From Nocardia sp. NBC_00565 (GTDB lineage: Bacteria; Actinomycetota; Actinomycetes; Mycobacteriales; Mycobacteriaceae), in assembly GCF_036345915.1 (NCBI RefSeq), contig NZ_CP107785.1, forward strand, positions 9,176,001 through 9,240,000: a stretch of 64,000 nucleotides of DNA, read 5' to 3'. Below the pieces are notes generated by a model that saw only the letters and a program-made list of their open reading frames with translations, did not search any database and was not told the DNA's origin. Of this stretch, positions 1 through 64,000 are shown in pieces; position 1 is the first letter of the stretch, and each line of letters starts with the position of its first letter. Both the position numbers and the translations under genes were made by a program.

Positions 1-614
<614 letters not shown>

Positions 615-726
615 GCCCGGCCGGTTTCGTCGGCCGCTCGGTCGTTGTATCCCGGTACTCTCGAAAGAGCGGGCTCGTGGTCGAGTGCAGCTGTCGACGG
701 CGTGACCGCTCGACGAGGAGGTTGCG

Positions 727-1458
727 ATGACCGGTGGTTCGGGAATCGGTTCGTCGTTCGATCCGGAGCGGATCGCCGCACTGCGGGCCCAGTTGGGGCA
801 GCCGGTCGGTTCGACGCCCGGCGTGCCGCCCCCCGGCACGCCGACCAAGCCGAACAACTTCGCCCCCGTCAAACAGCTCTGGCTGCGCGCGGGCATCACC
901 ATCACCGCATTCGTCGCCCTGCTCTACGGCATCGAGGGCGTCGATGAGCTCGACGACAACAAACTCGACTACTCCGGCATCGAGCCACGCGAGGCGGACG
1001 GTCTGTGGGGCATCCTCTGGGCCCCGGTCTTGCACCACGGTTGGGACCATCTGTTCGCCAATACGCTCCCGGTGCTGGTCCTGGGTTTCATCACGCTGCT
1101 GGCGGGCATCGGGCGCGGGTTGGCGGCGACCGCGATCATCTGGATCGTGGCCGGCGTGGGCGTCTGGCTCACCGGCGCCACCGGATCGGTGCATCTCGGC
1201 GCGTCCTCGCTGATCTTCGGCTGGTTGACCTTCCTGATCTCGCGCGGCTGGTTCGCCCGCAATATCGTGCAGATCGGCATCGGCCTGGTTGTACTGGCGA
1301 TTTACGGCTCCGTGCTGTGGGGTGTGCTACCCGGACAGCCCGGAATCTCTTGGCAGGGACATCTTTTCGGGGCGGTGGGTGGAGTGCTTGCCGGTTGGGT
1401 ACTCTCCGGAGATGAACGTCGACACCGTCGCGGGGAACGAGCCGGAGTCAATGCGTAG
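727..1458 (+). CDS. Rhomboid-family intramembrane serine protease
   Basis: A 243-residue membrane protein. An N-terminal soluble segment of about 50 residues, rich in Pro/Gly, is followed by about six membrane helices. The catalytic Ser motif reads GASSLIFG (Ser near residue 160-161) and the catalytic His lies in GHLFGAVGG near residue 210. The segment HHGWDHLFANTLP matches the conserved region after helix 1. It corresponds by position and motif to Rv1337. The ATG has a good ribosome site (GAGGAGGTTGCG). The substrate is unknown. In relatives murI comes next; here the next gene is the metallo-beta-lactamase-fold protein. Confidence 0.9.
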   Translation: MTGGSGIGSSFDPERIAALRAQLGQPVGSTPGVPPPGTPTKPNNFAPVKQLWLRAGITITAFVALLYGIEGVDELDDNKLDYSGIEPREADGLWGILWAPVLHHGWDHLFANTLPVLVLGFITLLAGIGRGLAATAIIWIVAGVGVWLTGATGSVHLGASSLIFGWLTFLISRGWFARNIVQIGIGLVVLAIYGSVLWGVLPGQPGISWQGHLFGAVGGVLAGWVLSGDERRHRRGERAGVNA

Positions 1459-1536
1459 TCGCGGTATTCGTGCGACTGGCAGCCGAATGTGGGGGATCGG
1501 TTCTTGACTGAGAAATCGTCGTGGCAGCATGGGGGA

Positions 1537-2301
1537 ATGCGCCTTACCGTCCTCGGGTGCTCGGGCAGCGTGTCCGGCCCGGACTCCCCTGCGTCGGGCT
1601 ACCTGCTGAGCGGGCCGGATATGTCGCCGGTGGTCATCGATTTCGGGCCCGGTGTGCTCGGCGCGCTGCAGCGCTACGCCGATCCCGGTGAGATCGATAT
1701 CTTCCTCACGCATCTGCACGCCGACCACTGCCTGGATCTGCCCGGGCTGCTGGTCTGGCGGCGCTACCATCCGACACCACCGGTGGGGCAGGCGATCGTG
1801 CGCGGTCCGTCCGACAGCCCACAGCGCATCGGCAATGCCTCCGCCGAGATCGGTGGTGAATGCGACGACTGGTCCGACGTCATCGATCACCAGCCGTGGG
1901 TCGACGGCGCGGCGGTCGAATTCGGTCCGGGCCATACGGTGCTCGCGCGCCGGATGTATCACCCGCCGGAGTCCTACGGCCTGCGCATCGGCACGGCGGC
2001 CGGCCGGACCTTCGTCTACACCGGCGACACCGCGATGTGTGATGCGGTGGTCGAACTCGCGCAGGGCGCCGACCTTTTGATGTCGGAGGCGTCCTGGACA
2101 CACGACCCGGCGAATCGGCCGCCCGGTATCCATCTCTCGGGCACCGAGGCGGGCATTGTCGCGGCGCGCGCGGGCGTGAAAGAGTTGCTGCTCACCCACA
2201 TTCCGCCGTGGACCTCCCGCGAGGATGTGATCGCCGAGGCGAAGGCGCAGTTCTCCGGCCCGGTGCACGCCGTCACCCCTGGCGAGACCTTCGACATCTG
2301 A
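1537..2301 (+). CDS. Metallo-beta-lactamase-fold phosphodiesterase (Rv1339 type)
   Basis: Predicted metal-dependent hydrolase of 254 residues. The metal motif THLHADHCLD lies near residues 58-66, further ligands are in YTGDT, and the C-terminal motif is LLLTHIPPWTSREDV. It matches M. tuberculosis Rv1339 nearly throughout; that protein has been described as an atypical cyclic-AMP phosphodiesterase, so the role here is inferred. An upstream in-frame ATG at 1489 would add 16 unconserved residues. I chose 1537 because the family starts with an RLTVLGCSGS-like strand and a run of G precedes this ATG. It lies 42 bp before rph, probably in the same transcript. Confidence 0.88.
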   Translation: MRLTVLGCSGSVSGPDSPASGYLLSGPDMSPVVIDFGPGVLGALQRYADPGEIDIFLTHLHADHCLDLPGLLVWRRYHPTPPVGQAIVRGPSDSPQRIGNASAEIGGECDDWSDVIDHQPWVDGAAVEFGPGHTVLARRMYHPPESYGLRIGTAAGRTFVYTGDTAMCDAVVELAQGADLLMSEASWTHDPANRPPGIHLSGTEAGIVAARAGVKELLLTHIPPWTSREDVIAEAKAQFSGPVHAVTPGETFDI

Positions 2302-2343
2302 CCGGTTGTCCCGCGCGGTATGCCATGTGACTAGGCTGACCGC

Positions 2344-3114
2344 GTGTCGAGACGAGCCGATGGCAGGGCGGACGATGAGCTCCGCGAGGTACGGATCACC
2401 CGTGGATTCACCACGCATCCAGCCGGTTCGGTGCTGGTGGAGTTCGGGCAGACCCGCGTGATGTGCACCGCGAGCGTCACCGAGGGCGTGCCCCCGTGGC
2501 GTCGCGATTCCGGACTCGGCTGGCTGACCGCCGAATACGCGATGCTGCCCGCGGCCACGCATACCCGCAGTGGTCGGGAATCGGTGAAGGGCAAGGTCGG
2601 CGGGCGCACCCAGGAGATCAGCCGGTTGGTCGGCCGGTCGCTGCGCGCGTGCATCGATCTGGCGGCTATCGGCGAGAACACCATCGCCATCGACTGCGAT
2701 GTGCTGCAGGCCGACGGTGGCACCAGGACCGCCGCCATCACCGGCGCGTATGTCGCGCTCTCGGATGCGGTCACCTACCTGGGCGCGGCGGGCGGACTGG
2801 CCGACCCGCAGCCGATCTCGTGTGCGATCGCCGCGGTGAGCGTCGGCGTGGTCGACGGCCGGGTGCGGCTGGACCTGCCCTACGAAGAGGATTCGCGCGC
2901 CGAGGTGGATATGAACGTGGTCGCCACCGATACCGGCACACTCGTCGAGATCCAGGGCACCGGTGAGGGCGCGACCTTCCCGCGCTCCACGCTGGACAAG
3001 ATGCTCGACTCCGCGCTCGCGGGTTGTGAGCAGCTGTTCGTGGTGCAGAAAGAAGCGCTGGCGCTGCCGTATCCCGGTGTGCTGCCGCAGCCTTCTGAGT
3101 CGAAGAAGAAGTAA
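2344..3114 (+). CDS. rph: Ribonuclease PH
   Basis: A 3'-to-5' phosphorolytic exoribonuclease that trims tRNA precursors. The 256 residues match the family length of about 240-260. The N-terminus has the RNase PH signature [21 protein letters not shown], read here in separate blocks, and SVTEGVPPW with [17 protein letters not shown]. The phosphate-binding part [15 protein letters not shown] and the catalytic [10 protein letters not shown] are intact. Translation starts at GTG. The stop codon overlaps the rdgB start (TAATG), which implies translational coupling, as in other actinobacteria. Confidence 0.96.
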
Positions 3115-3725
3115 TGTCGCGCCGCGTTCTGGTTGCCAGCCGCAATGCCAAGAAGCTGAACGAACTGCGTCGGATTCTCGCCGACGCGGGTATCGCGGGC
3201 ATCGATATCGTCGGGCTGGACGATGTGCCCGCCTACGACGAGGCGCCCGAGACCGGCGCGACGTTCGAGGAGAACGCGCTGGCAAAGGCCCGCGACGGTG
3301 CGGCCGCCACCGGATTGCCCTGTGTCGCAGATGATTCCGGCATCGCGGTGGACGCGCTGAACGGCATGCCCGGGGTGTTGTCCGCGCGCTGGTCCGGGGG
3401 ACACGGCGATGACGCGGCCAACAACGTACTGCTGCTCGCCCAACTCGGCGACGTGCCGGACGAGCGGCGCGGGGCGCGGTTCGTGTCCACCTGTGCGCTG
3501 GTGGTTCCCGGCGGGGAAGAGATCGTGGTGCGTGGCGAATGGCCCGGCGCGATCGGTCGCAAACCGGTGGGCGACAGTGGGTTCGGCTACGACCCGCTGT
3601 TCATTCCGGCTGGCGGCAATACCACTGCGGCCCAGCTGACCCCGGCCGAAAAAGACGCCGTCTCGCACCGCGGCCGTGCCCTCACCCAACTCCTCCCCGC
3701 ACTCGCCGCACTCGCCGAACACTGA
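3114..3725 (+). CDS. rdgB: dITP/XTP pyrophosphatase (RdgB/HAM1 family)
   Basis: Removes deaminated purine nucleotides (ITP, dITP, XTP) from the pool by hydrolysis to the monophosphate. The 203 residues carry the family N-terminus ASRNAKKLNELRRIL, the catalytic DDSGIAVDAL, the nucleotide-binding GFGYDPLF and the late Ser-His-Arg-Gly motif. The ATG overlaps the rph stop by one base. The match to Rv1341 and its position complete the rph-rdgB pair. The gene is followed by a 19-bp tandem repeat. Confidence 0.95.
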   Translation: MSRRVLVASRNAKKLNELRRILADAGIAGIDIVGLDDVPAYDEAPETGATFEENALAKARDGAAATGLPCVADDSGIAVDALNGMPGVLSARWSGGHGDDAANNVLLLAQLGDVPDERRGARFVSTCALVVPGGEEIVVRGEWPGAIGRKPVGDSGFGYDPLFIPAGGNTTAAQLTPAEKDAVSHRGRALTQLLPALAALAEH

Positions 3726-3769
3726 TCCGCTGGCCGGGAACTTGCCCGTTTGCCGACGGCGGCCCGCCG

Positions 3770-3892
3770 CTTGCCGGGCGTTGACTTGCTTGCCGGGCGT
3801 TGACTTGCTTGCCGGGCGTTGACCTGCTTGCCGGGCGTTGACCTGCTTGCCCGGCGTTGACCTGCTCGCTAGGCGTTGACCTGCTCGCCGAG
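3770..3892. repeat. 19-bp tandem repeat, six copies plus a part
   Basis: Six head-to-tail copies of a 19-bp unit start at 3770, 3789, 3808, 3827, 3846 and 3865, followed by about 9 bp of a seventh. The consensus is CTTGCCGGGCGTTGACYTG. Copies 1-4 differ only at one C/T position; copies 5 and 6 carry extra changes. The unit length is not a multiple of three and no gene spans the array, so this is a non-coding minisatellite between rdgB and the next gene. Each copy repeats TTGAC, which resembles a -35 hexamer. Confidence 0.95.
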
Positions 3893-3960
3893 AATCGGCT
3901 CGCGCAACAAGCCGGTGCGCATTACCGCAGGTGGGGGCCTCGCGCGCTTAGGGTGATGCC

Positions 3961-4266
3961 ATGCGCTACGCCGTCTACCTGGATACGGTGCCATCGGCCG
4001 ACACACCGCCGCTGGACGAATTGCAGATGATCGGGGTGACGACGGTGCTTACCGAGCAGTTCGGTGAGATGGACCCGGTCACCATCGATCAGTACTGGCT
4101 CGGGGCTCATCCCGAGGGGGTGATCGTCAAGATCTGGGTCGATGTCGATACCCCGCAGCTGGCCGAGGCGGTCGCCATGGAAGCAATGGAGCGGGTACTG
4201 GGCGCGGCCGAACCCATGCCCAATTGGCTGGTGACCGGGGTCACCTCCGAAATGGCCGACGACTAG
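3961..4266 (+). CDS. Conserved hypothetical protein, 101 residues
   Basis: A small, acidic, soluble protein without signal peptide or membrane segment. I do not recognise a named family. The end PMPNWLVTGVTSEMADD and the segment LGAHPEGVIVKIWVDVDT suggest a small alpha/beta fold. Codon usage has the usual strong third-position GC. The ATG at 3961 follows the tandem repeat by 70 bp. It converges on the DUF3817 gene with only 3 bp between the stops. Confidence 0.75.
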   Translation: MRYAVYLDTVPSADTPPLDELQMIGVTTVLTEQFGEMDPVTIDQYWLGAHPEGVIVKIWVDVDTPQLAEAVAMEAMERVLGAAEPMPNWLVTGVTSEMADD

Positions 4267-4269
4267 CGA

Positions 4270-4650
4270 TCAGATGTCGAAGTCCTGCTTCACCTTGTTC
4301 GCGTTGACATGTTCGACGAAGAAGGACAGCAGTGGAATCGTGCCCGCGATCAGCGTGCCGACCGTGCGCATGATCGGCCAGCGCACCTTGACCGCCAGAT
4401 CGGCGGTGACCAGCAGGTAGACGAAGTAGACCCAGCCGTGCACGACCGCGATCCAACTCGGGGTGTGCACGTCGAAGCCGTATTTGGCGATCATCTCGCC
4501 GGTGAGCAGCAGCAGCCACAGACCGGTCACCCAGGCGAGGACGCGATAGCGCAGCAGCGCGGGCTTGATCTTCGCGATATTCCCGGTCGAGCCGGTTGGC
4601 TCCCGCGTCAGCGCCGGAGTGGATTCGGTCGAGTTCTCGCTGGTGGTCAA
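4270..4650 (-). CDS. DUF3817 integral membrane protein (Rv1342c type)
   Basis: A 126-residue protein with a hydrophilic N-terminus of about 30 residues and then three or four membrane helices. The blocks RYRVLAWVTGLWLLLLTGEM and HGWVYFVYLLVTADLAVK are characteristic of DUF3817. The function is unknown. The start is probably the TTG at 4650, because it overlaps the stop of the preceding gene as TTGA; no ATG or GTG lies at a better place. The same pair of genes is found in the same order in mycobacteria (Rv1343c-Rv1342c). Confidence 0.85.
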   Translation of the reverse strand: MTTSENSTESTPALTREPTGSTGNIAKIKPALLRYRVLAWVTGLWLLLLTGEMIAKYGFDVHTPSWIAVVHGWVYFVYLLVTADLAVKVRWPIMRTVGTLIAGTIPLLSFFVEHVNANKVKQDFDI

Positions 4651-5123
4651 CCGGCACTCCTCTGGGTGTCGCGGGTGTCGAGGCCCGCCTGGTGGACTTG
4701 TTCGTCGATATCTTTGGCGTGCAGTTCGGCCAGGTACCTGTTGTACTCGGCGAGCACCGGGTCTTCGTCCCGGACGGCCTTGGGACGTTCCGGCAGGATG
4801 CCCGCCGGAATCTCGCGCGGCGCAACAGGTTTCGTGGCTTTGCGCGGCTTCGGGCGCACCGCGGCAGGCTTGTCGGCATCCTGTTCGTCCGCGGACTCGG
4901 TCTCGAGCCGCACGAAGCGGAAGTACGCGAAGACCGCGAATCCCGCGAACAGCGGCCACTGCAACGCGTAGCCGAGATTCTGGCCGGTGCCGCTGGCGGA
5001 TTCGAACCGCTCCCATTGCCACCACCCCAACGCCAAGCAGGCGAGGGCGGCCACGATCACCAGCACAATGAGGGCCGGGCGATTGTGTGCCGAGCGGCGA
5101 GGTGGAGCGGACACGGTTACCAC
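4647..5123 (-). CDS. LprD-like membrane protein (Rv1343c type)
   Basis: A 158-residue protein with an N-terminal membrane helix (about residues 17-36), a second helix (PLFAGFAVFAYF) near residues 57-70 and a cytoplasmic tail rich in Lys and Pro. ALGWWQWERF, NLGYALQWPLFAGF, EIPAGILPERPK and DDPVL-like DEDPVLAEYNRYLAEL are shared with M. tuberculosis Rv1343c. The mycobacterial gene is annotated as a lipoprotein (lprD), but no lipobox cysteine is visible here. Function unknown. Translationally coupled to the DUF3817 gene downstream. Confidence 0.83.
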   Translation of the reverse strand: MVTVSAPPRRSAHNRPALIVLVIVAALACLALGWWQWERFESASGTGQNLGYALQWPLFAGFAVFAYFRFVRLETESADEQDADKPAAVRPKPRKATKPVAPREIPAGILPERPKAVRDEDPVLAEYNRYLAELHAKDIDEQVHQAGLDTRDTQRSAG

Positions 5124-5209
5124 GGTACCCGTCTACTACACGGTACGTAGGACCAGGTCGGCCCGGCAGGCCCGTCGAGCTCGACGAGCCTGCGCGAAGG
5201 CGGCGGGCC

Positions 5210-6085
5210 TCAGAACTTGTAGGTGATTCCGGTCATTCGCTCGGATTCTTCCCACAGGCGGCGCAGCAGTTCGGGGTTGTTCGACAGCTTGCTCGATGGT
5301 GACGGCTCCACCGGGCCCTGGCTCTGGAACCAGCGGTTCGGGCCCCAGTAGGTGGTGGGGTCGGCGTCGGGCATGGTCGCGGCGAACAGAGTCGAGTGCG
5401 CGGCCTTGGCCGGGGGATGACCGACGATCCGGATGAACGGCTTGCTGATGTGGTCCAGTGGGGTCTCGGTCTTGGCGAACAGGTCGGTCGCCGAGACGCC
5501 GGGGTGCACCGCGTAGGAGCGCTTATCGGATCCGGCCTCGGTCAGCCGCTGCTGCAGTTCGCGGGCGAACATCAGGTTGGCGAGCTTGGACTGGGCGTAG
5601 GAGAGGTTGCGCTGGTAGCGACGGTTCTCGTAGTTCAGATCGTCGATCCAGAGCTTCGGCGTCTGCTTGTGCGCGATGCTGGCCAGGCTCACCACCCGGT
5701 CGCGGATGCGATCCAGCAGCAGTCCGGTCAACGCGAAGTGTCCGAGATGGTTGACCCCGAACTGGGTTTCGAAGCCGTCCTTGGTGCGCGAGAACGGAAT
5801 ATTCATCAGACCGGCGTTATTGATCAGCACATCGAATTCGCCGGTCTTGTCGGCGAATTCGCGCACCGAGGCCAGATCCGCCAGATCCAGTTGCTCGACG
5901 CGGATATCGCCGTCGATCCGGTCGGCGATCGGCCGCGCCTTCTCGATGTTGCGACAGGCCATGATCACCGTGCCGCCCTTGCTCGCCAGCACCGTGGTGG
6001 TTTCGACACCGAGGCCGCCATTTGCTCCGGTGACGATGAAGGTGCGCCCGCTCTGGTCGGGTATATCTTTCGGGTTCCACGCCAT
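5210..6085 (-). CDS. Short-chain dehydrogenase/reductase
   Basis: NAD(P)-dependent oxidoreductase of 291 residues, like the retinol dehydrogenase/protochlorophyllide reductase branch of the SDR family. The cofactor motif TGANGGLG is at residues 19-26, NNAG follows near 90, and the catalytic Tyr-Lys is in YAQSK, with the serine in VVSLASIAHK. The HPG motif and a C-terminal WGPNRWFQSQGP segment are typical of this branch. The substrate cannot be told from sequence. It is transcribed away from the efflux pump gene. A perfect inverted repeat lies 8 bp before its start codon. Confidence 0.9.
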   Translation of the reverse strand: MAWNPKDIPDQSGRTFIVTGANGGLGVETTTVLASKGGTVIMACRNIEKARPIADRIDGDIRVEQLDLADLASVREFADKTGEFDVLINNAGLMNIPFSRTKDGFETQFGVNHLGHFALTGLLLDRIRDRVVSLASIAHKQTPKLWIDDLNYENRRYQRNLSYAQSKLANLMFARELQQRLTEAGSDKRSYAVHPGVSATDLFAKTETPLDHISKPFIRIVGHPPAKAAHSTLFAATMPDADPTTYWGPNRWFQSQGPVEPSPSSKLSNNPELLRRLWEESERMTGITYKF

Positions 6086-6093
6086 AAGCCGAC

Positions 6094-6109
6094 CTTACTC
6101 TGGAGTAAG
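6094..6109 (-). promoter_or_regulatory. Inverted repeat before the SDR gene
   Basis: Perfect 7-bp arms, CTTACTC and GAGTAAG, separated by TG. It begins 8 bp upstream of the SDR start codon at 6085, where a bound repressor would block initiation. The size and symmetry suit a TetR-family dimer, but no TetR gene is adjacent, so the cognate regulator is unknown. Confidence 0.6.
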
Positions 6110-6233
6110 TTTCCGGGGAAGAGCGACACGAGTTTCGAATCCAGTTGGCCGGCGTGCGGACTGTGCCGTGCGCGTCGGCCGACCTCACCGCCGCTCGATC
6201 CATGATTCGCTGCCGTGTCGCTGAACGACCCGA

Positions 6234-8294
6234 ATGGCGACAACCGACCATACTGGGCCAATGACCGGTGCAGTTGCTGTCGCCGAAAAACCCGCTGAAC
6301 CGTTGAGCAAGGCCAAGACCAATATTGTATTCGCCACGATTGTGCTGGGTATGCTGCTGGCGGCACTGGATCAGACGATCGTGTCCACCGCGCTGCCGAC
6401 GATCGTCGCCGATCTCGGCGAGGCCGGACATATGGCGTGGGTGGTCACCGCGTATCTGCTCGCGGAGGCGGTCGCCACCGCGCTGGCGGGCAAGCTCGGC
6501 GACCTCTTCGGCCGCAAACTGATCTTCCAGCTCAGCGCGCTGATCTTCATCATCGGCTCGATGATCGCGGGTCTGGCCAACGGGATGATGCTGCTGATCA
6601 TCGCCCGTGGCATCCAGGGTTTCGGCGCAGGCGGCCTGATGGTCACCGCGATGGCGCTGATCGCCGACACCATTCCGCTGCGGCAGCGCGGTAAGTATCA
6701 GGGCGCGCTCGGTGCCGTCTTCGGCGTCACCACGGTGATCGGTCCGACGCTGGGCGGACTGTTCACCGACCACGCGAGCTGGCGCTGGTGCTTCTACGTC
6801 AACGTGCCCGTCGCGGTGATCATGATCGCGATGGCCGCGCGCACCATCCCGCGGGTGCGCACCGTCGTCAAGCCGATCATCGATTACGCGGGCATCGGGC
6901 TGGTCGCGGCTGGCGTCTCCTGCCTGATCCTCGGGCTGGAGTGGGGCGGACAGCAGTACGCGTGGGGCTCCGCGACGATCCTCGGGCTGTTCGCGGCGGC
7001 GGTGCTGCTGTTGGCCGCGTTCGTCGCGGTCGAGCTGCGGGCACAGGAACCGATGCTGCCGATGGGCTTGTTCCGCAGCCGGGTCTTCACGGTGTGCTCG
7101 ATCCTCAGCTTCATCGTCGGCTTCGCGATGCTCGGCTCGATGACCTATCTGCCCGCGTATCTGCAATACGTGAACGGGGTTTCGGCGACCGCATCCGGGA
7201 TCCGCACGTTGCCGCTGGTGGTCGGGCTGTTCATCACCTCGATCCTGTCCGGGCAGGTGGTCGGCAAGACCGGTCGCTACCGGTACTTCCCGATCGCAGG
7301 CACGCTGGTGATGGCAGTCGGGCTGTACCTGATGTCCACCATGGGCCGCAACACCGGTATCTGGCTGGAATCGCTGTACATGCTCGTGCTCGGTCTCGGC
7401 ATCGGACTGACCATGCAGGTGCTGACCATCGTCGTGCAGAACACCGTGCCCTACGCCCAGCTCGGCACCGCGACTTCGGGTGTCACCTTCTTCCGCACGC
7501 TCGGAAGTACCTTCGGCACGGCCATTTTCGGCACGCTGTACACCAACCAGATCGGTCCCAATCTGACCGATGCGCTCACCCAGGTCCGGGTTGTATCGCC
7601 GGAGGTCGCGGCGAATCCGCAGTCGCTGCGCGCGCTGCCGCCGGAGGTGTCGGCACCGATCATCGATGCCTACGCCGAATCCATCGATCACGTCTTCCTG
7701 TGGGTGGTGCCGGTCGCGCTGGCCGGTTTCGTGATCGCCTGGTTCCTGAAGGAGGTGCCGTTGCGTGATAGTGCCCGCGCGGGTGCGACGGATGTGGGCG
7801 AGGGCTTTTCGATGCCGGAGTCCCCGGACCGGGTGGTGCTCTTGGAGCGTGCCGTCTCCGACACTGTGCGCAAGGCGCACGCCGAGGGGCCGATCGGCCC
7901 GCGCATTCTCGCGGACTCGGGTAGTGCGCTGAGTCGCGGCGAAGCCTGGGCGTTGGGGCAGGTGTACCTGCACACGCGAATCAGAGGCGTGGCAACCCTG
8001 GACGCGATCGCACAGCTGCACAAGGTGCCGGACGAGGTCATCGAGCCGATCTACGACCGGGTGATCGGGTGCGGCTACCTCACCGAAGATGACGGCGGAC
8101 TGCGGCTCACCGGTGCCGGACAGGCCGAGGTCGACCAGATCCAGGCGTCGTGGCAGCGCTGGCTCGATACCAGGCTCGACGACTGGGACTGCGCCGATCC
8201 AACCGACCGAGCGTTGCTCGACCAGGCCCTGGCGAACATCGCCGCCAAGCTCCTGGACGAAGAAACCAGGGAAACGGAATCCGTGCGCGCCTGA
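6234..8294 (+). CDS. DHA2-family MFS drug efflux transporter with C-terminal soluble domain
   Basis: A proton-driven exporter of 686 residues in the EmrB/QacA family with about 14 membrane helices. The first helix carries LAALDQTIVSTALPTIV, the DHA2 signature, and GKLGDLFGRK is the loop motif A. After the last helix (about residue 510) there is a cytoplasmic tail of about 170 residues. This tail resembles a winged-helix region (RILADSGSALSRGEAW, IAQLHKVPDEVIEPIYDRV) and occurs in a subset of actinobacterial pumps. ATG at 6234 or 6261 could start it; no strong ribosome site decides. The PadR repressor gene follows after 54 bp. Confidence 0.9.
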   Translation: MATTDHTGPMTGAVAVAEKPAEPLSKAKTNIVFATIVLGMLLAALDQTIVSTALPTIVADLGEAGHMAWVVTAYLLAEAVATALAGKLGDLFGRKLIFQLSALIFIIGSMIAGLANGMMLLIIARGIQGFGAGGLMVTAMALIADTIPLRQRGKYQGALGAVFGVTTVIGPTLGGLFTDHASWRWCFYVNVPVAVIMIAMAARTIPRVRTVVKPIIDYAGIGLVAAGVSCLILGLEWGGQQYAWGSATILGLFAAAVLLLAAFVAVELRAQEPMLPMGLFRSRVFTVCSILSFIVGFAMLGSMTYLPAYLQYVNGVSATASGIRTLPLVVGLFITSILSGQVVGKTGRYRYFPIAGTLVMAVGLYLMSTMGRNTGIWLESLYMLVLGLGIGLTMQVLTIVVQNTVPYAQLGTATSGVTFFRTLGSTFGTAIFGTLYTNQIGPNLTDALTQVRVVSPEVAANPQSLRALPPEVSAPIIDAYAESIDHVFLWVVPVALAGFVIAWFLKEVPLRDSARAGATDVGEGFSMPESPDRVVLLERAVSDTVRKAHAEGPIGPRILADSGSALSRGEAWALGQVYLHTRIRGVATLDAIAQLHKVPDEVIEPIYDRVIGCGYLTEDDGGLRLTGAGQAEVDQIQASWQRWLDTRLDDWDCADPTDRALLDQALANIAAKLLDEETRETESVRA

Positions 8295-8308
8295 TACTTG
8301 TGCCCGAA

Positions 8309-8338
8309 TACTCGTAGACGTATATTCGTATACGAGTA
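8309..8338 (+). promoter_or_regulatory. Probable PadR operator
   Basis: Perfect 8-bp arms TACTCGTA (8309-8316) and TACGAGTA (8331-8338) with a 14-bp AT-rich centre that is itself partly symmetric. It sits between the efflux gene and padR, 10 bp before the padR start, and overlaps its ribosome site region. PadR-family repressors usually bind such symmetric sites in their own promoters, so autoregulation is inferred. Confidence 0.65.
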
Positions 8339-8348
8339 AGGAGGTGCC

Positions 8349-8996
8349 ATGGCCGCGAAGCGCAAGGTGAACAATCTGCTGGCGCTGGCGGTGCTCGCGA
8401 CCGTCATCGAACGGCCGATGCATCGCTACGAAATCGCGTCGAAGATGCGCGAGCGCGGCAAGGACCGCGATATGGACGTCAAGTGGGGTTCGCTGTATAC
8501 CGTCGTGCAGAACTTGGCGAAGGCGGGCTTCCTCGAAGTTGTCGGCAACGAGCGCGACGGTGCTCGGCCCGAACGCACGATCTATGCGATCACCGATGCC
8601 GGTCGCGCCGAAATGGTCGATTGGACAAGGGAATTGATCGCCCAACCAGAACCGGAGCACTATCGGTTCACGGCCGGACTCTCCGTGGTGGCGGCCTTGC
8701 CGCCGGATGAAGTCGTCGAGTTACTCGGCCAGCGCATCGAGGCGCTGAGTCGCATCATCGAGGCTGCGCGCCGAGAACTCGACGAGATCGCGGCGACCAA
8801 TCTGCCGCGGCTGTTCCTCGTCGAAGGCGAATACGGCCTGGCGATGTTGGAGGCCGAGGCGGTGTGGGCGCGCTCGCTGCGTGCGGAGATCGCCGAGGGC
8901 ACGTTCCCCGGTGTCGATCTCTGGCGGCATATGCACACGGTGGGCATGGAGCCCGCCGAAGTCGCGGAGCTGATCGAAAGGGGGATGACGGAATAG
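8349..8996 (+). CDS. PadR-family transcriptional regulator
   Basis: A 215-residue repressor with an N-terminal winged helix (residues 10-90: LLALAVLATVIERPMHRYE, WGSLYTVVQNLAKAGFLEV, RTIYAITDAGRAEM) and a C-terminal helical dimerisation domain of the Vir_act_alpha_C type. The ribosome site AAGGAGG is excellent. Its neighbour upstream is the DHA2 efflux pump, the usual target of PadR regulators; the FAD hydroxylase downstream may be a second target. The effector is unknown. Confidence 0.9.
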   Translation: MAAKRKVNNLLALAVLATVIERPMHRYEIASKMRERGKDRDMDVKWGSLYTVVQNLAKAGFLEVVGNERDGARPERTIYAITDAGRAEMVDWTRELIAQPEPEHYRFTAGLSVVAALPPDEVVELLGQRIEALSRIIEAARRELDEIAATNLPRLFLVEGEYGLAMLEAEAVWARSLRAEIAEGTFPGVDLWRHMHTVGMEPAEVAELIERGMTE

Positions 8997-9000
8997 CTTC

Positions 9001-9022
9001 CGCACCCGGTGCGCCGGGTGCG
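9001..9022 (+). terminator. Hairpin after padR
   Basis: Perfect 9-bp stem (CGCACCCGG and CCGGGTGCG) with a TGCG loop, starting 4 bp after the padR stop. There is no run of T afterwards, so it may be a weak terminator or an RNA-stabilising hairpin. Confidence 0.5.
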
Positions 9023-9212
9023 ATTGATCAGTTGAGACCAGGCCCGGCGGGGTGCGGCAACACCGCCGCCGAGCCCGATGTAACCGTCTCGAACCGCGTC
9101 CGCATGCGCGCACCCGGCTACAAGGCTGGCAACCACAGGATAACTGGGTGAGCGATGCGGCGGTCGGTTCGGGCTTCGAATGAACCCGTAACGCACAAAT
9201 TGGAGTACACCC

Positions 9213-10424
9213 ATGTCGACAACCGAAACCGCCATCGTCATCGGCGGTGGCATCGCCGGACCGGTCACCGCCACCGCACTGCGGAAGGCCGGCATCGCGG
9301 CTCGCGTCTACGAGGCCTATCCCGGCCCGACCTACGGCATCGGCAGCGGACTCGCGCTCGCGCCGAATGGCGTTGCCGCCCTTGATATCGTCGGCGCGGG
9401 CGACCTGATTCGCGAGATCGCAAGTCCGGTATCGCATATGGAGATGTCCGTCGGCGGCAAGACCCTGCACATGCCCGAGTTGGTCGACGTGCCGTCGTTG
9501 AAGTTGGTCGACCGCAACGACTTGCATCGGACGCTGCACGATCACGCGGTGGCCGCGGGCGTTCCCTTCGAGTACAACAAGCGCCTCGTCCGGGTGGACG
9601 AGGACATCGATGGCATCACCGCGCATTTCGCCGATGGCAGCACGGCCACCGCCGATGTGCTGATCGGCGCCGATGGCATCCGGTCCACCGTTCGCGGACT
9701 CATCGATCCGAACAACCCGGGACCCGAGTACACCGGCATGATCGGTTTCGGTGCGATGATCGAAAACGATGATCTCGGACTCCCGCCGGAGACAATGGTT
9801 TTCGCGTTCGGGAAGAAGGCGTACTACCTCTACGGGACGGTCGAGGGCAACAAGATCATGTGGGGCGCCAACCTGCCGCACAAGGAATATCTGTCGTTGA
9901 CCGAGGCGCGGGCGATTCCGGCCGAGCATTGGGTGCAGATCCTGCGGGAGACCTACGCCGAGGACACCCCCGGCGGCGAATTCGCCCGTCGGACGACCGC
10001 CGAGAACCTGGAAACAACTGGGGCACTGCATATTATGCCGCCAGTGCCACACTGGTACCGGGGTCGCATGGTGCTGGTCGGCGATTCGGTGCACGCGCCG
10101 TCGAACAGTTCGGGCCAGGGCGCCTCGCTCGCCATCGAGAGCGCGGTGCAGCTGGCGCGCTGCCTGCGGGATCTGCCCGATCACACCGCGGCCTTCGCCG
10201 CCTATGAGGGGCTGCGGCGGCCGCGGGTGGAGAGTGTCGCGGCGCGGGCGCGCAAGATCAACCACAGCAAGACGCCGGGGCCGGTGGCGCGCAAGATGAT
10301 GTCATTGCTCATGCCGCTGCTGATCAAGGGCATGAACCCGGAGAAGACCATGGGCGCCGAGCAGCGGTATCGGATCGAGTGGGATGCGCCGGTGCAGCAG
10401 GAGTTGGCCGCTTCGACGGCGTAA
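9213..10424 (+). CDS. FAD-dependent hydroxylase/monooxygenase
   Basis: A 403-residue flavoprotein of the aromatic hydroxylase type (FAD_binding_3 family, related to TetX and p-hydroxybenzoate hydroxylase). The FAD ADP-binding motif is VIGGGIAGPVTATALRKAG near residues 9-27. The DG motif DVLIGADGIRSTVR lies in the middle, and GDSVHAPSNSSGQGASLAIE is the second FAD/ribityl motif. The substrate is unknown; drug or antibiotic inactivation is possible in such a context. It lies 217 bp after padR and is followed by a strong terminator. A similar gene is at 36287-37516. Confidence 0.88.
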   Translation: MSTTETAIVIGGGIAGPVTATALRKAGIAARVYEAYPGPTYGIGSGLALAPNGVAALDIVGAGDLIREIASPVSHMEMSVGGKTLHMPELVDVPSLKLVDRNDLHRTLHDHAVAAGVPFEYNKRLVRVDEDIDGITAHFADGSTATADVLIGADGIRSTVRGLIDPNNPGPEYTGMIGFGAMIENDDLGLPPETMVFAFGKKAYYLYGTVEGNKIMWGANLPHKEYLSLTEARAIPAEHWVQILRETYAEDTPGGEFARRTTAENLETTGALHIMPPVPHWYRGRMVLVGDSVHAPSNSSGQGASLAIESAVQLARCLRDLPDHTAAFAAYEGLRRPRVESVAARARKINHSKTPGPVARKMMSLLMPLLIKGMNPEKTMGAEQRYRIEWDAPVQQELAASTA

Positions 10425-10430
10425 TCGAGT

Positions 10431-10460
10431 GCTGCCTGTCCCGGAATCGGGGCAGGCAGC
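10431..10460 (+). terminator. Intrinsic terminator of the FAD hydroxylase
   Basis: Thirteen-base stem GCTGCCTGTCCCG paired with CGGGGCAGGCAGC (one G-T pair), loop GAAT, followed by GCTTT. It starts 6 bp after the stop codon of the hydroxylase gene. Confidence 0.75.
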
Positions 10461-10526
10461 GCTTTCGAACCGGACGGCCTCGTGTTCCGTACCGTAGGAG
10501 ATGGGAACAGAAATCGAGGGGGGACC

Positions 10527-11288
10527 GTGTTGACTGATGCCGCGCTGCAATTGACCGGGCTGTACAAACGGTTCGGCGGCCCGTGGGTGGTCGACAATGT
10601 CGGCCTCACCGTGCCGCCGGGCTCGTTCTTCGGGCTGGTCGGCCCGAACGGTGCGGGCAAGACGACCACCTTGTCGATGGCCTGCGGGTTGCTCCGGCCC
10701 GACGCCGGACAGGCGCATATTTTCGGCGCCGATGTGTGGGCAGATCCGATTGCCGCGAAGACATTGGCGGGGGTGCTGCCGGATGGACTGGCACTGCCGG
10801 AACGTCTGACAGGACGAGAACTGTTGACCTATACCGGTTTACTGCGCGGCCTGCCCGCGAAGACGGTGGCCGAACGGGCCGAGGAATTGCTCGGCGTCTT
10901 CGAATTGACCGGCGCCGAACGCACGCTCGTCGTCGACTACTCGGCGGGTATGCGCAAGAAGATCGGGTTGGCCACGGCATTGCTGCACGCGCCGAAGCTG
11001 CTCGTGCTGGACGAACCGTTCGAGGCCGTGGATCCGGTGTCGGCCGGCACGATTCGCACCATCCTGCAGCGGTTCGTCGCGGCGGGCGGCGCGGTGGTGC
11101 TGTCGAGTCATGTGATGGCGCTGGTGGAGAACCTGTGCGATCGCGTCGCGGTGATCACCGCCGGACGGGTGGTCGCGGCGGGCACCCTCGATGAGGTGCG
11201 CGGGGAGAGCACCCTGGAGGCGGCCTTCGTCCATCTGGTCGGTGGCCGGGTCGGCGGGGAGGACGGGCTGTCATGGTTGGCGTCCTGA
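10527..11288 (+). CDS. ABC transporter ATP-binding protein
   Basis: A 253-residue ATPase of an exporter. Walker A is GPNGAGKTT, Walker B is LLVLDEPFEAVDP and the switch His is in VVLSSHVMALVE. The signature motif is degenerate: YSAGMRKKIGLA replaces LSGGQ, as in several bacteriocin/antibiotic exporter ATPases. I chose GTG 10527 because GAGGGGGGACC precedes it; the upstream in-frame ATG at 10482 lacks a ribosome site. The permease gene overlaps its end by 16 bp, so the two are one translational unit. Confidence 0.88.
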   Translation: MLTDAALQLTGLYKRFGGPWVVDNVGLTVPPGSFFGLVGPNGAGKTTTLSMACGLLRPDAGQAHIFGADVWADPIAAKTLAGVLPDGLALPERLTGRELLTYTGLLRGLPAKTVAERAEELLGVFELTGAERTLVVDYSAGMRKKIGLATALLHAPKLLVLDEPFEAVDPVSAGTIRTILQRFVAAGGAVVLSSHVMALVENLCDRVAVITAGRVVAAGTLDEVRGESTLEAAFVHLVGGRVGGEDGLSWLAS

Positions 11289-12841
11289 TCCGGATGCGGT
11301 TGCTGCTCACCAAGCGAGCGCTGGGCAACGGTTGGCAAGGTGTCTCGTTCATCAGCGGCATGATTGTCGGCGTCGTATTCGCGCTGATCACGGCGAGTCT
11401 TATCGGATTCGCGGTCCGCGACGGCGACGTGCGTGGTGGGATCACCGTTGCCGCGGCCTGGTACGGGATCTGGACCCTCGGCTGGCTGTGCGGGCCGGTA
11501 CTGATGGGCAGTAGCGATGAGACCGTGCAGCCCGAACAGTTGCGGTTGCTGCCGCTGAGTCATCGGCAGTTGGCCACCGGGCTCTTGGCCGCGGCGTTCG
11601 TCGGCCCCGCGCCGGTGATCAATCTGCTGGCGTTCAGCGGGCTGATTGTGCTTGCGGTGCAACTGAGTTGGGCGGCGGCCGCAGTGGCAGTGGTCGGTGT
11701 GGTGCTGCAGTTGATCTTCGTGGTGGTGCTGTCACGGGTGGTGCTGGCCTGGATCGGCGCGGCGATGCGCTCGCGGCGCGGGCGCGATCTCGGGGTGCTG
11801 CTCGCCGGTCTCGCGGGGCTGGCCTATTACCCGATGAGTTATTTGCTGAATCATGTTGATGTGGTGCGCGATTCGGCACCATGGCTGGCGGATGTGCTGC
11901 GTGCCCTGCCTTCCGGTTGGGCGCCCACCGCAGTGGGTGCGGCGGCGCGTGGCGAGTGGTTGTCGGCGTTGCTCGGGTTGGGTGGGCTGCTCGTGTTGAC
12001 GGCGGTGTTGTGGCAGGCCTGGTCGGTGCTGCTGCGACGGCGGTTGACCGCGCCGATGGGTGCGATATCCGGTGCTGCCGGGCGCGGACTGCTGTTGAAT
12101 CGGGTGCGGCCGTCGGGGCCGGTCGGTGCGGTGGTGGTCAAGGAGTTGCGTACCTGGTCGCGGGATAGTCGACGGCGTGCGGCGCTGCTGCCGGTGCTGC
12201 TGGTCGGCGCGCTGCTTCCGGTGTTTCCTGCGGTACAGGGCGATAGTTCCCGAGGCGTGGTGTTCGCGGGGGTGAGTGCCGCGTGGTTCGCGGGTCTGGC
12301 GGCCAACAATCTCTATGGCTATGACGGCACGGCGCTGTGGCAGACGTTGGTGACGCCGGATGCGGTGCGCGCCGATGTGCGTGGGCGGCTGCTGGCCGTA
12401 TTACTGGTGATCGGCCTGCCGACGCTCTTGCTCGCTTTGGTGCTGCCGGGTGCGCTCGGTCGCTGGGCGATGTATCCGTGGACGCTATCGCTGCTGTGCA
12501 CCGTGCTCGGCGTGGGCGCGGGTGCGGCCGTATACCTGTCCGTCACCGCGCCCTACCCACTACCGCCACGGACCGGAAATCCCTTCGCCTCCTCCGGAAA
12601 CCCGGGCTGCGCAAAGGCTTTGGTGCAAGTCGTGACCAGCTTGGGGCAACTGGTCGCGGTGATCCCGGTGCTGATCGTGCTGATCGTCGGACGGGTTCTC
12701 GACCTGACCGCGGTGCTGTGGCTGGCGCTTCCGCTCGGGATTGCGATCGGCGTCGCTGGTGCTGTCGTAGGTGCGCGGCTCGCCGAGCAGCGGTTGTCCC
12801 AGCGCGGTCCGGAAGTCCTCGCGGCGGTTCAGCCGCGTTGA
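11273..12841 (+). CDS. ABC transporter permease
   Basis: A 522-residue membrane protein with about 12 predicted helices and short loops. There are no extracytoplasmic domains, so it is the membrane half of an ABC-2-like exporter. It starts inside the end of the ATPase gene. The substrate is unknown. The C-terminus is followed 4 bp later by a 55-bp tandem repeat. Confidence 0.85.
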   Translation: MVGVLIRMRLLLTKRALGNGWQGVSFISGMIVGVVFALITASLIGFAVRDGDVRGGITVAAAWYGIWTLGWLCGPVLMGSSDETVQPEQLRLLPLSHRQLATGLLAAAFVGPAPVINLLAFSGLIVLAVQLSWAAAAVAVVGVVLQLIFVVVLSRVVLAWIGAAMRSRRGRDLGVLLAGLAGLAYYPMSYLLNHVDVVRDSAPWLADVLRALPSGWAPTAVGAAARGEWLSALLGLGGLLVLTAVLWQAWSVLLRRRLTAPMGAISGAAGRGLLLNRVRPSGPVGAVVVKELRTWSRDSRRRAALLPVLLVGALLPVFPAVQGDSSRGVVFAGVSAAWFAGLAANNLYGYDGTALWQTLVTPDAVRADVRGRLLAVLLVIGLPTLLLALVLPGALGRWAMYPWTLSLLCTVLGVGAGAAVYLSVTAPYPLPPRTGNPFASSGNPGCAKALVQVVTSLGQLVAVIPVLIVLIVGRVLDLTAVLWLALPLGIAIGVAGAVVGARLAEQRLSQRGPEVLAAVQPR

Positions 12842-12845
12842 TGTC

Positions 12846-13083
12846 GTGATCGGTTGGTGGGGTTGGGGGTGTGGCGTGGTTCGGTCGTGTTGGTGTCGGC
12901 TGTGATTGGTTGGTGGGGTTGGGGGGTGGCGTGGTTCGGTCGTGTTGGTGTCGGCTGTGATTGGTTGGTGGGGTTGGGGGGTGGCGTGGTTCGGTCGTGT
13001 TGGTGTCGGTCGTGATTGGTTGGTGGGGTTGGGGGGTGGCGTGGTTCGGTCGTGTTGGTGTCGGCCGTGATCGGTCGGTGCGG
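12846..13083. repeat. 55-bp tandem repeat, four copies plus a part
   Basis: Copies begin at 12846 (56 bp, one extra base), 12902, 12957 and 13012; a diverged partial copy begins at 13067. The unit is very rich in G and T on the plus strand, with TTGGTGGGGTTGGGGG followed by TGGCGTGGTTCGGTCG. It is non-coding: 55 is not a multiple of three, and the long open frames it creates on the minus strand (rich in Pro, Thr, His) are an artefact of the composition. It fills the space between the ABC permease and the LysR promoter. Confidence 0.95.
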
Positions 13084-13227
13084 CCCGGAGGTGTTGCGCG
13101 GTCCAGTTGGTGTCGAGTCTCGACCGGCCAGATGTGGTCGCGCACGACTGATACAACGGCGGCATTGCTCGGATCGGGTCGGCCGCGATCGGCTTTTTGA
13201 TCATCGGGAGAGAAATACACTGGGTGG

Positions 13228-14151
13228 GTGGGCGATAGGAATTCCGATGGCAGTCTGGATCTGAATCAACTGCGGACGTTCCTGGCGGTGCATCGGGCGG
13301 GGTCGGTGACGGCCGGTGCTCGGTTGGTCGGGTTGTCGCAGCCGACGGTGACCACACAGTTGCAGGCGTTGGAGAAGCGGCTGGGATATCGGTTGTTCGA
13401 GCGGTTGCCGCGCGGCGTGGTTTCGACCGCGGCGGCGGTGGAATTGGCGGCCCGGGTGTCGGGGCCGTTGGACGCACTCGACGGGGTCGCGGGTCGTACC
13501 GTGCCCGACGAACCGGAGCCGCAGCCGCCGGTGCGCTTGGCCGGACCCGCCGAAATGCTTGCGGTGCAGGCACTTCCGGCGCTCGCACCGTTGATCGCGC
13601 GCGGGGTGCGGCTGATGGTCACCGCTGGGCTGTCCGAGGAACTGCTGGCTGGGCTCCGCGCCGGACACTACGACCTCATCGTGTCCACCGTGCGTCCCCG
13701 TGGCCGGGCACTGGTCGCCGAACCCCTCGTCGACGAGGAGTTCGTGCTGGTCGCCGCACCCGAAATGGCCGACCGCATCGACACGACGCGGCTCCGCACC
13801 GACGGACCCGCGGCCCTGACCGGCCTTCCGCTGGTCAGCTACGCCGCAGACCTCCCCATCCTGCGCCGCTATTGGCGACACGTATTCGGCGTCCGCCTCT
13901 CCGCCGAAGCCGCAGTCGTCGTCGCCGACCTGCGCGCCGGCGCCGCGGCCGTCGTCGCCGGCGCCGGCATCAGCGTCCTCCCGCGCTACCTCTGCGCCAC
14001 CGAACTGTCCTCGGGCGCACTGATCCCACTACTCGACCCCGCCGACCCACCCATCAACACCGGCTTCCTGGTCCGCCGCCCCGGCCCCGCCTCCCACTCC
14101 CACATCGACCTGGTCCACGACCAACTACGAGCCGCCGGCCGCACCTGGTGA
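13228..14151 (+). CDS. LysR-family transcriptional regulator
   Basis: A 307-residue activator/repressor. The N-terminal winged helix (residues 10-70) reads LDLNQLRTFLAVHRAGSVTA, GLSQPTVTTQLQALEKRLGY, LFERLPRGVV. The rest is the periplasmic-binding-like effector domain. The start is GTG at 13228. No divergent gene is adjacent, which is unusual for LysR; the upstream region is the repeat array, and the downstream neighbour converges. Target and inducer unknown. Confidence 0.88.
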   Translation: MGDRNSDGSLDLNQLRTFLAVHRAGSVTAGARLVGLSQPTVTTQLQALEKRLGYRLFERLPRGVVSTAAAVELAARVSGPLDALDGVAGRTVPDEPEPQPPVRLAGPAEMLAVQALPALAPLIARGVRLMVTAGLSEELLAGLRAGHYDLIVSTVRPRGRALVAEPLVDEEFVLVAAPEMADRIDTTRLRTDGPAALTGLPLVSYAADLPILRRYWRHVFGVRLSAEAAVVVADLRAGAAAVVAGAGISVLPRYLCATELSSGALIPLLDPADPPINTGFLVRRPGPASHSHIDLVHDQLRAAGRTW

Positions 14152-14369
14152 ACCTATATCTGACATGTAGGCGGCCGGCCCCAGCACCGCACACATATCC
14201 GTGTGCGACCAACTGCGAACGGAGGGCGGCACTCATCGGTGAGGACGCACGGCCGCGGACCGGTGCTCCCGAAACAGCCGCTGCCCTTTCGGGCTGCACG
14301 CTCTTTGTCCACCCGGGGTGCGAAGCCTCCGATGATGCTGCTGATCGGCGGGGATGGCTGGTCGTGCCC

Positions 14370-15176
14370 TCAATCGGCGGGGGTCTGGCGTTGGTCGGCG
14401 CGGCGGCGGAGGATCTCGGCGGTTTGTTCGTCGGCGGGGAGGAAGGCCTCGAGGTGGAGTTCGGAGAGGGTGATGTCGACGGCGGTGGCGAAGCTGGTGA
14501 TCGTGGTGATCAGGCGGAGGTCGCCGTCTGGGCTGCTCAGGCGTAAGGGGACGGCGAAGCCGAGGTGGTCGGGGCCCGGATTCGCCTCGGGGAGATAGCC
14601 CTCGAGTTCGGCGATGAACTCGTCGAGCTGGGTGTCGGGGCTGCGCAGGGCCTTGCCACGCAGGCTTTCGGTTACGTGGCGCCCCCATTCGGGCAGATTC
14701 CGCACGCGTGGAGCCAGCCCATCGGGGTGCAGGGCCAAGCGGAGCACATTGATCGGCGGGGTGATCAGCTCCGCCGCGGCCCCGTCGGTGAGGATGTCGA
14801 GGGCGGCGTTCGCGGCGACGAGTCGGCCGTGCGGGCGGGTGACGACCGCGGGGTAGGGCAGGTGCCCGTCGAGGATGCGCTCCAGCGCGGCGCGCACCGG
14901 ACCCAATTCCGGTGTGTCCAAGTCGGATTCGGGGAAGATTGGTGCGTATCCGGCGGCGAGCAGCAATGCGTTGCGCTCGCGCAGCGACAGCTCGAGCGAT
15001 TCGGCCAGCCGCACCACCATGGTGCGACCCGGGCGCGAGCGCCCCTGCTCCAGGAAGCTCAGATAGCGCTGGCTGGTGTCGGCGCGAATGGCCAGGTCGA
15101 GTTGGCTCACGTGCCGCTGCGTTCGCCAGTGCCGTAGCTGCTGGGCGAACGGGCTCGGCTCCACCACCGTCGTCAT
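14370..15176 (-). CDS. XRE-family regulator with MmyB-like ligand domain
   Basis: A 268-residue protein. Residues 8-65 form a helix-turn-helix domain (LRHWRTQRHVSQLDLAIRAD, SQRYLSFLEQGRSRPGRTMV). The rest is the MmyB-type PAS-like domain: AAGYAPIFPESDLDTPELG, NAALDILTDGAA, PPINVLRLALHPDGLAPRV and FAVPLRLSSPDGDLRLI. Members of this family usually repress a divergently transcribed oxidoreductase or NTF2-like gene. Here the divergent operon starts at 15310, and two copies of one palindrome lie between them. Confidence 0.9.
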   Translation of the reverse strand: MTTVVEPSPFAQQLRHWRTQRHVSQLDLAIRADTSQRYLSFLEQGRSRPGRTMVVRLAESLELSLRERNALLLAAGYAPIFPESDLDTPELGPVRAALERILDGHLPYPAVVTRPHGRLVAANAALDILTDGAAAELITPPINVLRLALHPDGLAPRVRNLPEWGRHVTESLRGKALRSPDTQLDEFIAELEGYLPEANPGPDHLGFAVPLRLSSPDGDLRLITTITSFATAVDITLSELHLEAFLPADEQTAEILRRRADQRQTPAD

Positions 15177-15211
15177 GACTCAAGTGATATCCGACGCTGA
15201 GGGTCCGCGCC

Positions 15212-15227
15212 ATTCCCGAGAGGGAAT
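15212..15227. promoter_or_regulatory. Palindromic operator copy 1 (ATTCCC-N4-GGGAAT)
   Basis: Perfect 6-bp arms with spacer GAGA, 36 bp from the start codon of the XRE gene. It is identical in both arms to the second copy at 15259. The pair lies in the divergent promoter region, so it is the probable binding site of the XRE regulator. Confidence 0.7.
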
Positions 15228-15258
15228 CACCAGACCACCTCCGGGCGTCATCGGCGTC

Positions 15259-15274
15259 ATTCCCTGCGGGGAAT
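15259..15274. promoter_or_regulatory. Palindromic operator copy 2 (ATTCCC-N4-GGGAAT)
   Basis: Same arms as copy 1 with spacer TGCG, centred 47 bp from it (about four and a half helical turns) and 36 bp before the ATG of the NTF2-like gene. The arrangement is symmetric: each copy is 36 bp from one of the two divergent start codons. Confidence 0.7.
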
Positions 15275-15309
15275 CGCGCCGCGACGCCGCGCTCGCAAAA
15301 CTCAGTGCC

Positions 15310-15741
15310 ATGAGCAACAACGACCTGACCCACTTCGCGCAGCGCTACATGGCCCAGTGGAACGAGTCCGACGCGGAACTGCGCCGCAAGCTGATCCACG
15401 AGATCTGGGCCCCCACCGGCGCGCAAACCCTGGTCGATCCCCCGGTGGAGATCCGGGAGTCGGCCGAACAACTGAACTTCGCCGTACCCGCCCTGGAGGT
15501 GCGCGGCCACGACGCGATGGAGGCACGGGTGACCCGCGCCTACGAGATGTTCGTAGCGTCCGGCGAATACCTCTTCGAGGTAGGAGCGGCCACCCGCCTA
15601 CCCGCGGGTCTGATCGGCCTCCCATGGTCGATGGTCGCCCGCGCCGACGGTTCCGTCGCAGGCGGCGGCTACGAGGTGATCGGCCTCGCCCCCGACGGCC
15701 GCATCACCTCCGACCACCAGTTCATCGAGGGCGTGCGATGA
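15310..15741 (+). CDS. NTF2/SnoaL-like protein
   Basis: A 143-residue protein with the cone-like NTF2 fold predicted from its pattern (N-terminal helix AQRYMAQWNESDAELRRKLI, then EIWAP and mixed strands). Members are small cyclases, isomerases or binding proteins. The ATG at 15310 is preferred because the frame further upstream contains the operator sequences. Its stop overlaps the next gene's start (ATGA), so the two are translated together. Confidence 0.82.
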   Translation: MSNNDLTHFAQRYMAQWNESDAELRRKLIHEIWAPTGAQTLVDPPVEIRESAEQLNFAVPALEVRGHDAMEARVTRAYEMFVASGEYLFEVGAATRLPAGLIGLPWSMVARADGSVAGGGYEVIGLAPDGRITSDHQFIEGVR

Positions 15742-16136
15742 GCACGGAGGAGCTCGCGACGACGTTGCGATACAGCCGGATCGTGCGCACCGCTGACGGC
15801 GGCTCCCGATTCGTCGACGCGGAACTCGACTTGGCCGATCGCACCCTCGCCGCGGGCGTTCCCGCGATGGCCATCGCCGGGTTGTCGTCGGCCGTGACCT
15901 ATTTGCGCAGTGCGCAATTCGACAGCGACCCGCATCCGGCCCCGGCCGAGCAATGGGTCGTGATGCTGCGGGGCGTGATCGAGGTGACGACGAGTGACGG
16001 TCGCCAGCGGCGCTTCGGCCCCGGCGATCTCGTCCACGTCGCGGACACCGACGGGCATGGGCACGTCACCGTCGGTGTCGGGGATGCGCCCTTCGAAGCG
16101 CTGTTCGTGCCCGCCACAGTTACTGCCGATCACTGA
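15738..16136 (+). CDS. Cupin-domain protein
   Basis: A 132-residue single-domain cupin: PAEQWVVMLRGVIEVTTSDG corresponds to cupin motif 1 and FGPGDLVHVADTDGHGHVT to motif 2. The usual metal-binding histidine pair of motif 1 is not evident, so it may bind a ligand rather than catalyse. The ATG overlaps the preceding stop by four bases. The dehydrogenase gene follows after 11 bp; the three genes form an operon under the divergent XRE regulator. Confidence 0.82.
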   Translation: MSTEELATTLRYSRIVRTADGGSRFVDAELDLADRTLAAGVPAMAIAGLSSAVTYLRSAQFDSDPHPAPAEQWVVMLRGVIEVTTSDGRQRRFGPGDLVHVADTDGHGHVTVGVGDAPFEALFVPATVTADH

Positions 16137-16147
16137 GAGAGCAGATC

Positions 16148-17167
16148 ATGAATGCCGTTGCCTACCACCTCGATCCAGCGCACGGTCTGGATGGGTTGAC
16201 CGTTCGCGGGCAGGATGTGCCCCAGCCCGGGCCGAATCAGGTTGTCATCAAGGTGCGGGCGGCTTCGCTCAACCGGCGTGACCTGATGCTGATGGACGGT
16301 AGCTATCCGCTGCCGGCTACCCCGGGCATCATTCCGCTGTCCGATGGTGTGGGGGAGGTTATCGCTATCGGCGACAATGTGACTCGCGCCGTGCTCGGCG
16401 ATCGGGTGAGTGCGGCGTACTTTGTGCGCTTCATCAATGGGCCGCAGCGGCTGGCGCACGTCGCCGAGCAGTACGGTGCCAACTACAACGGCATGCTCGC
16501 CACTTACGCACTGGTCGAACAGGATTCGGTGGTGCATGTCCCCGAACATCTCACCGATATCGAGGCGGCCACGCTGACCTGCGCTGGAGTCGTCGCCTGG
16601 GCCGCGCTGACCGCACCGGTATCGGTGGCACAGGGCGAGACCGTATTGACCGTCGGCACCGGAAATGTCGCGCTGTTCGCCGTGCAGCACGCGAAAATGC
16701 TGGGTGCCCGGGTTATTTCGATCACCTCCGGCCCGGAGAAGGCCGAGCGGCTGCGCAAGCTCGGTGCGGATGAGACTGTCGACCGCAGCGAGACGCCCGA
16801 CTGGGACGAGAAGGTTCTCGAACTCACCGACGGCCTCGGCGTCGAACATGTGGTGGAGGCCGTCGGGCTGCCCACGCTGTCGAAATCGGTGCGCTCGGCC
16901 GGGTACAACGCGATGATCACCATGATCGGCGCATCGCAGCTGCCCAAGGGACAGCCGCTCGAGAACCCGTTCGTCGGACCGTATCTCGCGATCCGCCGGA
17001 TCGCCGTCGGCAGCCGCGACCAGTACGAGGCGATGAACCGGGCCATCACCGAACACCGCATGCGCCCGGTCATCGATCGGATGTTTCCGCTCGACCATGC
17101 GGTGGCGGCGTACCGCTACTTCCGCGATGACAATCCGTTCGGCAAAGTCGTCATCACGATGCCCTGA
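16148..17167 (+). CDS. Medium-chain alcohol dehydrogenase/quinone oxidoreductase
   Basis: NAD(P)-dependent MDR enzyme of 339 residues. The GroES-like N-terminus is QVVIKVRAASLNRRDLMLMD, and the Rossmann motif GTGNVALFAVQHAKMLGA is near residues 168-185. The conserved Cys/His zinc ligands of true alcohol dehydrogenases are not apparent, which points to the zinc-independent reductase group. It is the last gene of the operon starting at 15310; the ATG has the ribosome-site-like GAGAGAGCAG before it. Confidence 0.88.
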   Translation: MNAVAYHLDPAHGLDGLTVRGQDVPQPGPNQVVIKVRAASLNRRDLMLMDGSYPLPATPGIIPLSDGVGEVIAIGDNVTRAVLGDRVSAAYFVRFINGPQRLAHVAEQYGANYNGMLATYALVEQDSVVHVPEHLTDIEAATLTCAGVVAWAALTAPVSVAQGETVLTVGTGNVALFAVQHAKMLGARVISITSGPEKAERLRKLGADETVDRSETPDWDEKVLELTDGLGVEHVVEAVGLPTLSKSVRSAGYNAMITMIGASQLPKGQPLENPFVGPYLAIRRIAVGSRDQYEAMNRAITEHRMRPVIDRMFPLDHAVAAYRYFRDDNPFGKVVITMP

Positions 17168-17168
17168 T

Positions 17169-17309
17169 TCAGGGGCAGCCGCTGAGTTGCCGCGTCATGG
17201 TGTCCTTTTCGGCCTGGGTGTCCCAGAGCCGATAGGCCGCCTCGACCTGGATCTGCCTGGTCACGTAGGTGCAGCGGTACGCATTGCTGGGCCTGGCCGA
17301 ATTGGTCAC
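17169..17309 (-). pseudogene. C-terminal remnant of an HNH endonuclease
   Basis: Read from GTG 17309 the frame gives about 46 residues, with NAYRCTYVTRQIQVEAAY and YRLWDTQAEKDTM ending in a Cys-Pro. This copies the C-terminal pattern of the intact HNH protein 300 bp away (RCGYLEHYVKIKVKYAL, then AEH and a late Cys). The catalytic part is missing. It is preceded in frame by the stop of the 74-residue gene. Probably the leftover end of a second copy of the family; expression is unlikely. Confidence 0.6.
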
Positions 17310-17312
17310 GGG

Positions 17313-17537
17313 TCAGGCCTCGAAGGGCACGATATTGCCCGTCACGTCACGGATTCCGGCGGCGGCTTCGATCGCGGCCGCCAGCTCACCGACATCGGCC
17401 CAGGTGCGCGGCGGTTCCGCCTCGATATTGCCGATGGTGTACCAGGTCTGGGTCTCGCGGTAGCGGACCAGGCCCTTGCCCGTCTCGTCGACGGTGACAT
17501 CGAGCTCGCCGGAGACCGTTCCTTCCTCTGCGGTCAT
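17313..17537 (-). CDS. Hypothetical acidic protein, 74 residues
   Basis: A small soluble protein with many Glu/Asp residues (VSGELDVTVDETGKGLVRY, TWADVGELAAAIEAAAG). It does not match a family I know. The ATG at 17537 lies 36 bp after the HNH gene and both read leftward, so it could be cotranscribed. A small partner of the endonuclease (for instance an inhibitor) is only a guess from position and charge. Confidence 0.5.
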   Translation of the reverse strand: MTAEEGTVSGELDVTVDETGKGLVRYRETQTWYTIGNIEAEPPRTWADVGELAAAIEAAAGIRDVTGNIVPFEA

Positions 17538-17572
17538 GACGGCTGCTCTGGCGGAAAGCTCGATGATGTCGG

Positions 17573-18403
17573 TTATTTGAACTCTCCTCGACGGACGCAG
17601 TCATCGACTGCGGTGCGCAGTGCGGTGTGTTCGGCGGGATCAACGGTCAGCGCATACTTTACTTTGATCTTGACGTAGTGCTCGAGATAGCCACACCGGA
17701 AATTTCCCGGCGGCAGGTAGTTCGCGGCGTCCTGGTCACCCTTGGATCGGTTGGCCGAGGGGTCGGAGGCGATCAGGTTGACGGCGTCGTTGGCGATGTT
17801 GCGGCGGGTATTTTCGTCGAGCTTGGCCGCGCCCGAGCGCCATGCCTCGGCGAGTGGGACGATGTGCTCGGCATCGACGGTGGCCGGGTCGGTCATCCAC
17901 TTGTAGGGCTTGAGTTTTCCGGTCTTCGAATCGAGGAATCCGTACTGGTCGCGCCAGCCGCCGTCCTTGCCGACGGTGAGTTGGCAGGTCTTCGGGTCGA
18001 GCTTGACCGAGCCGCTCGCGTCCCGAAGCATCATCACGTCTCGGGTGGTGCATTTGCTGTACTGGGTGTACTCGGTGCCGAAGCCGTGTTCGGGCGTGTT
18101 GGTGTCCCAGTGTGGGAATTTCTCCCGGCTGTAGCCGTCCATCGATGCCTCCGGCGCGTCGACCAGTTGGCCGAGCAACGCGGTGATGTCCTTACCGGAA
18201 ATCGTTGCGGCACTTGCCGAACCGGGTGGTTGGCCGCCGTTCTTGCCGGTCCATTCGTCGAAGAAGGAATAAGCGACTGCGGCCACTACGGCCAGGACAA
18301 CGGGCGCACAAACAGCGAAAACGCGACGCGTGGTGCGGGACGAAAACCACTTCACAGAGATCGAACTTCCTAGCCTCGCACCGATGAATTTGTCGGGCGT
18401 CAA
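17573..18403 (-). CDS. Membrane-anchored HNH endonuclease-family protein (DUF1524/GmrSD type)
   Basis: A 276-residue protein with one N-terminal membrane helix (about residues 28-48, VFAVCAPVVLAVVAAVAYSF) and an extracytoplasmic HNH domain. The catalytic motif is VDAEHIVPLAEAW; the later DAVNLIASDPSANRSKGDQD supplies Asn residues, as in secreted nucleases of this family. A small GTG-start version beginning at VKWFSS is also possible. Secreted DNA hydrolysis for nutrition or competition is likely. The family is common in Nocardia and Streptomyces. A remnant of a second copy lies at 17169-17309. Confidence 0.82.
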   Translation of the reverse strand: MTPDKFIGARLGSSISVKWFSSRTTRRVFAVCAPVVLAVVAAVAYSFFDEWTGKNGGQPPGSASAATISGKDITALLGQLVDAPEASMDGYSREKFPHWDTNTPEHGFGTEYTQYSKCTTRDVMMLRDASGSVKLDPKTCQLTVGKDGGWRDQYGFLDSKTGKLKPYKWMTDPATVDAEHIVPLAEAWRSGAAKLDENTRRNIANDAVNLIASDPSANRSKGDQDAANYLPPGNFRCGYLEHYVKIKVKYALTVDPAEHTALRTAVDDCVRRGEFK

Positions 18404-18987
18404 GCTACCTGCGGCTGATCGTCCCGTATCTGATTGTGGCGTATGACGTTCAGCACATCCAGTGGAACGACGTTATGTGTGGCAACGGGTTCGTGCCCGG
18501 CACACGCAAAACCACCCCTGAGTCGCCGTGCCGGCGCCGACTCAGGGGTGGTCGTGTCACGAGGAGCTTTCCGCGGTCGAGTGAACGGGCCGGGTGTCCA
18601 GTCCGGTTTATCCGTTCGCACGGCACCACGAGACTGATGAGGGGAGTCTCGTCAAGCCGTTTCGTGCCGCGGGTGACTTCTCGTGACGGTCTGTGGGAAC
18701 TTCATTGTTCTTACGTAGACAGACAGTAGATGAAGCTGGATTCCTTTGCAAACGCTTTACCTAAGTCTGAGAATCTCCTGAATGGTGGAAGATGCTGGTG
18801 GAATAAGTACTATTGATCTACGCAAAAAAGTTGACCTGCGGTTGTGTGCCGGTCGGTCGGGGGAGGTCGCGGAAACTGGCCGCGCGGACAGTGGCGAGCG
18901 TCACATCGAATGGCGGTCACAGCGGGTCCCGAGCCTGTGTCGAAACCGGGTGAAGGCAGAAAGCCGGACCACGGAAGGACACCCATC
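18404..18987. other. Long intergenic region, partly AT-rich
   Basis: About 580 bp between the divergent HNH and dehalogenase genes. No convincing gene is seen; the open frames show no codon bias. It contains a strong hairpin (18511-18552) and a second smaller one with arms GAGACT/AGTCTC near 18631-18651. The stretch from about 18695 to 18835 is clearly richer in A and T than its surroundings, including a run of six A near 18822. Confidence 0.7.
18511..18552 (-). terminator. Strong hairpin with T tract on the minus strand
   Basis: Perfect 15-bp arms (ACCACCCCTGAGTCG and its complement) around a 12-base loop. On the minus strand it is followed by TTTTGCG, which suits an intrinsic terminator for leftward transcription. 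No minus-strand gene is visible to its right, so what it terminates is unclear. Confidence 0.6.
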
Positions 18988-19860
18988 ATGGCTACCGTCG
19001 ACGTTCTCGACTCGTTCATCAACTACACCGATACCGGCGCTGGTCCGGTGCCGGTGGTGTTCCTGCACGGCAACCCCACCTCATCGCACCTGTGGCGCAA
19101 CGTGATCCCGCACGTCGCCGCGCAAACCCGGGTGCTCGCACCGGATCTGATCGGCATGGGCGCGTCCGGAAAGCCGGACAGCGACTACCGCCTCGCCGAC
19201 CAGGCTCGCTATCTGGATGCCTGGTTCGACGCGCTCGGCCTCGATCAGGTCGTCATCGTCGGCCACGACTGGGGCGGAACGCTCGGCATGCACTGGGCCG
19301 CACGGCATCCCGACCGCATCCGGGGCATCGCGCTGATCGAGACCTTCCTGCGGCCGATGCGCTGGGACGAACTCCCGCCGCTGGGTGCCGAGCTGTTCCG
19401 CAAGTTCCGGACGGCCGAGGGGGAGCGCATGGTGCTGGCGGAGAACATGTTCATCGAGTTCAACCTGCCGAGGGGGGTTGCCGATCTGTCGCCGGAAGAT
19501 CACGACGTTTACCGTGCACCATTCCCGACGCCGGAATCGCGCAAGCCGATGCTGGCCTGGTCGCGTGAGTTTCCGCTCGACGGAGATCCCGCTGATGTGG
19601 TTGTGCTGGTGCAGAACTATGACCAATGGGCCGCGCGGACGCCGGAGGTCCCGAAGCTCATCATGGCGCTCGACAACGGCGTCGGTCTCGGTTCGCCGGA
19701 GGTGATCGCCTGGGCCGCCGACACTTTCGCCAGTGCGGAGGTCGTGTCGGTCGGCGAAGGTGGACACCACGCGCCGGAGGACCAGCCCGATGCGATCGGG
19801 ACGGCCGTGGCGACCTGGTTGCGCGCGCACTCGCTGACGACGGCGGCCGCGGCGGTGTGA
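18988..19860 (+). CDS. Haloalkane dehalogenase (alpha/beta hydrolase, HLD-II type)
   Basis: Hydrolyses carbon-halogen bonds of haloalkanes to alcohols. The 290 residues carry HGNPTSSHLWRN with the halide-binding Asn (residue 29), the nucleophile Asp94 in VGHDWGG with halide-binding Trp95, the catalytic Glu in ALIETFLRPMRWDE (about residue 118), and the His in EGGHHAPEDQPDAIG. The Asp-His-Glu arrangement and spacing match DhaA/LinB. The ATG at 18988 has GGAAGGAC before it; longer in-frame starts add unconserved residues. It stands alone behind a long upstream region. Confidence 0.9.
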   Translation: MATVDVLDSFINYTDTGAGPVPVVFLHGNPTSSHLWRNVIPHVAAQTRVLAPDLIGMGASGKPDSDYRLADQARYLDAWFDALGLDQVVIVGHDWGGTLGMHWAARHPDRIRGIALIETFLRPMRWDELPPLGAELFRKFRTAEGERMVLAENMFIEFNLPRGVADLSPEDHDVYRAPFPTPESRKPMLAWSREFPLDGDPADVVVLVQNYDQWAARTPEVPKLIMALDNGVGLGSPEVIAWAADTFASAEVVSVGEGGHHAPEDQPDAIGTAVATWLRAHSLTTAAAAV

Positions 19861-20037
19861 GTGGGCGCGGTCGGTGCGGGTGTCGAGGTCCGCGGCGCTG
19901 GGGCCTTCCGCGAGCCCCACGGATCCGCGCTGTCACCGATCGGGCGTGGTCGCCGCACCCGCGGCTGATCCGAGGCCGCGCACCACGCCCCACCCCGCGC
20001 GCTTGCGCGTGATCGGATCACGCCGAAGGATTGAGCG

Positions 20038-21261
20038 GTGGAATCCGAGCTACCGATGTCCGAGGCAGCCTCCGCGCTCGAAGCGCTCGAAGCGCTCGAA
20101 GCGCTCGATGTGGACGGTGCTGTCGACGAGCATGCTGGCGCTGACGAGTCAGCTCGCACGCAGGGTGGTGCCGTCGCTAATAGATCGGCTGGTTCGCGGG
20201 GTGGTGCCCGCATTGACGGATCGGCTGGCGCGCGGGACGGTGCCGTCGCTGATGGATCGGCTGGCGCGCAGGGTGGTGCCGTCGCTGATGGATCGGCTGG
20301 TTCGCGGGGTGGGGCCGTGGTTGATGGATCGGCTGGCGGGCAGGGCAGTGCCGCAGCCGACGAGTCAGCTGGTGTGGAAGGTGGTGCCGCCGCAGACGGA
20401 TCGGCTGGTGTCGAGGGTGGCGCGGCGGTGCGGGCTGTCGAGCGGGAGCTGGTAGATCGGGCTGTTGCCGGTGATGCGGTAGCGATCTCGGATGTGGTTC
20501 GGCAGCTGCAGGATCCGCTGTATCGGTTGGCGTTGCGGATGGTGTGGCGGCCAGCGGAGGCCGAGGATGCGACGCAGGAGATCCTGTTGCGGGTGGTCGG
20601 CAATCTGGCGACCTGGCGTGCTGAGGCGAAGCTGCTGACCTGGGCCTATCGGATCGGGGTCAACTATCTGCTGAACCTGCAGCGGCAGACGCCGCAGGAG
20701 GCGGCGCAACTCAGCCTCGATGCCTATCGGGACGGATTGGCGGACGGACTCGCGGCCGAGGACTATCGCGGACCTGAGGCCGAGGTGCTCTCGCACGAGG
20801 TGCGGCTCAACTGCACCCAGGCCATGCTGCAGTGCCTGGCCCGCGACGAGCGGGTGGCCTTCGTACTCGGCGAGGTCTTCGAACTCGGCTCCGCCGATGC
20901 GGCGTGGATTCTGGAAATCACCGCACCCGCGTATCGAAAGCGGTTGGAGCGGGCCAAGAAACGCATCGGCACCTTCCTGAATTCGACGTGCGGGGTGACA
21001 AATCCGGAGGCGTTCTGCCGCTGCTCCCGGCGGGTGGACAAGGCGTTGGCGCTCGGGCGCGTCGATCCGAAGCGGCCCGCGTTCGCCCGACATGCGGTCA
21101 GTCCGGGTGGTCGCAGTGTCAGCGAGGCCGAGGAGCAGATGATCCGCTTGCACGACGCCGCCGCGGTGATCCGGATCCATCCCGACTACGCGGCACCCCG
21201 GGCCAAGATGGCCGCGATCGCGGGGCTGCTGAGTTCGGGTCGCTTTCCGCTACTCGACTGA
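20038..21261 (+). CDS. ECF sigma factor with repetitive N-terminal tail
   Basis: A 407-residue protein. Residues 133-215 form sigma region 2 (QLQDPLYRLALRMVWRPAEA, EDATQEILLRVVGNLATWR, LLTWAYRIGVNYLL), and residues about 258-320 form region 4 (LARDERVAFVLGEVFELGSA, TAPAYRKRLERAKKRIGTFL). The C-terminus has a Cys cluster (CGVTNPEAFCRCSRRV) that could bind metal. The N-terminal 132 residues are an LEALEALEALD stretch and eight 12-residue Gly/Ala/Ser repeats. No anti-sigma gene is adjacent, so the tails may provide control. A shorter start just before the repeats end cannot be excluded. Confidence 0.87.
   Translation: MESELPMSEAASALEALEALEALDVDGAVDEHAGADESARTQGGAVANRSAGSRGGARIDGSAGARDGAVADGSAGAQGGAVADGSAGSRGGAVVDGSAGGQGSAAADESAGVEGGAAADGSAGVEGGAAVRAVERELVDRAVAGDAVAISDVVRQLQDPLYRLALRMVWRPAEAEDATQEILLRVVGNLATWRAEAKLLTWAYRIGVNYLLNLQRQTPQEAAQLSLDAYRDGLADGLAAEDYRGPEAEVLSHEVRLNCTQAMLQCLARDERVAFVLGEVFELGSADAAWILEITAPAYRKRLERAKKRIGTFLNSTCGVTNPEAFCRCSRRVDKALALGRVDPKRPAFARHAVSPGGRSVSEAEEQMIRLHDAAAVIRIHPDYAAPRAKMAAIAGLLSSGRFPLLD
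20146..20433 (+). repeat. Eight in-frame 36-bp repeats within the sigma factor gene
   Basis: Codons 37-132 consist of eight 12-codon units with the consensus GSAGxxGGAVAD (for example GSAGAQGGAVAD, GSAGSRGGAVVD, ESAGVEGGAAAD). The DNA is similarly repetitive (GATCGGCTGG near each unit start). The unit is a multiple of three, so copy-number change would keep the frame. Confidence 0.92.
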
Positions 21262-21278
21262 ACAGCTTCTCGGCCGGA

Positions 21279-21469
21279 TCAGGCGTTGGCGGTGAATCGC
21301 ACGCCGCTCAGTCCTTCGGACAACGTCTACAGCCGAGCGGCGAGGCCTGCATCGTTGGCTACCTTCATCGGGTCTTGATTCATCGACGAGGAGCGGACAC
21401 CGACGATCACACAGCTGACGCCGGCCTGTGCCCTCGCGCCTACAGACCCGCATATCGAGGAGATCGCCC
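21279..21469 (-). pseudogene. C-terminal remnant of an unidentified gene
   Basis: On the minus strand one frame reads GSVGARAQAGVSCVIVGVRS, then SSMNQDPMKVANDAGLAARL, a TAG stop (21327-21329) and finally TLSEGLSGVRFTANA before TGA at 21279. Composition and third-position GC look like real coding sequence on both sides of the stop. No start is available, and it runs into the thioesterase remnant on the other strand. VIVGVRS recalls aldo/keto reductases, but the rest does not fit, so the family is open. Confidence 0.5.
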
Positions 21470-21675
21470 ATGACTTCGACCGTCACCGCATGCCATGCGT
21501 TCGACAGCGCCATCGCCCTGACTCCGGACGGCGACGGAAACTTCGGCGGGCGTACGACTCCGGAGTACGCCAACATGGTCGGCCCGTTTGGTGGCATCAC
21601 CGCGGCCACCATGGTGAGCGCGGTGCGACAACATCCGTAATGCCTCGGTGACCCGATCTCGATCACCGTCAACTA
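21470..21675 (+). pseudogene. Acyl-CoA thioesterase-like gene, decayed N-terminal part
   Basis: Starts well (AGGAGATCGCCC before ATG 21470) and encodes FDSAIALTPDGDGNFGGRTT and PEYANMVGPFGGITAATMV, the N-terminus of TesB-like thioesterase-family proteins. After RQHP there is TAA (21638-21640), then LGDPISITVN in the same frame, and a second TAA. In relatives these two stop positions would be an acidic residue and the Tyr of TVNY. The remaining 200 or so residues are missing, and the phoU-like gene ends 11 bp later. Confidence 0.72.
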
Positions 21676-21685
21676 AGGTCGCAGC

Positions 21686-22354
21686 CTATTCGGTGTTCGA
21701 AGGTTGGGCGGTGGGTGGGATTCCGGTGTCCAGGAAGCGGATCAGGCGGTCGATGCGGGCGGTGTGGTCGATGCAGCGTTCGAAGTGGTTGCCGACCATG
21801 GCGATATCGATGGCGGCTTCGGTGTGGTGGGTCAGGGTTGGGTTGGCCAGGGCGGAATGCAGTTGCTGGTGCAGTTGATCCATCGCGGGGCCGCTGGATT
21901 CGGGGGTGGGGGATTGGTGTCCGGTGGCGACCGATTCGCCCGCGAGAGCGGTGCAGTGTGCGGCCAGGCGGCCCATGGTGGTGAGAATGTCCATGAGGGG
22001 TTGGGGTGCAACGGGTTCGGGATGGCACTTGTAGACCTGGTCGGCGACCCGGCTGATCAGCCAGCCGATCCGGGACAACTCGCTGGCGATCTGGGTCGCG
22101 GTGACGACGTGGCGCAGGTCGCGCGCGACCGGCGCCTGCAGCGCGAGCAGCACCACGGTCCTGGCCTCGCAGGCCGAGTACATCTTCTGTAGCTGCTCGT
22201 CGAGCGCGAAGGCCTCATAGGTGGCGGCGAGGTCGGCGTCGCCGAGCGCGGCGGTGACGCGCTCGGCGGCATCGTGGGCGAGCCGACACATCAGCGTCAA
22301 ATCATTGGTCAACGCGATGAGCTCGCGAGTGAACTGGGTCCGCACTCGGCACAT
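21686..22354 (-). CDS. PhoU-like protein
   Basis: A 222-residue all-helical protein with two PhoU repeats. The second-repeat signature appears as AIDIAMVGNHFERCIDHTARI, and the first as ATQIASELSRIGWLISRVAD. PhoU modulates phosphate uptake by the PstSCAB transporter and the PhoR kinase. No pst genes are adjacent, so this may be a paralogue. The start could be ATG 22354 or the GTG three codons on, which gives the more usual RTQFTREL-like N-terminus. Confidence 0.85.
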   Translation of the reverse strand: MCRVRTQFTRELIALTNDLTLMCRLAHDAAERVTAALGDADLAATYEAFALDEQLQKMYSACEARTVVLLALQAPVARDLRHVVTATQIASELSRIGWLISRVADQVYKCHPEPVAPQPLMDILTTMGRLAAHCTALAGESVATGHQSPTPESSGPAMDQLHQQLHSALANPTLTHHTEAAIDIAMVGNHFERCIDHTARIDRLIRFLDTGIPPTAQPSNTE

Positions 22355-22446
22355 TGTCGCCTATCGAGGCGCCGTCGAGTACACAAATCTCGAGTCGTTC
22401 ACACGGTTGGCCGGAATGTGTGGCCTTCGGCTGGCACGATTATGAG

Positions 22447-23250
22447 GTGCAGCGCGATGTCTCGGCCCACCTCGACATCGGTATCGCCGCGCCGACCACC
22501 CTCGAGTTCCAGGTCGCCGCCGCCAGGCAGCCGGGGCTCGAGCTCAACGAGTCGCTGGTGTTCGAACTGGACGGTCGCACGATCTGGCCGCAGGAGATTT
22601 CCGGTCCGCACGGCTCCCGCATCCACAAATTCGATTCCGGCACAGGCAATCTGCAGGTGCACTACCGCGCCACCGTGCTCGGCACCGCGCATCCGGAACC
22701 GGTCTCCGACTACGATCTCGCGCTCTATCTGCGCCCGAGTCGTTTCGCCGAGTCCGACAAGCTCTTCGGCTTCGCCGCCGCCGAATTCGACAGTGCCGCA
22801 GCGCCTGCCGAACTCGCCGCCGCGGTGACCGCCTGGGCCCGCCGCCGCATCCGCTACATCGCGGGCAGCAGCGACCCCACCGACGGCGCGGTGGAGACCC
22901 TCCTATCCGGCGCGGGCGTCTGCCGCGACTACACCCACCTGATCGTGGCCCTGTTACGCGCGCTGAAAGTGCCCGCCCGAATGGTGGCCGTATACGCGCC
23001 GGGCCTGTTTCCGATGGATTTCCATGCCGTCGCCGAGGCCTACGTCGATGGGATGTGGCGTGCATTCGACGCCACCGGCCTCGCCCCGCGCTCATCACTG
23101 GTCCGAATCGCCACGGGCAGAGACGCTTCCGACGCCGCGTTCATGGACAACCACGGTGGCGAGGTCTTCGTGAACAACATCTGGGTCAACGCGATCATCG
23201 AGGGCTTCCTGCCATTCGACAATGGCGTCGACCCGGTCTCGATCGTCTGA
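22447..23250 (+). CDS. Transglutaminase-like protein (Rv2569c type)
   Basis: A 267-residue protein with an N-terminal beta domain and a C-terminal transglutaminase/protease-like domain. The catalytic Cys is in GAGVCRDYTHL, the His in MDFHAVAEAYVDG and the Asp in WRAFDATGLAPR. It matches M. tuberculosis Rv2569c over its length, including VRIATGRDASDAAFMDNHGG. The GTG at 22447 gives the conserved start QRDVSAHLDI; the longer frame from 22354 overlaps the divergent phoU-like promoter. Peptidase or amidase activity is inferred; the substrate is unknown. Confidence 0.85.
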   Translation: MQRDVSAHLDIGIAAPTTLEFQVAAARQPGLELNESLVFELDGRTIWPQEISGPHGSRIHKFDSGTGNLQVHYRATVLGTAHPEPVSDYDLALYLRPSRFAESDKLFGFAAAEFDSAAAPAELAAAVTAWARRRIRYIAGSSDPTDGAVETLLSGAGVCRDYTHLIVALLRALKVPARMVAVYAPGLFPMDFHAVAEAYVDGMWRAFDATGLAPRSSLVRIATGRDASDAAFMDNHGGEVFVNNIWVNAIIEGFLPFDNGVDPVSIV

Positions 23251-23372
23251 CCCAGACCTGGCCCGACCGCAACGCTCAGGGTCCCATTGCCCACCGCGCA
23301 CCGAGTCCGACACCGCGCCGACTCGTACCGTGGATGCTGGCGGTCGCACCCCCAGCGGTCTAGCGTCGAAGT

Positions 23373-23768
23373 ATGCCGAATGCGCGAGATACCAAGCATC
23401 GACTGGTCTCGACAATGCAGCGACGTGTGGGGAATCCCATACTGCGCAGGCTGCCCACCCAGCAGTTGCTAGAGACCATCGGACGCAAGAGTGGTCAGCC
23501 ACGCATCACGCCGATCGGCGGCCGCCGGGTCGGCAACGAATTCTGGCTCGTCTCCGAATTCGGCGAGCGCTCGCAGTACATCCGAAATATCAAGGCGAAC
23601 AACCGAGTTCGACTTCGCCTGCGTGGCCACTGGCACACCGGCACCGCGCATTTGGTGCCGGATGATGATCCGCGCGCCCGCTTACGGTCCTTGCCCAAGG
23701 CCAATAGCGCTGCCGTCGCCCTGTTCGGTACAGATCTGCTCACCGTTCGGATCGATCTGGACGACTGA
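23373..23768 (+). CDS. Deazaflavin (F420)-dependent nitroreductase-family protein
   Basis: A 131-residue protein of the DDN/DUF385 split-barrel family, which uses reduced coenzyme F420 to reduce quinones and nitro compounds. Conserved parts are LETIGRKSGQPRITPI, GNEFWLVSEFGERSQYIRN, ANNRVRLRLRGHWHTGTA and the late HLVPDDDPRAR. It is short but of normal size for the family. It lies 122 bp after the transglutaminase gene with its own ATG. Confidence 0.87.
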   Translation: MPNARDTKHRLVSTMQRRVGNPILRRLPTQQLLETIGRKSGQPRITPIGGRRVGNEFWLVSEFGERSQYIRNIKANNRVRLRLRGHWHTGTAHLVPDDDPRARLRSLPKANSAAVALFGTDLLTVRIDLDD

Positions 23769-23805
23769 CCGTAATCGAATGCGGACCCGCTGACGCGATG
23801 GAGTC

Positions 23806-24054
23806 ATGATCGGTGCGTCGACTTCCCGCTGGACCGTATTCGTTCCTCTCCTAGCCGCGATCGCCCTGGCCGCCACCTGGGGGCGATCTCTGCCGGGTGC
23901 CGGGGTGGTCGTGGTGGTAGCGGCGCCGATGTTGCTCGCGCTGACGGTCGTCGTCGGTGTGCTCACCGTGGTGCCGGGTCGGGCGACCTTGCTGCAGGGC
24001 GGTGTCCACTTGGCCCTGTTCTCCGCCTTTGTGTTTCTCGCCGCCAGTCCATAG
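23806..24054 (+). pseudogene. ChaA-type Ca2+/H+ antiporter reduced to its two ends
   Basis: The 82-residue frame begins like ChaA-family antiporters (RWTVFVPLLAAIALAATWG followed by SLPG) and finishes with their C-terminus (VPGRATLLQGGVHLALFSAF; E. coli ChaA has TGRTNVLNGAAHLALFAAY). Normal members have about 360 residues with eleven helices; here about 280 central residues, including both glutamate ion-binding motifs, are gone and the ends join in frame. The product could still be made as a three-helix peptide but cannot transport. Confidence 0.7.
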
Positions 24055-24057
24055 CCG

Positions 24058-24184
24058 TTGTGATCGCGGGCCAGACCCCGCGACGACGACCAGCGCGCCC
24101 AGTCCGGTGCGGTTCGGTCAGGTGCTCGATGATCTCGTCGAGGCGGTCGGGCGGCGTCGAATGAGCCGCTACCTGGGCGAACAC
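24058..24184 (-). pseudogene. Possible short N-terminal gene fragment
   Basis: From GTG 24184 the minus strand reads FAQVAAHSTPPDRLDEIIEH and LTE, which looks like the first strand and helix of a small ABM/dimeric barrel protein. Then the sense is lost (PHRTGRAGRRR), while another frame gives ALVVVAGSGPRSQRLW. It abuts the end of the antiporter remnant. Weak evidence. Confidence 0.3.
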
Positions 24185-24279
24185 GCGCCGCGAAAGCTGA
24201 TCTTTCGCAACCCGACTTCGGTAGCCTGCCAGCAGAGCTTTTCGTGAAGGTAGGACCTACTCGGAACGAAGGCGGTGCG

Positions 24280-25020
24280 ATGGTGGAATCCGGCGGCGGT
24301 ACACCCGGGGGTAATCGCGGTACCGACAACACGCTCGTCATAACTATCGCGGCCGTCATCGCCGCCGTGCTCGCGCTGGTGGTCGCGACTGCCTTGCTGC
24401 TGCGCTCGAATCAGGATTCGCAGAACGACACACCGAAGCCGTCGGCCACATCCACCGCGAAATCCACCTCGGTGACCACTGTCCGGCTCGCCCCCGCGCC
24501 CCCGATCGTGCCGCCCAGCAATCGTTCGACGACCTCTGCGGCGCAGCCGGCGCGCAAGCGTGGTGACGACTGCTCGCACGACAACATCATCGCCCGATGG
24601 GACCTGCGCAACGAGCAATGGGTGTGCGTCCCCCAAGGGCAGGGCGGCGATCCGCACCGGGTCGGCGACGACTGCTCCCATGACGGCATCGTGGCGCAGT
24701 GGGGTCTGGCCTCGGACGGTCGCTGGATCTGCATCCCACAGGAGCAGGGCCGTGACGAACATCAGATCGGCGACGACTGCTCGCACGGCGGCATCGTGGC
24801 CCAGTGGGGCTTGACTTCTGATGGTCACTGGATCTGTATCGCGCAGGACCGGGGCTTCCCGGAGACCTCAGTGGTTCCGCAGAACCCGGTGCCCAGCACC
24901 GTCCCGGAGAGCGCGGTGCCCAACCCGCCACCGGTCCCGGAGAATCCGTTGCCCGAATTGCCGCAGCTGCCCGCCCTGCCCGGCCTGCCGGGCCTGCCCG
25001 CCCTACCCGGCCTGCCGTGA
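24280..25020 (+). CDS. Membrane-anchored protein with three Cys-pair repeats
   Basis: A 246-residue protein. One membrane helix (VITIAAVIAAVLALVVATAL, about residues 20-42) is followed by a Ser/Thr/Pro-rich linker. Next come three 35-residue repeats, each with DDCSHDGIVAQWGL and a second Cys in GRWICIPQ, 17-18 residues after the first. The tail is Pro-rich and ends in PALPGLPGLP repeats. It is probably outside the membrane, where each Cys pair could form a disulfide. ATG 24280 is preferred over GTG 24244 for its GAAGG site. I do not recognise the family. Confidence 0.8.
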   Translation: MVESGGGTPGGNRGTDNTLVITIAAVIAAVLALVVATALLLRSNQDSQNDTPKPSATSTAKSTSVTTVRLAPAPPIVPPSNRSTTSAAQPARKRGDDCSHDNIIARWDLRNEQWVCVPQGQGGDPHRVGDDCSHDGIVAQWGLASDGRWICIPQEQGRDEHQIGDDCSHGGIVAQWGLTSDGHWICIAQDRGFPETSVVPQNPVPSTVPESAVPNPPPVPENPLPELPQLPALPGLPGLPALPGLP

Positions 25021-25072
25021 TTGCGCAGGTGCGGCGGTGAAATTCGTTCGACACAGCTGAGATGCTCGGTTG

Positions 25073-25404
25073 GTGATTGTTGTCCCCGAATTCTTCGCCG
25101 ATCGTCTCGCCAGGATGGAGCCCGCGGCCCGGGCCTGGCTGGACGGTCTGCCCGAACTCGCGGCCCGCTGGCGGGCGACATCGAATTCACCACCTTGTCT
25201 CTGCTCTGGAACCGTCGATCGGAATCCACCCTCGACGACCGCTTCGCCACGGTCGTCGATATCGCCGGACTCGATCCGGACCGTGCCCAGGCTTGGACCC
25301 TGGTGCGCGCGGTCCAGAACTGGCTCTGGTTCGTCGAGGACGAAGACACCGAAGACTTCGGCTGGCCCGCCGTCCAGGCCATCGCTCCGTGGGCCCTGCG
25401 CTGA
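25073..25404 (+). pseudogene. Aminoglycoside-phosphotransferase-like gene with internal deletion
   Basis: From GTG 25073 frame 2 reads VVPEFFADRLARMEPAARAW and LDGLPELAARW, the N-terminus of APH(6)/hydroxyurea-kinase-like proteins. About base 25165 the sense moves to frame 1: GPLAGDIEFTTLSLLWNRRS, then DPDRAQAWTLVRAVQNWLWF and a normal-looking end at TGA 25402-25404, the C-terminal helices of the same family. The ATP-binding and catalytic core (roughly 150 residues) is missing and the junction is out of frame. The family call rests on memory of related sequences. Confidence 0.6.
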
Positions 25405-25722
25405 CATCCGCGATGCACCGAAAACGACTCCGCCAACTGACCCGCCCAGCAGACGCGCCCTGGCGAAACTGCCTGCGCGCCAAGCCGACCGAGACCAGAC
25501 CGCCCAACTTCCCAACTACTCGCCGCCCGGCCCCTCGCCGCTACCGGTGAACGTGGCAGCCCGGCCCGACGGCGGTCGCTCGATATCGGTCTGAGCTTGC
25601 AGTTCCAGCCGAACCCGGCGATTTCGAGCTGTGTCACGATTGTCGCGGATTTTGGCTGCAACGCAGCGGACGCCCGCTGCCGCGCACTCGCACTCGTCGG
25701 CCAAGGGTGCGGCGGCGCCGGC
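25405..25722. other. Intergenic stretch without recognised gene
   Basis: About 320 bp between the phosphotransferase remnant and the end of the DUF5313 gene. The plus strand shows one coding-like run near 25590-25690 (PAEPGDFELCHDCRGFWLQR) without a start, possibly more debris. No hairpin with a T tract was seen. Confidence 0.5.
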
Positions 25723-26028
25723 CTATCCAGCGAAGGCCGGCAAGACGTAGCGCTGGACGAGCGCGCGTTCGGCGGCGGGATCGGTTGCGGGCCAGTACAA
25801 CAGCGCGAGCAGCACCGCCAGCAGCACCATCGACCCGCGCAACCACAATTCCCCTGGAAAGAAAAGGAATACGGCGAACAGCGGCGTGAACGGCACCAGG
25901 CCACGCACGATATGCCGTGGCGTCGCGTACTTGCCGGTGAGGTCGTTGCGCACCCACTCGCGCAACGAATCCGGCAGCCGACGCCCGACGGCGTAGCCGA
26001 TCCACTGGATGGGATCGGGTCTCCTCAT
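25723..26028 (-). CDS. DUF5313 membrane protein
   Basis: A 101-residue protein. The family N-terminus RRPDPIQWIGYAVGRRLPDS is followed by LREWVRNDLTGKYATPRHIV and two membrane helices (LVPFTPLFAVFLFFPGELWL, SMVLLAVLLALLYWP). The function is unknown; the family is found in mycolata. ATG 26028 has AGGAGTGCACGC before it. The start overlaps the stop of a small upstream frame (ATGA). Confidence 0.8.
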   Translation of the reverse strand: MRRPDPIQWIGYAVGRRLPDSLREWVRNDLTGKYATPRHIVRGLVPFTPLFAVFLFFPGELWLRGSMVLLAVLLALLYWPATDPAAERALVQRYVLPAFAG

Positions 26029-26189
26029 GCGTGCACTCCTCGTGATGTAGCCGGGTCGCTCGCTCGCCGTGCGGCCTCGTTGACCCGGGTCAGTACTTCG
26101 CGCAACTCCTCCGCGACACCGCATCCGATGAGCGGGATCCGGGACGGGGTCCTCGATAGCGTGGATGCATGAATCGCGACGGTGCGCAC
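26025..26189 (-). CDS. Possible small protein upstream of the DUF5313 gene
   Basis: A 54-residue frame from GTG 26189 that ends with TGA overlapping the ATG of the DUF5313 gene. The sequence RIPLIGCGVAEELREVLTRV followed by NEAARRASDPA looks like a real helical protein. However, the start lies inside the divergent DUF418 gene (21 bp overlap), which is unusual. An ATG or a different start is not available in this frame. Confidence 0.35.
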   Translation of the reverse strand: MRTVAIHASTLSRTPSRIPLIGCGVAEELREVLTRVNEAARRASDPATSRGVHA

Positions 26190-27194
26190 CGGCGCATCCA
26201 CGAGCTCGACGCCGCGCGCGGCTTCGCGCTGTGCGGGATTCTGGTGGTCGATATCTGGCAGCTCACCGATATGCGGGCGACCATCGGGCCCGGCACCGTC
26301 GATCCGGCTCGGCATGTGCTGTCGGTGCTGTTCGAGGGCCGGTTCTTCCCGATCTTCTCGTTCCTGTTCGGACTGAGCTTCTCGCTGTTCCTCGACCGCG
26401 CCGCGCAACTCACCGCGCGTCCGCGCGTAGTGCTGGTCCGCAGGCTCGTCGCACTCGGCATATTCGGTCTGATCCACCACGTGTTCCGGCCGGGTGAGGC
26501 GCTGTTCCCGTACGCGATCGTCGGGTTGGTGATTCTGCTGCCCGCCTCGGGTCTGCCGCGCTGGGTGCTGTTGTTGGCCGGGCTGGTCGGCACGATCGGG
26601 GTGGCCGTCGCCCTCGGTGGCGGACTAGGGCTGGTACCCGGCCTTTTTCTGCTCGGCTTCGCCGCCGATCGCTTCGGCCTTGCCGACAACCTGCGCGAGC
26701 ACGGCTGGTGGCTCGCCGTAGTGTTCGCGCTGGCCCTGCCCGCTGCCCTGGTGGCGGGAGTCTGGGAGTACCGCACGCCCTATACAAACCTGTGGACCGG
26801 CAGCGCGGCACCGGTGGCCGGACTGCTCGGCGCGCTCGCGTATCTGACCGGACTGCTGCTGTTCCTGCGTACCGAAACCGGCGAGCTTTTCGCGGAGGTG
26901 CTCGAGCCGATGGGTCGCATGGCGCTGACCAATTACGTCTCGGCGACCACCCTGATCCTCGCCGCTGATCCCTGGCTCGGCCTGTCCGATTCGAACCATT
27001 ACGGCACACTGCTCGGCTTGGCCGCCGCGATCATCGCGGTACAGGCCACCGTCAGCTACTACTGGCTGCGCTGGTTGCGCTACGGTCCGCTCGAATGGGT
27101 CTGGCGGTGTGTGACCTGGTGGCAGCTGGTGCCCAATCGCCTGACGCGCCAGCAGCGCTGGGAACTCTCACAGCCCTATGGGCGCAGCCGCTAG
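26169..27194 (+). CDS. DUF418 (YeiB-like) membrane protein
   Basis: A 341-residue protein with about ten membrane helices. The N-terminal motif RIHELDAARGFALCGILVVD is the family mark, FFPIFSFLFGLSFSLFL follows, and the DUF418 C-terminal domain contains EPMGRMALTNYVSATTL and TVSYYWLRWLRYGPLEWVWR. The function is not established; the family is related to acyltransferase-3-like membrane proteins. The ATG at 26169 overlaps the possible small gene on the other strand. Confidence 0.88.
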   Translation: MNRDGAHRRIHELDAARGFALCGILVVDIWQLTDMRATIGPGTVDPARHVLSVLFEGRFFPIFSFLFGLSFSLFLDRAAQLTARPRVVLVRRLVALGIFGLIHHVFRPGEALFPYAIVGLVILLPASGLPRWVLLLAGLVGTIGVAVALGGGLGLVPGLFLLGFAADRFGLADNLREHGWWLAVVFALALPAALVAGVWEYRTPYTNLWTGSAAPVAGLLGALAYLTGLLLFLRTETGELFAEVLEPMGRMALTNYVSATTLILAADPWLGLSDSNHYGTLLGLAAAIIAVQATVSYYWLRWLRYGPLEWVWRCVTWWQLVPNRLTRQQRWELSQPYGRSR

Positions 27195-27380
27195 GGAAAT
27201 CTGTTTCGGATTGATCGGCTGGAACTCGGTGTCGCACTGGACGATGCGGGCGCCGACTGGCCGCGACTGCTCGACGGCGCGAGTGTCGTTGTCGCCGTGG
27301 TGGTCGGGCTGCGGCAGCTCGCCTCGACCTCGGGCGACGCTGGGCAAATGTCCGAACCGCCGCGCCGGGTGCGTGTTTAA
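27195..27380 (+). pseudogene. Orphan coding-like segment after the DUF418 gene
   Basis: In the same frame as, and directly after, the DUF418 stop codon the sequence stays open for 61 codons: NLFRIDRLELGVALDDAGAD, WPRLLDGASVVVAVVVGLRQ, then a charged end and TAA at 27378. Third-position GC is high, as in genes. No start codon lies near its beginning. It looks like the C-terminal end of some other protein left behind by a deletion. Family unknown. Confidence 0.4.
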
Positions 27381-27437
27381 CTGTCGAATTACCGGGCATA
27401 GCGAAGTTGTAATGTAAACCAGCGCAACGGGATTGTC

Positions 27438-27917
27438 ATGATCATTATCATCGGGCTCGTCGTCCTCATCGGCGCGGTAGTTATCGGCGTCGCTGGAGTG
27501 GCGGCCAATACGGGCGAAGTTCGTACGTCAACCAGCGATTTCGGAGTATTCGACTATCACTTCACCGCCTCCGCGGGGGAACTTTTCCTCTACGGAATGG
27601 CGATCGGGGCGATCGGGATGCTCGGACTCAGCCTGCTGCTGGCAGGTGTCTGGCGCAGTTCCCGCCGCAATAGTGTGGTCCGCCGCGAGCTGCGGCAGTC
27701 GCGCCGCGAGATGGCGGCCAAGGATAAGGCGGCGCAACGGCCACCCGCCGGAGCACCACCCGCTGCCAAACCGTCTGTCACCAAACCATCCGGCCCGACG
27801 GCGACCACGCCGCCGAGCGGAAAGTCGGTGTGGAGCTGGAATCGGTTCATGCGCCGGCCCACCGGAACGGCGCCGGTCGAAACATCCGGCCGCACCACGG
27901 TGAAGACGACCAAGTAA
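27438..27917 (+). CDS. Hypothetical two-helix membrane protein
   Basis: A 159-residue protein with helices at about residues 2-24 (IIIIGLVVLIGAVVIGVAGV) and 50-75 (LFLYGMAIGAIGMLGLSLLL), then a basic and Pro/Thr-rich cytoplasmic tail. A short extracytoplasmic loop contains SDFGVFDYHFTASAGE. The pattern recalls small actinobacterial envelope proteins with unknown role. The next gene follows after 11 bp. Confidence 0.72.
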   Translation: MIIIIGLVVLIGAVVIGVAGVAANTGEVRTSTSDFGVFDYHFTASAGELFLYGMAIGAIGMLGLSLLLAGVWRSSRRNSVVRRELRQSRREMAAKDKAAQRPPAGAPPAAKPSVTKPSGPTATTPPSGKSVWSWNRFMRRPTGTAPVETSGRTTVKTTK

Positions 27918-27928
27918 GGAAAACGACC

Positions 27929-28084
27929 ATGATCGTCCTCGGATTGATACTCCTCATTGTCGGCTATCTGCTGGGTATTTCACTGCTCACCACCGCAGGA
28001 ATCATCCTGCTGCTGATCGGCGCGATTCTCGCGCTGGTCGGATCGGTGGGCCGCCCGGTCGGCGGCCGGCGGCACTATTACTGA
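27929..28084 (+). CDS. Small membrane protein, 51 residues (DUF6131-like)
   Basis: Two hydrophobic helices (VLGLILLIVGYLLGISLL and AGIILLLIGAILALVGSV) and a basic tail ending GGRRHYY. Such proteins are widespread in Actinobacteria and often annotated DUF6131. TAAGGAAAACGACC precedes the ATG, a usable ribosome site. It lies 11 bp after the preceding membrane protein gene, so it is probably cotranscribed. Confidence 0.72.
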   Translation: MIVLGLILLIVGYLLGISLLTTAGIILLLIGAILALVGSVGRPVGGRRHYY

Positions 28085-28089
28085 ATGAG

Positions 28090-28827
28090 TCACACCCCGG
28101 CGACGTCCGCCAGCTGTCCGATGCCGTAGGTCACCGCCATCGCCAGCGCACCACCGATCACCACGCGCAACACCGCGCGTGCGCGGTTACCGCCACCGAG
28201 GCGGGCGCTGATCGACCCGGTGATCGCCAACGCCGCCAGCACGGCCGCGAACGTCACCGGGATGCGGGCGGTGGTGGGCGGCAGGATGATTGCCAATAGC
28301 GGCAGCAGTGCGCCGAGGGTGAACGAGATGGCCGAGGAGATGGCCGCCTGCCACGGATTGGTCAGATCCCGCGGATCCAAACCGAGTTCGGCCTCGGCGT
28401 GGGCGCGGAACGCGTCGTAGGCGGTCAACTCCTCGGCCACTTGACGCGCTGTCTCCGGTGACAGCCCCTTCGCTTTATAGATGTCGGCCAGTTCGGCCAA
28501 CTCGTACTCCGGTTCTTCCTTGAGTTCCCTGCGCTCCTTGGCGAGCAGCGCACGCTCCGAATCCCGCTGCGTGCTGACCGAAACGTATTCGCCGACCGCC
28601 ATCGAGAGCGCGCCGGCGGTCAGTCCGGCGATGCCGGCGGTGAAGATGGCCGAGGCGCTGGTCGTCGCCGCGGCGACACCGACGACCAGACCCGCGGTCG
28701 AAACGATGCCGTCGTTCGCGCCGAGCACCCCCGCGCGCAACCAGTTCAGCCGGGACGCGAAGCCTTTGACATGCGGTTCGTGCGGATGCGACGCACCGCT
28801 TCCGGAACCGCCGCTCATCTCGTCCAT
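28090..28827 (-). CDS. VIT1/CCC1-family iron/manganese transporter
   Basis: A 245-residue protein with five predicted helices. The family marks are WLRAGVLGANDGIVSTAGLV in helix 1 and ALSMAVGEYVSVSTQRDSE leading into the cytoplasmic metal-binding helical domain (LLAKERRELKEEPEYELAEL). The C-terminal half has three helices. VIT1 proteins move Fe2+ or Mn2+ out of the cytosol in exchange for protons. A His-rich N-terminal segment (ASHPHEPHVKG) may help metal capture. It converges on the DUF6131-like gene. Confidence 0.9.
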   Translation of the reverse strand: MDEMSGGSGSGASHPHEPHVKGFASRLNWLRAGVLGANDGIVSTAGLVVGVAAATTSASAIFTAGIAGLTAGALSMAVGEYVSVSTQRDSERALLAKERRELKEEPEYELAELADIYKAKGLSPETARQVAEELTAYDAFRAHAEAELGLDPRDLTNPWQAAISSAISFTLGALLPLLAIILPPTTARIPVTFAAVLAALAITGSISARLGGGNRARAVLRVVIGGALAMAVTYGIGQLADVAGV

Positions 28828-28837
28828 GAGGCGCAGA

Positions 28838-30430
28838 CTATGCCAAACTCCGCAAAGTATCAGCTAGTCGAATGGCCAGCGCCACGATCGTCAGGGTCGG
28901 ATTGGCATGGCCGGTGGTCGGGAATACCGAGCTGCCCGCGACGAACAGATTCGCCATCCCGTGCACCCGGCAGTCGGGGTCGACCACGCCCGTACTCGGG
29001 TCCGCCGACATCCGGGTGGTCCCGGTCGGATGCGCCCAGTCGGTGAGCAACGGCGCCTGCGTGCTGTCCGCGCGGGCCCACTCGTACAGCGCGGGTGCCG
29101 GATATCCCAGCCGCGCGAATTCCTCGACCGCCAGCGTCGCCGCCCGGCGCACGGTGTGATCCTCCTGTGGATTGACGCGCCAGTTCACCCGCGCCAGCGG
29201 TACGCCGAGCCGATCCGTGCGCTCGGCCAGGGTGACCCGGCTGCGCGGATTCGGCAGCTGTTCGACCATGCAGCGCAACTCGATTCGATCGAGTTTGTGC
29301 GGCAGCCCCGTGTGCTGGATGAGTCTGCGCCGCGCGCCGGCCAGCAGCAATCCGGGATTGGTCATCGCGACTCGCGCGTCATGCCGGTCGCCGCGACCGC
29401 GCAGCAACTGCTTCACCGACTCCCACGGATCGTCCTCGGCGGGGACCTCCTGCAGCCACAGCGCGCAATTGAGCAGCCCCTCGGCCTCCTGGATCTTCGG
29501 TGACAATGCCACGCCGTGCAGAAAAGTGTGCTTGCCGTGCGGGTTCTTCACCACGTATTTGCCGAAGCGCTCCAACGCACTGTCGGCCACGGCTGGATTC
29601 AGCTCACCGACCGCGCCGCAGCGGTGGTCCATCAGATAGCGACCGACCATATCGTGCCGATTGCCGATGCCCTCGGGCACGATGCGCCGAGAAGCCAGCA
29701 GCAGTCGTGGATTTCCGATACCGCCGGTGGCCAGCACGAAAGTCGTCGCGCGTACCGTTCGCGGTCGCGGATCGGTTCCGGCGACCTGGAGCGAAACCAC
29801 CCGCGAGCCTTCGGGATCGGTGTCGATATGGGTGACGGTGGCATCGACCAGCACCCGGACATTCGGTGCGACAAGATCTTTCACATGCGCGCCGAACCGC
29901 TTGCAATCGAACGGATCCGCCGGATCCCGGCTGATCTGCCAGAAGTACGGGCGCAATCGGGTCGGGTCGAGGGCGTGCGCGGGCCGGGTGCGACCGGCCA
30001 GCTCCCAGAACGCGTCATCGGTGAATCCGCTGCCATAGCCGATCCCGATATGGTCGGCCGCGCGCGCCAGCACCGGCTCCAGCGCCACCGCGTCGATCGG
30101 CCAGCCGGAGCCGGAAACCCAAGGGCGGCTGCGGAAATCGAGGTCGTCGAGCAGGCCACAGCGTCCGCTCCAGGTATGGGAGGCGCCGCCGAGGATCCGG
30201 TCGCCCGCGGCCCGATCCGACTGCGCCCGGCGCGCGCCCACATTCTCGATATCGGCGAGTGCGTCGACCTCCTCGGTCGCGGTCCGACCGCCGCTCTCCA
30301 AAACCAGTACGCGCAGGGGTGATCCGGCCAGCTCGGTCGCGATGGTCAGCCCGGCGGGCCCGGATCCGATAATGACAACATCGGCGGCCAGGTCGTCGTC
30401 ACCGACCGCTCGCAGCTCATCGATTCGCAC
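28838..30430 (-). CDS. GMC-family oxidoreductase
   Basis: An FAD enzyme of 530 residues in the glucose-methanol-choline family. The ADP-binding motif is VVIIGSGPAGLTIATELAG at about residues 19-37. DRILGGASHTWSGRCG is the flavin region, and the C-terminal domain has the catalytic His in WAHPTGTTRMSADPSTGVVD and HANPTLTIVALAIRLAD. No signal peptide or twin-arginine motif is visible, so it is probably cytoplasmic. The substrate (alcohol, sugar or sterol) cannot be told. It starts about 100 bp from the DUF218 gene. Confidence 0.88.
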   Translation of the reverse strand: MRIDELRAVGDDDLAADVVIIGSGPAGLTIATELAGSPLRVLVLESGGRTATEEVDALADIENVGARRAQSDRAAGDRILGGASHTWSGRCGLLDDLDFRSRPWVSGSGWPIDAVALEPVLARAADHIGIGYGSGFTDDAFWELAGRTRPAHALDPTRLRPYFWQISRDPADPFDCKRFGAHVKDLVAPNVRVLVDATVTHIDTDPEGSRVVSLQVAGTDPRPRTVRATTFVLATGGIGNPRLLLASRRIVPEGIGNRHDMVGRYLMDHRCGAVGELNPAVADSALERFGKYVVKNPHGKHTFLHGVALSPKIQEAEGLLNCALWLQEVPAEDDPWESVKQLLRGRGDRHDARVAMTNPGLLLAGARRRLIQHTGLPHKLDRIELRCMVEQLPNPRSRVTLAERTDRLGVPLARVNWRVNPQEDHTVRRAATLAVEEFARLGYPAPALYEWARADSTQAPLLTDWAHPTGTTRMSADPSTGVVDPDCRVHGMANLFVAGSSVFPTTGHANPTLTIVALAIRLADTLRSLA

Positions 30431-30533
30431 GGCGGTCCTCTCCCAACAACCGTATCCACCCCGCTGTCGCGTCCGTTACGACGCGCGCGGGGCTCATCAA
30501 CTGTAGGAGACCGGGCAGCCGTTCGTTTCCGCT

Positions 30534-31079
30534 TCAGCAGCCTCGGCTGAAGAATGCCCGCACATAGCCCGCGGACTGCCGGATGTACATCCAGGTCCAG
30601 AATTTCACGCCGCTCTCGCTCGGGCTGGCCACCATGGTCAACTCGCCGTCGAAGCATTTGCTCACGATGTACCTGGCCCGGGACACATGCGGGGTGTAGG
30701 TCACCACGATGATGTGGTGCCAACCGTAAAGCCGTGCCCGTCGCCTGATCTCACGCGCCTCGCCGTCGGTCGTCCAGGGATCCGGTACGAAACAGCTGAC
30801 GGTGAACTCGAATCGGGGCGCGCAGTACCGGTCCATCACCGAATCGTCTTCGCCGGTGGATCGTGATATCAGCAGCTGCGGCGCGTAGCCGCGCTCGGCG
30901 AGATCGAGGCCGAGTTCGAAACGTTCATACGCGGTGCCGCCCAACACCACGATCGCGTCGGCCGGACGCAACGGATCGGTCTGCGGATACACATACACCG
31001 GCAGACCCGCCACACCGAGGACTGCGACCAGGGCGAGCAGTGCACCGAATAGCAAACCAGCTCGTCGTAGGCCGGGCAC
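30534..31079 (-). CDS. YdcF/SanA-family (DUF218) membrane protein
   Basis: A 181-residue protein with one N-terminal helix (LLFGALLALVAVLGVAGLPV) and a DUF218 domain (ADAIVVLGGTAYERFELGLD, LISRSTGEDDS, ARLYGWHHIIVVTYTPHVSR). The family is involved in envelope processes, such as SanA in vancomycin tolerance; the reaction is unsettled. The GTG start at 31079 abuts a sigma-factor remnant on the other strand. Confidence 0.83.
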   Translation of the reverse strand: MPGLRRAGLLFGALLALVAVLGVAGLPVYVYPQTDPLRPADAIVVLGGTAYERFELGLDLAERGYAPQLLISRSTGEDDSVMDRYCAPRFEFTVSCFVPDPWTTDGEAREIRRRARLYGWHHIIVVTYTPHVSRARYIVSKCFDGELTMVASPSESGVKFWTWMYIRQSAGYVRAFFSRGC

Positions 31080-31190
31080 GATTCCGACGATACCGAAATC
31101 CGCCCGGAGCAGCGCGCACTCCTCGACGCGTACATCACCGCATTCCAGAACGCCGACGCCGCCGCCATCGAGCGGCTACTGCCAATCGCC
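31080..31190 (+). pseudogene. Remnant of an ECF sigma factor NTF2-like tail
   Basis: The plus strand reads DSDDTEIRPEQRALLDAYIT followed by AFQNADAAAIERLL. In SigJ/ECF41-type sigma factors the link to the C-terminal NTF2-like domain has the same pattern (QRxLLDxYVxAFExxDxxALxxLL). No start or sigma domain is present and the sense breaks at about 31180, where a SARP remnant begins on the other strand. Confidence 0.6.
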
Positions 31191-31416
31191 ACTGCTCGAG
31201 CCGGGTGCGCTGCCGGTCGGCGAACGGACCGGCCAAACCGCTCAGCGCAGGGCCACGCCAGCGGGCCAGCGCGTCGATCAAAGCCGTGCGGGCCGCGTCC
31301 GGGGTTTCGGCGCGTTCGGCGGTCGCCACCAGGGCTTCGACCGCCTCGATATCGGTGGCGCCCGGTGCGATCCGCAGCGCGTAACCGTCGCCGACCGACA
31401 CCAGCAGCCGGGAAGT
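31185..31416 (-). pseudogene. SARP/BTAD regulator fragment
   Basis: The minus strand encodes TSRLLVSVGDGYALRIAPGA followed by ALIDALARWRGPALSGLAGP and FADRQRTRLEQWRLAVA, the start of the bacterial transcriptional activator domain that follows the DNA-binding domain in AfsR/SARP regulators. Neither the DNA-binding domain nor the rest of the protein is present. It meets an oppositely oriented SARP piece at about 31405. Confidence 0.65.
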
Positions 31417-31586
31417 CGGTCACCGCCGCGGAATTGATCGAAGGGATCTGGGGCGAGGATCCGGTGCCACGTGCGATCGCCGCGCTGCGCCCGGCGCTGA
31501 TTCGGACCGGTTACCGATTACCCGCGAAAGATCGGGCGGGGATATTTGAGCACTCGCGCTCGGTGCTGTCCAGCCGCCGCCGATAG
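31401..31586 (+). pseudogene. SARP DNA-binding-domain fragment with internal deletion
   Basis: The plus strand reads AAGKSVTAAELIEGIWGEDP, VPRAIAALR and then PALIRTGYRLPA. The first part is the recognition region of a SARP/OmpR-type winged helix; the last resembles the segment just after it (IRTxGxGYRL). About 20-25 residues between them seem to be missing. It points away from the BTAD fragment on the opposite strand, so an inversion or two separate deletions are needed. Confidence 0.55.
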
Positions 31587-31675
31587 GGTAGCCGAATGTG
31601 CCGGATTCGGCACGGACAGTGCGGCTGTCGGGCCGGACCTGCGGATGGCTCGGCCTGGTCGAAAAGGACGGTGTC

Positions 31676-32599
31676 ATGCGCGGTTTCATCACCGACCCGG
31701 CGGCGCGCGGCGGATTGCGGCTGGCGGACGACTTGCCCGAACCGGATCCGGCGGCCGACGAGGTGGTCGTAGCGGTTCGCGCATACGCCGTGAACCATGA
31801 TGAAGCCAATCTGATCGCTCGCCGTCCCGACGGCTGGCGGCCCGGTCAGGATGTCGCTGGTGTAGTTGTCCGAGCGGCCGCCAGTGGTAAGGGGCCGGCC
31901 GTTGGCGATCGAGTGGTCTGCTATCTCGATTGGGAGGGTTGGGCCGAGCGCGTTGCGGTGCCGGTGCACTGTACGGCCGTGCTCGACGACCGCGTCTCCT
32001 TCGAGGCCGCCGCGGCCCTGCCCATCGCCGGCCTGACCGCATTGCGGGCATTGCGGGTCGGCGGCGCTGTGCTCGGCCGACAGGTCCTGATCACCGGCGC
32101 GACCGGTGGCGTCGGCCAGTACGCGGTGCAGTTGGCCGCTGCCGCGGGAGCCAGGGTGACCGCTTTGGTCAGCAGCCCGGAACGGGAGGCCGAGGCGCGT
32201 GCCCTGGGTGCACGGCATATCGTAACTTCCCTGGATGACGCAGGATTGGGCCCCTTCCATCTGATCCTGGATGGCATCGGCGGCCCCATCACCGCGCAGG
32301 CCATCCGCCGGATAGCCCCCGGCGGACACCTGGCCTGGTACGGAAATATCGGTGGCGCAGCCGAATTGAACCTGGCCGACTTCTACGCCCAGGGCTGGAA
32401 CGCGCATATCGTCGGCTTCATCAGCCCGGTCCCCGAGGAGACCAAGGGTGAAGACCTCGGCATACTCGCCGATCTGGTCGCCGATGGTCGTCTCACGCCA
32501 CTCATCGGCCTGACGCTCGACTGGGCGCAGACCGCGGACGCGTTCGAAGCCTTGGCCGCGCGCACCTTGCGCGGCAAGGCGGTACTGCGAGTGACGTAG
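31676..32599 (+). CDS. Zinc-independent MDR oxidoreductase (quinone oxidoreductase-like)
   Basis: A 307-residue NAD(P)H-dependent enzyme. The GroES-like domain is [20 protein letters not shown], and the nucleotide motif is [20 protein letters not shown] near residues 134-153. No zinc ligands are present. The family reduces quinones or alpha,beta-unsaturated ketones. ATG 31676 has AAAAGGACGGTG before it; the upstream frame to 31598 shows no conservation. It stands alone between the SARP remnants and the beta-lactamase gene. Confidence 0.85.
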
Positions 32600-32642
32600 T
32601 TCGCCGGACTCGTCAATGCGGCCTCGGGGCTCTACGCTGCGA

Positions 32643-32704
32643 CGATATCGGTGGGGATATCGACTTTCGGCCGCGTCGGTCTTGGACAGTCGTGCCAGGA
32701 CTGT
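32643..32704 (+). promoter_or_regulatory. Two inverted repeats upstream of the beta-lactamase gene
   Basis: First: CGATATC-N6-GATATCG at 32643-32662. Second: ACAGTC-N7-GACTGT at 32686-32704, 14 bp before the start codon. Both are perfect. They suggest that the gene has a regulated promoter; neither looks like the known AmpR site, and no ampR-like gene is divergent here. Confidence 0.5.
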
Positions 32705-32718
32705 GCTGTCGTGTCGCC

Positions 32719-33648
32719 ATGACAAAGATCGGTAGGAGCGGATGGACCTCGACGCGCGTGAGATCCGTCGTGCTGACCATGGTGACGTTGCCCTTGATCG
32801 GCGCGTGCGGGTCCGAAGCGAATGATCCGGCTCCGGTAGCGCCGACCATGGCGGCCGCTTCGGCCCAGTTCACCGGTATCGAGCAGCAGCATCAGGCCCG
32901 GCTCGGTGTGTTCGCGGTCGACACCGCTTCGGGAAAGACTGTCGGTTACCGCCAAGACGAGCGGTTCGCGATGATGTCGACGTTCAAGACGCTCGCGTGC
33001 GCCGCGCTGCTGCGCGAACATCCGCTCGCCACTGGCTATTTCGAGCAGATCATCCACTTCACCCAGGCCGATGTCGCGGCCGCGGGTGGCTCGGCGGTCA
33101 CCGGCACCCGGATCGAGACCGGTATGTCGGTGTCCGAGTTGTGCGATGCCGCGATCACCCGCAGCGATAACGCCGCGGGCAATGAACTGCTGAAACTGCT
33201 CGGCGGCCCGCAGAGCCTGACGCAGTTCCTGCGGTCCATCGGCGACCAGGTCTCCCGGCTGGATCGCTGGGAGCCGACGCTCAATACCGCCATTCCCGGT
33301 GACGAGCAGGACACCACCACGCCCGCGGCGATCGCGGCCGACTATCGGGCACTGACCGTCGGTGACGCACTCGGCGCGCCGGAGCGCGCACAGCTGACGG
33401 CGTGGCTGGTCGCCAACACCACCGGCGACAGTCGCATTCGCGCCGGCCTGCCCGCCGGATGGAAGACCGGCGACAAAACCGGCACCGGCGACTACGGTTC
33501 GGCCAACGATGTGGCCGTCACCTGGCCCGCCGATAGCGCCGCACCGATCGTGATCGCCGTGCTGACCACCCATACCGCGCCAGATGCCAAGGCGGACAAC
33601 GCATTGGTCGCGGAGGCGACCAAAGAGGTTGTGGGACAGCTGCGATAG
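32719..33648 (+). CDS. bla: Class A beta-lactamase, lipoprotein (AST-1/FAR-1 type)
   Basis: Serine beta-lactamase that hydrolyses penicillins and cephalosporins. The 309 residues show all class A motifs: [17 protein letters not shown] (Ser70 and Lys73), TRSDNAAGN (Ser130-Asp-Asn), [20 protein letters not shown] (Glu166) and [11 protein letters not shown] (Lys234-Thr-Gly). It is very similar to Nocardia AST-1 and FAR-1. The N-terminus has a lipobox (PLIGAC, Cys30), so the enzyme is probably anchored to the membrane. ATG 32719 gives a normal signal peptide; the frame upstream adds nine residues. It converges on the AraC gene. Confidence 0.95.
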
Positions 33649-34665
33649 CTACGGCCGATGGTGCGCGCCTTCGCGGCGAACCGCAGTAGGTGTTGTGCCC
33701 CACCATCTTCGGCAGCACCGGGTGAACGTGGCCTGCTCGGACAGGCCGATCAGCGAGGCGACCTGACTCATCGGCATATCGGTGGTGGTCAGGTAGCGGC
33801 GGGCCTCATCGCGGCGCACGGTGTCCAGGATGCCGGCGAACGAGCTGCCCTCGGCGGCGAGGCGACGTTGCAACGTGCGCGGGTGGATCGTCAAAAGCCT
33901 TGCGACGGCGGCGATTTCCGGGGGAGTCGTGCCAAGTAGCTGTTGGGCGGCGGCGCGCACCTTCGGCACGATCGAGGCGTCCGCGCCGCCGGACTGTTCG
34001 GCCAGAAACGCCATGGCCAAGCGGTGCAGATTCTCATCGCCGCCGCTCAGCGGGCGGGTGACCAGATTGCCCGGCACCCGCAGCACCGCCGCGGGACGTT
34101 CGATCCGTACCGGCGCGCCGAAGCATTCCTCGTAGACGGCGATCGATGCGGCCGGGCGGTACGGCAACTCGACCGAGCGCAGCCCGTAGCGATCGTCCGC
34201 CAGCCGCTGGATGGTGCGGTGCACGAAGGCCAGCCCCAGGTCGGTGCCCTGGACGGGTGTCGGCAGGCCGGGCTGGACGCCGTAGCGCACTGCGACGACG
34301 CCGCGATCGCCATACGGGTCGGGCTGCAGCGTCAGGCTGAGGGAGCGCGCGTGCAGGAACAAGTAGCGCGACGAGCATTCGAAGACGTCGGTCAGTGTCG
34401 GTGAATTCCGGATGGCCAGCGCCAGCGACCCCAGCATGTCGAGGTCTTGACGCTGCGAAATGCGCAGCCCCAGATCCGCACAGTCGAGCCGATGGGCCGC
34501 CAACTCCAGTACTGCGGCGACCGCCTGATCCGGCACCAGCAGATCGTCGGCGTCGAGCGCCGCGATCGGCAGCCCAACGGCGGTGGCGAACTCCTCCGCG
34601 TTCCCGCCGAGCTCGGCCACCGTCGCGCGAAACCCACGCAGCCCTGCGGACCGAATCACCGACAT
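33649..34665 (-). CDS. AraC-family regulator with arabinose-binding-like N-terminal domain
   Basis: A 338-residue protein. The first 200 residues are the Arabinose_bd-type effector domain (DLGLRISQRQDLDMLGSLAL, then PDPYGDRGVVAVRYG). The C-terminal 100 residues contain two helix-turn-helix units (IAAVARLLTIHPRTLQRRLA and MSQVASLIGLSEQATFTRCC). Similar regulators control catabolic or lipid genes. I start it at ATG 34665; the frame to 34818 overlaps the divergent monooxygenase. That monooxygenase, 69 bp away, is its likely target. Confidence 0.88.
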   Translation of the reverse strand: MSVIRSAGLRGFRATVAELGGNAEEFATAVGLPIAALDADDLLVPDQAVAAVLELAAHRLDCADLGLRISQRQDLDMLGSLALAIRNSPTLTDVFECSSRYLFLHARSLSLTLQPDPYGDRGVVAVRYGVQPGLPTPVQGTDLGLAFVHRTIQRLADDRYGLRSVELPYRPAASIAVYEECFGAPVRIERPAAVLRVPGNLVTRPLSGGDENLHRLAMAFLAEQSGGADASIVPKVRAAAQQLLGTTPPEIAAVARLLTIHPRTLQRRLAAEGSSFAGILDTVRRDEARRYLTTTDMPMSQVASLIGLSEQATFTRCCRRWWGTTPTAVRREGAHHRP

Positions 34666-34734
34666 GTCGCTCAGAATCAAATACTTGTCGTGCAAAGTCA
34701 AGAATTCAGTCCTAGGTCCTCGCAGACTGGAGCA

Positions 34735-36297
34735 ATGAGACCAGCATCGCGCAGCGATTCGATGAGGGGTGGTGGCCGGGTGGCAGGTGGGCCGGAGACT
34801 GCCGTAGTTCCGGAGCACCTCGATGTCGTGATCGTCGGCGCTGGGCTATCCGGCATCGGCGCCGCGTATCGCCTGCAGACCGAATGCCCCGGCCAGACCT
34901 ATGCCGTGCTGGAGGCGCGCGAGTCGCTGGGCGGGACCTGGGATCTGTTCCGCTACCCCGGAATTCGCTCGGATTCGGATATGTTCACCCTCGGCTACCC
35001 GTTCAAGCCGTGGCGGGATGCGAAGTCGATCGCCGACGGTCCGTCGATCCTGCGCTATGTCGAGGAGGCGGCCGCGGAGTTCGGTATCGACCGGCACATC
35101 CGGTACGGCAGCAAGGTCATCGGTGCCGACTGGTCCACCGAGTCGGCGCGCTGGACGCTCACGCTCGAACAGCGCGCCGGGGACGACCTGGTACATCGCA
35201 CCCTGACCTGCAATTTCCTGTATGCCTGCGCCGGGTACTACAACTACGACCAAGGTCACGCGCCGGAGTTTCCCGGAATTGATTCGTTCACCGGGCAGGT
35301 CGTCCATCCGCAGTTCTGGCCCGAAGAACTCGACTACGCAGGCAAGCGCGTCGTCGTCATCGGCAGCGGCGCCACCGCCGTGACGCTGGTGCCCGCCATG
35401 GCCGATCAGGCCGAGTCGGTGACCATGCTGCAGCGCACGCCGACCTGGATCAGTGCCGTCCCCGGTCGTGACAAGCAAGCCGACAAGATCCGCGAGTTGC
35501 TGCCACCGAAGTTGGCGCACCGGGTGATTCGCACCAAGAAGATCCTGTTCAGCATCGGCTTCTACCAGTACTGCCGCCGCCGTCCGCAGGCGGCTCGCAA
35601 ATTGCTCACCGGCTTGACGACCCGAATCCTCAAGGATGAGCAGGCCGTTGCCGAACACTTCACCCCGACCTACGACCCGTGGGACCAGCGCCTGTGCGCC
35701 GTTCCCGACGCCGACTTCTTCAAGGCGATGAAGAAGGGTAAGGCGCAGGTCGTCACCGATCACATCGAAACCTTTGTGCCCGAAGGGATCCGGCTCAAGT
35801 CCGGCCGAGTCCTGCCGGCCGATATCGTCGTCACCGCGACCGGGCTGCGGCTGCTGGCCTTCGGCGGCATCGCATTGCGGGTCGACGGTCGGGCGGTGAA
35901 CCTGTCGGAGCAGTTCGTCTGGCAGGGGGCCATGCTCACCGGCGTGCCCAACTTCGCCGTCTGCATCGGCTACACCAATTCCTCCTGGACCCTGCGTGCC
36001 GACCTGACTTCCCGGCTGGTGTGCAAAGTCCTGAACCATATGGACCGCAAAGCTTATGCCGCGGTAGTGCCGAAGCCGGACGGCAAGCTCGACGAGCGTC
36101 CGCTACTGGATCTGGCCGCCGGCTATGTGCAGCGCTCGATCGCGGACTTTCCCCGGCAGGGCGACCGGCATCCGTGGAAGGTACGGCAGAACTACCTGCT
36201 CGACTCCGCCACCACGATGCGCACCAGTCTGTCGAAGACGCTGGCGTCGACACCGAAGTCTGCGGTGCGTCAGCGTGATCTGACGGTCAGTCGCTGA
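34735..36297 (+). CDS. Flavin-containing Baeyer-Villiger-type monooxygenase
   Basis: A 520-residue enzyme using FAD and NADPH to insert oxygen into ketones, or to oxidise sulfur compounds as EthA does. Two Rossmann motifs are present: VIVGAGLSGIGAAYRLQ and VVVIGSGATAVTLVP. Between them is the Baeyer-Villiger fingerprint FTGQVVHPQFWP. WDLFRYPGIRSDSDMFTLGY is typical of the group. EthA-like enzymes activate ethionamide; the true substrate here is unknown. ATG 34735 (with GGAG) or 34762 may start it. It is divergent from the AraC gene, and its end overlaps the FAD hydroxylase end by 11 bp. Confidence 0.9.
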   Translation: MRPASRSDSMRGGGRVAGGPETAVVPEHLDVVIVGAGLSGIGAAYRLQTECPGQTYAVLEARESLGGTWDLFRYPGIRSDSDMFTLGYPFKPWRDAKSIADGPSILRYVEEAAAEFGIDRHIRYGSKVIGADWSTESARWTLTLEQRAGDDLVHRTLTCNFLYACAGYYNYDQGHAPEFPGIDSFTGQVVHPQFWPEELDYAGKRVVVIGSGATAVTLVPAMADQAESVTMLQRTPTWISAVPGRDKQADKIRELLPPKLAHRVIRTKKILFSIGFYQYCRRRPQAARKLLTGLTTRILKDEQAVAEHFTPTYDPWDQRLCAVPDADFFKAMKKGKAQVVTDHIETFVPEGIRLKSGRVLPADIVVTATGLRLLAFGGIALRVDGRAVNLSEQFVWQGAMLTGVPNFAVCIGYTNSSWTLRADLTSRLVCKVLNHMDRKAYAAVVPKPDGKLDERPLLDLAAGYVQRSIADFPRQGDRHPWKVRQNYLLDSATTMRTSLSKTLASTPKSAVRQRDLTVSR

Positions 36298-37516
36298 ATT
36301 GCCGTGCCACCGGCTGGGTCTCCCAGCCGACGCGGTAGTCGAACATCCAATTCAACGGGGCAACACCAGATTTGGCCGCCTTCTTCAGGAAGTACGGGGT
36401 CAGCAGCCGAACTATGAGTCGGCCCAGGCCATTCGACGCTTTGTCGCCGCTGGTCTGCGCGCCATAGGCGACGACCCGCTCCACCCGCGCCCTGCGGCGG
36501 TCTTCGTAGGCCGCTAGGGCCGCGGCGGTGTCCGGGATATCGCGCAGGCAGATCGCCAGTGTCACAGCATCTTCCACGGCCATCGATACGCCCTGACCGG
36601 AAGAGGAGGCCACGGCGTGCGCGGCATCGCCGACGATCACCATGTTGTCGTTGTGCCACTGCCGGACCGTCGGCATGTCGTACTGGTTGAACGCTGGGAC
36701 GAAGGTGTCGTCCGAGGTGGCGGCGACGATGCGGGCCGCCGGGCCGCGATCGGCCGATAGCAACGCGACGAGCTGTTCGCGCCACTGTGCCGACGTGGTG
36801 TGCGCGGTGCCTGAAAGTTCCTGTGCACTGGGCATATTGGCGAACCACCAGATCTCGCCGTCCGGTGCGACGAAGCAGCCGAAGAACGCCTTCTTGCCGA
36901 AGACCATGTTGTAGATGCCGGGACGCAGGCCGAGTTCGCGGTGCAGTCCCCGATCGGTGACGAAGCCGCCGAGCCCGTAGATGCCGAGGAAATGCGCCTT
37001 CGGTGCGGCCGGATCGATGATTTCCCTGGTGCGGGAGCGGATTCCGTCCGCGCCGATCAACACGTCGGCCTCGATCGTGGTGCCGTCGGCGAAGCTCGCG
37101 CGTACGCCGTCGGCGGTCGCGGTGGCGTCCACCAGCCGCTTGTCGTACTCGAATCGCACCCCGCGCCGGGTCGCCTCGGCATTGAGTGCCCGGTACATAT
37201 CGCGCCGCTTGATGCTGTGGGTGACCGTGCCATCGGGGAGTGTGCCGCCGATCGGCATATCGGTGATGTGCTTGCCCGCGCTGGTCGAGAACGACAGCGT
37301 GGCGGTCGGATATCCGATATCGGTCACCACGTGCTGCGCGTCGAGCAGGGCCAGCGCCGACAGCCCGTTCACCGCCACCGTCAGGAATGCGCCGATCTGT
37401 TCGGCCGCGGCCTCCTGGTAGGCCTCGCACACGATCGGCTCCACTCCCGCCCGCTGCAACGCCATCGCGGTGACCGGGCCGGCGATCCCGCCGCCGATGA
37501 TCAGTGCCTTCTTCAT
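36287..37516 (-). CDS. FAD-dependent hydroxylase/monooxygenase
   Basis: A 409-residue aromatic-hydroxylase-type flavoprotein. The N-terminal FAD motif is LIIGGGIAGPVTAMALQRAG, the DG motif is DVLIGADGIRSRTREIID, and GDAAHAVASSSGQGVSMAVE binds the ribityl chain. It is clearly a paralogue of the gene at 9213-10424 (same length, same blocks). ATG 37516 has GGGAGACACACC before it; the upstream frame is the promoter. It is divergent from a marR gene with two small palindromes between, so MarR control is likely. Confidence 0.9.
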   Translation of the reverse strand: MKKALIIGGGIAGPVTAMALQRAGVEPIVCEAYQEAAAEQIGAFLTVAVNGLSALALLDAQHVVTDIGYPTATLSFSTSAGKHITDMPIGGTLPDGTVTHSIKRRDMYRALNAEATRRGVRFEYDKRLVDATATADGVRASFADGTTIEADVLIGADGIRSRTREIIDPAAPKAHFLGIYGLGGFVTDRGLHRELGLRPGIYNMVFGKKAFFGCFVAPDGEIWWFANMPSAQELSGTAHTTSAQWREQLVALLSADRGPAARIVAATSDDTFVPAFNQYDMPTVRQWHNDNMVIVGDAAHAVASSSGQGVSMAVEDAVTLAICLRDIPDTAAALAAYEDRRRARVERVVAYGAQTSGDKASNGLGRLIVRLLTPYFLKKAAKSGVAPLNWMFDYRVGWETQPVARQFSD

Positions 37517-37552
37517 GGTGTGTCTCCCGAATCTCTCTCGACTCCGATGTAT

Positions 37553-37583
37553 CTTGATTGTCAAGACATAGGTAGTTTGACTA
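37553..37583. promoter_or_regulatory. Two palindromes between the FAD hydroxylase and marR
   Basis: CTTGA-TTG-TCAAG at 37553-37565 and TAGT-TTG-ACTA at 37573-37583, both perfect around the same TTG core and 19 bp apart centre to centre. TTGA/TCAA elements of this size are typical MarR sites. A further TGTCAAGAG overlaps the marR start. Control of both divergent genes by the adjacent MarR is inferred. Confidence 0.65.
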
Positions 37584-37596
37584 TCGAGAGGTTTGA

Positions 37597-38067
37597 ATGT
37601 CAAGAGAAAATTTGAGCGAGCTGGTCGAGCAGGCCGGACGTGCGGCGCAAGCGCTACAGGCGGCCGTGGACGGGGTCGATCAGGCCGCCGCCGCGGTACT
37701 CGGCGTCAACCGCACCGACCTGCGCTGCCTGGAGATTCTCTGGCAGGGGGAGTCGACCCCCGGTGAACTCGCCGCCGAACTCGGCCTCACCAGCGGCAGC
37801 GTCACCACCATGCTGGACCGCCTGGCGAAACTCGACTACGTCGCGCGCCACCCCGAACCCGGCGACCGGCGCAAGGTCAAGATCCGCATCACCGACGCCG
37901 CGACCGCCGAGGTCATGCAGATCTACGGCCCGATCGCCCAAGAGGGCGCGACCGAGGTGGCCCGCTACAGCGACGCCGAACTCCGCACCGTCATCGACTA
38001 CCTCCGCCGCGCCCGCGAACTCCAGGAACGCCACCGAACCCGAATCGCGGATCTCCCCAAACGCTGA
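37597..38067 (+). CDS. MarR-family transcriptional regulator
   Basis: A 156-residue dimeric winged-helix repressor: NRTDLRCLEILWQGESTPGE, LGLTSGSVTTMLDRLAKLDY (recognition helix), VARHPEPGDRRKVKIRITDA (wing). Typical inducers are phenolic compounds, fitting the divergent aromatic-type hydroxylase. The ATG lies right after the palindromes. It converges on the VOC gene with no bases between the stops. Confidence 0.9.
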   Translation: MSRENLSELVEQAGRAAQALQAAVDGVDQAAAAVLGVNRTDLRCLEILWQGESTPGELAAELGLTSGSVTTMLDRLAKLDYVARHPEPGDRRKVKIRITDAATAEVMQIYGPIAQEGATEVARYSDAELRTVIDYLRRARELQERHRTRIADLPKR

Positions 38068-38481
38068 CTACTTGCGAACAATCAGCTCCAGCGCGATATT
38101 GTCCGGATCCCGGAACTCCAGGATGTAGCTGACCCCGATGTCCTTGATCTCCTCCCGCGCCACCCCGCATGCGTCGAGATGTGCTGCGGCAGCCTCCAAT
38201 TCGGCCAGCGACCCCAGCGGAAACGCGAGGTGATCCAGCCCAACCCGATTCTCGTCGAAGATGTCGTTCCCCACCGGCCGCAACCCGATCATCCCGTGCT
38301 CCATCCGATAGATCACCCCACCGAACAAGAACCCCAACCGCTCCCGAGTCGCCGCATCCGCGTCCGTGGGCACCTCGAGCGCCACCGGCCACCCGAACAC
38401 CTTCTCGTAGAACGCCCGCGACCTCCCGATATCGCAAACCGTAAGTCGGACATGAGCAATGGCGCCGGTAGTAATCGTCAT
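38068..38481 (-). CDS. VOC-family (glyoxalase/dioxygenase-like) protein
   Basis: A 137-residue protein with paired beta-alpha-beta-beta-beta units: AHVRLTVCDIGRSRAFYEKV at the start and VGLDHLAFPLGSLAELEAAA followed by ILEFRDPDNIALELIV at the end. Metal ligands would be the first His, Glu/His in the middle and the last Glu. Members are glyoxalase I, fosfomycin-resistance proteins and ring-cleavage dioxygenases; the activity here is unknown. ATG 38481 is the conserved start. Confidence 0.85.
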   Translation of the reverse strand: MTITTGAIAHVRLTVCDIGRSRAFYEKVFGWPVALEVPTDADAATRERLGFLFGGVIYRMEHGMIGLRPVGNDIFDENRVGLDHLAFPLGSLAELEAAAAHLDACGVAREEIKDIGVSYILEFRDPDNIALELIVRK

Positions 38482-38574
38482 GCCCCCATGCTGGCACCAC
38501 ACCCCCGTTACCCGCCGGTCCCAACGCCCGTTTAGGTGATCCGCCCACGCATGCTGTAGCGTTGCTCCTACCGA

Positions 38575-38648
38575 CGCGGGGTGGAGCAGCTCGGTAGCTC
38601 GCTGGGCTCATAACCCAGAGGTCGCAGGTTCAAATCCTGTCCCCGCTA
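38575..38648 (+). tRNA. Initiator tRNA-Met (CAT anticodon)
   Basis: A full cloverleaf can be drawn: acceptor CGCGGGG with CCCCGCT, D arm GAGC/GCTC, anticodon stem CTGGG/CCCAG with loop CTCATAA, and T arm GCAGG/CCTGT around TTCAAAT. The first acceptor pair is a C-T mismatch and the anticodon stem has three G-C pairs, the two marks of an initiator tRNA. The sequence is essentially that of mycobacterial tRNA-fMet. The CCA end is not encoded (CA AG follows). Confidence 0.97.
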
Positions 38649-38653
38649 CAAGC

Positions 38654-38693
38654 GGCCCAGGCCAGAGGGTTTTCGAACTCTCTGGCCTGGGCC
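38654..38693 (+). terminator. Intrinsic terminator of the initiator tRNA
   Basis: Perfect 14-bp stem (GGCCCAGGCCAGAG and its complement) with a 12-base loop, followed by ATTTTTC. It begins 6 bp after the tRNA. Confidence 0.92.
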
Positions 38694-38714
38694 ATTTTTC
38701 GGTCCACTAGACCT

Positions 38715-38955
38715 TTACTCGACTTTTTGGCCTGGGAACACGGCGTCCTGGATGGTCGCGGCCAGCGTTTACTCGGCCGCCCTCTTGTGGCGTAGGTGTT
38801 CAGGGTTTCGGTCGGATTTGCGTGTCCGACCTGATCGGCGACCATGACGGCCGACAATCCGGCGTCCAGGCCGAGGTCGATCAGCAGCTTGTGCAAGGAG
38901 TGGCCGGTGATGGAGTCAACCAAACCGGGGGCCGTCCCGCGGGTGGATGGAGCGT
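38715..38955 (-). pseudogene. Tyrosine integrase C-terminal remnant
   Basis: The minus strand reads GHSLHKLLIDLGLDAGLSAV, MVADQVGHANPTETLNTYAT and, after a one-base frameshift, LAATIQDAVFPGQKVE before TAA (38715-38717). This is the catalytic end of a phage-type integrase: the GH motif and the nucleophile Tyr are present, but the HxxR arginine has become His. The N-terminal domains are absent. It lies 66 bp from the tRNA 3' end and points towards it, the usual place of the integrase of an element inserted at a tRNA. Confidence 0.75.
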
Positions 38956-39103
38956 CACATGGTTGCATCACGTCGACTCGCAATAAGCGTGGGGCGACAG
39001 TAGAGAAAGAGGCAATTAGCCGAACCAACAATGTGGTGTAGCGACGAGGGACCGAAGACTGGGCATACCTACGGTAGTCACACTCGAGTGAGGCCTGTCA
39101 CAT

Positions 39104-39118
39104 TTCCGTGTAGCGGAA
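39104..39118 (+). promoter_or_regulatory. Inverted repeat upstream of the permease gene
   Basis: TTCCG-N5-CGGAA, 30 bp before the ATG of the nucleobase permease, followed by a further TTTCCG at 39124. A separate perfect 10-bp palindrome, CACTCGAGTG, is at 39081-39090. A role in control of purine or pyrimidine uptake is only inferred from position. Confidence 0.4.
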
Positions 39119-39148
39119 CATCATTTCCGCGGTCGGAGAGGATGAGGT

Positions 39149-40546
39149 ATGGGGATGTTGACTTGGCGTCGCGGCCGGGCGGACAGTGGACGACCGGAGG
39201 ATGCAAGACACTCGCCGGGACAGTTGGCCGCCTACGGAGCCCAGCACATTCTGACGATGTACGGGGGTGTGATCGCGCCACCGCTCATCGTCGGCGGCGC
39301 GGCCGGGCTATCCGCCGCCGACATCGGATTACTGGTGACGGCGGCCCTATTCGTATCGGGCCTCGCCACGCTGCTGCAAACCCTCGGAATCGGACCGTTC
39401 GGCAGCCGATTGCCCATCGTGCAGGGGGTTTCCTTCGCCGGCGTATCGACCATGGTGGCGATTGCCACCACCGGCGGGTTACGTCCGGTATTCGGCTCCA
39501 TCATCGTCGCCGGGGTAATCGGCCTGGTGCTGTCATCGTTCTTCGCGCAACTGGTGCGATTGTTCCCCGCGGTGGTGACGGGCACGATCATCACCGTGAT
39601 CGGCCTTTCACTGATGCCGGTCGCCTTCAACTGGGCAATGGGCAACAGCTCCGCCGCACCCGACTACGGTTCCCTGGCCAACATCGGATTCGCCGGCCTG
39701 ACGCTGCTGATCATTCTGGTGATCAGTCGCCTGTTCCAGGGCGCGTTGTCGCGACTGTCGATTCTTATCGGGCTGGTGCTCGGTACCGTCATCGCGGGGT
39801 GCGCAGGCAAGGCCGATTTCTCCGACGTGGGCGACGCCCGCCTGGTCGCGCCGCCGCAACTGCTGCACTTCGGGGCGCCGACCTTCGAAGTCGGGGCCAT
39901 CGTCGCGATGACAATCGTGATCCTGGTGACCCTGATCGAAACCACGGCCGACATCCTCACGATCGGTGAAATCGTCGGAACCGACGTCGATGCCAGGCGC
40001 GTGGCGGACGGGTTGCGAGCCGACATGCTGTCGACGACGGTTGCGCCGGTCTTCGGATCCTTCACCTGCAGCGCATTCGCACAAAACGTCGGCCTGGTCG
40101 CACTGACCGGAATCAAAAGCAGGTTCGTAGTGGCGACCGGCGGCCTGATTCTCCTGCTGCTCGGCCTGCTCCCGGTGGTCGGCGCGATAGTCGCCGGAAT
40201 TCCGTACCCGGTACTCGGCGGCGCCGGACTCGTGCTCTTCGGATCGGTTGCGGCGAGCGGGATTCGCACCCTGTCCCGGGTGGACTACCAGGACAATCTC
40301 AACATGATCATCGTCGCGGTCGGCATCGGCTTCGGCCTCATACCCGTTGCGGCACCGGAATTCTGGGACGCCCTCCCCGAAAGAATCGCCGTGGTCCTGA
40401 ACTCCGGAATCAGCGCCGCCGCAGTCGCCGCCGTCCTGCTCAACCTGGCCTTCAACGAATGGAAATTCGGCAAACGACCGGGTTCCTCCGTCCTCGCCGC
40501 AGCGGTCGACGAACGGGACCGGCTCGACAACGACGTCAAGCCATAA
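39149..40546 (+). CDS. NCS2-family xanthine/uracil permease
   Basis: A 465-residue nucleobase:cation symporter with 12-14 helices. Marks of the family: AYGAQHILTMYGGVIAPPLI in helix 1, NWAMGN after helix 5, and the signature FTCSAFAQNVGLVALTGIKS, including the QN pair. This branch (with TMYGGVIAPP) usually carries xanthine or uric acid rather than uracil. GGAGAGGATGAGGT precedes the ATG; a second ATG two codons on is possible. No catabolic genes are adjacent. Confidence 0.9.
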   Translation: MGMLTWRRGRADSGRPEDARHSPGQLAAYGAQHILTMYGGVIAPPLIVGGAAGLSAADIGLLVTAALFVSGLATLLQTLGIGPFGSRLPIVQGVSFAGVSTMVAIATTGGLRPVFGSIIVAGVIGLVLSSFFAQLVRLFPAVVTGTIITVIGLSLMPVAFNWAMGNSSAAPDYGSLANIGFAGLTLLIILVISRLFQGALSRLSILIGLVLGTVIAGCAGKADFSDVGDARLVAPPQLLHFGAPTFEVGAIVAMTIVILVTLIETTADILTIGEIVGTDVDARRVADGLRADMLSTTVAPVFGSFTCSAFAQNVGLVALTGIKSRFVVATGGLILLLLGLLPVVGAIVAGIPYPVLGGAGLVLFGSVAASGIRTLSRVDYQDNLNMIIVAVGIGFGLIPVAAPEFWDALPERIAVVLNSGISAAAVAAVLLNLAFNEWKFGKRPGSSVLAAAVDERDRLDNDVKP

Positions 40547-40954
40547 GCACCCGGTCCGCACACGGTGACGCGATGGGCACAGTTAACTCAACATTCAGTG
40601 TTCCCTGATCGAACCGGCGATTAGGCCGAAAAATGGGGTGCTGGTGGAAGGCGCAGAGACAGTCAAGCAGGTGTTCCGGAGCATTTCTACACGTCTCCGG
40701 ACCTTCCTGAGGGATACCCGCACACCAACATGTGCTTGGCCAGGCGCGGCGCTTGTGGTTTGAGACCTTGCTGGAACAGATTGCCCTGAGTGCCAACAGA
40801 ACGTGCGCCAATGATGGTGTCAGACAACGAGATCGGACTGGCAGACGGTTCCTGAAGGAACGGATTCAGGAACCGTATCCGGATCGATCGCCCGTGGCTC
40901 CGGCGCTCACGTATGCTATGCGGAATAGTAGTTCCGTTTGTAGGGAGTCCACCG
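40547..40954. other. Intergenic region with one inverted repeat
   Basis: About 400 bp without a clear gene. One plus-strand frame near 40665-40780 looks coding-like (PEHFYTSPDLPEGYPHTNMC, then LARR) but has no start and stops at 40786; it may be a remnant of an unknown gene. At 40845-40876 a perfect 11-bp inverted repeat (ACGGTTCCTGA with 10-bp spacer) lies 79 bp before the esterase start, as an operator or hairpin. Confidence 0.5.
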
Positions 40955-42097
40955 ATGCGCCACATTCGAGCGGCCTTGCTCGTCGCCGCCATCATGATCG
41001 TTCCAACGACCGTCGCGTGTGGCGGCACCAGCGACACCGCCGCGCCCGAGGCACCCGCGGTCGCGAAGGACTGCCCGAGCAGTCCGATGCCGGCCAACCC
41101 TGCCGGCGGCAACGGCCCGGCTGCGGCAGTCGCGACCCCCACGATCGTCGTACCGGTCGATACGAGCACCAGTACCGTCCTCAGGCCGGGCACGGCTGCG
41201 CAGATCCAATGCGGACGCACGCCGGTCACCACCCACTCCGACCTCACATATGCCACGGTGCCCTTGGTCGATGGGCAGGGCAAGCAGCTGGCGATGGACA
41301 TCCAGGTCCCGCAAACGGCCGGCCCGAAGCCGCTGGTCGTGTACGTGCCCGGCGGCGGGTTCGTCATGGCCGACAAGGGCGGAAACCTCGCCCTGCGCAC
41401 CTTCGTCGCCGAGGCCGGGTACGTCGTCGCGAGCATCCAGTACCGGGTCCAGCCCGATGGTGCGACCTACGCCGACAGCATCTCCGACGTCAAGGCCGCC
41501 ATCCGTTATCTGCGGGCACACGCCGCCGAATACGACATCAACCCTGGCTCGGTCGGCGTCTGGGGCGACTCCGCCGGTGGCTATCTGGCCGCCATGACCG
41601 GCGTCAGCAACGGCGACAAACGCTACGACATCGGCGCCGATCTGGACCAAAGTAGCGACGTGCAGGCAGTGATCGACAAGTTCGGTGCCGCCGACCTGTC
41701 ACGAGTCCAGGCCGATTTCGACCCTGATACCCAGCGGGCCATGGCCCCGCTACTCGCCTCGACTGCCAGGTATGTCAACGGGCCTACCAGCACAGCATCT
41801 CTGGCAGATGACCCGGCGGCCGTCGCGCGTGCGAACCCGATCACCTACATCAAGCCGAACGACCCGCCGTTTGTGATATTCCATGGCAGCGTGGACACCA
41901 CCATCTCGCCGAGCCAGACCCTCGAACTCCACAACGCGCTGCGTGCCGCAGGCGTCGACAGCACCCGTTATGTGGTCGAAGGTGCCGCCCATGGTGATGT
42001 GGCGTTCACCGGAAGCCCGCAGAACTCCCTGCAGTGGACCACGCAGGACGTCGCCGGTCGGCTCGTGGACTTTCTCAACCAGCACCTCGAACGATAA
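40955..42097 (+). CDS. Secreted lipoprotein esterase (alpha/beta hydrolase)
   Basis: A 380-residue protein. The signal peptide ends in a lipobox (VACGG, Cys22), so it is lipid-anchored. A linker of about 70 residues rich in Ala/Pro/Thr leads to an alpha/beta hydrolase domain of the hormone-sensitive-lipase/BD-FAE type: oxyanion VVYVPGGGFVM, nucleophile Ser in VWGDSAGGYLAAM, Asp in FHGSVDTTI and His in EGAAHGDVAF. It hydrolyses short esters or acylated polymers at the cell surface. ATG 40955 gives the signal peptide. The tetR gene converges 7 bp later. Confidence 0.88.
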   Translation: MRHIRAALLVAAIMIVPTTVACGGTSDTAAPEAPAVAKDCPSSPMPANPAGGNGPAAAVATPTIVVPVDTSTSTVLRPGTAAQIQCGRTPVTTHSDLTYATVPLVDGQGKQLAMDIQVPQTAGPKPLVVYVPGGGFVMADKGGNLALRTFVAEAGYVVASIQYRVQPDGATYADSISDVKAAIRYLRAHAAEYDINPGSVGVWGDSAGGYLAAMTGVSNGDKRYDIGADLDQSSDVQAVIDKFGAADLSRVQADFDPDTQRAMAPLLASTARYVNGPTSTASLADDPAAVARANPITYIKPNDPPFVIFHGSVDTTISPSQTLELHNALRAAGVDSTRYVVEGAAHGDVAFTGSPQNSLQWTTQDVAGRLVDFLNQHLER

Positions 42098-42104
42098 GCC
42101 GCGG

Positions 42105-42845
42105 TCAATTTCCTGGGGAGCCGGACATTCGCTCGCGCCGTTGTCGCTCCAGAGCGGCAATCTGCTGATTGGTCAGTCCGGGCTCTGGTAGCGGGGTCGG
42201 CGCCGCCCGCGCAGGTTGCAGACTGTCCATCAAGAAGCCGATCATCCGTCGATACAACCGGGGATGACTCGGCCCACCGAATTCGACCGAGGTCTGCACA
42301 GTCATCGACAACAGGAGCAGATCTCCGGCGACGAGATCCGCGCGCACCAGGCCGGCATCGCGGGCTCGTTGCACGAGCCGCTCGAGATGCTCACCGGTGC
42401 GATTGTGGCTGTCCTCCACCAACTTCGCCAGACGATGCGGCGTGCGAGGACGCGACCAGCCCAGGGTCTCGCTGTAGGACCCGCTCAGCAGCTCCCGAAG
42501 GCCACGATCGGGAGCCAGCGTCATGACCGACTTTTCCAGGAACCCAGCGATGCCGGCCCAAGGGTCGGGATCGAGGCTGGCGTCGAGTGCCTGCTGTTCG
42601 GCGCGCGCGAACTGCGGCTCGTACACCACATAGATCAAGTCGTCCTTTGTCGCGAAGGTCCGGTAGACCGTCCCCACGCCCACCTCGGCCGCCTTGGCGA
42701 CGTCGGCCAGCGCGGCGTTGCAGCCATGTTCGGCGAAAACGTCCGCGGCGGCAGTGAGAATTCGCGCGAGATTGGCTTGTGCGTCGCGCCGCAGCGGCCC
42801 CGTGCGGGCGGTGCTCCCGGGACCAGCAGCGCGCGACGGGCTCAT
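42105..42845 (-). CDS. TetR-family transcriptional regulator
   Basis: A 246-residue repressor. The helix-turn-helix is in residues 25-70: NLARILTAAADVFAEHGCNA, ALADVAKAAEVGVGTVYRTF. The C-terminal effector domain is of the SACE_7040/KsdR-like type (LRELLSGSYSETLGWSRPRT). ATG 42845 is chosen because an inverted repeat lies just before it, making the longer frame to 42899 unlikely. Its ligand is unknown; it may also act on the neighbouring esterase. Confidence 0.87.
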   Translation of the reverse strand: MSPSRAAGPGSTARTGPLRRDAQANLARILTAAADVFAEHGCNAALADVAKAAEVGVGTVYRTFATKDDLIYVVYEPQFARAEQQALDASLDPDPWAGIAGFLEKSVMTLAPDRGLRELLSGSYSETLGWSRPRTPHRLAKLVEDSHNRTGEHLERLVQRARDAGLVRADLVAGDLLLLSMTVQTSVEFGGPSHPRLYRRMIGFLMDSLQPARAAPTPLPEPGLTNQQIAALERQRRERMSGSPGN

Positions 42846-42856
42846 CCGCCCGATGC

Positions 42857-42872
42857 TACCGGTTGCTCGGTA
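42857..42872 (-). promoter_or_regulatory. Probable TetR operator
   Basis: TACCG-N6-CGGTA, 11 bp before the tetR start codon. The size and position suit autoregulation. Confidence 0.55.
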
Positions 42873-42935
42873 AACCGATGATGCTAGATCCGTCGCCACC
42901 AGCTACTTCCGATGCAAGGTTTCCGGTGAAAGGGG

Positions 42936-42966
42936 AACGGCCCGGAACGTGGTGTTCCGGGCCGTT
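42936..42966 (+). terminator. Strong terminator without an obvious gene before it
   Basis: Perfect 13-bp stem AACGGCCCGGAAC with a 5-base loop and a following TTT on the plus strand (T run to 42969). The only genes nearby are on the minus strand (tetR starting at 42845, cutinase ending at 43064), so the transcript it ends is unknown; a short RNA from 42875-42935 is possible. Confidence 0.8.
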
Positions 42967-43063
42967 TTTCGCTGCTGTTCGGAATCTTGGCTGGGCTCAG
43001 GATTTCGAGCCCGGTCAGTGGTGCGTTCGGGTCTGCGCCACCCAGTAGGTGGGCGGCGGGTGA

Positions 43064-43975
43064 TCAGTCCCCGGCTGCCTCGATCAGGTGTTGGTGCAGC
43101 CAGGTCAGGGGGGTGGTGCCGCCGGGGCCGATCGTGTATTGCGGGTAGCTCTGGTGGATTCCGGACTTCAGGAAGTCGTCGATTTGTTGTTTGCGTTGTT
43201 CGTAGGCGGAGTTGTTGAGTTGGTCATGTAGCAGGCCGAGACCGCCTGCGGCGAGGGCATCGGCGATGAGGTTGCCCGCCTGCTGCTGGTAGGAACCGAA
43301 CTGGGCGGGGTCGGGGTTGGAGATCTGGGCGAAGAATCCGGCGATGCGAGCGGCGAAGTCGCCGTCGGGGGTCGCGCAGTACAGATCTCCTGCGGCGCAG
43401 AAGGTGTAGGTCTTCGAGGCGAGCCAGCCGAAGCCGCCGATGCGCGGACCACCGGCGCCGGAGCCCACGACGGGCGGGCCGATCAGGTTGTCGGCGGGGG
43501 AGCGGCGGGGGTCGGAGATCAGCCCGACCAATGCCACGCGGTTCGGTGATACCACACCGAGCCCGGTACCGATCTCGGCTGCGAGATCACCGGCGGCGTC
43601 CGCGCCCTGGCTATAGCCCACCAGCGCGAATCGTGTTGCGCCACAGCGCTGGGCCATCGCACTCACCAGGCCGCGGGCGTTGTCGAGGGCTTCGCGTTTG
43701 GAGCGCCCGTACACCTCGCCTTCCCAGGGGAACGCGGTCGCGGTGTAAGCGACGTAATCGGTCCAGACGTCTCCCGGCAAGCCGTCGGCGACCGAGGCGA
43801 GCATCCCTTGGCCCGGGTCGGACTTCGACGTTTCCCAGGTGCCGGGAACCGCCACGACATACATGTCGGGGCACTGCTGCGGGGCAGCGTGCGCGGTCGA
43901 TGTCACGCCGATCGGAAGGACGGCGGTCACCAATACCGCCGCGCATGCGGCGGTGTTCTTCCATCGAGAAAGCAT
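43064..43975 (-). CDS. Secreted cutinase-family esterase (Culp-like)
   Basis: A 303-residue protein with a signal peptide cleaved after about residue 31 (TSTAHAAPQ). The cutinase pattern follows: CPDMYVVAVPGTWETS, the nucleophile Ser in FALVGYSQGADAAGDLA, and the Cys-flanked catalytic Asp region CAAGDLYCATPDGD. A C-terminal extension of about 80 residues goes beyond classical cutinases. Such enzymes hydrolyse lipids or polyesters outside the cell. The ATG at 43975 has GGAGTACAGG before it. Confidence 0.87.
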   Translation of the reverse strand: MLSRWKNTAACAAVLVTAVLPIGVTSTAHAAPQQCPDMYVVAVPGTWETSKSDPGQGMLASVADGLPGDVWTDYVAYTATAFPWEGEVYGRSKREALDNARGLVSAMAQRCGATRFALVGYSQGADAAGDLAAEIGTGLGVVSPNRVALVGLISDPRRSPADNLIGPPVVGSGAGGPRIGGFGWLASKTYTFCAAGDLYCATPDGDFAARIAGFFAQISNPDPAQFGSYQQQAGNLIADALAAGGLGLLHDQLNNSAYEQRKQQIDDFLKSGIHQSYPQYTIGPGGTTPLTWLHQHLIEAAGD

Positions 43976-44417
43976 CCTGTACTCCTGGGTGTCACGGCCG
44001 AGCGCGGGGTACCAGTCGGCGAAGGCTACTTCGCGAGTGTAAATGGCGGGTCGGCGTAGCGCTGGCGTTGCCAGTGGTCGGCGTGTACAACAGGAGTCCG
44101 ATCGGGCCATTCGCCGGCGGGGACTTCGGGTGCGGCTCGACCAGATCTGGCCGCCATGCAGGGGGTCGTGTGGATTCACTCCACGGCACACTTTTCGAGC
44201 GAAGTTGTCGGCCTGCCGCGCCACTGTTCTCTGCACTGAGAATATGCCGGCACCGCCGTGCTGGCGTTGGAACTCCGGAACCGGACCCGCTCTATGGGCG
44301 TGAAGCGTCCCGACTCGCGGAGATGTCCAGCAGCCGAACCGCATCGGGCAGGGGTGCGGCGGCCGCGGACACCGATCCCTGCCGCGCTGAATAGCTGAAT
44401 TCGCCGCAGCAGAACCG
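43976..44417. other. Intergenic region without recognised gene
   Basis: About 440 bp upstream of the cutinase gene. Open frames exist on both strands but none shows codon bias, a sensible start or a known motif. No terminator-like hairpin with a T run was found. It probably holds the cutinase promoter; the rest is unexplained. Confidence 0.5.
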
Positions 44418-44921
44418 TCAGCTACGGCCATCCGGAGCCGACGCTCGGCGTTCGGTCGACCGCGCCCGAATCGCGGCCGCGACTTCCTCCACCGCCTGCC
44501 GTACGATCGCGGCGTAGGCGTCCTCGCCGAGGGTGTCCGAACAGGCACGGGCCGAATCGATCTCACGCTGAGCGGCCTCGAAAGAACTCAGCCGCCGATA
44601 GTTGTCGGCGAGGTTCAGGTGTAGCGACGGGTAGAACCCGCGAACGTCGATCCCCGGCGAGTACCGCTGTGCGCGGTCGTTCGAGAGTGAGTCCGCGGCA
44701 TCCAGCGCTCGGATATCCCAGGCGAGCGCCTGCGCCGCATCGTCATACAGATCGGCCAAATAATGTGCCAATGTGCACCGATGCAGCGGATCACCTTGCG
44801 GCCCAATAGATTTCCAGATCGCCAACAGCGCATCCCGTGCCGCGGCCGCAGACCCTGCGCGTCCGAGCTCGACCGCGCGAGTGATAGCGGCCATCGTCTC
44901 GTCCGAGGTAGAGCCGGTCAT
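44418..44921 (-). CDS. TPR-like helical protein, partner of the MerR-clamp fusion
   Basis: A 167-residue all-helical protein whose pattern suggests tetratricopeptide-like repeats: AITRAVELGRAGSAAAARDA, LAHYLADLYDDAAQALAWDI, LHLNLADNYRRLSSFEAAQR. No enzyme motif is seen. The ATG overlaps the stop of the MerR gene (ATGA), so both proteins are made together. An interaction between the two is a reasonable inference. Confidence 0.75.
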   Translation of the reverse strand: MTGSTSDETMAAITRAVELGRAGSAAAARDALLAIWKSIGPQGDPLHRCTLAHYLADLYDDAAQALAWDIRALDAADSLSNDRAQRYSPGIDVRGFYPSLHLNLADNYRRLSSFEAAQREIDSARACSDTLGEDAYAAIVRQAVEEVAAAIRARSTERRASAPDGRS

Positions 44922-45937
44922 GAACTGTGCTCCTTCGTATCAACCATGGCTGTCGGCATGACGAGCGTGGTGAGATCCCCATCGGTCGCCGACCGAACGA
45001 CAACGGGCTGATCCGGCCCGGCGATATCGAGCATGATCTCCGGCCCCACCGACCCGACGAGCGCGGGTCGCAATGTGGCGGACGAAAAGGCAAGTGCGAC
45101 AGCCGATCCGGTCACTCGCGCCGGGAGCCGCGCACCCGGACCGGCCGCGACCCCGGTCTGATCGATCGAGCAGGCGAGCACCGCGTCGCCCTCGAAGGCA
45201 TCGAGCAGCAAGTCTCGCGCCATCACAACCCGCGTCCGAACCGGTGCCAGGCCCGTCAACACAGTCCGATAGTTCGGAAATACCTCGTCTATCGTGCGGC
45301 ACCGCCGCTCCACGCCTCCGCCCGCAAGCATCAGCGCGCCAGCGCCGGGCTCGACCTCCACCTCATGAACCTCACGCAGCCACGAACTCACTTCCCCGAG
45401 CCCGCCCGCGTCGACAACCACCGACCACTCGGGACCTGCCCGCACCGGCACCACACTCCGTGTCGACAACCGATACCGATCTGTCGCGGTCAACGTCACC
45501 GCCCCCGCGGCCGCCTCCACTAAAACCCCACCGAGCACCGGTATTTCACCCCCGACAGCCGCCGCGACCCGCACCTGCTCGACCGCCTCCGCAAATACCG
45601 CCCCCGAAAGCACAACGCGCCCTCCGAGCACCTGCCGCACCGCCCGCGCGACCACCGCCGCCTCCCGAGCCCGCGCCTCCAACTCCACCACATGCGCATC
45701 GAGCAACCGCCTCGCCCGATCGGTATCACCCGACAAGATCTCCGAAATCACCTCGAGCGACACCCCGATCCCCCGCAGCCGCCGGATCAACACCGCCCGA
45801 TCACCCTGCGCCGGGCGGTAATACCGATACCCGGTCACTTCATCGACGCGAGCCGGAACCAACAGCCCGCAATCGTCATAGAACCGCAGCGCACTGGGGG
45901 TGAGCCCACACGCCCGCGCCAACACCCCGATCGTCAT
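44918..45937 (-). CDS. MerR-family regulator fused to a DNA-clamp-like domain
   Basis: A 339-residue protein. Residues 1-70 are a MerR helix-turn-helix (TIGVLARACGLTPSALRFYD, GYRYYRPAQGDRAVLIRRLR), followed by a dimerising helix. The C-terminal 220 residues resemble the sliding clamp DnaN: AVTLTATDRYRLSTRS (DnaN has a matching ATDRFRLA segment), CRTIDEVFPNYRTVL and a final LVMPTAMVD, where DnaN ends with LVMPVRL. A GTG eight codons upstream is an alternative start. The clamp domain probably acts as a sensor or assembly surface rather than in replication. Confidence 0.8.
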   Translation of the reverse strand: MTIGVLARACGLTPSALRFYDDCGLLVPARVDEVTGYRYYRPAQGDRAVLIRRLRGIGVSLEVISEILSGDTDRARRLLDAHVVELEARAREAAVVARAVRQVLGGRVVLSGAVFAEAVEQVRVAAAVGGEIPVLGGVLVEAAAGAVTLTATDRYRLSTRSVVPVRAGPEWSVVVDAGGLGEVSSWLREVHEVEVEPGAGALMLAGGGVERRCRTIDEVFPNYRTVLTGLAPVRTRVVMARDLLLDAFEGDAVLACSIDQTGVAAGPGARLPARVTGSAVALAFSSATLRPALVGSVGPEIMLDIAGPDQPVVVRSATDGDLTTLVMPTAMVDTKEHSS

Positions 45938-46021
45938 CAACTCACCATCGAAACCTGTCACCAGGCCATCATGGAGCCTCAGGTAACTCGAAGGTCAACA
46001 CCGCGATCGCGCGGACCTCGC

Positions 46022-47056
46022 TCAGGACCGATGGACAGGTCCGTGGGATTCGGCGCAGTGCAGGTCGGCGCTGTGAGCGTCGGCGTCGGCGCTGTGGTCG
46101 ACCTGCAATGTGGTGTGTTCCAAGGCGAATTCGTCGTGCAGGGTGGTTTCGATGTTGGAGCGGACCGCGTGGCAGTCGGCGTTGTCGTCGACGAGGACGT
46201 GGGCCGATAGCGACGGCTGGCCGGAGGTGATCTGCCAGACGTGCAGGTCGTGGACCTCGGCCACCTGGGGGATCATGACGATGCGGGCGCCGATGGTGTC
46301 GGGGTTCAGATGCGCGGGCGCGGCTTCGAGGAAGATGCGGCCGGATTCGCGGACCAGATTCCAACCGGCCTTGGCCATCAGGGCGGCGACGACCAGTGCG
46401 GCGATGGCGTCGGCGCGGGCGAAACCGGCGAGCCAGACGACCGCGCCCGCGATGGCGGTGCCGATGAAGGCGTAGAGGTCGTTGAGGATGTGCTGGAAGG
46501 CGCCTTCGACGTTCAGGCTGGTGCGGTTCGCGCGGCTGATGCTCCAGGCGGCGGCGATATTGACGACGATGCCGAGCAGTGCGGTGACCAGCACGAGCGG
46601 GCCGGAGACGTCCGGGGGATGGATGAGGCGCTTGATGCCTTCGTAGGTGAACCAGGCCGAAAGCAGCAGCAGTGTAATGCCGTTGGCTTGCGCGGACAGG
46701 ATTTCCGCGCGCTTGAAGCCGTAGGTGTATTGGCCTTGCGCTGGGCGTTTGGCGAGGCGGATCGCGATCAGGGCCAGGACGATGGATGCGGCGTCGGTGA
46801 GCATATGCGCGGCATCGGAGATCAGGGCCAGCGAGTGGGCGAGGATGCCGACGGTGACCTCGGCCGCCATGAACACCACGATCAGGCCGAGCGCGATGGT
46901 CAGCCAGCGGGGGTCGGAGTCCGCGGACACGCCGTGGTCGTGATTGTGCGCATGTCCGCCGCCGGTGCCGTGATCATGGGAGTGGTCGTGGTCGGCTGCG
47001 GCCGGCGGAACGGTCGGCTGCGCCGATTTGCTCGACGGCACGCACTGATCTCCCAT
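46022..47056 (-). CDS. Cation diffusion facilitator (CzcD/ZitB-like metal exporter)
   Basis: A 344-residue membrane protein that exports Zn2+, Cd2+ or Co2+ in exchange for protons. A His-rich N-terminus (DHDHSHDHGTGGGHAHNHDH) binds metal. Six helices follow, with the metal-site motifs ISDAAHMLTDAASI (helix II) and FQHILNDLYAFIGT (helix V), both with the HxxxD spacing. A cytoplasmic domain (VAEVHDLHVWQITSGQPSLS) and a second His/Asp-rich tail complete it. A long palindrome lies 55 bp before the start. Confidence 0.93.
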   Translation of the reverse strand: MGDQCVPSSKSAQPTVPPAAADHDHSHDHGTGGGHAHNHDHGVSADSDPRWLTIALGLIVVFMAAEVTVGILAHSLALISDAAHMLTDAASIVLALIAIRLAKRPAQGQYTYGFKRAEILSAQANGITLLLLSAWFTYEGIKRLIHPPDVSGPLVLVTALLGIVVNIAAAWSISRANRTSLNVEGAFQHILNDLYAFIGTAIAGAVVWLAGFARADAIAALVVAALMAKAGWNLVRESGRIFLEAAPAHLNPDTIGARIVMIPQVAEVHDLHVWQITSGQPSLSAHVLVDDNADCHAVRSNIETTLHDEFALEHTTLQVDHSADADAHSADLHCAESHGPVHRS

Positions 47057-47110
47057 GGTCGAACGTCCTCTCCGCTTGAACTAGCTGCCGCTGCATAGAG
47101 TAGCTCATTG

Positions 47111-47132
47111 TGCAGACATGCGCATGTCTGCA
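47111..47132 (-). promoter_or_regulatory. 22-bp perfect palindrome upstream of the metal exporter
   Basis: The half-site TGCAGACATGC is followed directly by its exact complement. It lies 55 bp upstream of the exporter start codon, in its likely promoter. A metal sensor of the ArsR/SmtB or CueR kind is expected; none is encoded next to it. Confidence 0.7.
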
Positions 47133-47224
47133 TGTCGGCTCATCGAAGATCGGCCACGAGAGCGGGATGATCACACACGCCCGAGACCGATCACCCCGGC
47201 TACTATGCGGACTGCACCTTTCGG

Positions 47225-47377
47225 GTGATCGACAACAGCACATCCGGCGGGGCGGGCTGGCGACCCGAGTCCGAGCGCGACCAGTACGAGATGCTGGGTC
47301 GGTCGCTCGGCTTGGCGGGGCGTGGGCCGGAAGGTCTGATCGCGGCGGCGGCAGGGGGTTCGAGTGGGGTTGCGTGA
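47225..47377 (+). CDS. Small frame before the diguanylate cyclase gene
   Basis: The plus strand is open and coding-like from 47171 (HTPETDHPGYYADCTFRVID, then ESERDQYEMLGRSLGLAGRG) to TGA at 47375. Codon bias is strong from its first codon, but no start exists before GTG 47225, which would give 50 residues. Either that GTG is used or this is the end of a gene that lost its 5' part. It overlaps the cyclase start by 14 bp. Family unknown. Confidence 0.45.
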   Translation: MIDNSTSGGAGWRPESERDQYEMLGRSLGLAGRGPEGLIAAAAGGSSGVA

Positions 47378-48659
47378 GCTGGCGGTGCGCTGGGCGGATG
47401 CGCTCGATGGCGTCGTGGCACCGACCCGTACTCGGAACCAGATCGAAGGCCTGCTCGCCGAACTCGCCGATGTGCTTCTCGCCGCGGTGCGCGGGACGAT
47501 CGATGGGAAGGTCGCCAAGGACGCCGCCGCGGTGCTCGTCGCGGCGAATTACCGTGACCCGATTGCCCTCAGCCGATCCGTGCAGGTTATCTGCTGGGAT
47601 ATGGTGCGTGAAATCTGTCCCACTGGAACCGAATCCGAGTACGGGGCGGTCCGCGAGCGTGCCATAGTGGTCGCCGCCGACTTCGCCGCGGGTTTCACCT
47701 CAGCGCTGCGGAGCGCGGTGCTAGCGGAGCAGGAAACCACACTCGCAGCGGCACTTTCGGCCGCGCAGGAGGCTGAGGTGCGAAGGCAGTTGTCGGAGGC
47801 CAGGTTCGAGGCGGTCTTCGCGGGAGCATCGGTGGGTATCGGCACCATCGACGCCACCGGTCGGGTGCTCGACGTGAATGCGGCGCTTGCCGAAATGCTG
47901 GGTCAGCCGGCATCTGTCATGCCCGGACGCTCGGTCGCCGAGATCTTGGGACCCGCGAATATCGGTGACGCCTATGCCGAATTCGAACGGCTGCTCAACG
48001 GCGGCGCCGACCGCTTCCGGCTGGAGACCGACCACCTGCGGCCCGATGGCACCATCGCCAGCATCGACCTATCGATGTCGGCGGTGCGCGACAGCGGCGG
48101 TCGGGTCCACTTCCTGATAGGCATCGCCGTCGACGTGACCGAACGCAAGAAACTCGCCGATCGGCTGTGGCACGACGCCAACCACGACAGCCTGACCGGG
48201 TTGCCGAATCGGGTGCTGTTCTTCGATCGGCTCGCCAATGCGACTCCGCCAGTGGGGCTTTGCTACCTGGACCTCGACGGGTTCAAGGAAGTCAACGACG
48301 TATGGGGACACACCGTAGGTGATCGGGTGTTGCGCGATGTCGCGCAGCGGCTGCGGGAATCCGTCGAGCCGGCCGGTGGGCTGGTCGCGCGGATCGGTGG
48401 TGACGAGTTCATCGTGCTGGTCGAAAGGTGTACCGGCGCAGACCAATTGGCATTGATCTCCGGTCTGCTCCTCGATGCTCTTGCCGCGCCGATCCAGCTT
48501 GCCGGGCGGGCGGTGGTAGTGGGCGCGAGCATCGGAACGGTTTTCGTTTTGGGCCGGCCGACCGCGATCGATGAACTGATGCACGCCGCCGACACCGCGA
48601 TGTACCGCAACAAGTCGGCGGGTGCCAGATCCGCGCGCGGCCCTCGCGGTCGCGACTGA
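47364..48659 (+). CDS. PAS-GGDEF diguanylate cyclase
   Basis: Makes cyclic di-GMP from two GTP. The 431 residues comprise an N-terminal helical region (1-140), a PAS domain (about 150-265: RFEAVFAGASVGIGTIDATG, ending IGIAVDVTERKKL) and a GGDEF domain (about 270-420: HDSLTGLPNRVLFFDRLANA, LDLDGFKEVNDVWGHTVGDR, VARIGGDEFIVL). The active site GGDEF is intact; the inhibitory RxxD site is not evident. No EAL domain follows, unlike in many actinobacterial relatives. No membrane helix, so it is cytoplasmic. GTG start. Confidence 0.9.
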   Translation: MGLRELAVRWADALDGVVAPTRTRNQIEGLLAELADVLLAAVRGTIDGKVAKDAAAVLVAANYRDPIALSRSVQVICWDMVREICPTGTESEYGAVRERAIVVAADFAAGFTSALRSAVLAEQETTLAAALSAAQEAEVRRQLSEARFEAVFAGASVGIGTIDATGRVLDVNAALAEMLGQPASVMPGRSVAEILGPANIGDAYAEFERLLNGGADRFRLETDHLRPDGTIASIDLSMSAVRDSGGRVHFLIGIAVDVTERKKLADRLWHDANHDSLTGLPNRVLFFDRLANATPPVGLCYLDLDGFKEVNDVWGHTVGDRVLRDVAQRLRESVEPAGGLVARIGGDEFIVLVERCTGADQLALISGLLLDALAAPIQLAGRAVVVGASIGTVFVLGRPTAIDELMHAADTAMYRNKSAGARSARGPRGRD

Positions 48660-48674
48660 ACGCGGCGAGCGCCG

Positions 48675-48848
48675 TCAATCGCAGTGGGTTCCGCAGGCGG
48701 TCAAAGTGCTGGTGCCCGCGGTCGCGACTACTGAGCCGTGCTCGCTGACCAGCCATTGGCCGCAGACGCAGCGCAGGTAGCGAACGGAGCCGTGCGCGGA
48801 CACCACGGTGGGGGACGGCCAGGAGCAGGAGGGGCAGATAGCGATCAT
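48675..48848 (-). CDS. Small zinc-ribbon-like protein, 57 residues
   Basis: The Cys pairs CPSC (residues 5-8) and CVC (about 28-30) make a zinc-ribbon-like core, and the tail holds two more Cys residues. Similar small proteins occur next to CGNR genes in mycolata. ATG 48848 gives the natural start; the frame to 48884 would overlap the divergent CGNR gene. Function unknown. Confidence 0.65.
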   Translation of the reverse strand: MIAICPSCSWPSPTVVSAHGSVRYLRCVCGQWLVSEHGSVVATAGTSTLTACGTHCD

Positions 48849-48873
48849 GCGACCAGCCTGATGTAATGACTTA

Positions 48874-49374
48874 GTGCATTTCAACCCTTACGGAGGCGCG
48901 GCGGCCGAAATCGCCGCGCGACTGGTGAACGCGGACCCGAACCGGGATCTGCTGCAGCTGCTCGCCGAATCCGGCTACCAGCCGCTCGGCGCGCTCGATG
49001 CCAGTCAGACCGCCGAACTGCGTCGGTGGATCGCTCGGCTCGACGAGGTCTTCACCGCCCCCACGGTCGACCTGCTCAACGCCCTGCTGGCCGAGACGAC
49101 CAGCCAGCCTTACATCTCCACCCACGATGGCCGATCGCCACACCTGCACTACGCCCGGGAAACCGCGCCCATCGACGAGCGGGTCAAGGCATACACCGCC
49201 GCTGGGCTGGCCGAACTGTTCTGCGAGGATCCGGGCCGGATCGGCCGCTGTGCTCGCGATGGCTGTGACCTGGTCTTCGTCGATACCTCGCGCAATGGCA
49301 GGCGTCGCTTCTGCTCGACACGGTGCTCGAACCGAGTGCATGTAGCGGAGCATCGAATTCGCCACTCGGCCTGA
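48874..49374 (+). CDS. CGNR zinc-finger regulator
   Basis: A 166-residue protein with an N-terminal ABATE-like domain (LLQLLAESGYQPLGALDASQ, AELRRWIARLDEVF) and a C-terminal CGNR zinc finger. In the finger CARDGCDLVFVDTSRNGRRR is followed by FCSTRCSNRVHVAEHR; the CGNR box itself reads CSNR here. The zinc finger is thought to bind DNA. GTG start, 25 bp from the divergent zinc-ribbon gene, which suggests leaderless transcripts. Confidence 0.87.
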   Translation: MHFNPYGGAAAEIAARLVNADPNRDLLQLLAESGYQPLGALDASQTAELRRWIARLDEVFTAPTVDLLNALLAETTSQPYISTHDGRSPHLHYARETAPIDERVKAYTAAGLAELFCEDPGRIGRCARDGCDLVFVDTSRNGRRRFCSTRCSNRVHVAEHRIRHSA

Positions 49375-49420
49375 ACGATTCGGACCGCCCAGAACCGGGG
49401 CCGAGCCTGCTGTGGCCGGA

Positions 49421-49499
49421 TTGTTATCGCAAACAACAAATATCTTCGCGAATCCGCTGTGCGCCGCGTCACAGTGGAATATGTTGCATCGAACAACAT
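49421..49499 (+). promoter_or_regulatory. Two similar inverted repeats upstream of the sugar-transport operon
   Basis: TTGTT-N9-AACAA at 49421-49439 and ATGTTG-N7-CAACAT at 49481-49499. Both span 19 bp, both have ATCG in the centre, and they lie exactly 60 bp apart, close to six DNA turns. They are 60 bp and more before the binding-protein gene. The ROK regulator of the same operon is the likely binder, perhaps with looping. Confidence 0.65.
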
Positions 49500-49558
49500 T
49501 CGCTCAAGCTCGACTGCCCGGCACGTTCGGGCGGTGGTTCCACGAAAGGCTCACCCTG

Positions 49559-50638
49559 ATGCGTAAGGGGATCCTCGGCATCGCGGCCGTATCGGTCGCG
49601 CTTCTCACCTCGCTCACTGCCTGCGGGGATGACAACAAAGACTCCGGTGGGGGCGCCAAGATCGGCGTGATCCTGCCGGACAGCAAGACCTCCGCACGGT
49701 GGGAGACGGCGGACCGCAAGTATCTGCAGGCGGCGTTCGACGCGGCGGGCATCAAGGCGGACATCCAGAACGCGCAGGGGGATAAGAACGCCTTCCAGAC
49801 CATCGCGGATCAGATGATCACCAATGGGGCCTCGGTCCTGATGATCACCAACCTGGACAGCGGCACCGGTAAAGCGGTGATCCAGAAGGCGAAGTCGCAG
49901 GGCGTGACCGTCATCGATTACGACCGGCTGACGCTCGGCGGCGGCGCCCCGTTCTACGTGTCCTTCGACAATGTGAAGGTCGGCAAGCTGATGGGGGACG
50001 GGCTGGCCAGATGCCTCACCGATAAGAAGGCGGTCAACCCGGTCGTCGCCTACCTCAACGGCGGACCCACCGACAACAACGCGACGCTGTTCAAGAACGG
50101 TTACGACAGCGTGCTGAAGCCGAAGTTCGACGCGGGCGAATATGTGAAGGGCCCGGACCAGGCCGTCCCGGAGTGGGATAACACCAAGGCGGGCACCATC
50201 TTCGAGCAGATGCTCACCGGCACACCGAATCTCGGTGGCGTGGTCGCGGCCAACGACGGCCTCGGCAATGCCGCGATCGCGGTGCTGAAGAAGCAGAAGC
50301 TCAACGGCCAGATCCCGGTCACCGGCCAGGATGCCACGGTGCAGGGCCTGCAGAATGTGCTCGCGGGCGATCAGTGCATGACCGTCTACAAGGCCATCAA
50401 GCTGGAGGCCGACGCGGGTGCGAAGCTGGCGATCGCGCTCGCGAAGGGTGAGAAGGGCGAGGCCAACAGCACCGTCGACGATCCCGAGGCCAACGCGAAA
50501 GTGCCCGCGGTACTGCTGGAGCCGAAGGCGATCTTCAAGGAGAACGTGAACGACGTCGTCGCGGACGGCTATGTCAGCAAGAGCGAGCTGTGCACCGGTG
50601 AATTCGCCAAGCTCTGCGCGGATAACGGGGTCCGCTAG
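49559..50638 (+). CDS. Sugar ABC transporter substrate-binding lipoprotein (XylF-like)
   Basis: A 359-residue extracytoplasmic sugar-binding protein. The signal peptide ends in the lipobox LTAC (Cys22). The periplasmic-binding-protein type 1 fold is clear: KIGVILPDSKTSARWETADR, ASVLMITNLDSGTGKAVIQK, VTVIDYDRL, VVAANDGLGNAAIAVLKKQK and VTGQDATVQGLQNVLAGDQC. These blocks resemble the xylose-binding protein group (with DYDRL and GQDA). ATG 49559 is preferred because longer frames lack a signal peptide. First gene of the importer operon. Confidence 0.9.
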   Translation: MRKGILGIAAVSVALLTSLTACGDDNKDSGGGAKIGVILPDSKTSARWETADRKYLQAAFDAAGIKADIQNAQGDKNAFQTIADQMITNGASVLMITNLDSGTGKAVIQKAKSQGVTVIDYDRLTLGGGAPFYVSFDNVKVGKLMGDGLARCLTDKKAVNPVVAYLNGGPTDNNATLFKNGYDSVLKPKFDAGEYVKGPDQAVPEWDNTKAGTIFEQMLTGTPNLGGVVAANDGLGNAAIAVLKKQKLNGQIPVTGQDATVQGLQNVLAGDQCMTVYKAIKLEADAGAKLAIALAKGEKGEANSTVDDPEANAKVPAVLLEPKAIFKENVNDVVADGYVSKSELCTGEFAKLCADNGVR

Positions 50639-50698
50639 CGACTGCTTGCAGGTCGCTCGAAAGGGTCCGCTAGCGACTGCTTGCAGGTCGCTCGAAAG
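50629..50698 (+). repeat. Two 35-bp direct repeats, each a hairpin
   Basis: Two identical copies at 50629-50663 and 50664-50698. The first includes the stop codon of the binding-protein gene. Each holds AGCGACTGC-TT-GCAGGTCGCT, which folds into a hairpin with one bulged G. They probably protect the 3' end of the first message or cause partial termination, so that the binding protein is made in excess over ATPase and permease. Confidence 0.8.
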
Positions 50699-50792
50699 GG
50701 CCAGCTAGCTAGCTGATCGTGTTGCCCCGCCCCTTCCGCGTTCGATGAGGGGACCGCGGAAGGGGCGCCCCAATTGTTGAGGAGCTCCACCC

Positions 50793-51563
50793 ATGCCGGA
50801 TACCCCGGTCATCGAATTACGCGGGATAGAAAAGAGTTTCGGTCCCGTCCACGTCTTGCACGATGTCGCGTTCGCCGTGTACTCGGGCGAGGTGACGGCG
50901 CTGGTTGGCGATAACGGCGCCGGCAAGTCGACCCTGGTCAAGTGCATCGGCGGCACCCATCCGATCGACTCGGGTGAATTCCTGTTCGAGGGCAAGCCGG
51001 TGCATGTGCACAACCCGCGCGAGGCCGCCGATCTCGGCATCGAGATCGTGTACCAGGATCTCGCGCTCTGCGACAACCTCGACATCGTGCAGAACATGTT
51101 CCTCGGCCGGGAGAAGAAGCACGGTCTCGTCCTCGACGAGTACGGGATGGAGGAATTGGCCGGAAAGACGTTGGCGGGCTTATCGGTCCGCACGGTCAAA
51201 TCGGTGCGTCAGCAGGTGGCGAGCCTGTCCGGCGGCCAGCGCCAGACCGTCGCGATCGCGAAAGCCGTGCTGTGGAACAGCAAAGTGGTGATCCTGGACG
51301 AGCCGACGGCAGCGCTCGGCGTCGCGCAGACGCAGCAGGTGCTCGAGCTGGTCCGCCGGCTCGCCGACAAAGGCCTTGCGGTGGTGTTGATCTCGCACAA
51401 TATGAACGATGTCTTCGCGGTCTCCGATCGAATCGCCGCGCTCTACCTCGGCCGGATGGCGGCCCAGGTGCGTACCTCCGACGTGACGCACGCGCAGGTC
51501 GTCGAACTGATCACGGCGGGCCGCAGCGGAAGTCTCGGCCTCGGAAACGGAGTAAGCGCATGA
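50793..51563 (+). CDS. Sugar ABC transporter ATP-binding protein (XylG-like)
   Basis: A 256-residue ATPase with one nucleotide-binding domain: Walker A GDNGAGKST, signature ASLSGGQRQTVAIAKA, Walker B VVILDEPTAALG, switch SHNMND. Most XylG/RbsA proteins have two such domains in one chain of about 500 residues; here one domain is used, probably as a homodimer, a common form in actinobacteria. It is 154 bp after the binding-protein gene, behind the hairpin repeats. Confidence 0.92.
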   Translation: MPDTPVIELRGIEKSFGPVHVLHDVAFAVYSGEVTALVGDNGAGKSTLVKCIGGTHPIDSGEFLFEGKPVHVHNPREAADLGIEIVYQDLALCDNLDIVQNMFLGREKKHGLVLDEYGMEELAGKTLAGLSVRTVKSVRQQVASLSGGQRQTVAIAKAVLWNSKVVILDEPTAALGVAQTQQVLELVRRLADKGLAVVLISHNMNDVFAVSDRIAALYLGRMAAQVRTSDVTHAQVVELITAGRSGSLGLGNGVSA

Positions 51564-51628
51564 GCGAACGAAGTGAGCGAATCATGTGTCAGCGTGCCTC
51601 GCGCATGCTGGAGCCGAGTGCTAGCGAG
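51555..51628 (+). repeat. Possible interspersed element between ATPase and permease genes
   Basis: The 73-bp space between the two genes starts with GAGCGAACGAAGTGAGCGAA, a sequence with internal repetition (GAGCGAA/GTGAGCGAA). It ends with GCCTCGC and GCGAGGC arms about 20 bases apart. The look is that of a short interspersed repeat often seen at gene boundaries in this group of bacteria; that it is repeated elsewhere is a guess from memory. Confidence 0.4.
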
Positions 51629-51636
51629 GCGCAGGC

Positions 51637-52878
51637 ATGAGCGACGTGGTGATGGATAAGGTCGAGGCCACGTCCTCGCCGGTGACCGAACTGGTCAATT
51701 CCTATGTCGGCCGGGTGCGCGGCGGCAATATGGGCGCACTGCCCTCGATCATCGCGCTCGCCGTGCTGTCGGTGGTGTTCTGGATCGCGCGCCCGGTCTT
51801 CATGACCCAGGGCAACTTCGCGAATCTGTTCACCCAGGGCGCGGCCATCGCGGTCATCGCCATGGGGCTGATCTTCGTGCTGCTGCTCGGCGAGATCGAC
51901 CTGTCGGCCGGATTCACCAGCGGTGTCTGCGCGGCGGTGCTCGCGGTGCTGCTCACCGATAAGGGATGGCCCTGGTATGCGGCGGTGCTGGTCGCGCTGC
52001 TCACCGGCGTCGCCATCGGCCTGACCATCGGGACGATCGTGGTGAAGATCGGCATCCCGTCCTTCGTGGTGACGTTGGCCGCGTTCCTGGCCTTGCAGGG
52101 CGTCGCGCTGAAGATCATGGACAACGGCCGCAATATCTCCATCCACGACGAGACCATCGTCGCCATCGCCAATAAGAATGTGCCGCCACTGCTCGGCTGG
52201 GTCATCTACGCGGTGCTGCTCGCGGGATTCGCGGTAATCCAGTTCCGAAAGCTACGGGCCCGCACCAAACTCGGGCTCACCGGTGAGACCGGACCGGTGA
52301 TCGCGCTGCGCATCGCGGCGGTGGCGATCGTGGGCGGTGCGGCCGTGCTGATCCTCAACGACGAACGCAGCCGCAACCCGGCGCTGCACTCACTCAAGGG
52401 CATGCCCATCGTGGTGCCGTTGATCATCGCGCTGCTGCTGCTGTGGACGTTCGTACTCAACCGCACGTCCTTCGGCAGACATATCTACGCGGTCGGCGGC
52501 AGCACCGAGGCGGCGCGGCGCGCGGGCATCCCGGTCGATCGGATCAAGATCGCGGCGTTCGTGCTGTGTTCGACGATGGCCGCGGTCGGTGGGCTGATCG
52601 CGGCCTCGCGCGCCAACTCCGTCGACCCGAATACCGGTGGCAGCGATGTGTTGCTGACCGCTGTCGGAGCGGCGGTGATCGGTGGCACCAGTCTGTTCGG
52701 CGGACGCGGGCGCATGCTCGACGCGGTGCTCGGTGCGGCAGTGGTCGCGGTGATCAATAACGGAATGGGCCTGATGGGCTACAGCGCGGGCACCAAATTC
52801 GTTGTGACAGGATTCGTCCTGCTGCTGGCGGCGGGGGTGGACGCCCTGTCGCGTAAGCGTGCGTTGCCAGGTAGTTGA
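51637..52878 (+). CDS. Sugar ABC transporter permease (XylH-like)
   Basis: A 413-residue membrane protein with 10-12 helices of the BPD_transp_2 family. Marks: GMGLIFVLLLGEIDLSAGFT (read as MGLIFVLLLGEIDLS), GTIVVKIGIPSFVVTLAAFL, and the EAA-like loop TSFGRHIYAVGGSTEAARRA with GIPVDRIKIAAFVLCSTMAA. The extra central segment (residues 180-250) is typical for XylH. It follows the ATPase gene after 73 bp. Confidence 0.92.
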   Translation: MSDVVMDKVEATSSPVTELVNSYVGRVRGGNMGALPSIIALAVLSVVFWIARPVFMTQGNFANLFTQGAAIAVIAMGLIFVLLLGEIDLSAGFTSGVCAAVLAVLLTDKGWPWYAAVLVALLTGVAIGLTIGTIVVKIGIPSFVVTLAAFLALQGVALKIMDNGRNISIHDETIVAIANKNVPPLLGWVIYAVLLAGFAVIQFRKLRARTKLGLTGETGPVIALRIAAVAIVGGAAVLILNDERSRNPALHSLKGMPIVVPLIIALLLLWTFVLNRTSFGRHIYAVGGSTEAARRAGIPVDRIKIAAFVLCSTMAAVGGLIAASRANSVDPNTGGSDVLLTAVGAAVIGGTSLFGGRGRMLDAVLGAAVVAVINNGMGLMGYSAGTKFVVTGFVLLLAAGVDALSRKRALPGS

Positions 52879-52905
52879 CCGAGGACCGGGAGGAGGTTCG
52901 CCCGA

Positions 52906-54102
52906 ATGAGAGCTGCACCTTCCCCGGACGAGATCCGGCGGCAGAACCTTGCCGTGCTACTGCGGCATGTGCACCTGAGCGGACCGGTGTCGCGCGCGGT
53001 GCTCGCGGAGCGAATGGGGCTCAACCGCAGCACCATTCTGGCGTTGACCGCCGACCTCGCCGCGGCCGGTCTGGTCAGCGAGGAGCTGCCCGGCCAGACG
53101 GGTAAGGCCGGGCGGCCATCGTTGGTGGTGCGTCCCGAATCGGAACGGGTGTACGGGCTGGCGTTGGATGTGGGCGCGGACCGGCTCGCGGTTGCCAGGG
53201 TCGGGTTGGGTGGGGTGATTCTCGATCGTCGGGAAACACCCCGTCCCAGCGGCACATTCGATCCGAATGACGTGATCACCGCATTGGCCGCCTTGGCGGA
53301 GAACATGATTCGCGAATCCGGGCCCGAGACCGTATGTGTGGGTGTGGGAGTCGCGTTCTGCGGGATGGTGCGCGAGCAGGACGGTGTCGTCCGGTACGGC
53401 CCGAATATCGGCTGGGTCGATGTGCCGGTCGGTGCGCTGCTGTCCGAGCGGCTCGGTCTGCGCGTCGCGGTCGGCAACAATGCCAACCTCGGCGCGCTCG
53501 CCGAATGCGAACGCGGCGTTGGGGTCGGCATCGCGGACATGATCTACCTGCACGGCGAGGTGGGCATCGGCGGCGGCATCATCATGGGCGGCAAGATGCT
53601 CGGTGGTGAGGGCGGTTACGGCGGCGAGGTCGGGCACATGATCGTCAATCCTGGTGGGCGGGCCTGCACCTGCGGTTCGCGCGGCTGTCTGGAAGCCGAG
53701 GCGGGCGAACTCGCGTTGATCGCGGCCGCCGGGCGCACCGATCTCACCGGCCGCGCGGCGGTCGAGGCGATTGTGGATGCCGCCGCCCGCGGCGACGCCA
53801 CCGCCCGAGACGCATTGCACCAGATCGGTGATTGGCTCGGCTACGGCGTCGCCAACCTGGTCAACATCTTCAATCCCACCATGGTCATCTTCGGTGGTGT
53901 GCTGCGCGAGATCTACCTCGCCTCCGCCGCCCAGGTTCGCAGCCGACTGGCGGTGAACGGCCTGCTCGCCGTCCGCGAGCGCGTCCGGTTGCGTACGTCC
54001 GCCCTCGCCGACGACGCCCCCCTGGTCGGCGCCGCCGAACTCGCCTTCGCCGATGTCCTCACCGACCCACTCCAAACCTTGGCCCGCATCTCGCGTCGCT
54101 GA
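52906..54102 (+). CDS. ROK-family transcriptional repressor
   Basis: A 398-residue regulator. Residues 12-65 form the winged helix (LAVLLRHVHLSGPVSRAVLA, RMGLNRSTILALTADLAAAG). The ROK kinase-like domain follows, with the zinc motif CTCGSRGCLEAEAG near residue 255 and GEVGIGGGIIMGGKMLGGEG. Such regulators (XylR, NagC types) respond to the sugar taken up by the adjacent importer. It starts 28 bp after the permease gene and closes the operon; the inverted repeats at 49421-49499 are its probable sites. Confidence 0.92.
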   Translation: MRAAPSPDEIRRQNLAVLLRHVHLSGPVSRAVLAERMGLNRSTILALTADLAAAGLVSEELPGQTGKAGRPSLVVRPESERVYGLALDVGADRLAVARVGLGGVILDRRETPRPSGTFDPNDVITALAALAENMIRESGPETVCVGVGVAFCGMVREQDGVVRYGPNIGWVDVPVGALLSERLGLRVAVGNNANLGALAECERGVGVGIADMIYLHGEVGIGGGIIMGGKMLGGEGGYGGEVGHMIVNPGGRACTCGSRGCLEAEAGELALIAAAGRTDLTGRAAVEAIVDAAARGDATARDALHQIGDWLGYGVANLVNIFNPTMVIFGGVLREIYLASAAQVRSRLAVNGLLAVRERVRLRTSALADDAPLVGAAELAFADVLTDPLQTLARISRR

Positions 54103-54125
54103 TCGTCGCTTGGCAGGATCAGGAG

Positions 54126-54911
54126 ATGACCGACCTCATCGCCGCGTTCCGTCGCGAACGGGACGCCGTTCTGGACTTCTGTGCCGGGCTCACGCCGCAG
54201 GAGTGGGTGGAGCCGAGCCGGGCCGAGGGCTGGCGGGTGCGTGATGTGATCGCGCATCTCGGCGCGGAGTGTCACCTGAACTTCACCGCGGATGTGCTGG
54301 CGGTCGTGCGCTCCCGAAATATCGAGCGGCTCAACGATGATTTCGTTGCCCGACGGGCCGACTGGGAGATCGATCGAGTGGTTGGGGAATTCGCGACGTG
54401 GAGTTCGCGGGTCGCCACGGTGGCGCGCGCGACCGGGCGGCGGCCGCTCGCAGCGATCCGTATCCCGATCGGCGAACTCGGTTCCTACCCACTGCGTTTG
54501 CTGCCGTCGATCCTTACCTTCGACTTCCATGTCCACCTTCGCCATGACATCGCACCCGCGCTCGGCAAGGAGATCCCATCGACCGATGCGGGGCGGATGG
54601 GATCGGTACTGGAGTGGATGCTGCCCCTATTGGCGAACTTCGGGGCGCGTGATCGGATCTGGTTCGATCGGCCGATCGGGTTGAGGCTGACCGGAGACGG
54701 CGGCGGTGCATGGCGACTCGAACCGGCCGAGGGCGGACGTTTGTACGTGATTGCCGGTTCCGATGACGATTCCGCGACGCAAATCACCAGTGCCGCAATC
54801 AATTTCCCATCCTGGGCGACAACGCGGACCTCGTGGCGATCGCACGAGGTGAACATCGCGGGGGATTTCGAGTACGCCGAACGCTTCCTCGATTCGATCA
54901 ACCTGGTCTGA
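54126..54911 (+). CDS. Maleylpyruvate isomerase-like (MDMPI) protein
   Basis: A 261-residue protein with the MDMPI/DinB-like N-terminal domain: LIAAFRRERDAVLDFCAGLT, PSRAEGWRVRDVIAHLGAEC. The metal ligands in this fold are three His; H in AHLG and one in TFDFHVHLRHD are visible. The C-terminal domain is SCP2-like. Members are mycothiol-dependent enzymes. ATG 54126 follows AGGAG closely, 24 bp after the ROK gene, so readthrough from the sugar operon is possible although no functional link is evident. Confidence 0.82.
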   Translation: MTDLIAAFRRERDAVLDFCAGLTPQEWVEPSRAEGWRVRDVIAHLGAECHLNFTADVLAVVRSRNIERLNDDFVARRADWEIDRVVGEFATWSSRVATVARATGRRPLAAIRIPIGELGSYPLRLLPSILTFDFHVHLRHDIAPALGKEIPSTDAGRMGSVLEWMLPLLANFGARDRIWFDRPIGLRLTGDGGGAWRLEPAEGGRLYVIAGSDDDSATQITSAAINFPSWATTRTSWRSHEVNIAGDFEYAERFLDSINLV

Positions 54912-55072
54912 TCTACGCCCGAGGCACCCGGCCGCCGGGTCCCCGATCCGGGTTCGGCGGTGCAGGTCCAGCCGGTTGCCGAGCGGTCGCTTGGGTGGTT
55001 TACCTGCGGAGATATCCGTGCGATGCTTTCGCGGTCGAGCGTGGGGGTTGTGGTTCGAATTCGGGGGGCTGC

Positions 55073-55621
55073 ATGGAGAGACATCCGTCGGGGCTTTCGT
55101 ATGCGCCGAGGACAGAGCCGCCGTTGTTGCCATATCGGCCGGGCGGGCGTAGTGCGCGGAGAGTGGATTTGCCGCGGGCGGCACCGTGTCGGACCGGGAT
55201 TACGGGGCGGCATGATCAGACCGGGCGGTCCGGGCCGCCGGGGGTGCGGCGGGCGCTCGGCGCGGGGCATGCCGCAGCGCCTCCGGTTGTCGAATTGGAT
55301 TCGACTGCACAGCAATTCGTCGAGCGGGCGCTGCGGCTGGCATTGGAGACACTCGACCACCGACGGCCGGTCGCCCACCTCGCCACCATGGCTACGCCCG
55401 GTGTGGTCGCCGCGGTGCGGACGCTGGTCCGAGCCGACCTCGCGCCCGGCCGCACGCTAGGCGCCGCGGTGCTGTTCCGGGTGGATCTGATGATGGTCGA
55501 CGCCGCGACTGCGGAGGTTTGCGCCTCCTATGACCGCGGCCGACAGCATTTCGCCATTGCCGCCCGGATCGCTCACACCCGCGCGACGGGTTGGCGGCTC
55601 ACCGTCTTTCGCGTGCGCTGA
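55073..55621 (+). CDS. DUF6459-like (Rv3242c neighbourhood) protein
   Basis: A 182-residue protein. The first 80 residues are rich in Arg and Pro and probably disordered (PSGLSYAPRTEPPLLPYRPG). The rest resembles DUF6459, a domain found near secA in actinobacteria: QFVERALRLALETLDHRRPV, DLMMVDAATAEVCASYDRGR, IAARIAHTRATGWRLTVFRV. Its function is unknown. ATG 55073 has the ribosome-site-like GGGGGGCTGC; the frame upstream has no conservation. Confidence 0.65.
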   Translation: MERHPSGLSYAPRTEPPLLPYRPGGRSARRVDLPRAAPCRTGITGRHDQTGRSGPPGVRRALGAGHAAAPPVVELDSTAQQFVERALRLALETLDHRRPVAHLATMATPGVVAAVRTLVRADLAPGRTLGAAVLFRVDLMMVDAATAEVCASYDRGRQHFAIAARIAHTRATGWRLTVFRVR

Positions 55622-55651
55622 GTCGCTCACCGATTCCCGGTTGTAAAAAGA

Positions 55652-55667
55652 ATACGTACGTCCGTAT
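55652..55667 (+). promoter_or_regulatory. Inverted repeat over the methyltransferase start
   Basis: ATACG-N6-CGTAT; the right arm overlaps the ATG at 55666. A repressor here would block a leaderless or nearly leaderless start; alternatively translation begins at GTG 55678. Confidence 0.4.
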
Positions 55668-56316
55668 GCTGACTGAGGTGGGCGACATCAGACACGGCTA
55701 TGACCAAGTGGCAGATCACTACACCGACGAACTCGCGGATGAATTGCGGCACAAACCACTCGACCGCGGCCTGCTCGACGTGGTCGCCGAATTCGCCACG
55801 GACGGGGTGGTCGCCGATATCGGTTGCGGCCCTGCACATGTGGCCGCATATCTTGCCGCCCGCGGTGTGCGCACCATCGGGATGGACCTCTCGCCCGCCA
55901 TGTGCGCGGCGGCGTGCCGAACCACCTCGGTGCCGGTCGGCGCGGCCGATATGACCGCACTGCCGGTGCGCTCCCAATCGCTGGCAGGCTTGGTCTGCCT
56001 GTACGCGGTCATCCACTTGAACGATGACCAGCGTGCCACTGCCTACGCGGAGTTCGCCCGGGTGCTGCGTCCGGGCGCGCACGCCCTCATCGCATTTCAC
56101 ACCAGCGACCCGGACATCCCGGTCGGTGGCGTCAAGACGATCACCGACTGGTGGGGCCACGAGGTCGACCTCACATTCCACTATCTCGACCCGTCCGCCG
56201 AGACCGAGGCCATGTCTGCGGCCGGTCTCGTCCTCGGGGCCCGCCTCGACCGCGAACCGCATCGCGACACCGAGCGTCCGAGCCGAGGTAGCTACCTGCT
56301 GGTTCAGCGGCTCTGA
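55666..56316 (+). CDS. Class I SAM-dependent methyltransferase
   Basis: A 216-residue methyltransferase. The SAM-binding motif I is VVADIGCGPAHVAAYLAARG (about residues 48-67), motif II is RTIGMDLSPAMC, and ALPVRSQSLAGLVCLYAVIH is the post-motif region, as in UbiE/Methyltransf_11 proteins. The acceptor is unknown. ATG 55666 or GTG 55678 (GAGGTG) may be the start, both just after an inverted repeat. It lies 44 bp after the DUF6459-like gene. Confidence 0.85.
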   Translation: MLTEVGDIRHGYDQVADHYTDELADELRHKPLDRGLLDVVAEFATDGVVADIGCGPAHVAAYLAARGVRTIGMDLSPAMCAAACRTTSVPVGAADMTALPVRSQSLAGLVCLYAVIHLNDDQRATAYAEFARVLRPGAHALIAFHTSDPDIPVGGVKTITDWWGHEVDLTFHYLDPSAETEAMSAAGLVLGARLDREPHRDTERPSRGSYLLVQRL

Positions 56317-56431
56317 TGCGTCGGCGGTAGGCCGGTTCGGTCGAACCGCATTCGGGCGGAGAGGCGGATTGTGCCGCGAGCATTGCTACTCGATGTGCAG
56401 GGTACGGCGACGGATTGTCGCGCGACCCTCT

Positions 56432-56475
56432 ACGGGAGGCGCGCTGTATCGAGACGGGAGGCGCGCTGTATCGAG
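56432..56475. repeat. 22-bp direct repeat, two copies
   Basis: Two identical tandem copies beginning ACGGGAGGCGCGCTGTATCG at 56432 and 56454, in the space between convergent genes. A simple duplication. Confidence 0.85.
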
Positions 56476-56510
56476 ACCAACTCGACTGCTGAGCGTTTCG
56501 GGCGAAATCG

Positions 56511-57374
56511 CTATGCGGTTCGGGTGGCGCACAGCACGTGGGGTGGGATGGTTGCCGATTGCGGTGTCGGGATGCCGAGATACCCTGCGATGAGATGCGG
56601 TGCGCCGCGGTCGTTGATTTGGTCGAACCCGTTCTCCCGCAAGATGTTCGCGATCTCGTCGGCCGTGAAGAAGCTGAGCCAGGGCTCGCCGATGGCGGCG
56701 ACGCGGTCGGCTCTGGCCGTGCGCTGGACCGTATCCTCGGGCCCGGAAGCCGCAGCGGGATACAGGTAGTCGAATATCAACTGCGTCGGAGTGGCCTGGC
56801 CCGCGACGAAACGCAATGTGTCGAGGATCGTCTCCTCGGTCAGGTACATGATGACGCCGAGCCAGACGAAGACGGCCGGTCGACTCCGGTCGAAGTCGGC
56901 GGCGGCCAATCCCGCTGCGAGCGTTTGACTTTCGAAGTCGACGGGTGCGAAGGTCAGCGACACCGGGATCTCGATGCCCGCCGACTCGAGCCGTTCGCGC
57001 TTCCACGCCTGGGTATCGGGATGGTCGACCTCGAACACGCGCACATCCGGGTACGGGTTGCGGTAGGCGAAGGTATCCAGTCCGGCACCGAGGACCACCA
57101 CCTGCCGGGTGCCTGCGGCGACGGCATCGGCAATGGTCTCCTCGGCGAAGCGGGCGCGGGCGGCGAGGAACATGCGGCGGCGCCGTCGCAGCGCGCCGTC
57201 GGTGTCGTGCTCCTGGATGATCGCGGTATGGAGATCGGCGAGTTCGTCGGGCGTTACGCCCGCGATGCGGATGGCCAGCGGATCGGTGAAGATCCGTGGT
57301 TCGCTCGCGATCTGGTGGTAGGCGCGCGCATAAGCGGTGGCGAGGGCGGTGCGACTGGGCTGACCGAGTTGCAT
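56511..57374 (-). CDS. COG3315-family (PPM/LCMT-like) methyltransferase
   Basis: A 287-residue SAM-dependent methyltransferase of the leucine carboxyl methyltransferase fold, with many paralogues in mycobacteria and Nocardia. Marks: SRTALATAYARAYHQIASEP, TRQVVVLGAGLDTFAYRNPY (motif I), VFEVDHPDTQAWKRERL (motif II) and FVWLGVIMYLTEETILDTLR. The substrates of this family are mostly unknown, often thought to be polyketide or lipid carboxylates. The conserved start MQLGQPS-like peptide is at ATG 57374. Confidence 0.88.
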   Translation of the reverse strand: MQLGQPSRTALATAYARAYHQIASEPRIFTDPLAIRIAGVTPDELADLHTAIIQEHDTDGALRRRRRMFLAARARFAEETIADAVAAGTRQVVVLGAGLDTFAYRNPYPDVRVFEVDHPDTQAWKRERLESAGIEIPVSLTFAPVDFESQTLAAGLAAADFDRSRPAVFVWLGVIMYLTEETILDTLRFVAGQATPTQLIFDYLYPAAASGPEDTVQRTARADRVAAIGEPWLSFFTADEIANILRENGFDQINDRGAPHLIAGYLGIPTPQSATIPPHVLCATRTA

Positions 57375-57418
57375 ACCGCCGAACCTACGTCGGCTTCGTG
57401 CGCCGCGCCACCACGGAA

Positions 57419-57709
57419 CTATGCCTCGGTGATGATCAGCGAGGTGGCGATCGGAGCCAGCACCTCGACCAGGTGCGTGATCGGCGGACGGAGATCGGCC
57501 AGAATCCATTCGTGTGTGACGCCGTTCACCGCACCGATGAGTGCGCTTGCCGCCCAATTGATTCCGCCATGCACGCGGATGCCGGGGCCCGCGATGGAAA
57601 GGAGCAATACCTCGATCACCGCCGCCCAACGGTGGCGGCGTTCGCGGCGGTGCTGTTCCATGCGTTCGCTGACGGCGCGGCCACCGTACTGCCTATCCGC
57701 GATGGTCAT
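57419..57709 (-). pseudogene. TetR-family regulator without its DNA-binding domain
   Basis: The 96-residue frame matches only the C-terminal helices of TetR proteins: RWAAVIEVLLLSIAGPGIRV, HGGINWAASALIGAVNGVTH, EWILADLRPPITHLVEVLAP. The helix-turn-helix half (about 100 residues) is missing, and none of the sequence to the right encodes it. It lies 44 bp before the methyltransferase gene, in the same direction, so it could once have controlled that gene. ATG 57709 could still give a small protein. Confidence 0.6.
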
Positions 57710-57725
57710 CGCACCACGGTATCGG

Positions 57726-57827
57726 TCAGCCCATGATGGCGTTTCCGCCGAACGCGTCCTGCGCGCCGTAGAAGAGCATGAAGACGTAGTACAGAACCGT
57801 CGAGATCGGTTCGTTCTGAACGGACAT
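57726..57827 (-). CDS. Possible 33-residue hydrophobic protein
   Basis: ATG 57827 to TGA 57726 encodes MSVQNEPISTVLYYVFMLFY and GAQDAFGGNAIMG, one amphipathic/hydrophobic segment with a Gly/Asn-rich end. Codon use is regular. A weak ribosome site (AGGAAAGCACCGAG) lies upstream. It is just before the TetR remnant in the same direction. Too short for a family call. Confidence 0.45.
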   Translation of the reverse strand: MSVQNEPISTVLYYVFMLFYGAQDAFGGNAIMG

Positions 57828-58088
57828 ATTCACTCGGTGCTTTCCTGCAACTGCCCGGCGCCAACCGGCCGGTTCGGTATTTCTCGGAAGTTACGGCATA
57901 TGACGCCTCTCGGCACCCGTAGTCACCGTTCTTCTCGCTCAGCGGCACGACTGTGGTCGCATCGAAGCCTGGTTGCGACCGACGTCACATATGTGCGGCG
58001 GTCCCAATTATGTGAGACGGGGTGGTCTCACAGTAGGCGAAGGGGCTGTGAATTGATCAATCCGCTGACGGGTCGCGCCCGGCGAACA
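57828..58088. other. Intergenic region with a symmetric site
   Basis: About 260 bp without a gene. It contains CACATATGTG at 57987-57996 (a 10-bp palindrome) and TGTGAGAC-N6-GTCTCACA at 58011-58032. The latter, 22 bp in all with perfect arms, has the form of a TetR operator and may be what the decayed TetR gene once recognised. Confidence 0.55.
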
Positions 58089-58553
58089 TCATTCTTCGGC
58101 AAGCCGATCGGCGTGAAGTAGTCGATCGGTGGCAGTGCCCGCCGCGAACATTTTCTCGGCGCGGCGGGTGTCCATGTATTCGCGTACGCGGTGGATTAGG
58201 CCGGCGCGCAGTTCGAAGATGAAGCAGTAGTTGTTGTCGTAGTGGTTGCCGTTCATCAGGGTTGCGCGCATGCGCTCTTCTAACACGACCGTTGTGTCGG
58301 TGGCGGTGATGGCGGTGAAGTCGACGCTGCGGTCGGCGACGAAGATGGTGGGGAATTCGGTGGCCAGGAAGTGCACGATGCGATCTCGGCCGATGAGGTG
58401 ACTGGTTCCGTCGAGGGCGCGGGCGGTCGGATTATCTGGTGGCGCAAGCCATTCGGCGTCCGGGGTGAATACCGCGGCGATGCGGTCGGGGTCCTGGGTC
58501 GCGAATTCGCGCCAGGCTCGCATGATCAGGTCTGTGCTCGTCTGTGCGTCCAT
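58089..58553 (-). CDS. NTF2/SnoaL-like protein
   Basis: A 154-residue protein with the SnoaL fold: IMRAWREFATQDPDRIAAVF followed by TPDAEWLAPPDNPTARALDG, then DRIVHFLATEFPTIFVADRS and a C-terminal strand with YCFIFELRAGLIHRVREYMD. Members act on small organic substrates or have lost activity. ATG 58553 is chosen because a large palindrome occupies the region just upstream. It is divergent from the Ada-like gene. Confidence 0.83.
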   Translation of the reverse strand: MDAQTSTDLIMRAWREFATQDPDRIAAVFTPDAEWLAPPDNPTARALDGTSHLIGRDRIVHFLATEFPTIFVADRSVDFTAITATDTTVVLEERMRATLMNGNHYDNNYCFIFELRAGLIHRVREYMDTRRAEKMFAAGTATDRLLHADRLAEE

Positions 58554-58591
58554 GTGGCCAATCCTGGGTGGTCGGCCGCCGTCGATCGCGC

Positions 58592-58626
58592 CATATCCGG
58601 ACATGCTGGTGACATGTCCGGATATG
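58592..58626. promoter_or_regulatory. 35-bp perfect inverted repeat in a divergent promoter
   Basis: Fourteen-base arms (left arm CATATCCGGACATG, right arm its exact complement) with a 7-base spacer. It lies 38 bp before each of the divergent starts at 58553 and 58664. Length and symmetry far exceed chance. The Ada-like AraC-type protein or an unlinked repressor may bind it. It could also extrude as a cruciform. Confidence 0.8.
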
Positions 58627-58663
58627 TCTCGTCGGTGGGCTGTCCCGGGTGCAGACTCGTGGG

Positions 58664-59674
58664 ATGGGATCGTTCCAGGGCGTCATCACGACCGGCATCT
58701 ATTGCTTGCCGCCGTGCCCTGGGCGGCCACGGTCGGAGAACGTCGTCACCTTCACGTCGGCGGCGGGCGCCGAGGCGGCAGGCTTTCGGGCCTGTCACCG
58801 CTGCCGGCCCTACCGGGGTGAACGAAGGCCGGTCAGCGCATCCGAATTGGTCTGCCGGGCTGTCGATCTCATTGCCGCAGGCGCGCTGGACGACGGTAAC
58901 GAGGCGGAACTGGCCGCGCGGCTCGCGGTTTCGGAACGTCACCTGCGTCGGATGTTCCACGAGCAGGTCGGGGCGACGCCGGATCAGCTGGCGCGTTCTC
59001 GGCGTGCGCATTTCGCGCGGCGGCTGCTGGACGACACCGATCTGTCGGTCACCGATATCGCCTTCGCCGCCGGATTCGGGAGTCTGCGTCAGTGCAACCG
59101 AGTGATGGTCGCGACGTTCCGGGCCACACCGCTGGAATTGCGCAAGCGGCGGCGCAAGGCCGATCGCCTGGTCGCCGATGGGGGTCTCGCACTCAGGGTG
59201 CCGCTGATCGAGGGCACGAATATCGATCGGCGATTGGCGCAACTTGCCCGTGATGCCGTCGGCGGCATCGAGCACGCCACCACGACGCGCTACCGGCGGA
59301 CCGTTGAGATGGACGGCAATCCGGGCGTGATCGAAATCAGTTCGGCCGCAACCGATAGCGCGCGACTCATCGTGCACGTGCCGCGGATCGAAGGGTTGAT
59401 CCACCTCGTAGCCCAGGTCCAACGACTGCTCGCCGGTCACCCATGGGATCCGTATGAGGCCGCCATACGCGATATCGTGGGGGCCGCCGATGTCCTCGAC
59501 GAGATCGTCACCACATACGGGACACCGGTAGCCGGGCTCGGACAGTTCGGGTTGGCCTATCTCTTCCCGACACCGAACATCCTCGCCACCGCCGACCTCA
59601 GCGCCACCGGTCTCGATACCGCTGGCGCACAAGCGATCCGGGCCTATCGGAACCGGCTCGCAGTCGCGAACTAG
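58664..59674 (+). CDS. Ada/AlkA-like fusion protein lacking the glycosylase core
   Basis: A 336-residue protein. Residues 10-50 keep the Ada metal-binding cysteines (TTGIYCLPPCPGRP and CHRCRP), but the usual 25 residues before them are missing. Residues 60-150 are an AraC-type DNA-binding domain (LAVSERHLRRMFHEQVGATP, TDLSVTDIAFAAGFGSLRQC). Then comes the AlkA N-terminal domain. The HhH-GPD part (WDPYEAAIR, later YLFPTPNILATADLSATGLD) stops at residue 336, before the catalytic Asp; intact relatives have about 480 residues. Regulation may persist, base removal should not. GTG 58649 is another start. Confidence 0.8.
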   Translation: MGSFQGVITTGIYCLPPCPGRPRSENVVTFTSAAGAEAAGFRACHRCRPYRGERRPVSASELVCRAVDLIAAGALDDGNEAELAARLAVSERHLRRMFHEQVGATPDQLARSRRAHFARRLLDDTDLSVTDIAFAAGFGSLRQCNRVMVATFRATPLELRKRRRKADRLVADGGLALRVPLIEGTNIDRRLAQLARDAVGGIEHATTTRYRRTVEMDGNPGVIEISSAATDSARLIVHVPRIEGLIHLVAQVQRLLAGHPWDPYEAAIRDIVGAADVLDEIVTTYGTPVAGLGQFGLAYLFPTPNILATADLSATGLDTAGAQAIRAYRNRLAVAN

Positions 59675-59984
59675 CCGGTGGTGTCCTCCTGGCACGGGAT
59701 AGGGCGCACCGTCGAGCGGTCGAGGTCCACAAGGCCAAGACAGCCAAGCAGATCGCCGGACCGATATCGATGCAAGGCGACTCGGAATGCCCCGGCGCGA
59801 CATGGGGTCGACCAGGACGACCCGAAGATTTACCAAACTCCGTCGAGCAGGCAGATCCTGAACGAGCTACGCCCCTGCGTCGAGGGGGGTGACAACCGTC
59901 GGTGCGGGCAACGAGGCACTGTGTATGCCCGGACCATGGCGACGGAGGAGAACCCCGAGGCAGGCCGAGTTTCCGGACGCGTCC
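59675..59984. other. Intergenic region between convergent genes
   Basis: About 310 bp. No gene recognised. A short plus-strand run near 59710-59790 looks coding-like (AVEVHKAKTAKQIAGPISMQ) but has no start and could be the lost end of the Ada/AlkA gene or other debris. No clear terminator was found. Confidence 0.45.
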
Positions 59985-62450
59985 TCAGAGCTGAATGGCG
60001 GTGGTGAGGCGGAGATCGGCGACCGATCGACCGGTCAACAGGTTGTAGGCCGTGGTGGGCAGCACCCAGTTTTCTGTTGTCTCGTCCCAGGATTCGGCGG
60101 CTCTGCGGGGGACGAGGATTCTCGCCTCGATGGTCTCGCCCGGCTCGGCTTCGACGACCGCGAAGGCGGCCAGTCGCCGATCCGGTGCCGGGTCCTGGTC
60201 GGCGAAGAGTTCGGTGCGCGCGGCGATATACGTCTGGATTGTCTCGCGGCCGCGACGTTCGCCGGTGTTACGCACGTGGACGGTCAGCGTGCCGAGGAGC
60301 TCGCCGGTCGAATCAGGGGTGAAGGCGGCGGACTCGTACTGCCATGTCGTGTAGCCGAGTCCATGCCCGAACCAATAGCCCGGCGCGGTCGAAAGCCGTT
60401 GCCAGGCACGGTATCCGATGTAGATGTCCTCTTCGTAGGCAAGGGCCCCATCGGTGGGTGTGACATTCAGGACCGGCGAATCATCTTGGGACGCAGGCCA
60501 AGTGGTAGGCAGCCGCCCGCCGGGTTCGGCCCGCCCCAGGAGCACATCGGCGAGTGCCGCACCGCCTTCCTGGCCGGGGAACCAGGTCAGCAGGATCGCC
60601 GCCGCGTCCTGGGCCCACGGCATCTGCACGGGCGAACCGGTATTCACCACAACCACGGTGTGTGGATTGGCCGCGATGACCCGTGCGACGAGTTCATCCT
60701 GACGGCCGGGCAGAGAAAGCGATGTGCGGTCGAAGCTTTCGCTCTCCACCTCCGGGGTCGTGGCCACGACCACCACCGCCACATCTGCCGAAGCCGCCGC
60801 CGCGACAGCTTCGTCGAAGAGCGCATCCGGATCGATATTGGGCTCCTGGTGGCCGAGCGCGAACTTCTCGAAGGCGATGGGCATCTCGGGCAGCATCGTC
60901 ACGGTATGGGTGAGACTCACCGAAACCGGCTGTCCCGCAGTGAGTTCGACCTCGATCAGCGTCTCGGGCGGTGCGAGGAAGGCGGCCAGTGGATCACCGT
61001 CGGGGACGATGGCCTCGTCGAAGTAGGTCTTATTGCCGACGGTCAGCCGGAACGGCCCGATGCCCGCGATGGCCAGGGTGTGGGTTCCGGTCGCCCGAGG
61101 CTTGAATGTGCCGGTGACAACGACCGACTCGAGTTCCCCGACCGCGATCCCATCCGGGAATTCCCCGACCCATTCGATAGTGCCCTCCGGCAGTGGATGT
61201 TCGCCGAGCAGGCGGCCACCCGCGCCGTGCAGCCGAACCCGCAGGTCGAAGCCATCCTTGGCGGCGGGAATCTTGATCCGTGGATCTGCGCCGAGGGCGT
61301 AGACCAGTTCGGTTCGGTCGTCGAACAATGCCCGCAGCCCCGCCAGTGGCGATACCGTGTGCGGCGGGAAAACCTGGGCGCTACCGCCGCCGAGCGCTCT
61401 GGCCTGATCGGCGGCGTGGCCGATCAGGGCGATGCGCCTCGGCCGTCGCAGCGGCAGGATGTCGTTCTCGTTGCGCAGCAACACGATCGAGCGCTGCGCG
61501 ATCTCGTGCGCCAGCGCCTCGCCATCGATCGGCGCGGGCAGTGCGGCTGCGGCGACCACCGGCGGCGCGTCGGTCAGCACTCCGACGCGAGCGGCCAGCC
61601 GAAGCATATGCCGTGTCATGCGCTCGACCGTCTCCGCTGGAACCTGTCCGGCGCGAACGGCTTCGGCCAAGGCCGGTCCGAAGACGGTCCGCGGCCCCGG
61701 CATCGCGATATCGAGTCCGCCGTTCGCCGCGCCGACGGTGTCGCGGGCGGCGGTCCAGTCGGAGACGATCGCACCGTCGAATCCCCATCGCTCACGCAAG
61801 ATCTCGTTCTGCAGTGGGCCGTGTTCGGTCATCGTGGTGCCATTGACACTGTTGTACGCCGCCATCAACGCCCACGGCTTCGTCCGCTCGACCACGGCCT
61901 CGAATGGTGCGAGATACAGTTCGTGCAAGGCGCGCTGGGATACCCGCACGTCGACGGTGAAGCGGTCGGTCTCGGAATCATTGGCCACGAAATGCTTCGG
62001 CGTCGCGGCCACGCCGCCCTCCTGCACACCGGTGACGTAGGCCGCGCCGATCTCCCCGGTCAGCAGCGGATCCTCCGAATAGCACTCGAAGTGCCTACCG
62101 CCCAACGGACTTCGGTGCAGATTGAGTGTCGGTGCCAGCAGCATGTGTACACCCTTGCGCCGCGCCTCCTGCGCGAGCAGCCGCCCGGCCCGCCGCGCTA
62201 GCGCCGGGTCCCACGTCGCGGCCAGCGCCGTCGGGCTCGGCAGGGCGATCGAGGGATCCTCCGGACTCCAGTGCACGCCGCGCACGCCGATCGGGCCGTC
62301 GGACATCACCAGCGAATCCAGGCCGATTTCGGCGATCGCGGGCAACGTCCACATGTCCTGCCCCGCGAGCAGACGGCATCGGGCATCCAGATCCAGTGCG
62401 GCCAAAGCCTTTTCGACCGTTGCCTCGCGGTCGGCATGGTGGTTCACCAT
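59985..62450 (-). CDS. GH3 beta-glucosidase with PA14 domain
   Basis: A glycoside hydrolase family 3 enzyme of 821 residues. N-terminal barrel: SLVMSDGPIGVRG, KHFVANDSETDR and the nucleophile Asp231 in GFDGAIVSDWTAARD. C-terminal sandwich with SIVLLRNENDILPL and the acid/base Glu near SESFDRTSLSLPG. A PA14 domain is inserted at about residues 390-520 (GTHTLAIAGIGPFRLTVGN), and a fibronectin-III-like domain ends the protein. No signal peptide, so it cleaves imported oligosaccharides or glycosides. It lies 93 bp after the tetR gene in the same direction, with an operator between. Confidence 0.93.
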   Translation of the reverse strand: MVNHHADREATVEKALAALDLDARCRLLAGQDMWTLPAIAEIGLDSLVMSDGPIGVRGVHWSPEDPSIALPSPTALAATWDPALARRAGRLLAQEARRKGVHMLLAPTLNLHRSPLGGRHFECYSEDPLLTGEIGAAYVTGVQEGGVAATPKHFVANDSETDRFTVDVRVSQRALHELYLAPFEAVVERTKPWALMAAYNSVNGTTMTEHGPLQNEILRERWGFDGAIVSDWTAARDTVGAANGGLDIAMPGPRTVFGPALAEAVRAGQVPAETVERMTRHMLRLAARVGVLTDAPPVVAAAALPAPIDGEALAHEIAQRSIVLLRNENDILPLRRPRRIALIGHAADQARALGGGSAQVFPPHTVSPLAGLRALFDDRTELVYALGADPRIKIPAAKDGFDLRVRLHGAGGRLLGEHPLPEGTIEWVGEFPDGIAVGELESVVVTGTFKPRATGTHTLAIAGIGPFRLTVGNKTYFDEAIVPDGDPLAAFLAPPETLIEVELTAGQPVSVSLTHTVTMLPEMPIAFEKFALGHQEPNIDPDALFDEAVAAAASADVAVVVVATTPEVESESFDRTSLSLPGRQDELVARVIAANPHTVVVVNTGSPVQMPWAQDAAAILLTWFPGQEGGAALADVLLGRAEPGGRLPTTWPASQDDSPVLNVTPTDGALAYEEDIYIGYRAWQRLSTAPGYWFGHGLGYTTWQYESAAFTPDSTGELLGTLTVHVRNTGERRGRETIQTYIAARTELFADQDPAPDRRLAAFAVVEAEPGETIEARILVPRRAAESWDETTENWVLPTTAYNLLTGRSVADLRLTTAIQL

Positions 62451-62510
62451 GATGGTCGACTCCCTTGTCTCGTATGACGCGCGGCATCTACCTCGAAGTA
62501 TGCTGGAATG

Positions 62511-62528
62511 ACCTAATGCTCGGTAGGT
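62511..62528 (-). promoter_or_regulatory. Operator-like inverted repeat before the beta-glucosidase gene
   Basis: ACCTA-N8-TAGGT with an AT-rich flank, 60 bp upstream of the GH3 start and 16 bp after the tetR stop. Such sites are typical for TetR repressors; control of the glucosidase by the adjacent TetR is likely. Confidence 0.55.
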
Positions 62529-62543
62529 AATGTTATCAATGCG

Positions 62544-63149
62544 TTATTTGAGGTTCTCTGGGCGAATCAATCGCAGGAAGGTGCGCAGTAGTGCCGGCAT
62601 GTCTACCTCGTCCGGCGACAGCAACCATTGCTGCTGCAATCCGTCCAGGACGGCGATGAGCAGCGTGGCAGCCTCTTGATGGGAGACGCCGCGCGGCGGG
62701 TCACCATCCAGATCGCGTTCGAGCATGGTGGTCAGCATCCGTCGGGTCTGCGCGTAGCGATCGATGAAGTAGTCGCGCGCGGGATGGTCCTGGGTGACGC
62801 TCTCGGCCGCCAGCACGGTGAACGACTGCACGATGCCGGGGCGCTCGGCATTGCGCTCCACCAGGTCGGCGAGGAAATCCAGGGTCGTCGCGCTGCCCTG
62901 TGCGGTGGCCAGCAGGACGTCGAGATCGTTCTGGTCACGCAGCGCCAGCACATTCGCCAGCAGGTCCTGTTTATTGGGGAAGTAGTGCAGCACGCCCTGC
63001 TGGCTGAGTCCGACCCGCTCGGCGACGATCGCGATGGTCGCCCCCTGGTAGCCGCGTTCGGCGAAGACCTCGAGGGCCGCCTGCAGGATCGCCGCGCGCC
63101 GATCCTCATGACCGGCACGACCCTGCGGGCGACCGGCGGCCCGTGTCAT
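62544..63149 (-). CDS. TetR-family transcriptional regulator
   Basis: A 201-residue repressor: RRAAILQAALEVFAERGYQG, IVAERVGLSQQGVLHYFPNK form the helix-turn-helix. The C-terminal domain (AVLDGLQQQWLLSPDEVDMP) is of the TetR_C_6/BetI-like type. ATG 63149 follows AGAAGAG; the frame to 63203 adds 18 residues without conservation. It is placed before the GH3 gene, its likely target. TetR-GH3 pairs are common in actinobacteria. Confidence 0.88.
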   Translation of the reverse strand: MTRAAGRPQGRAGHEDRRAAILQAALEVFAERGYQGATIAIVAERVGLSQQGVLHYFPNKQDLLANVLALRDQNDLDVLLATAQGSATTLDFLADLVERNAERPGIVQSFTVLAAESVTQDHPARDYFIDRYAQTRRMLTTMLERDLDGDPPRGVSHQEAATLLIAVLDGLQQQWLLSPDEVDMPALLRTFLRLIRPENLK

Positions 63150-63256
63150 GCGCTGCGCTCTTCTACGTCCATCATTTGCAGGGTAGCGAACCGCCGTTGA
63201 CATCAGTGTGAAGCGCCGACGCGCGTGCCGTGCCGACGGTGACCGGACGCGCCGCG

Positions 63257-64000
63257 TTATCGCAGTGCGGCGACAACCTGTTTCGCGATGTTCTCCTCAC
63301 CAAAGGTGTTGGGGTGCAAGGGAACGAACGATGGAGTCGATAGCGACGGGATCAGGCCGTTGATCCACTGCTCCTCGGGTGCCGCGCACATATCGTGGCC
63401 GATGCTGGAGGTCGCGGTATCGACGAAAATCGCGCCGTGCTCGGCGGATACCTTGCGCAACAGTGCATTGAGGTTGACCAGCACGGCCTGGAGGTAGTCG
63501 GCGTCGCGCGGCCAGGCGGGCTGTTGTGCGGGGCAGGCGCCCGGCTGCGAGGCGGTGGGGTATCCGACGATCACCACGGTTGCTTGCGGTGCGCGCGAAC
63601 GGATTTCGTCGATGGCGGTGCCGTATACGGGTGCCAGCGCGGTGGTCCGTTCCGCGAAGGTGTCGACGCCGTCCGCGGTGAAGGCGTCCGCGCAGGATGT
63701 GCCGTTGGGCTCCGGCAGGAGATTGCCGCACAGCAGCGCCTGCTTCGCCAGGCCGATGTCGTTGCCACCCATCGTCATGGTGACCAGCGTGGTGTCGGGC
63801 GTGAGGGCATCGAACTGCGGCGCTGCGGCTCCGCTGACAATGCCGCGCTGTGGTTCGGTGAGTTCATCCAGTGTGGCCCCGCCGCAGGTCACGTCCTTGA
63901 AGGTCGCGACGCCCAGCTCCTTCGCGACCAGCGACGGATAGTTGACCGCCGAGCGTAAACATGTGGTGATGTCGGCTTGTGGAAACACCCCCGCGCCCGC
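63257..64000 (-). CDS. Secreted SGNH/GDSL esterase, 5' part outside the window
   Basis: An SGNH hydrolase cut by the window edge; 247 C-terminal residues are present, open to base 64000. AGAGVFPQADITTCLRSAVN follows where the block I GDS motif would be. The oxyanion Asn is in MTMGGNDIGLAKQALLCG (block III) and the His in FVPLHPNTFGEENIAKQ (block V). The Cys residues suggest secretion and disulfides. The pattern matches the Streptomyces/mycobacterial lipase group with SxxNYPSLVAKELG. Substrates are lipid or aryl esters. Confidence 0.87.
   Translation of the reverse strand, partial: AGAGVFPQADITTCLRSAVNYPSLVAKELGVATFKDVTCGGATLDELTEPQRGIVSGAAAPQFDALTPDTTLVTMTMGGNDIGLAKQALLCGNLLPEPNGTSCADAFTADGVDTFAERTTALAPVYGTAIDEIRSRAPQATVVIVGYPTASQPGACPAQQPAWPRDADYLQAVLVNLNALLRKVSAEHGAIFVDTATSSIGHDMCAAPEEQWINGLIPSLSTPSFVPLHPNTFGEENIAKQVVAALR

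Follow-up and report, generated by a model that had tools for sequence, protein, structure and literature searches.

MerR-family regulators with large effector domains, among them BrlR, BmrR, TipA, and EcmrR, carry GyrI-like or TipAS drug-binding domains as effectors, and other MerR activators reshape promoters with a 19-bp spacer. We know of no transcription factor that has a piece of the replication clamp as its sensor, and no paper on a MerR-clamp fusion was found in the open-licence PMC literature. The clamp itself, DnaN, has a docking site with two parts. As set out in passages of a review (PMC11139829; E. coli numbers here and below), subsite I comprises R152, L155, T172, G174, H175, R176, L177, P242, R246, V247, V360, and M362, and subsite II comprises H175, N320, Y323, V344, M362, P363, M364, and R365. 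Passages of a second paper report that ImuB requires the clamp and is displaced by griselimycin, itself a clamp binder (PMC10421592). In a third paper, the MerR-like and sliding-clamp genes are separate phage genes (PMC11373665).

The window analysed here, a 64,000-nucleotide stretch from Nocardia sp. NBC_00565, is part of that strain's complete 9.71-Mb genome (G000). It contains a gene pair (Table 1), of which the upstream member had been described in a first-pass annotation as a MerR regulator fused to a DnaN-like domain. That description is borne out: the open reading frame (ORF) is present, and its product matches Pfam MerR_1 (E=1.9e-16; 60.4 bits against a cut-off of 21.6) and DNA_pol3_beta_2 (E=1.2e-11; residues 119-230 of 347). 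By sequence, the helix-turn-helix (HTH) and the helix that follows it are like those of the MerR regulators with large effector domains; here, however, the effector is a clamp fold and not a drug-binding domain. The predicted structure aligns with domains II and III of the DnaN clamp (1.9 Å over 223 residues), in agreement with the clamp fold first proposed for the carboxyl-terminal part. Thus, according to the model, the effector half is a two-domain clamp piece. The protein has the testable features of a MerR regulator and is not a three-domain clamp: the structure comparison aligned domains II and III only, and without domain I a closed ring on DNA is unlikely. A further difference from DnaN is the stretch corresponding to E. 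coli residues 290-306, which ranges from 0 to 76 residues across MerR-clamp members. The strain's own DnaN gene lies elsewhere in the genome, near recF- and gyrase-like ORFs.

Table 1. Features of the merR-clamp locus, in window coordinates. Model and pocket residue numbers follow the 346-residue translation without the initiator.
Feature	Coordinates	Strand	Basis
MerR-type operator/promoter: -35 TTGACC (45998-45993), 19-bp spacer, -10 CATGAT (45973-45968)	45968..45998	(-)	Conserved in 81/81
merR-clamp gene, 347 aa, GTG start	44918..45961	(-)	ORF and Pfam; start probable, from promoter position and frame
MerR HTH domain, residues 9-77	45728..45934	(-)	Pfam MerR_1 and structure model
Long helix, residues 79-110, presumed dimerisation coiled coil	45629..45724	(-)	Secondary structure of the model
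Clamp domain II-like, about residues 112-235	45254..45625	(-)	
Clamp domain III-like, about residues 236-339, with pocket residues MP at its end	44942..45253	(-)	Structure comparison and alignment
TPR-fold partner gene, 167 aa, ATG start	44418..44921	(-)	ORF, gene-pair conservation, and structure prediction

Three stretches singled out earlier as clamp-like, ATDRYRLS, EVFPNYRTVL, and the terminal LVMP, include residues of the peptide-docking subsite I or lie next to them. For analysis of the pocket, 81 members were cut to 53 at 75% identity (one alignment row, L038, has no ALRFY anchor and was trimmed at a different offset). Judged by the residue lists in the cited passages (PMC11139829), nine of the 12 subsite I positions are nearly invariant: L155, T172, L177, P242, and M362, as well as P363 of subsite II, are retained in all 53 members; position 174 is R in all 53, as in the strain's own DnaN; position 175 is Y and R176 is R in 52 each; and V360 has become L in 49. 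Residues R152, R246, and V247 are variable. Over the 12 columns of subsite I, entropy averages 0.61 bits, compared with 1.86 across the full set of aligned columns, and none of 20000 random draws was as low, the columns being drawn from the whole alignment, fold core included. Subsite II, with a mean of 1.26 bits and a draw frequency of 0.05, is largely not retained: N320 and Y323 are lost, and R365 is present in 21 of the 53 members. The portion of the pocket that receives a clamp motif's hydrophobic end is therefore retained, unlike most of the Gln pocket. Part of the subsite I conservation may serve the fold itself. Moreover, given the loss of subsite II and the variability of R152, R246, and V247, classic clamp motifs may bind the regulator differently.

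The promoter is conserved throughout. TTGACC, a 19-bp spacer, and a -10 element lie upstream of all 81 members (80 loci and the window); the sites were located by searching upstream stretches for TTGAC[CT], which fixed the first five letters, and positions 5, 7, 8, 19, 26, and 30 are identical in all 81 beyond the letters so fixed. We take this promoter to be of the MerR type, in which a 19-bp spacer likewise accompanies a dyad. At locus L087 the operator consists of a 13-bp inverted repeat centred on a single base; symmetry is weaker in the window. The first ATG or GTG lies 6 or 7 nt past the -10 element in 79 of the 81 (this codon is in frame in 80), so the merR-clamp mRNA is probably leaderless. 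By the same reasoning the window gene probably starts at GTG 45961, and ATG 45937, eight codons downstream and originally taken as the start, is probably internal.

Searches for the operator elsewhere point to a narrow circuit. The window operator occurs in its own genome as a single exact copy, the sole match at up to two mismatches; at up to three, one extra site appears, with three mismatches, before a pair of ORFs, one of them another MerR gene. At up to one mismatch, 13 of the 81 family genomes have a match, one each, and all 13 precede a MerR-clamp ORF (recognized by a partial match in L127, positions 4-245 of 355, and a split one in L124). Class-wide, 18 of 345 genomes have one match each: 13 before MerR-clamp (split over two frames in L199), three before a MerR-PP2C fusion (L200, L205, and L210), and two (L206 and L211) before neither. 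The regulator thus looks dedicated to its own operon, since the operator is restricted mostly to MerR-clamp genes, with a single close match in most of the genomes that have any; a search of this kind would miss weaker operators. (The MerR-PP2C fusions have a related HTH and nearly the same operator, but their sensor is a protein phosphatase 2C domain and not a clamp, as though, within this lineage of MerR proteins, entire enzymes or clamps were exchanged for one another as the sensor.)

The partner ATG overlaps the merR-clamp stop by four bases in the window's ORF list, and a TPR fold is predicted for its product, so that the helical, TPR-like gene of the first description stands. The window protein has no Pfam match, TPR included; sub-threshold Pfam TPR matches occur in its relatives. 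The pair is conserved as well: among 80 regulator loci spanning 16 genus labels, the TPR gene comes directly after the regulator on the same strand in 64, and 16 are without a neighbouring TPR gene. In Prauserella, a detached TPR gene has its own operator; none was found at the detached TPR gene of genome G486. One genome (G633; L225 / L203) encodes MerR-clamp and TPR fused in a single ORF of 533 aa. Inspection of the TPR protein by eye revealed no conserved clamp-docking motif.

Among ORFs of at least 90 aa in the 80 loci and an 18-kb part of the window, only MerR-clamp (16 genera) and TPR (11 genera) recur in more than six genera; the next most recurrent family, in six, is an antisense ORF over the merR-clamp gene itself. 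A CDF cation-efflux gene (46022-47056; PF01545), on the same strand just upstream of merR-clamp, was rejected as a member of the unit, not being a conserved neighbour of the pair. In sampled genomes of the phylum, the TPR family is present in 19 of 296 and MerR-clamp in eight of 296.

Paralogues of the TPR gene lie beside repair genes. In 15 of 20 Nocardia paralogue loci (L177-L191; the 20 chosen from a match list), TPR directly precedes dnaE2 on the same strand with a gap of 19-147 nt (about 73 nt in L187 and 19 nt in L190, measured from the first tblastn pieces), and imuB falls inside the fetched stretch in 11 of the 15. The other five have no repair neighbour. The window strain's own paralogue (L115:5853-6326; G000:C1, about 8.946 Mb) lies in the imuA'-imuB-dnaE2 region, with the order TPR then dnaE2 kept and other ORFs in between. 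By eye, that interval (L115:6327-9757) contains cytochrome-P450-like and transposase-like ORFs. An exact GAACN4GTTC box stands 34 bases before the dnaE2 start of this genome.

All 16 dnaE2-linked TPR upstream regions, own genome included, contain a LexA-like box within two mismatches of TCGAAC-N4-GTTCGA, 15 of them with one; the corresponding counts are 0/5 for the other paralogue, 1/81 for merR-clamp, and 3/630 for shuffles. The commonest box, TCGAACATATGTGCGA, also fits the Streptomyces LexA motif, tCGAAC-N4-GNNCGa, as printed in part of a published study (PMC9380542). It is possible that the TPR paralogue in the Nocardia imuA'-imuB-dnaE2 region is an unrecognised member of the mutasome operon. 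The window pair, in contrast, lies elsewhere in the genome, and no LexA box was found at its promoter; 80 of the 81 merR-clamp upstream regions have at least three mismatches, and L071 has none. SOS control of the window operon was rejected on this ground.

Other associations are scattered. Eight loci of genus g7 (L094, L095, L097, L098, L100, L101, L106, and L109) have TPR downstream of a uracil-DNA-glycosylase-like ORF, and NCBIfam agrees with the ung identity for the one locus tested. Eight Rhodococcus/Rhodococcoides loci, all without TPR, have the regulator within 1.7-4.3 kb of imuA'-imuB; imuA'-imuB was found near the regulator in none of the remaining loci of the 80. The ung adjacency and the imuA'B adjacency may each represent one inherited event. 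Elsewhere, TPR has in one case a glutathione-peroxidase-like and in another an SCP2 neighbour, with no repair gene there. A TPR homologue at L117:7886-8425 begins right after a UvrD/PcrA-like helicase ORF, which is in turn preceded by another large ORF of helicase type. The suggestion that the locus might link transcription to DNA damage or replication state therefore has support of an indirect kind, from the retained pocket, the paralogues at dnaE2 and ung, and the eight loci near imuA'-imuB; the lack of a LexA box at the window operon speaks against it.

The mechanism that we favour is a switch responding to a hydrophobic ligand of the clamp-docking kind; a protein motif and a natural product would both use subsite I. 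The whole reading, tentative and at somewhat under an even chance, is of a one-component MerR switch that senses occupancy of, or competition for, clamp docking sites, with the TPR protein as output. The regulator would dimerise through its long helix, and a hydrophobic clamp-docking motif would bind its subsite I. Candidate ligands are a free clamp-binding protein (ImuB, or a polymerase tail) and a natural product occupying that pocket. Binding would then reshape the 19-bp-spaced promoter and turn the operon on. The TPR protein would be a peptide-binding adaptor acting with the clamp or with repair proteins: that it is the output is suggested by its place in the operon, by the operator at the detached Prauserella gene, and by the fusion in one ORF, whereas a role in damage tolerance is suggested only by where its paralogues are placed. 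Such a switch would report docking-site occupancy or competition, that is, replication stress or damage tolerance. Counting against this reading are the loci and genomes without TPR, the G486 gene with no operator, the pocket positions that are not retained, the missing LexA box at the window operon, and the paralogue loci with no repair neighbour. Because ImuB needs the clamp and is displaced by griselimycin, according to the passages cited above (PMC10421592), either type of ligand would report clamp access. A bolder version is doubtful, although worth stating: the regulator would gauge, through its captured docking pocket, the amount of free clamp-binding motif in the cell and answer with the TPR adaptor of an undescribed actinobacterial clamp-associated damage-tolerance system, to which the dnaE2- and ung-linked paralogues would also belong.

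The clamp piece might instead be a fold reused with no link to replication, a generic module for a hydrophobic ligand or partner, perhaps with the TPR protein as bound co-regulator, its pocket kept for that purpose or for stability. The large loss of subsite II speaks for this reading, and own-operon regulation and the natural TPR fusion would suit a regulator-partner pair; nevertheless, this reading is unlikely, because most of subsite I consists of true-clamp residues over 53 dissimilar members and because TPR paralogues adjoin dnaE2 and ung. It is improbable that the pocket mimics a drug target, detecting griselimycin-type clamp-targeting natural products in the way that drugs are detected by other members of the MerR family: neither a pump nor a modifying enzyme nor an extra DnaN gene is conserved beside the regulator, and the own genome is without a second close operator. 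In favour of a drug sensor, griselimycin does bind the clamp and displace ImuB (passages of PMC10421592), and natural-product-bound mycobacterial clamps rank among the best structural matches to the regulator model. Finally, the regulator might itself be the effector, acting as a decoy for the clamp that ties up clamp-binding proteins and controls no gene but its own. This would suit the nine of 14 searched genomes (among those without a neighbouring TPR gene) that have no TPR homologue anywhere, any operator found there fronting merR-clamp, but is very improbable given that 64 of the 80 loci have a TPR gene directly after the regulator.

An anti-phage role was rejected, as PADLOC reported no more than a weak match of the HTH to mad1. 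A mobile-element origin was likewise rejected: no near-full-length copy was found in phages, and the relatives on plasmids (H1-H4; coverage 76-96%) comprise one record that covers at least 80% of the query and three others at 76%, all from Streptomyces or Kitasatospora.

Among the best 120 of 777 proteins at E <= 0.001 (8000 scored), the closest named relatives are from Nocardia. Labels among the matches listed include 'MerR family transcriptional regulator' and 'DNA polymerase III subunit beta family protein', so the fusion is already catalogued in sequence databases. With the pocket retained and the operator single, a purified protein and a promoter would suffice for testing the regulator. 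If the pocket works, clamp occupancy could be read directly from the regulator, antibiotics that target the clamp would have a natural reporter, and there would be a way into the TPR family located in the dnaE2 mutasome locus of Nocardia.
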